From contig JAQGDQ010000388.1 in NCBI GenBank assembly GCA_030141605.1, positions 157,075-221,074 on the forward strand: 64,000 bases of DNA. Reading direction: 5' to 3'. The stretch comes from Tubiluchus corallicola (Eukaryota > Priapulida > Priapulimorpha > Priapulimorphida > Tubiluchidae). Both the position numbers and the translations under genes were made by a program. Of this stretch, positions 1 through 64,000 are shown piece by piece; positions within the stretch are counted from its first letter, which is position 1; each line of letters begins with the position of its first letter. The notes beneath the pieces were generated by a model. The model worked only from the letters and a program-made list of their open reading frames with translations. It did not search any database and was not told the origin of the DNA.

Positions 1-44
1 TCCCGATGCTCCTTCGTCTTCTGCATCATGCTCCATGTGTTCAT
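1..44 (-). CDS. TSR2: TSR2 exon 6 (partial, cut by window edge)
   Basis: Acceptor gtttag. Reads DEHMEHDAEDEGASG in the expected phase, continuing the acidic region. The exon runs out of the window. Confidence 0.65.
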   Translation of the reverse strand, partial: MNTWSMMQKTKEHR

Positions 45-3000
45 CTAAACAAAAATGCAAAACAGCTTTAATTAGCTGTGAAATAAAAGAAAAACATTCG
101 GTTTTTCTTTGTCTTCCTTTGAATGCAATTTAGACCAAATCTACTTTAAATTATCTATTGTTGTCTATTAATTTTCTATTTTTATGCATAATGTTTCTGC
201 CATAGGTAATAAAGTACAGTACCATAAACGTAATGGTATGGTGAATGACAAGAAATTGTATGAGTGCAGATCAGATTCATTTAAAATTGGGTTTTATTTG
301 GTTTCGAAATTTGATCACTTTGCAACTGACATGCAACTTCTCGTCGTGTAGGGTTGTGAACCCTGAACAGACAAAAGTGCAGATTAAATAAACTGAAAAA
401 AAATGGCACAAACATGCATATACAACTCAGCACCGAACATAACATATACTATATATTAATGTCGGTGTTATAGGACATTATATATATATGTATAAGATTC
501 AAGGCTACAGCTCCGAGAATGGTACCATTTTCAGCGATCTATATATCAAACAAATGGTCTCCATCCATGTCATTTTATTGATGGTATATTTTTCGAATTC
601 CGCCCAACGGGAGGAAAGGGAGCAAAAAATTTCCCAAAACCGCAAAACTTGTACACTATTTCTGGAGAGTAGGCAATTAATTGAAGCACATAATTACTAA
701 ATTTTGGTTCTTCTCAGTATTTGAACCGATCAGCACTAACTACTACCCAAGTTTAAATCGTACAAAGGATCTGCGTTACTAACATTATTTTGAACACGAT
801 TTTGCAGTTAATTCTGTAATTTAAGTTGCATCTTCCACCGTTTGATCTATGAAACTAATTACTAATGTTTTTGCTATCTTTACTCCAGATTTAATTTTCA
901 ATTTGAACCTCTAAAAACAGATCAGAGGCAGTTTTGAAAAAGCTATTAAAATTAAACGTATGAAACAAAGTTCTAGGTCTTGCATGAAAAGCAATATGTA
1001 CTTCCTGACAAAAAGATGACTTTCACCTGCATTTTCCTTATATGGATGCTGATCGTGCATTTGTGATTTACGCTGTTCCTCCTCGGACTCGCTACTTTCG
1101 TCCTGCAAAAATTGAACGGTGACACCAGTTTTGCTAAAATCTAGTGCAATAATGAAGGACAATAAAATCTACAACCTACAGTTTAGAATTATCGTGATAT
1201 GCAAGAAAGGATTCTGTACTTCTTGTATAGGATTTCACATCTATATTCAGAGCAGGACAAAAAGCTTGTACATGATTAGCAGCGTGTGCTTTTTATCACT
1301 ATCAAAGAGGAAGAAAATCCAATTAAAAAGTGTACGTAATTGGGAAAGAAAATTCTTACTACCTTATAAAGTTTCCTGCCACCTGTGTGCCACTTATTCA
1401 CTAAAAACACATTATTGAGTTTATTGACAAAATAAAGTAATTTATACTTTTGCGTACCTAGCAAAGAGTGTGCTAGGAATGCTCTGAATCAGAGTTATTT
1501 AAACTTGTTTCAATCAACTTATCATTAAAATGGCTGCGTTTAAAGGTCATCGCTCGAGTATTACACAGCGTTACTGTTAATGCAAGCTCTGTATGAAAAA
1601 GGACAGCATGTAGGTGATACAATATTTAAAGCCGAGTGTATTAAGCTTTATTTATTAAAGGAAGACCGGACGATTGTTTAGACTCAATGTCATTTTAATT
1701 TACTCTTCAAAATATACATTTTCTTGCCCATAAAAGTTAGCAATTGTTTCTTATATTTGAATAATTAACTTAGAAAGTTAATTAACGGAAACCGAACACA
1801 GCTATTGCTTACGTGAGAAACTAACCACAGTTTGGGCAATGGCAGGCGTCTTCCCTTGTGCGTCAAGCACATTTGCATAGGTGTTACAGTACTGTTTAAA
1901 CGCATGATGTCAAAAAAATGGGCTCTACATCATATGACGTCAGAAACTAACGCTGCAGTTCATGATCATGGTTCTATTTGTCGGCCACACGAATGTGACA
2001 AAAAGGCGCCACTGCCAATATTAGCAGATTCACTGAGCCGCGCGTAGCTTTGAAAGTTTAACGAAATTTGAGTATACGAGGTAATTTTTATTTAATCTAA
2101 GTCCATGTGCTGGAAAAAAAACAGCCATTGATTGACTTTGACACACAATGCTTTGCAATGCAGAAAACGAATTAAAGAAGATTGTATAGAAAGTTTAGAG
2201 AGCCTAAAACGCTTTATCATCAGTCACACAGTTTTGGATGACTACCCCTGATTCACACATCCGCAATGTCAGCATGCAGAACTATTATAACACTGCTTCT
2301 GCACAATTATGTCGTGCTCAGCAATACATATTTCTGGTAGTGCAAAATCTGCATCATTATGATGTGTGAATATCTGCATCTATGATGTGTGAACCATAGT
2401 AAGACGTGTGAAGCAACAGAAATTCACAACATCAAGTTCTAAATTACAAGATGACAGTTCCTAGAAATAATTTATCATCATGACATCATAGGCATCTAAT
2501 TATTACCCTTGCAAATTAAACGATTTTTGGTATAAGGAACATAGTTTTAGCTAACATGCCATAAACAATTCATCGAAAGGCCATGAGCATATAAAAAGAT
2601 TTTAACATAAATTAATAGGTAGCCTTTTGAATAAAAACAATTCCAAGTGATTCTGGGTGTTACAAGCAATGTAGAATAAATGCAGTAACTCTCGTATATT
2701 TTAAAATCTGCCTAGTTTGTTTTTTCACCATTTGTCAGAATTCCCAGAAGATTTTGATAAAAATTCTACCACAAACAGTACTATCATTAATTATGGTCTT
2801 TCGAATCTGCATGGTACAAGACTGAGGGTAAGACATTGTTGTGCAGCTGTTGCTTTACCATGAAAATCAATGTGTGATTACTTGCATATTAGTGTTAGAA
2901 ATTATGTAATACTTCATTTTGAGCTTCAGCTAAAGAAGATTTAGCAAGGCACTCTCTCGTGACAGTAGTAGATGGCATTTTGTTCATATCTGCCACAACT

Positions 3001-6000
3001 TCATTTTCCCTTCCTTGAGCACAGAGTGTGAAATAATGATTCAGCAATTCCGAGGTCTGCAAAAAATATTTTGGGTTTAAATGCATTAGAAGGTGCCACC
3101 ATTAAATCATTTAGTATTTAATTGTAAGCTTAGGTAAAATAGCATCACATACTGATTTGGTTCAAACACAAGCATTTAGTATCAACTATCAACCAAGTGC
3201 TGCTGAAGATTACCGTATTTTCCCATGTATAAGAGACCCTTGTGTATAAGAGACCCCTTCAATTTTTAGGCAAAAATTCTGGAAAAAAGTTTTTTGGTAA
3301 TGAATAACTTTATTCATCATAGAAATCATTAAATTCCTCATCACTCTCATCAAAAATATCAACTGGAGTCAGACCTTTTAGTTTGAAATTTGCAGGATAA
3401 GAAGCACGTTTTTTAATTTCGGGCATTGCTTACAATAGCTTCATAGTCGAACGCGACACGCCTTCCTTAGGCTGACTCATCTCGTTGACCTCTGCCGACG
3501 TATCAATGATGTCGACGGGCATGCAGAGAGCTTATGCAGATGCGTTGATTGGCTGCAGAACAATCGATTTCTCTCCAATACCAAAGAGACATTTAAAAAA
3601 ATAATAACTTACCCGGTACATTAATTTTATCATTAGAATTTAGCCATGGAGAAGATTTATTGAAAGGAAACTATAATTATTCGAAATAAAACAGTTGTAG
3701 AGCACTTATTTCTTTAAAATCATTAGTGTAAAATGCATCTTATTGAAAAGACTTACTCCCATGTATAAGAGACCCCCTATTTTTAAAGTGAAAATTCTGA
3801 TCAAAAAAGGGTCTCTTATACACGGGAAAATACGGTACATGCCTCCATATCTTTAATTTTTGCCCATAATACAGCTTTATTTTAAGGCTGACAAACTGTG
3901 CAAAAAAGCAACCGCGAACAAGAAAACAAGTCCAGATGATGAGGAAACATAGTTCACCTGATATAAAGTGCCATCTTCTATCACAGTGTCAAACTCATTG
4001 TTGAGAATTTCTGCTATAAAATATTCCACTTCATGTGGTTCCAGATTATCTGAAAATAAATATTGTATTATGCAGCAGGCAACAAAGCACGCACAATCTT
4101 GATCATATGTTTCCATACACGATGCATGTCATGAACGTGGAACTTTTCTTGGAAACTGGTATTAAAGCTGACGCACAAGAAGGCAGCTGGTAGACTAATT
4201 TCCTACAAAGAAAGCCATCATTTCCCAACAAAAAACCTGATTCAACACATTTAACTACATCATTAAAAATATGCCAGAAACAAAAATATTCCCAAACAAA
4301 CAAAACAATACATAAATCAATATCTCCACAACCTTAGGTACAGTAGTGTAATACTGATCACATCTCGTTGATAATAAACGTGTGATCAACAGCACCCAGT
4401 CAATAAGTCGTGACCATTAACACTACAAGATTAGTTGAAACACCAAGTACTTTTAGAAACTAAAAGTGTACATTATGTAGGAATTGAGGCGTAACTTGGA
4501 AGTTACATAAATACGTAAATAATATTAATATTATGCTACCGTTTTCCTGAAAAAAATGGTACACTGCATCGATCATCCATACTGCTTTGTCCTTGCTGTA
4601 AACTCCACCAAATCCTTGCTCCACTGCCATCTGGAAAGGATTCACAAATTTTTGTATGCAAATTGTATACATGCATGGAGAAACAAAATTGAGTGTCCAA
4701 CAATTCGTGGTAAAATTGACCACTTGGCACAAATTATGAGAAGTGAGGCTGGAATAAAACTTTTAATGAGCAAATCTCTTAGTAAATATTTGGTATCAAT
4801 TTTACTATTGTTCAAAACTGATATAACTATATCACATATATATTGTATATATATATATATAATATATTGGTCCATACATGATACACAATTTCAAGACAAA
4901 TCTTTTAGTCTTGAAATTATTTAAATAAAGGGTTTTCTTGTCCTTTAAGTACCTAGTCCTAGACAATTCTCCTGTATTAAGGTAACAAGAGCAGTTTCAT
5001 TCTACAACACTCATTAATTAGGCCTAATCACTTCACCACCACGTGTGTGTGCAAAGGTGTACCGTAGATTTTATTTCCTTCATGAGCTTTTGTTTATGTA
5101 GATATACATTCACAAAAAGAAAAACACAGGTTTTGACCCAAATTAAAAATTCAAGATGGCCACCTTGACCATTTTATGATGAATCATTTAGAATTTATAA
5201 TACTGAACATATTTATGCTATGGAAACAACAAAATAAAATTTAAGTTGTTATGGATAAGAAAAATATACTTCTAGTATATTCAAAATGGCTGCCAAACAA
5301 CTTTATTAACTAGGTTACTACATTATAACATTTTATAACACTTATAATATGCATCTCATAATTTCACCTCAACACAAAATCATAATTTCACATAAGCAAA
5401 AAGCTACAGGCCCAAAAGAGGCCTACTAACAGTTTCGACTTATATAGGACTAAAACAAAAATATATTGATTCTGATAAAATCTTCTTAGAAGTAAAACCT
5501 AAACGTATGCGTGCAAAGATCCTATACAAGCCCAAAGATCGTGTAAACCCTTGTACAAGAACAACAATGCCTCTATAAATTGCTTTCTTTATAGCTACAA
5601 ATCTCAAAACCTACTTTCGAGAACACTTAGAAATATAGGCATATAGCTTGAGAAAGGTGAGAGCACGTGCATATGCAGCAAAACCCCGAAGTGGTCTTGC
5701 CATTGACAGCTGAGTACTGGGGATACTGGTCTGCAGAGTACTCACTATATGAAAATTAATTTTGTGTCTATGTATTATCAGTAATTTCGCTGGCATGTCA
5801 GATAACTGCTTAAGGCAAGCTGAATTGAGTGATTTGAATGATGTACAAACAGACTCGTCCAACTACTACTGATAAGTTTTTAGGAGTCTCGTTACTTTGC
5901 AACTCTGCGTGATTGAGTGACTGATTATATTTTGGTGTAAAATTTAAAATGTTATACGATAAGCCTACAGTAATTAAAAGACAATTTCATGTACTAGCAC

Positions 6001-6538
6001 GAATAGCAGTAACAGACAATACAACATTACCGACCTGTACGTTTCATTATTGACAAGTTATAATAGTCATAAGCAGTTGCAAAAACAGCCACAGCAACTA
6101 TAATGAAGGTACCTTCAATATAAATAACCATGATGATGGAATCTGACCAAATCACTGTTAAGTGTTATAACAATACTGCCTAAACAGTTAGTAGGTAAGA
6201 ATAACAATTAGTATTGGAGTACCTCAGATATCACATTATTAGCTATTTACAAAAATGATAAAATTCTGCATCAACTAAGCATTATTATTACGACCCATCA
6301 TACTTCACTAGTACTAGTAAGTGGTAGTACATAAGTGTTAAGTAAATAAAATAAGAACAGAAAAGATAGCCAATCACGATAGCAAGATAAAATTAATATA
6401 ACAACATGCAGACACTGCACAAACACGGTGCAGAACATATTCGTTCAATAAAAGTATTTGTACCTGTAAGGCAGGCCAACAATCGAAGACTTTTTCGATA
6501 GCATCGTGAAATACTCGACTAGAACTGGTGGCTGCCAT
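1..6538 (-). CDS. TSR2: TSR2, pre-rRNA processing protein (six exons, 3' end outside window)
   Basis: Exons in transcription order: 6464-6538, 4540-4630, 3958-4049, 2913-3056, 1027-1102, 1-44. All joins are GT/AG and phase-compatible, giving about 174 residues. TSR2 is a small nuclear protein that chaperones ribosomal protein eS26 and acts in 20S pre-rRNA processing. The family signature is clear: a WPALQ motif followed by AVEQGFGG, then a conserved block ending NEFDTVIEDGTLYQ, then an acidic tail. The start is the ATG at 6538 (MAATSSSR), in a good context (A at -3, G at +4) and giving the family's usual short N-terminus. An upstream in-frame ATG would add an unconserved extension. The basic C-terminal end of the family lies beyond position 1. 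The introns hold a pogo-like element and two dispersed repeats. Family assignment is from recognised motifs; expression is inferred. Confidence 0.88.
481..700. repeat. dispersed repeat R1, copy 1 (degraded)
   Basis: Lies in the last visible TSR2 intron. It matches 22670-22860 (same orientation) over the gattc-ggctacag...tatatatcaaac...cgaat...cccaacggga stretch. The short open frame here is this repeat and not a gene. Class unknown. Confidence 0.55.
1027..1102 (-). CDS. TSR2: TSR2 exon 5 (acidic linker)
   Basis: Acceptor tttgcag, donor gtgaaa. It begins DESSESEEEQRKSQ, typical of the acidic stretch of TSR2. It ends one base into a codon that exon 6 completes to Asp. Confidence 0.75.
1330..1660. 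repeat. dispersed repeat R2, 3' part
   Basis: Similar to 23770-24040 and 59030-59290. Shared landmarks are the ttattgacaaaat...cagtaattta stretch, aaacttgtttcaa, aaaatggctgc and aaaggtcatcg. Lies in a TSR2 intron. Confidence 0.55.
1661..2912. other. TSR2 intron sequence with nothing recognised
   Basis: AT-rich intron. The open frame at 1832-2047 has no recognisable domain, and I see no splice or family support for it. Confidence 0.5.
2913..3056 (-). CDS. TSR2: TSR2 exon 4
   Basis: Forty-eight codons, acceptor ttttgcag, donor gtatta, phase 0 at both ends. The helical content (LLNHYFTLCAQG...) corresponds to the region after the EDGS-like block in TSR2. Confidence 0.78.
3213..3835 (-). mobile_element. 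pogo-like (Tc1/mariner superfamily) element, internally deleted
   Basis: About 29-bp terminal inverted repeats (CCGTATTTTCCCATGTATAA at the left, its near complement ending at 3835), flanked by TA on both sides (3211-3212 and 3836-3837), as expected for a TA target. Inside, on the minus strand at about 3308-3420, is a transposase C-terminal remnant reading FKLKGLTPVDIFDESDEEF and then a stop, an acidic tail typical of pogo-like transposases. The catalytic part is absent. Sits in a TSR2 intron. Confidence 0.72.
3958..4049 (-). CDS. TSR2: TSR2 exon 3
   Basis: Acceptor ttttcag, donor gtgaac. It encodes NEFDTVIEDGTLYQ at its end, the most conserved block of the family, preceded by an acidic helix (LEPHEVEYF). 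Confidence 0.88.
4540..4630 (-). CDS. TSR2: TSR2 exon 2
   Basis: Acceptor tttccag, then MAVEQGFGGVYSKDKAVW and on to FFQEN; donor gtagca. It carries the family's A-V-E-x-G-F-G-G motif and ends with one base into a codon, matched by exon 3. Confidence 0.88.
4631..6463. other. TSR2 intron 1, no recognised content
   Basis: AT-rich, about 1.8 kb. A short (AT)n run at about 4847-4866. Minor open frames without family resemblance. Confidence 0.5.
6464..6538 (-). CDS. TSR2: TSR2 exon 1 (start codon)
   Basis: Twenty-five codons from ATG to ...DCWPALQ, then a gtacaa donor. The WPALQ motif marks the start of the TSR2 core. Confidence 0.85.
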
Positions 6539-7029
6539 ATTGTGCAACAAAAACAATATGGGACAACTTATTTGTCGTGTAAAGTCTCTGCACTCTCTAA
6601 TCTCTATCACTTTGTCATTGATAGCTTCTGGTTTCTGTAAACTGGCCTGTTTCACTCATTTATTTTTATTTTAATTATAAATTACAAAAATAATCATTGT
6701 TATAAAAATGGTTTCCATGCATTTAGACATAAATACATGATTTCTCGCTTTGTAAACGATGAATAATGGACACTGCAATTCCGATTAACTTGCTATAGTG
6801 ATTAGTAAGGTTGTAGACGTCAGACCTGATATAAATTAAATTAAAATAAAAACATAAAATGACGATCCACAAACAAATACTGACTCATTGACTACTGACT
6901 AACTGGCTCACTGACTGGCTTTGACCATCAGAAAACAATGAGCTACACCAAGTCATCGTAACTATACTACTACAGCGCATTTATTACACAAGCTGCGCGT
7001 TTTGGCTGTTCTACAACCTTTGTTGCTGT
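6539..7029. other. region upstream of TSR2
   Basis: Should hold the TSR2 promoter, but I see no confident core element. No other gene is recognisable here. Confidence 0.35.
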
Positions 7030-7490
7030 ATTGGACATAAGCACATGATGCCTCCTTGTGTTTGTTTTGTTTTTTGCAAAATTCGGCTATTGATCGACAG
7101 ATGTGCTAGGACAGGAACTAGTCCATTAGCCTCATTTTGGAGACAGGATAGGAAGGAAGTCATTTTTGTTCAGTACTTCATGTCGTTTTATAACAACATG
7201 TCAGTCGAGTTCTCTTTAGCAAGTTAGTAAGATGCAGCAAAGATGTAAGTTTGATTTCTTCGTTTTTCGTCATATTACTACTCATTTTCATTATTACAAT
7301 TAATTAATTTTTTGACATTGGATTATCAAAAACTGTTTTAATTTGCTTCAGATAAAACGAGGTCAAGCCGCACATAATATGTCAGTCAGTCAGTCAAGTA
7401 TGTCATGATATGATAGTGATTCTGGAATATGACGATGATTATTTTGGACAATAAAAAATCATGAATTACGTCTAAAAGACTGTTGGACTT
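7030..7490. repeat. dispersed repeat R5, copy 1
   Basis: Close relative of 26300-26790 in the same orientation. Shared pieces include tgcctccttgtgtttgtttt, the tcagtcagtcagtc run and a common end at aaagactgttggacttg. The 60-codon frame at 7045 is part of the repeat. Confidence 0.65.
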
Positions 7491-7628
7491 GAATTTAGTG
7501 CATGTCGTGCACAGTTGCACAGTAATAATAGCCGGGTGCTAGTTCTAGTAGTCAAGTCTTATGTCAAGATAAATCTTTTATCATTTCGTTGGATACATAA
7601 ATTTGCCTTTAAATGTCACCAACGTGAC

Positions 7629-8569
7629 TGTAACGTGCCGAGGGTTATTTGGTTTAAAACAAAATAACTACTGCCACTATTGTAACGTTTTGTAACCTAT
7701 AACGCTATTACATTCCTAATTTTTATATAACGATCAGGAAAATATACCACATGTATTTTCACGGGTTCGTCTGCTGTTTTTTTAAGGCTGTTTAGTTAAA
7801 AACAAAACAAGATGAAACAAATTTTAAAGCTATAATTATTACAAAAGAAGAGTATAACAACAAGTCAACAATAAGAGCTCAAAAATTACTATTAGTGGCT
7901 TGCTGTGAAAACCCCCAAGGAAAGATGAGGATAGGAAAATGAATGCGCATAACTTATCTGAATGTTCATGACGATGTTGTGCACAACTTGACGATCGTCC
8001 CACAATGACAACGCTGACGCCGGCAATATGACAATCCTCCATGAGCCATAACAATGCAGATGACGACAGCTAATCCACAGCATCCAGCAACCCTCTTGTA
8101 GTCTACAACACGAACGTACCAACAGCTGACTGGAATGGAATAACATCACACTTCTGTGGCTTGACCAGCTCTTCAAACCATGCAACAGCAACGAGACTGA
8201 GAAAGACAGGCTATACAACAGGAACACTGTCCTTTTGGCCAAAACAACACTTAGCTCAGCTCTCCATGGTAAAGAAGTTACATCACAGATCGTGTACCAG
8301 CCTTTCCAGACGAATACGTTAACTACAGGTATACTGGAACATGCCCACTGGTCAGACCAACAACTAAAGTCTGTACCAGTGAAAAATATCAACTCAACTG
8401 TCCAGAACAGGTATTTCTTTTTCTGCATAAGCAAACGAAGCACTCCAACAGGTAAGTACAAACCATTTTAACTGACAGGGGTGAGGAGATGATGAAATTG
8501 AAAGAACACATACAGCAATGCAAGCCAAGCAAGCCATTTACTATCAAAATTAGCAACATGCACCTCACA
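7629..8569 (-). repeat. 3' LTR
   Basis: Matches 14078-15016 along its whole length. In element orientation it begins TGTGAGGTGC and ends CACGTTACA, a TG...CA LTR. Confidence 0.88.
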
Positions 8570-8581
8570 ATACCCCCCTCC
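8570..8581 (-). promoter_or_regulatory. polypurine tract
   Basis: On the minus strand GGAGGGGGGTAT directly abuts the first base of the 3' LTR, where plus-strand DNA synthesis is primed. Confidence 0.7.
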
Positions 8582-9099
8582 AAGTAAACTCGGATATCTG
8601 AAATTTTCAAATGAAGTTCCGAGTACAATAGATCATTTAGCAAACAATACACACAAAAAACATTATCAAAATGACACAATAACATAATTAGCAAAATGTC
8701 ACAATCAAAATGATCAACAAAATATCATAATAATCAACACGTTTAGCGAACTTGCATAAAAATATGCAGCTCATTGATCATATACAACATGTTAAGCAAT
8801 ACTACTAAAAGAACAAACCAGCACAGTTAGCAAAAACAATCTAAAAGGAAGAGAATTCGGCCGTTAACTCATCAACCTTTCAATCCATCCTGGGAAAACC
8901 AAAGCAGGCCTAACAAAATAATTATGCAAAAACAACAATAGAGCACAAATGGCAAAATGATCATACACTGTGCATAAATAATATTTGATTCAAAACATAC
9001 AAATCAACATTAGCCAAAAAATTAAGCAAATCTCTGAGGGAAATACTATGCATTCATTAACGCTTTTTAGAAAAGGTTTTCCTTTAACTTAGGAAATCT
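8582..9099. other. 3' non-coding interior of the gypsy element
   Basis: AT-rich stretch between the RNase H stop and the purine tract. No frame or motif seen. Confidence 0.6.
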
Positions 9100-9564
9100 T
9101 TAGAACCTGGAGAGCGCATCAGCTACTCTGTTATCAGTACCTTTAACAGATTCAACTCTGTAGCTATATTCGCTCAAAATAAGGCTCCATCTACATAACC
9201 TACGATTATTTCTTTTGATTTTTGGCAAAGCCAATAGAGAACGCTGATCCGTTCTCAATACAAAAGTAACTGCTTCAAGATAAAATTTCAATTTTTCGAT
9301 ACAAAAAATTATTGCAAGCAGCTCTATTTCAACTGCGCTGTAGTTGCGCTCAGCAGGAGTCAGTTTACGACTGACATACATGATTGGGACTTCTCCTAAG
9401 TCACCCTGAATCTGGGATAGTACACCCCCAAGGCCAATCAGACTTGCATCTGTGGTTAGTATGAATTCTAGGGAAAAGTCTGGAGAGTGAAGTACAGAGT
9501 CAGATGTTATAGCATCACGTAAAGCAACAAAACTCTCCTCACACGCATCATCCCATTCGACTTA
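9100..9564 (-). pseudogene. gypsy RT tail plus RNase H remnant
   Basis: From EWDDACEESF to a stop after VADALSRF. The block TTDASLIGLGGVLSQ and the later SRKLTPAERNYSAVE and LRTDQRS are the standard gypsy RNase H series (Asp, Glu, Asp). It is in a different frame from the upstream polyprotein and begins where that frame ends. The RT palm with its YxDD box is missing, so this piece cannot be expressed as a normal Pol. Confidence 0.82.
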
Positions 9565-12500
9565 CTGTACGCACCTCTTCTAAAGACTGTGTAGCCACAG
9601 CTAAGGGGGGAAAAGCATAATCAGGAAGTTGTCCAACCTCAGAAGGACTGAGTTCCCTATCATACACAAGAACTTCATTGTTATCAGGGTTACTGCCTAC
9701 ACACACATCACAAATGTCATCATCATCAGTGACAGCAGAACTAAAACAACATTGACTAACACGACCATTATAGAGAATTAACTGCTCCTCACGATCATGG
9801 TAAGGTTTCAACAAGTTAATATGGAATGATCGAATTTTTCTCTTTCTGCCTGTTCCACCCATATCAATTTTGTAGTTCACATCTGATATCTTATCGGTTA
9901 CAACATAGGGACCTCTATGACCACGATTAAGTTTACCAGGTTTTGCTGGTTTAAGAAGCATGACTTTCTGGCCAACCTCTAGAGTTCGTGCACTAGCCAT
10001 ATTATTAAACCATTTCTCTTGAGCTATTTTAGCATCATGTAAGGCAGAATGGGCATTATCTGTTGCCTCTTGAATTGAGTTTATAATTTTACTAACGTAT
10101 TCATCAATTGATTCAGTATTGGCAGGAAGTGCAAATCCCTGTGTTTCTCTGTAAGCAGCAAGGGGACCACGTACTTTGAATCCAAAAACAAGCTCATTTG
10201 GTGAATAACCAAGACTTTCTTGCACAACTTCTCTATATGCAAACAACAGCATTGGAATCATTTCATCCCAAGGAATAGGGTGCTTTTCATGCAAGAGTTT
10301 CAAGATTGAATGTTTCAAAGTTTGATTATAACGCTCTACCAAACCATTAGCTTGAGCATGATATGGGCTGGTTGTAATACCTTTGACACCAAGTGTTTTT
10401 TCCAGATCTCTAAGCATCTGGGATGTAAACTGGGTACCTTTGTCAGTAATAATCTGTCTTGGGATACCATACCGACTGATGAACTGAAGTAAAGCTTTTA
10501 CAACTGTGGTCGTTTCAATATTAGAAAGAGGATAGCAATCCGGATACCTTGTAGCATGGTCAACAATTACTAATGCGTACCGATTGCCACTAGGTGTCCG
10601 AGAAGTGCCTAAGGGTCCAATAAGGTCCATACCAATAGTGTGAAATGGAACTGAAGGGATTGGAAGGGGTCTTAATCTAGCACGTTCAGAAGTTTTTACA
10701 CGTGAAGACTTTTGACAAGGAAGGCAAGTTTTGCAGTATTGCTGCACAGTGCGCTTCAGGTGAGGCCAGGTATATTCTGCCAAAATTCGGTGTAAAGTTT
10801 TCTTTACTCCCATGTGACCAGCTAATGGATTATCATGGGCCAAGTGCAAAATTTCACGACGTCTACATTTAGGTACTACCAATAACTCATGTGGTGTATC
10901 ACCACGTCGCTCACGACCCAAGTAAAATAGCACATCGTCACGTATGTAATACCCTTTACCAACAGCTTGTGCCTCAGCTTCCGTACCAGCACGATCACGG
11001 ATATTACGTAAAGATATATCGTCCTTTTGTTCCTGTATGAGTTTTTGCCTATTAGATTCTAGAAGCTTCTGATAATCCAAAGTGTTTTTTTCTACTTGAT
11101 GAGAATGGGGTGCAGCATCCATTTGGAGTTTATCTTCAAGCTCCCTTTCACGCCTTGTTTCAGCTTCTATGCGTGCTATTTGAGACCTTGTTGCAACATA
11201 GGTAGGCTGTGGATTTCGGCCCATGGAAACAGACTGCCCAGGATCTGACTCGGATACAGATTGATCACAGAGTAGAGCATCAGGCAATTTATTTGAAGAA
11301 CTAGGAAAAGGTTCATAAGCTGTTTCGATATCATTACCAAGAAGCAAGAATGGGATCGGGGCAGTGTTAGAAATGCACACAGTTAACCAACCAGAAATAC
11401 GGTCACTCTCTACAACTACTTTGGCAAGTTGGTAGCTTTTAACATCACCATGTATGCATCGTATTTTAGCGGAAGTGCCTGGTATTGTTTGTCTTGGATG
11501 AACAAACTTAGAATGCAAAATGGACATATGTGCACCACTGTCTCTTTGGCATGTAAGGTCATAACCATTGACACGAACAGGGAAACAAAATGGTTTAGTA
11601 TGTGCAGGTATTTTGTTATCATCATTTACACATTGATCAGAGGAGCTAATGGAATCAGTATTCTCTCTTATACCCACATATTGGCGAGCTGCTCTATCAG
11701 GTTGTTTCTCTAATGTAGGTTTGTTTTTAGAATAATTTTTATTCTGAAGAGGCTCACTCCTACTCTGAGGAAACTTTGCTTGAGCACAGTCAGCCCTTCT
11801 ATGGCCCCAAAGGCCACAAGTAAAACAACGAATATTACTGTCGGAACCTTTAATAAAAGTATTTGTATTTTGTTTATTGTCACCATTTTTCTCTTGAAAT
11901 TGCAAGCCTTTGGCTCTATACTGGTTTCTGAAAGAAAATATCTTGTTACTCCTAGCTGCCAAATAACGGTCAGCACATTCAGCCATATGTTCATAGCTGC
12001 CCTGTTCAATAGTACGCAAATGAATGGACATTTCCGGGGGCATAGAATTAAAAATCTGTTCAAGAGCAATCTGTTGGACAACCAACTTGAGAGTGTTTGC
12101 TCCAACAGCATTGAGCCAGTCATGAGCACATTTTTCCACTCTCACAAAGAACTGCCTGTAAGTTTCATCAGGTTGGCGTTTTAAAGTACGGAATCTTTCT
12201 CGGTAAGTGTCACTACTTAAAACATAAGTGTCAATCAAGGCTTTCTTAACAAAACCATAGTTTCGCATTTCAGACACTGGACATTGCTGATAACATATTG
12301 CAGCACGACCTGATAAACTCGGTGCTAGGTTTGCCATATAATCAGTTTCATTAATACCATTGCTTATCATAGCTGCTTCAAAATACTCGAGATAAGAATG
12401 GATCGAATCTTTTGCTTCAGAAAAATTCCGAATCTTTACACGAGGGAGTCTGGAGGACTGTGCACTATCAAGTGCATTAGTGGAAGTAGCAGAAGGACCA

Positions 12501-13168
12501 AGAGCTGCCGACTGGTGGCGTGCTCTTTCACAGTTCAATTGTGCCACAGCGATCCTTTCTTGTGCCTGCAACAGCTGAATCATAACATCTTTTCTGTCTT
12601 TTTCTGGTACCATAGAAACCTCTTTTAAAGTTGGTAACTGAATGGGCGATTGACCTGTTGAGGACAGTTCTTGGTGTTTGGAAACACCCTGTACATTTTC
12701 ATGTGATGTGGTCTGGACGAAAGAAGGACCTAGCCCGCCAGCAACATTTGACAACAACGCTGCTGGGTTAGAAAATTGTGAAGTTGGTAGAAGCCATGGC
12801 TGTTCAAAGCCAGAGCCCTCAACTTGTTGAGTGACACCCTCCATATCATTAGTGTTAACAGTTAAACCTTCTGGTTTCAACACCTTACTGCGAACTGATT
12901 GCTCCGACACAACAGTAGATTCATCTTTACTCTCTGTTGTAACTTGTTCATCAACATTTAAAGTTTGGCCAATAGCTGCATTGTTAGGTAAAGCATCACC
13001 ATTATTCATATTCTCTGTGGTTTGATGTCCTAAAACTCTATGTATCATGTCATCTTTTAATGTGGAAGTTGGAACTTTGTCCCCATATTCCTTTAATATT
13101 TCTTGTAATTCAGATTTTGTAAAACTAGACAATTCTTCTAATGTGTATTGTTTGATTTTCCCTGACAT
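9548..13168 (-). CDS. gypsy Gag-protease-integrase polyprotein (1206 aa)
   Basis: One uninterrupted frame. Residues about 1-45 form a short helical N-terminus; about 240-410 is the capsid-like region. A CCHC zinc knuckle lies at C448-C451-H456-C461. The aspartic protease has D-S-G at 543-545. Integrase follows: the zinc-binding region with H778, H785, C815 and C818, then catalytic D848, D909 and E945 (35 residues between the last two), then a GPY-type motif near GHRGPYVV. No reverse transcriptase lies between protease and integrase. The stop comes where the RT region should begin. Acts in particle formation and integration. The frame is intact but the element lacks RT, so it could only move with help. 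Confidence 0.88.
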   Translation of the reverse strand: MSGKIKQYTLEELSSFTKSELQEILKEYGDKVPTSTLKDDMIHRVLGHQTTENMNNGDALPNNAAIGQTLNVDEQVTTESKDESTVVSEQSVRSKVLKPEGLTVNTNDMEGVTQQVEGSGFEQPWLLPTSQFSNPAALLSNVAGGLGPSFVQTTSHENVQGVSKHQELSSTGQSPIQLPTLKEVSMVPEKDRKDVMIQLLQAQERIAVAQLNCERARHQSAALGPSATSTNALDSAQSSRLPRVKIRNFSEAKDSIHSYLEYFEAAMISNGINETDYMANLAPSLSGRAAICYQQCPVSEMRNYGFVKKALIDTYVLSSDTYRERFRTLKRQPDETYRQFFVRVEKCAHDWLNAVGANTLKLVVQQIALEQIFNSMPPEMSIHLRTIEQGSYEHMAECADRYLAARSNKIFSFRNQYRAKGLQFQEKNGDNKQNTNTFIKGSDSNIRCFTCGLWGHRRADCAQAKFPQSRSEPLQNKNYSKNKPTLEKQPDRAARQYVGIRENTDSISSSDQCVNDDNKIPAHTKPFCFPVRVNGYDLTCQRDSGAHMSILHSKFVHPRQTIPGTSAKIRCIHGDVKSYQLAKVVVESDRISGWLTVCISNTAPIPFLLLGNDIETAYEPFPSSSNKLPDALLCDQSVSESDPGQSVSMGRNPQPTYVATRSQIARIEAETRRERELEDKLQMDAAPHSHQVEKNTLDYQKLLESNRQKLIQEQKDDISLRNIRDRAGTEAEAQAVGKGYYIRDDVLFYLGRERRGDTPHELLVVPKCRRREILHLAHDNPLAGHMGVKKTLHRILAEYTWPHLKRTVQQYCKTCLPCQKSSRVKTSERARLRPLPIPSVPFHTIGMDLIGPLGTSRTPSGNRYALVIVDHATRYPDCYPLSNIETTTVVKALLQFISRYGIPRQIITDKGTQFTSQMLRDLEKTLGVKGITTSPYHAQANGLVERYNQTLKHSILKLLHEKHPIPWDEMIPMLLFAYREVVQESLGYSPNELVFGFKVRGPLAAYRETQGFALPANTESIDEYVSKIINSIQEATDNAHSALHDAKIAQEKWFNNMASARTLEVGQKVMLLKPAKPGKLNRGHRGPYVVTDKISDVNYKIDMGGTGRKRKIRSFHINLLKPYHDREEQLILYNGRVSQCCFSSAVTDDDDICDVCVGSNPDNNEVLVYDRELSPSEVGQLPDYAFPPLAVATQSLEEVRTVSRMG

Positions 13169-14058
13169 ATTTATACTTGTACCATAGATTCAATATTTCA
13201 AATTGAAAAGAAAATTGTAAAATTTTTTGTAAATTTTTTCCCACCTTGTACAAGTTTAATTTTATGTAATTAAATTTTCGAGCCACCCTGTACTATGATA
13301 ATTAAAGTCGCACATTTGTTTATATATCGAGTTTGTGGACCACCCTGTACAAATCTATTACTGATAAAATGTGATCACCCTGTAAAGTTTCTTAGCAGGC
13401 AAATGTGGGCCACCCTGATCAAATTTATTACATTTAAAATGTGACCAACCTGTAAACGTTTTAGCAGGTGAATTGCGAACCAACTGTACTAGTTTACACT
13501 TGATTTGTGTTCAGGGTAATTTGCTTTAAGCAGCTGTGTAAAGCTCTACATAAACCAAAACATTTTAAATTATTATTGCACACGGTTATCAGTCTATACA
13601 AGAGCTCGGTTATTTCTCAGCAAACTGTAAAGTCAAGGTTAACGGCTGTGAAATTATTCTGAGAATTCTATCCCACAGCGCATAGCATATAACGTACAAC
13701 GCTGTTGAATAAAGAGCTTCCGTTAGTTGGAAAAATTTTCCACTCTTGAGTTTAAACTGTATACAGGTATTGGCAACTACCAGAAAATCAATGCTAATAT
13801 TAACGTGAAAACACCCCTATAAAAATATTACAGCTCAATCTAGCTGTTGAATTACCGTGCGCTCTTCATGTCTTCGAAAATGGGTCAACGCAGGTACAAG
13901 TCTGCTTATGAACGACCACACAATTTAAATAAACTGGCTTCTTTACACCAAACAGAAAGTATCACATTAGGGGAAATAATTATCTGATGAAAATATAACA
14001 AATTAGCAACATGAAGTGTTTACACTAAACACCTAAAAAAACTAGTGAGCAGATTTCT
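13169..14058 (-). other. gypsy 5' leader with an internal degenerate repeat
   Basis: Non-coding leader between the primer-binding site and the gag start. At 13240-13500 a degenerate unit containing ccaccctgtacaa and aaaatgtgaccaccctgtaaa recurs about four times at 60-80 bp spacing. Confidence 0.55.
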
Positions 14059-14076
14059 CCTAAAACGCTGCCACCA
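14059..14076 (-). promoter_or_regulatory. primer-binding-site candidate
   Basis: One base inside the 5' LTR, minus strand reads TGGTGGCAGCGTTTTAGG. TGG fits the CCA end of a tRNA. I cannot name the tRNA. Confidence 0.55.
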
Positions 14077-14077
14077 T

Positions 14078-15016
14078 TGTAACGTGCCGAGGGTTATTTG
14101 GTTTAAAACAAAATAACTACTGCCACTATTGTAACGTTTTGTAACCTATAACGCTATTACATTCCTAATTTTTATATAACGATCAGGAAAATATACCACA
14201 TGTATTTTCACGGGTTCGTCTGCTGTTTTTTTAAGGCTGTTTAGTTAAAAACAAAACAAGATGAAACATAAATTTTAAAGCTATAATTATTACAAAAGAA
14301 GAGTACAACAACAAGTCAACAATAAGAGCTCAAAATTACTATTAGTGGCTTGCTGTGAAAGCCCCCAAGGAAAGAAGAGGATAGGAAAAATGAATGCGCA
14401 TAACTTATCTGAATGTTCATGACGACGTTGTGCACAACTTGACGATCGTCCCACAATGACAACGCCGACGCCGGCAACATGACAATCCTCCATGAGCCAT
14501 AACAATGCAGATGACGATAGCTAATCCACAGCATCCAGCAACCCTCTTGTAGTCTACAACACGAACGTACCAACAGCTGACTGGAATGGAATAACATCAC
14601 ACTTCTGTGGCTTGACCAGCTCTTCAAACCATGCAACAGCAACAAGACTGAGAAAGACAGGCTATACAACAGGAACACTGTCCTTTTGGCCAAAACAACA
14701 CAGCTCAGCTCTCCATGGTAAAGAAGTTACACCACAGATCGTGTACCAGCCTTTCCAGACGAATACGTTAACTACAGGTATACTGGAACATGCCCACTGG
14801 TCAGATCAACAACTAACGTCTGTACCAGTGAAAAGTATCCACTCAACTGTCCAGAACAGGTATTGCTTTTTCTGCATAAGCAAACGAAGCACTCCAACAG
14901 GTAAGTACAAACCATTTTAAGTGACAGGGGTGAGGAGATGATGAAATGAAAGAACACATACAGCAGTGCAAGCCAAGCAAGCCATTTACTATCAAAATTA
15001 GCAACACGCACCTCAC
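14078..15016 (-). repeat. 5' LTR
   Basis: Pairs with 7629-8569. The outermost expected T of TGTGAGG is altered or lost at 15017, where the LTR abuts a truncated MITE copy. Confidence 0.86.
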
Positions 15017-15017
15017 T

Positions 15018-15395
15018 TTTCTGTCTAGAACCTAGTACTGCAATTGTAAGAAACTTTATATTGAAACTCCAATAGTAGCCGTGGAAGCTGTCATTTTGCT
15101 TCCAGTTTTTTCTGTTGCCAACCCCAGACCTTCGTCGAGGAGAGCCACCTACTGGATTTAAACGCAACTTCAGCACGTTCTTGTAAAGTCCATAGCAACC
15201 AACATTTGTACGGTTGCTAAGTGTTTTGTAGAAACGCGACAAAAAACAATGGCTGACTTTAACAAGTGATTTTCTCAAGATTAGGTTTTTCAGTGCAAAG
15301 CCTGCACCTCAACAAATGGAGATTCACGCTGTGTGAATAACCAGAAAAGCTTAATTGCAGGCTTATGGACGATTTTGCTATGCAAGCACACATAT
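15018..15395 (-). mobile_element. TIR element R3 (MITE), truncated copy 1
   Basis: Minus-orientation copy of the family at 31235-31858, 40885-41535 and others. The right terminus (15365-15395, ...gctatgcaagcacacat) is present; the other half is missing at the LTR junction. Confidence 0.7.
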
Positions 15396-15474
15396 TTGAG
15401 TAAATGGTTCAGTACCATAACAAACTATCACGTTTAGATAACACAAAAGCTAGACTAAGCAACACCAGACATAC

Positions 15475-58246
<42,772 letters not shown>

Positions 58247-58360
58247 CTATAAAGAAGTGAAAAACAAGTTAACGATGAGTAAGAAACGTGAAGCAGATCT
58301 GCCGTGTGTCAAAACTTAATGAGTCGTCTTCATGTCATAAACGGAAAAAACAGTTTAGTG

Positions 58361-58752
58361 ATTCAACCCACTGAGACGACCCATTATGTATCTGTTCAAC
58401 CCACTGAGACGACCCATTATGTAACTGTTCAACCCACTGAGATGACCCATTATGTATCTGTTCAACCCACTGAGACGACCCATTATGTAACTGTTCAACC
58501 CACTGAGATGACCCATTATGTAACTGTTCAACCCACTGAGACGACCCATTATGTAACTGTTCAACCCACTGAGATGACCCATTATGTAACTGTTCAAACT
58601 ACTGAGATGACCCATTATGTAACTGTTCAAACTACTGAGATGACCCATTATGTAACTGTTCAAACTACTGAGATGACCCATTATGTAACTGTTCAAACTA
58701 CTGAGATGACCCATTATGTAACTGTTCAAACTACTGAGATGACCCATTATGC
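58361..58752 (+). repeat. 33-bp minisatellite V, plus-oriented array (12 units)
   Basis: Unit gttcaacccactgagacgac + ccattatgtatct, with a ttcaaactactgagatgacc variant at the right. The same family, inverted, is at 62905-64000. Confidence 0.96.
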
Positions 58753-59345
58753 ACATATCGTATTCGCTTTGAAAGGAATTTCCGTTTGTTTTCATTTTAA
58801 ATCTCCCGCAATACTGTTCCGACGGCGCCATTACATGATGTCACTACGACACGTAAATCAGGGGAAGAAAAGGAAATGTTATATTATGACACAAAAAACG
58901 TTCCATGCAAATCTATATTACTTAGCGTTTCACTTACCTGCTGGAAAGACTTATGTAACCAGACTGATAAATTAAAATGTTTGTGCCAATTGGTAAAATG
59001 TCACTGACTCACCCTCCAGGGTGCGCCACTCACTAGCCAAAAACGCATTTTAAATCTTATTGACAAGAAACAGTAATTTAAAATTTTACTTAATTAGCAA
59101 CATGTATGCTACGAATGCTCTAATTATTTTTTCACACTTTACAAAATGTTATCAAAACTTGTTTCAAACGACCTATTATTAAAATGGCTGCGCCTAAGGG
59201 TCATCCTGGGAGTTTAAATTTACACGTTTTATACAGCGTTACGGCTGATGCAGGCCATGCATACGATAAGAAGTATGTAAGTGGTATAAAATTTTAAGAT
59301 GAATTTTTTAAGGTTTATATAAGTGGAGGGTTTTCGTGTGCTTTA
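58753..59345. repeat. dispersed repeat R2, copy abutting minisatellite V
   Basis: Begins in mid-element (catatcgtattcgctttgaa) exactly where the minisatellite stops. Otherwise parallel to 23455-24075. Confidence 0.65.
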
Positions 59346-59582
59346 AATTAAGCACAAGATTTGTTACACTTGCACCCAAGTGATGTGAATTTTCTATCCT
59401 GTTTGTAGAAAAGTATCAACAAAAGTTTATTCTAATTTATTTCAACAGCTTCAAGTCTCTATTTTGTTTCCATTTGAGATGTTGCGTCTGAAAATTTGCT
59501 GTTTTTGTGATGCTAATTGATTGTTAAGCATCTTTTGCGACTCGTATTGTTATTTTGGTTATTTTTAGCTGATGTTTTTCAG

Positions 59583-59719
59583 GCACTGTGAGTTCTTACG
59601 AACTAGACTGTACTGACAACAGTGGCGACACCTTTCAGCAAACGTTCGAGGTAGGAGACGAAGCTGTCACGAAACACAATGAGGCAACAGATTCAATTTG
59701 TGTCTTTCTCGATGGATTG
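59583..59719 (+). CDS. PKD-region exon A
   Basis: Acceptor tttttcag, donor gtacgt. TVSSYELDCTDNSGDTFQQT and on to CVFLDGL; the only open frame. Needs one base from an upstream exon. Confidence 0.75.
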
Positions 59720-62700
59720 GTACGTCACTGGGTCACTTAGTGCATCACATTTTTTTATTAATCCAGTATGGGTTCCAACATTGACAATTTTTCCATTCTC
59801 TTATAAAGGACAAGAAAAGGGGCTCCTGAAGTACATTTCAGAAAAATCGCCATAAAAAATTATATTACTTTATAGCAATTTTAAGCATATATCGTATTAA
59901 CGTTGAAAGGATTTTTTGTTTGTTTACATTTTAACTCTCCTGCAATACTGTTCCAACTGCGCCATTACATGACGTCACCTACACAAACAGAAATCGTGGA
60001 AAAAATCTTAAATTATGTTCCAAAAGACTTTCCATGCAAATCTATATTAATTTGCATTACTCTGATCTAGACTACGGCCAAATAATGTTGAAAACACCGG
60101 TTCTCGCCTGATCACCAAAGTTAAGCAATATAGAGCCTGGTTAGTACTTGGATGGGTGACCGCCTAGGAATACCAGGTGCTGTAGGCTTGCGGGATGGCC
60201 ACACTATATCTCGACACTAGGCGGAGGAGTTGCACAAGAGCCAACGGCTAGAGGGCGGAAGCGGTCAAGTGGAGGGGTTTTTGTGTTTTAAACAATAGCT
60301 GGTAAGCCATTGTACACGTGGATGCCGTTAAATTTTTCTAGGTTGGAGAAATTCAATGCCAGCTTATCGTGTCTAATCCGCTGCAAAACATTGTGATTGA
60401 TCCAGCCTGGAGCGAGCACGTCCAGCTCATATTCCACGTAAAGCAAGCTGCTGGAAGTTGTCACATTGTCGACGATGGAGCCGTCGTAAATGACGGTAGG
60501 AATTCTTATTCTTTATGAAAACCAATGTAAAAATTGGTCCTAGAAATGCGTTAACCAAAAAGGCTATGCTAAGTGCGAGCACATGTCTTTAGGTTGTACT
60601 GAAGCATATCGCAAAGCAGCGGCCGACCAGCAAGTGGCACCTGGCAATTGTTAGTATATGTAGTTTGTACTAGAGAGAAAAGAATTATGTAATAAATGTG
60701 AAAAAGGAAAAGTAAGGTAGGTCAGTAAGAACAGGATAGCGCTAAAAAACAGTTTGGAGAAAGAAGGTCATGGGAGTAGGTTTACATATTATAGTTTTAG
60801 TTTTTTGAGAGGTGATTATATTCTCATTTTTGCAGGAGTGTAATTATAATCATAAAATAGTTTGTATTAATGGAGAGAAATTTTGTATACGTATAGTTAT
60901 AATATTTTTCAAGGAATATGTTATGAAAGGAGTAAGGAAGACAAAAAACAAATACAAATACAGGTTTTTGGAGTCATCAGGAGGAACTTGGGAGTCGAGT
61001 TTCGGCTGCTTATTATTGGTCACTTCCTTATTATTGTCACTGCCAGCGGACACCGCTGTAGCCATAAAAACCACCACTGTCATTATATCGTTATATACAT
61101 ACTAATTTATTTAATAAGACTTTTTTAAGAGTTAAAGTTTCACAGAAACATGTGACACAACTGTCATTATATCGTTATGAACATTCCTAATTTATTTAAT
61201 AAGCTTTTTAAGGGTAAGACTTTCACAGAAACATGTGACTACAGTTTATCGTCCTTTAATTAGATCGATACTGGAACGCACCAACTCGGCATTAAGTTTC
61301 AAATTTGAAGTTTCCACTGTGCTTAATAAGTTCACTCAATGCATATTCACTCAAATATGTGTGCTACATCACAACTGAACCACATCAGAACTGAGAGGTA
61401 CAGGACCTGTGTTTGTACAATTTTCGTCATCTCCAAGTTGCAGGTGCTAATGCCCATGTCCATCCTGCATGTCCATGACACAGTCCAGGGATTACACCAT
61501 AAGTAACTCAACACTTATTGTTATGGTGGTCCAGATTGTTATTACCCGCATGTTACTTTGATAAACTCGCGTGATTGATCGAAAAACCAGCGGTAACGTT
61601 TTGTAAGTCTTTGGTGCGACTCGGTCGGGAGTTGAACCTATGACCGCCTGGGTGGGAAGCCAGCACACTACTATCGTGCTATACCAAACCAACTTATCTA
61701 AATGTTCAGATGAAGTTTGTCAAAGGTTTCTCTGGTCAATCTGAGAACAAGATAACAGACTTTGCTATTTGTTGTCTAAACATGACCCTCGTGAATCCGG
61801 CAGTGGTTAGCAACTGATGAACGCTTTTGTATTACAGGTGAACCAAAGTCAATAGGATTCGCGTGTGATGAGTACGGTTCTGGAAGCTGCGCTTGCTATG
61901 ATTGGGGTGACAGGTACCAGGAGTGCTATGGTTTAAAAGAAGACTGCCTTCAGAATCTTTTTGCTCAGCCAACAGGTGGATTGTCAAGTAAACGGAAGAA
62001 AAGAGAGACGGCTAGTACGTGTTTTATTTTTTTAAGTTGTTGTGAAATTGTTTTTATTCTGTCGTCTAAGTTCAAGTTGAAGCTAAAGTTCAAGTTCAAG
62101 TTTACGTTTTAGTTCAACTGCAAGTGCAAGTTCATGTTTAGGTTCATGTTCAAGTTTATGTTTATGTCCATGTTCATGTTCGAGTTCGAGTTCATGCTCA
62201 AGTTCATCTTCAAGTTCATCTTCGAGTTCATCTTCAAATTCAAGTTTAAGTTCATGTTCTTACATTCAGGTTCATGTTCATGTTCTTCAGTTCAAGTTCA
62301 TGTTGATAAGTTCAAGTTTAAATTCATGTTCTTCAGTTCAAGTTTAAGTTCATGTTCTTCAGTTCAAGTTCAAGTTCATGTTTTTAAGTTCAAGTTTAAG
62401 TTCATTACCTTATAATCTCCACTGTCTATAAGGTAATATTCTAGTGGGCTGTACATTGCGCGATAATAAAAGCCGGCAATTTATAAAAACTGACTGTTGC
62501 TACAAAACATTAAATCAAAAAGGTTTGAAATTTTATCAAACAGTTACAAGTAAAACTGAGAAATGTTTAAATTTATGTAAGTTATAAGTTAGAGATTTTC
62601 CATTTTTTCCACAGTGTTTAATGATCCGGTTTTGCACGACACTCCACTCAATGGTACCCTTGATTCAGCGCACATTTATACCGATCCGGGAAAGTACGAC

Positions 62701-62787
62701 GTAAAGCTGTGCCTGTGGAACTCTGTTTCATCCGTGTGCAAAACTCAATCCGTGGTCACTGGTGTATCTGACTGCAACCTTCCTCAA
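59583..62787 (+). CDS. PKD-repeat region exons, four exons, probably the inverted 5' part of the receptor
   Basis: Exons 59583-59719, 60342-60495, 61838-62014 and 62615-62787, GT/AG and in phase (641 bases, about 213 residues). A PKD-type fold is indicated by VSNPLQ, then YDWGD, then HIYTDPGKYDVKLCLWNSVS, the H-x-Y-x-x-x-G-x-Y-x-V strand of PKD domains. An insertion between the WGD and the strand carries SKRKKRET, a basic furin-like site. The first exon begins at an acceptor, so more coding sequence lies upstream; the last ends in phase 0 after CNLPQ, exactly the phase of the REJ exon at 58109-58246 on the other strand. Bounded by inverted copies of one minisatellite. Alternatively it is a separate gene continuing past 64 kb. 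Confidence 0.83.
59812..60060. repeat. dispersed repeat R2, 5' half
   Basis: Head (ctcctgaagtacatttcaga...) to ttccatgcaaatctatatta. A tail-like piece ggaggggtttttgtgtttta is at 60273, on the far side of the 5S element. Confidence 0.6.
60070..60268 (+). mobile_element. 5S rRNA-like sequence with conserved 3' flank (SINE3-like)
   Basis: 60070-60188 reads as nearly complete 5S rRNA: tgttgaaaacaccggttctc, gatcaccaaagttaagcaat, and the C box ttggatgggtgaccgcc intact. The following 80 bases (ggcggaggagttgcacaaga and on) are shared with the minus copy at 40380-40475, so the unit is larger than 5S. No T-run terminator follows the 5S end. Confidence 0.75.
60342..60495 (+). CDS. PKD-region exon B
   Basis: Acceptor tttctag, donor gtagga. 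VGEIQCQLIVSNPLQNIVID and on to VQLIFHVKQAAGSC, alternating strands typical of PKD repeats. Confidence 0.8.
60500..61590. other. intron sequence, nothing recognised
   Basis: A short direct repeat (cattatatcgttat...aatttatttaataag) at 61080 and 61164. The frames at 60812-61128 lack any family resemblance. Confidence 0.4.
61590..61695 (-). mobile_element. second tRNA-derived SINE-like sequence
   Basis: Minus strand has tggtatagcacgatagtagt and then ggttcaactcccgaccga (a B box), followed by ccaaagact as in SINE S1. Could also be a decayed tRNA gene. Confidence 0.5.
61838..62014 (+). CDS. PKD-region exon C with basic cleavage-like site
   Basis: Acceptor attacag, donor gtacgt. FACDEYGSGSCACYDWGDRY, then LSSKRKKRETA. 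W-G-D is the PKD turn. Confidence 0.78.
62065..62412. repeat. (TTCAAG/TTCATG)n hexamer tract
   Basis: Degenerate hexanucleotide repeat in the intron between PKD exons C and D. Confidence 0.9.
62615..62787 (+). CDS. PKD-region exon D
   Basis: Acceptor ttccacag, donor gtgagt. HIYTDPGKYDVKLCLWNSVS, then CKTQSVVTGVSDC, the closing strands of a PKD domain. Confidence 0.85.
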
Positions 62788-62904
62788 GTGAGTACCTCCA
62801 TTAGGGCACGTTCAGACCGTCGCGAGGAGTTTTGTTCCTGACAACAGACTCGCAAATGTGAACTGCTTTTGACAAAGTTTTCAAGTTTCAAGCTGTTTGT
62901 ACTT

Positions 62905-64000
62905 CTGATAATAGGTCGTCTTAGTAGTTTGAACAGATACATAATGCATCGTCTCAGTGGGTTGAACAGTTACATAATGGGTCGTCTCAGTAGTTTGAAC
63001 AGATACATAAGGGGTCGTCTCAGTAGTTTGAACAGATATATAATGGGTCGTCTCAGTAGTTTGAACAGATACATAATAGGTCGTCTCAGTAGTTTGAACA
63101 GATACATAATAGGTCGTTTCATTGGGTTGAACAGATACATAATGGGTCGTTTCAGTGGGTTGAACAGATACATAATGGGTCGTTTCAGTGGGTTGAACAG
63201 ATACATAATGGGTCGTTTCAGTGGGTTGAACAGATACATAATGGGTCGTCCCAGTGGGTTGAACAGATACATAATGGGTCATCTCAGTAGTTTGAACAGA
63301 TACATAATGGGTCGTCTCAGTAGTTTGAACAGATACATAAGGGGTCGTCTCAGTAGTTTGAACAGATATATAATGGGTCGTCTCAGTAGTTTGAACAGAT
63401 ACATAATAGGTCGTCTCAGTAGTTTGAACAGATACATAATGGGTCGTCTCAGTAGTTTGAACAGATACATAATGGGTCGTCTCAGTAGTTTGAACAGATA
63501 CATAATGGGTCGTCTCAGTAGTTTGAACAGATACATAATGGGTCGCGTCAGTGGGTTGAACAGATACATAATGGGTCATCTCAGTAGTTTGAACAGTTAC
63601 ATAATGGGTCATCTCAGTAGTTTGAACAGTTACATAATGGGTCGTCTCAGTGGGTTGAACAGATACATAATGCATCGTCTCAGTGGGTTGAACAGTTACA
63701 TAATGGGTCGTCTCAGTAGTTTGAACAGATACATAATGGGTCGCGTCAGTGGGTTGAACAGATACATAATGGGTCATCTCAGTAGTTTGAACAGTTACAT
63801 AATGGGTCATCTCAGTGGGTTGAACAGTTACATAATGGGTCGTCTCAGTGGGTTGAACAGATACATAATGGGTCATCTCAGTGGGTTGAACAGTTACATA
63901 ATGGGTCGTCTCAGTGGGTTGAACAGATACATAATGGGTCGTCTCAGTGGGTTGAACAGATACATAATGGGTCATCTCAGTAGTTTGAACAGTTACATAA
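62905..64000 (-). repeat. 33-bp minisatellite V, inverted array (33 or more units), runs off the window
   Basis: Reverse complement of the 58361-58752 unit: agtgggttgaacagatacat + aatgggtcgtctc. The long minus frame (VQTTETTHYVS repeats) is an artefact of the 33-bp period. Confidence 0.96.

Follow-up and report, generated by a model that had tools for sequence, protein, structure and literature searches.

A probable polycystin-1/REJ-like gene on two contigs of Tubiluchus corallicola, with a second, inverted copy of four of its exons

The question raised by the locus

We have analyzed a window of 64,000 nucleotides (C2012:157075-221074; zero N) from an assembly of 343.5 Mb in 2344 contigs. Contig C2012 is 221074 bases long, and therefore window position 64000 is the end of the contig. 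Near this end lie four PKD-type exons on the plus strand, while the exons from the REJ-like region to the PLAT domain lie on the minus strand. An earlier note on this DNA had proposed that a single gene was split here by an inversion between two inverted minisatellite arrays, or else that the assembly had simply been flipped through the repeats. Do the two sets of exons belong to one protein, and if so, how did they come to stand on opposite strands?

The minus-strand exons

The minus-strand part of the gene consists of 26 exons running from 58246 down to 15475 (3741 nt, 1247 codons), which form a stop-free chain with matching phases. Exon borders were placed by eye and by script, without transcripts. 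The chain begins with exon m1 (58109-58246, phase 0-0), the start of the REJ-like region, and continues through 25 more minus-strand exons (m2-m24 plus m3a and m3b, 15475-54500) that cover the REJ-like region, a GPS-like sequence, one transmembrane (TM) segment placed by eye, and PLAT. A phase break between m3 and m4 was apparent only, as exons m3a (49557-49670) and m3b (47730-47863) restore the chain. Several introns of this gene harbour other long tandem arrays (35562-36666, 37876-39493, 17770-20096 and 55867-58002).

The gene is polycystin-type and REJ-like. The PLAT domain (PF01477), located after the first TM segment, was identified with an E value of 4.3e-17 (63.3 bits, cut-off 23), and the GPS domain (PF01825) scored 15.2 bits (E 0.031), below its cut-off of 22.5. 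The REJ model PF02010 gave no match at E <=1, including a search with m1-m15 containing both m3a and m3b (796 aa). A profile made from 45 homologues, with m as its only anchor, is matched by the first 260 residues of the m chain at E 6.5e-42; many of these 45 carry PF02010 according to the protein listing. We use the label REJ-like because the Pfam model is not reached but the match to the homologue profile is strong. When 44700-58246 was scanned with Pfam in two of its three minus frames, no match came out, probably because the exons are short.

The order of domains, PKD, REJ-like, GPS-like, one TM segment (by eye) and PLAT, is that of the PKD1/REJ family (SpREJ, human PKD1, PKDREJ and PKD1L1). 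The gene differs from this family in leaving PF02010 unmatched, in a GPS score below the cut-off, and in the channel domain, which was not found in the range searched: tblastn gave no match to the polycystin channel domain left of 15391 in the window (E <=0.01) and none in the next 40 kb, C2012:117075-157074 (E <=1e-3). The channel domain is absent from some members of the PKD1/REJ family. The gene may be a one-TM member or may continue further away; SpREJ proteins are reported to have between 1 and 11 TM segments (PMC1934368). Beyond the PLAT exon, the minus strand carries at ~7600-15000 an insertion with two similar end repeats, recognized by eye, which we take to be LTR-retroelement-like. 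Further downstream on the same strand (~2900-6560) there is a small gene that, we assume, resembles TSR2.

The plus-strand exons and their place in the protein

The four plus-strand exons are A (59583-59719), which opens with two bases of a split codon, B (60342-60495), C (61838-62014) and D (62615-62787), which ends in phase 0 at the end of the last PKD domain. All have AG/GT borders and their phases chain over 213 codons. Exon D alone matches PF00801 with E 6.5e-4 and 20.1 bits, below the Pfam cut-off of 23.5. Codon usage, with the m exons as training set, served to rank 90 candidates over both strands, A and D being shortened at their 3' borders. A came 2nd, D 3rd, B 5th and C 10th among the plus-strand candidates; the top plus-strand candidate is a CAT repeat. 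By codon use, an open stretch on the minus strand at 60962-61055 also looks coding (rank 17), and in its longer frame a signal-peptide-like start was seen by eye; it is probably due to chance.

Two separate alignments, one with exons A-D and one with the first 260 residues of the m chain, were made to 124 proteins collected in three protein searches, one of which found 801 proteins, with the best 120 listed; the first search had returned only two matches, both vertebrate PKD1L2. Both parts match 49 of the 124 proteins at E <=10 with the m match starting within its first 60 residues. For 14 proteins both best matches have E <=1e-3, and the positions they imply for the end of A-D and for the start of m are no more than 10 residues apart in 13 of these (exactly adjacent in 6) and 21 residues off in the remaining one. 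At E <=1, 28 of 42 proteins are within 10 residues, 3 are off by 18-21 and 11 by 210-1030; in these last 11, the A-D match lies further towards the front of the protein, presumably on a different PKD repeat.

The profile leads to the same placement, with A-D residue 213 at position 192 and m residue 1 at position 193 (extrapolated from residue 7). Joined, A-D and m score 214.5 bits, compared with 61.8 and 138.3 bits apart and 196.0 bits in the wrong order; the best scores of shuffled sequences (200 per part) were 6.6 and 5.4 bits. Of the 1375 open frames of >=25 codons in the window, the ones matching the profile are C and D on the plus strand and m1, m2 and m3a on the minus strand, and no others. 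C and D were also found between the arrays by tblastn with the 124 proteins, a search less sensitive than the profile. We place A-D directly before m1 because the end of D and the start of m1 map to neighbouring residues of the homologues. By these alignments, A-B-C-D followed by m1 is the right order for a single ancestral protein, without a gap between D and m1.

In these respects the earlier note had read the locus correctly: the coordinates, strand and phases of the four plus exons between the arrays hold, the REJ-to-PLAT side is on the minus strand and begins at 58109-58246, as the 26-exon chain confirms, D ends and the REJ exon starts in phase 0, and the order A-B-C-D then REJ exon agrees with both the homologue alignment and the profile.

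The front half of the gene on a second contig

Exon A has at least two matches in the 343.5-Mb assembly, one in the window and one on contig C233 (45506-45642). C233 is 49543 bp long; its positions 44670-49543 match the window from 58747 through A-D into the second minisatellite array, and it ends inside the same 33-bp array. On C233, exons A-D are open and uninterrupted and are in normal orientation, on the same strand as and directly after upstream PKD exons. The plus strand of C233 upstream of A contains PKD-type matches in rising homologue position, such as a PF00801 match at 27260-29092 (E 1.1e-10, 41.7 bits, cut-off 23.5). The exon that precedes A, exon Z (C233:42893-43043), ends one base into a codon (phase 1) and fits A. 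An upstream PKD exon ending in this manner had been sought by the earlier note, and it is found on C233. The C233 piece, A-D and the m exons follow in that order in 8 of 9 homologues, each of the nine having matches to A-D, to m1-3b and to one or both of two C233 pieces. One of the 8, and likewise the ninth, has its A-D match on an earlier stretch, and a weak one (E 0.028, 0.036).

The m1 region has one match in the assembly (a lower bound). C233 43000-44660 is matched over its full length by C233 alone; the 80 other rows are partial and confined to query positions 731-1053 and 1158-1604, which are dispersed repeats. This search scored the best 40 of 3245 candidates, so that copy counts in the assembly are lower bounds; a close second copy of C233 43000-44660 should have shown up among the candidates scored.

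Two unrelated genes were considered and rejected, as C233 completes C2012. Two inverted paralogous genes, with A-D in one and m1 onward in the other, would also have placed the end of D next to the start of m1, since conserved intron positions would likewise yield adjacent residues. A plus-strand tblastn match at 27650-27870 (E 5e-3, one of 124 proteins) might be counted in favour of such a pair but is probably chance. On the window's plus strand, C and D alone match the profile; the m1 region was found once; and C233, which stops in the same array, has the 5' part that C2012 lacks. We consider paralogous genes very improbable.

C233 shows the normal arrangement of the gene's front half elsewhere in the assembly, and we infer that C233 is physically joined to C2012 through the array. 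The gene would read from C233 through the array into C2012, both contigs ending inside the array of the D-m1 intron. C233 would supply the 5' half up to D, and C2012 would supply m1 to PLAT on the minus strand. The transcript would use exons A-D of C233 and splice D to m1 across the array; exons A-D of the window would make no contribution to the m1 transcript because they are inverted.

The arrays and the junction

The segment with A-D is flanked in the window by a 33-bp minisatellite in opposite orientations, as the earlier note had described. Array 1 (58362-58751, plus strand, 33 bp x 11.8) has 12 units, the final one partial, of types ABCBDBDEEEEF; array 2 (62908-64000, minus strand, x 33.1) reaches the contig end. 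Between them there is an exact inverted match of 170 bp (58362-58531 and 63787-63956), and the 390 bp of array 1 are 95.4% identical, ungapped, to 63956-63567. The unit run ABCBD is common to both arrays, and none of 20000 order shuffles reached a shared run of 5 types. A search of C233 for the array unit found 16 matches, every one of them at the contig end and none before exon A. The unit adjoining D is nearly the same on C233 as in the window, with an otherwise different unit order, which shows that the 33-bp array is fast-changing. The unit was not found in bacterial and archaeal genome contigs or in viral contigs, collections from which the window's own genome was possibly excluded, and our literature search found no paper that treats a minisatellite or tandem repeat at an inversion breakpoint together with non-allelic homologous recombination.

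The second copy of the repeat element and A-B-C-D occupies 58752-62904 of the window and matches C233 from 44675 onward. On C233 the repeat element before A continues uncut through AATTTTATGCACATATCG. At the window junction, the array unit CCCATTATG adjoins CACATATCG; the shared TTATG (58747-58751), common to the last array unit and the repeat element and uncut at C233:44670-44674, is a 5-bp microhomology. Array 1 joins the interior of the repeat element. Dispersed copies of the element at 58769-59346, 23526-24086 and 59815-60058 are ~75-80% alike, and it is the first of them that the array 1 junction cuts.

We reject an inversion that arose by recombination between two inverted arrays already in place, since C233 has no array before A and the junction homology is only 5 bp. 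The exon order and phases given in the earlier note stand, but its inversion between paired arrays does not, given the normal order on C233, and neither does a simple flip of the assembly, the segment being present twice and not once misoriented. An inversion, which would break the gene, is retained as one of three possible origins of the second copy, by another route than the paired arrays. On the grounds of order, phase and homology, together with the proposed physical join, we assign a probability of roughly 85% to a single polycystin-1/REJ-like gene spread over the two contigs, with A-D of the window as a second, inverted copy. This copy would begin inside the repeat element that precedes A, reach to the array following D, and be linked, in inverted orientation, to the array on the m1 side by the 5-bp microhomology.

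Origin of the inverted copy

Of 3064 aligned intron bases, 76 (2.5%) distinguish the window copy from C233, including 24 of 351 in a simple repeat. The exons differ at 9 of 641 bases (5 synonymous, 4 nonsynonymous), with no indels (one-sided Fisher P 0.06 for exons against introns). The 4 nonsynonymous differences compare with 12.4 expected if both copies were free to change (P 0.006) and with about 6.8-8.1 if one were (P 0.10-0.19), and neither copy has a stop or frameshift. Exon change between the two copies looks constrained, which is more in keeping with a pair of functional alleles than with a single dead copy, although not significantly so. Sequences similar to 5S rRNA occur within longer similar repeats at 60070-60188 (plus strand, 94.1 bits) and 40467-40587 (minus strand, 75.4 bits), the former also on C233 at 94%; they are probably 5S-derived SINEs.

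The divergence bears directly on a heterozygous inversion, in which one haplotype would be flipped between the interior of the repeat element and the interior of the array, breaking the gene there, and C233 would carry the standard form. Intron divergence of 2.5% together with constrained exons fits alleles, and the window end is the proximal half expected of such an inversion; gene-disrupting inversions are also known in humans (PMC6748972). Against this, one breakpoint alone is seen, and no second allele was found in the assembly for either m1 or the region before A, an outcome that would also be expected of an assembly that had been collapsed or purged. On balance we regard this origin as rather unlikely.

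A real inverted duplication within the D-m1 intron (A-D, array, inverted array, inverted D-A, array, m1) would leave the gene working and the extra copy as intron ballast. One locus would then explain why A-D is found twice and m1 and the unique sequence upstream of A once, and both contigs stop in the array, the would-be centre of a palindrome with ~5-kb arms. Such a dead copy should gather nonsynonymous change, and the low count above speaks against this, although not significantly; both copies are without stop or frameshift. We treat this duplication as a tentative possibility.

The third origin is a chimeric or foldback contig end, where a molecule or read would have switched strand, passing from the array on the m1 side to the segment that precedes A, and the assembler would have kept the result. 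A contig consensus normally rests on more than one read, which speaks against it; the second copy sits at the contig end, which speaks for it. Inverted orientation, a nearby partner ("local" here rests on the proposed C233-C2012 join), a short shared sequence and skipped sequence are the form of MDA chimeras, of which >85% are reported to be inverted with intervening deletions and >70% to have 2-21 nt of complementarity (PMC1855051). Foldbacks make up ~0.55-0.6% of nanopore genomic reads and are able to tangle assembly graphs, but the same source gives virtually none in PacBio HiFi and notes that Canu and Flye screen artefacts (PMC12870357). This origin is quite plausible, at somewhat less than even odds. 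The array unit history does not discriminate among the three origins, and any other origin is most improbable.

Relation to known rearrangements and implications

Human inversions between inverted repeats, some of which disrupt genes, resemble the window in that its segment is flanked by inverted repeats >90% identical (PMC3961182, PMC6748972). They differ in that the uninverted form on C233 has no array before A and that the homology at the junction is 5 bp; the human repeats range from 654 bp to 24.2 kb in the latter report (PMC6748972). In a flip/flop region of yeast chromosome XIV, a 4-kb near-identical inverted repeat re-inverts the region, so that two orientations can coexist (PMC9731477); for the region studied here, covered in one assembly, two orientations could coexist as well. 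The allele-like second copy in the window also resembles false duplications in assemblies (PMC9516828).

A striking gene break read from one contig can stem from the contig's end. The missing front half of this gene has been located on another contig, with the exon phase that had been predicted. If the inverted copy is not real, gene models from C2012 hold a false inverted four-exon copy. If it is real, the minisatellite in an intron of a polycystin-type gene is a site of strand-switch rearrangement. It is conceivable, if unlikely, that a real segregating inversion (the window being its proximal half) or a palindromic duplication arose by strand switching via microhomology in a hypervariable minisatellite; were this true, one chromosome would have the last PKD exons turned around beside those of the REJ side, and individuals would differ in their capacity to make the full ectodomain.
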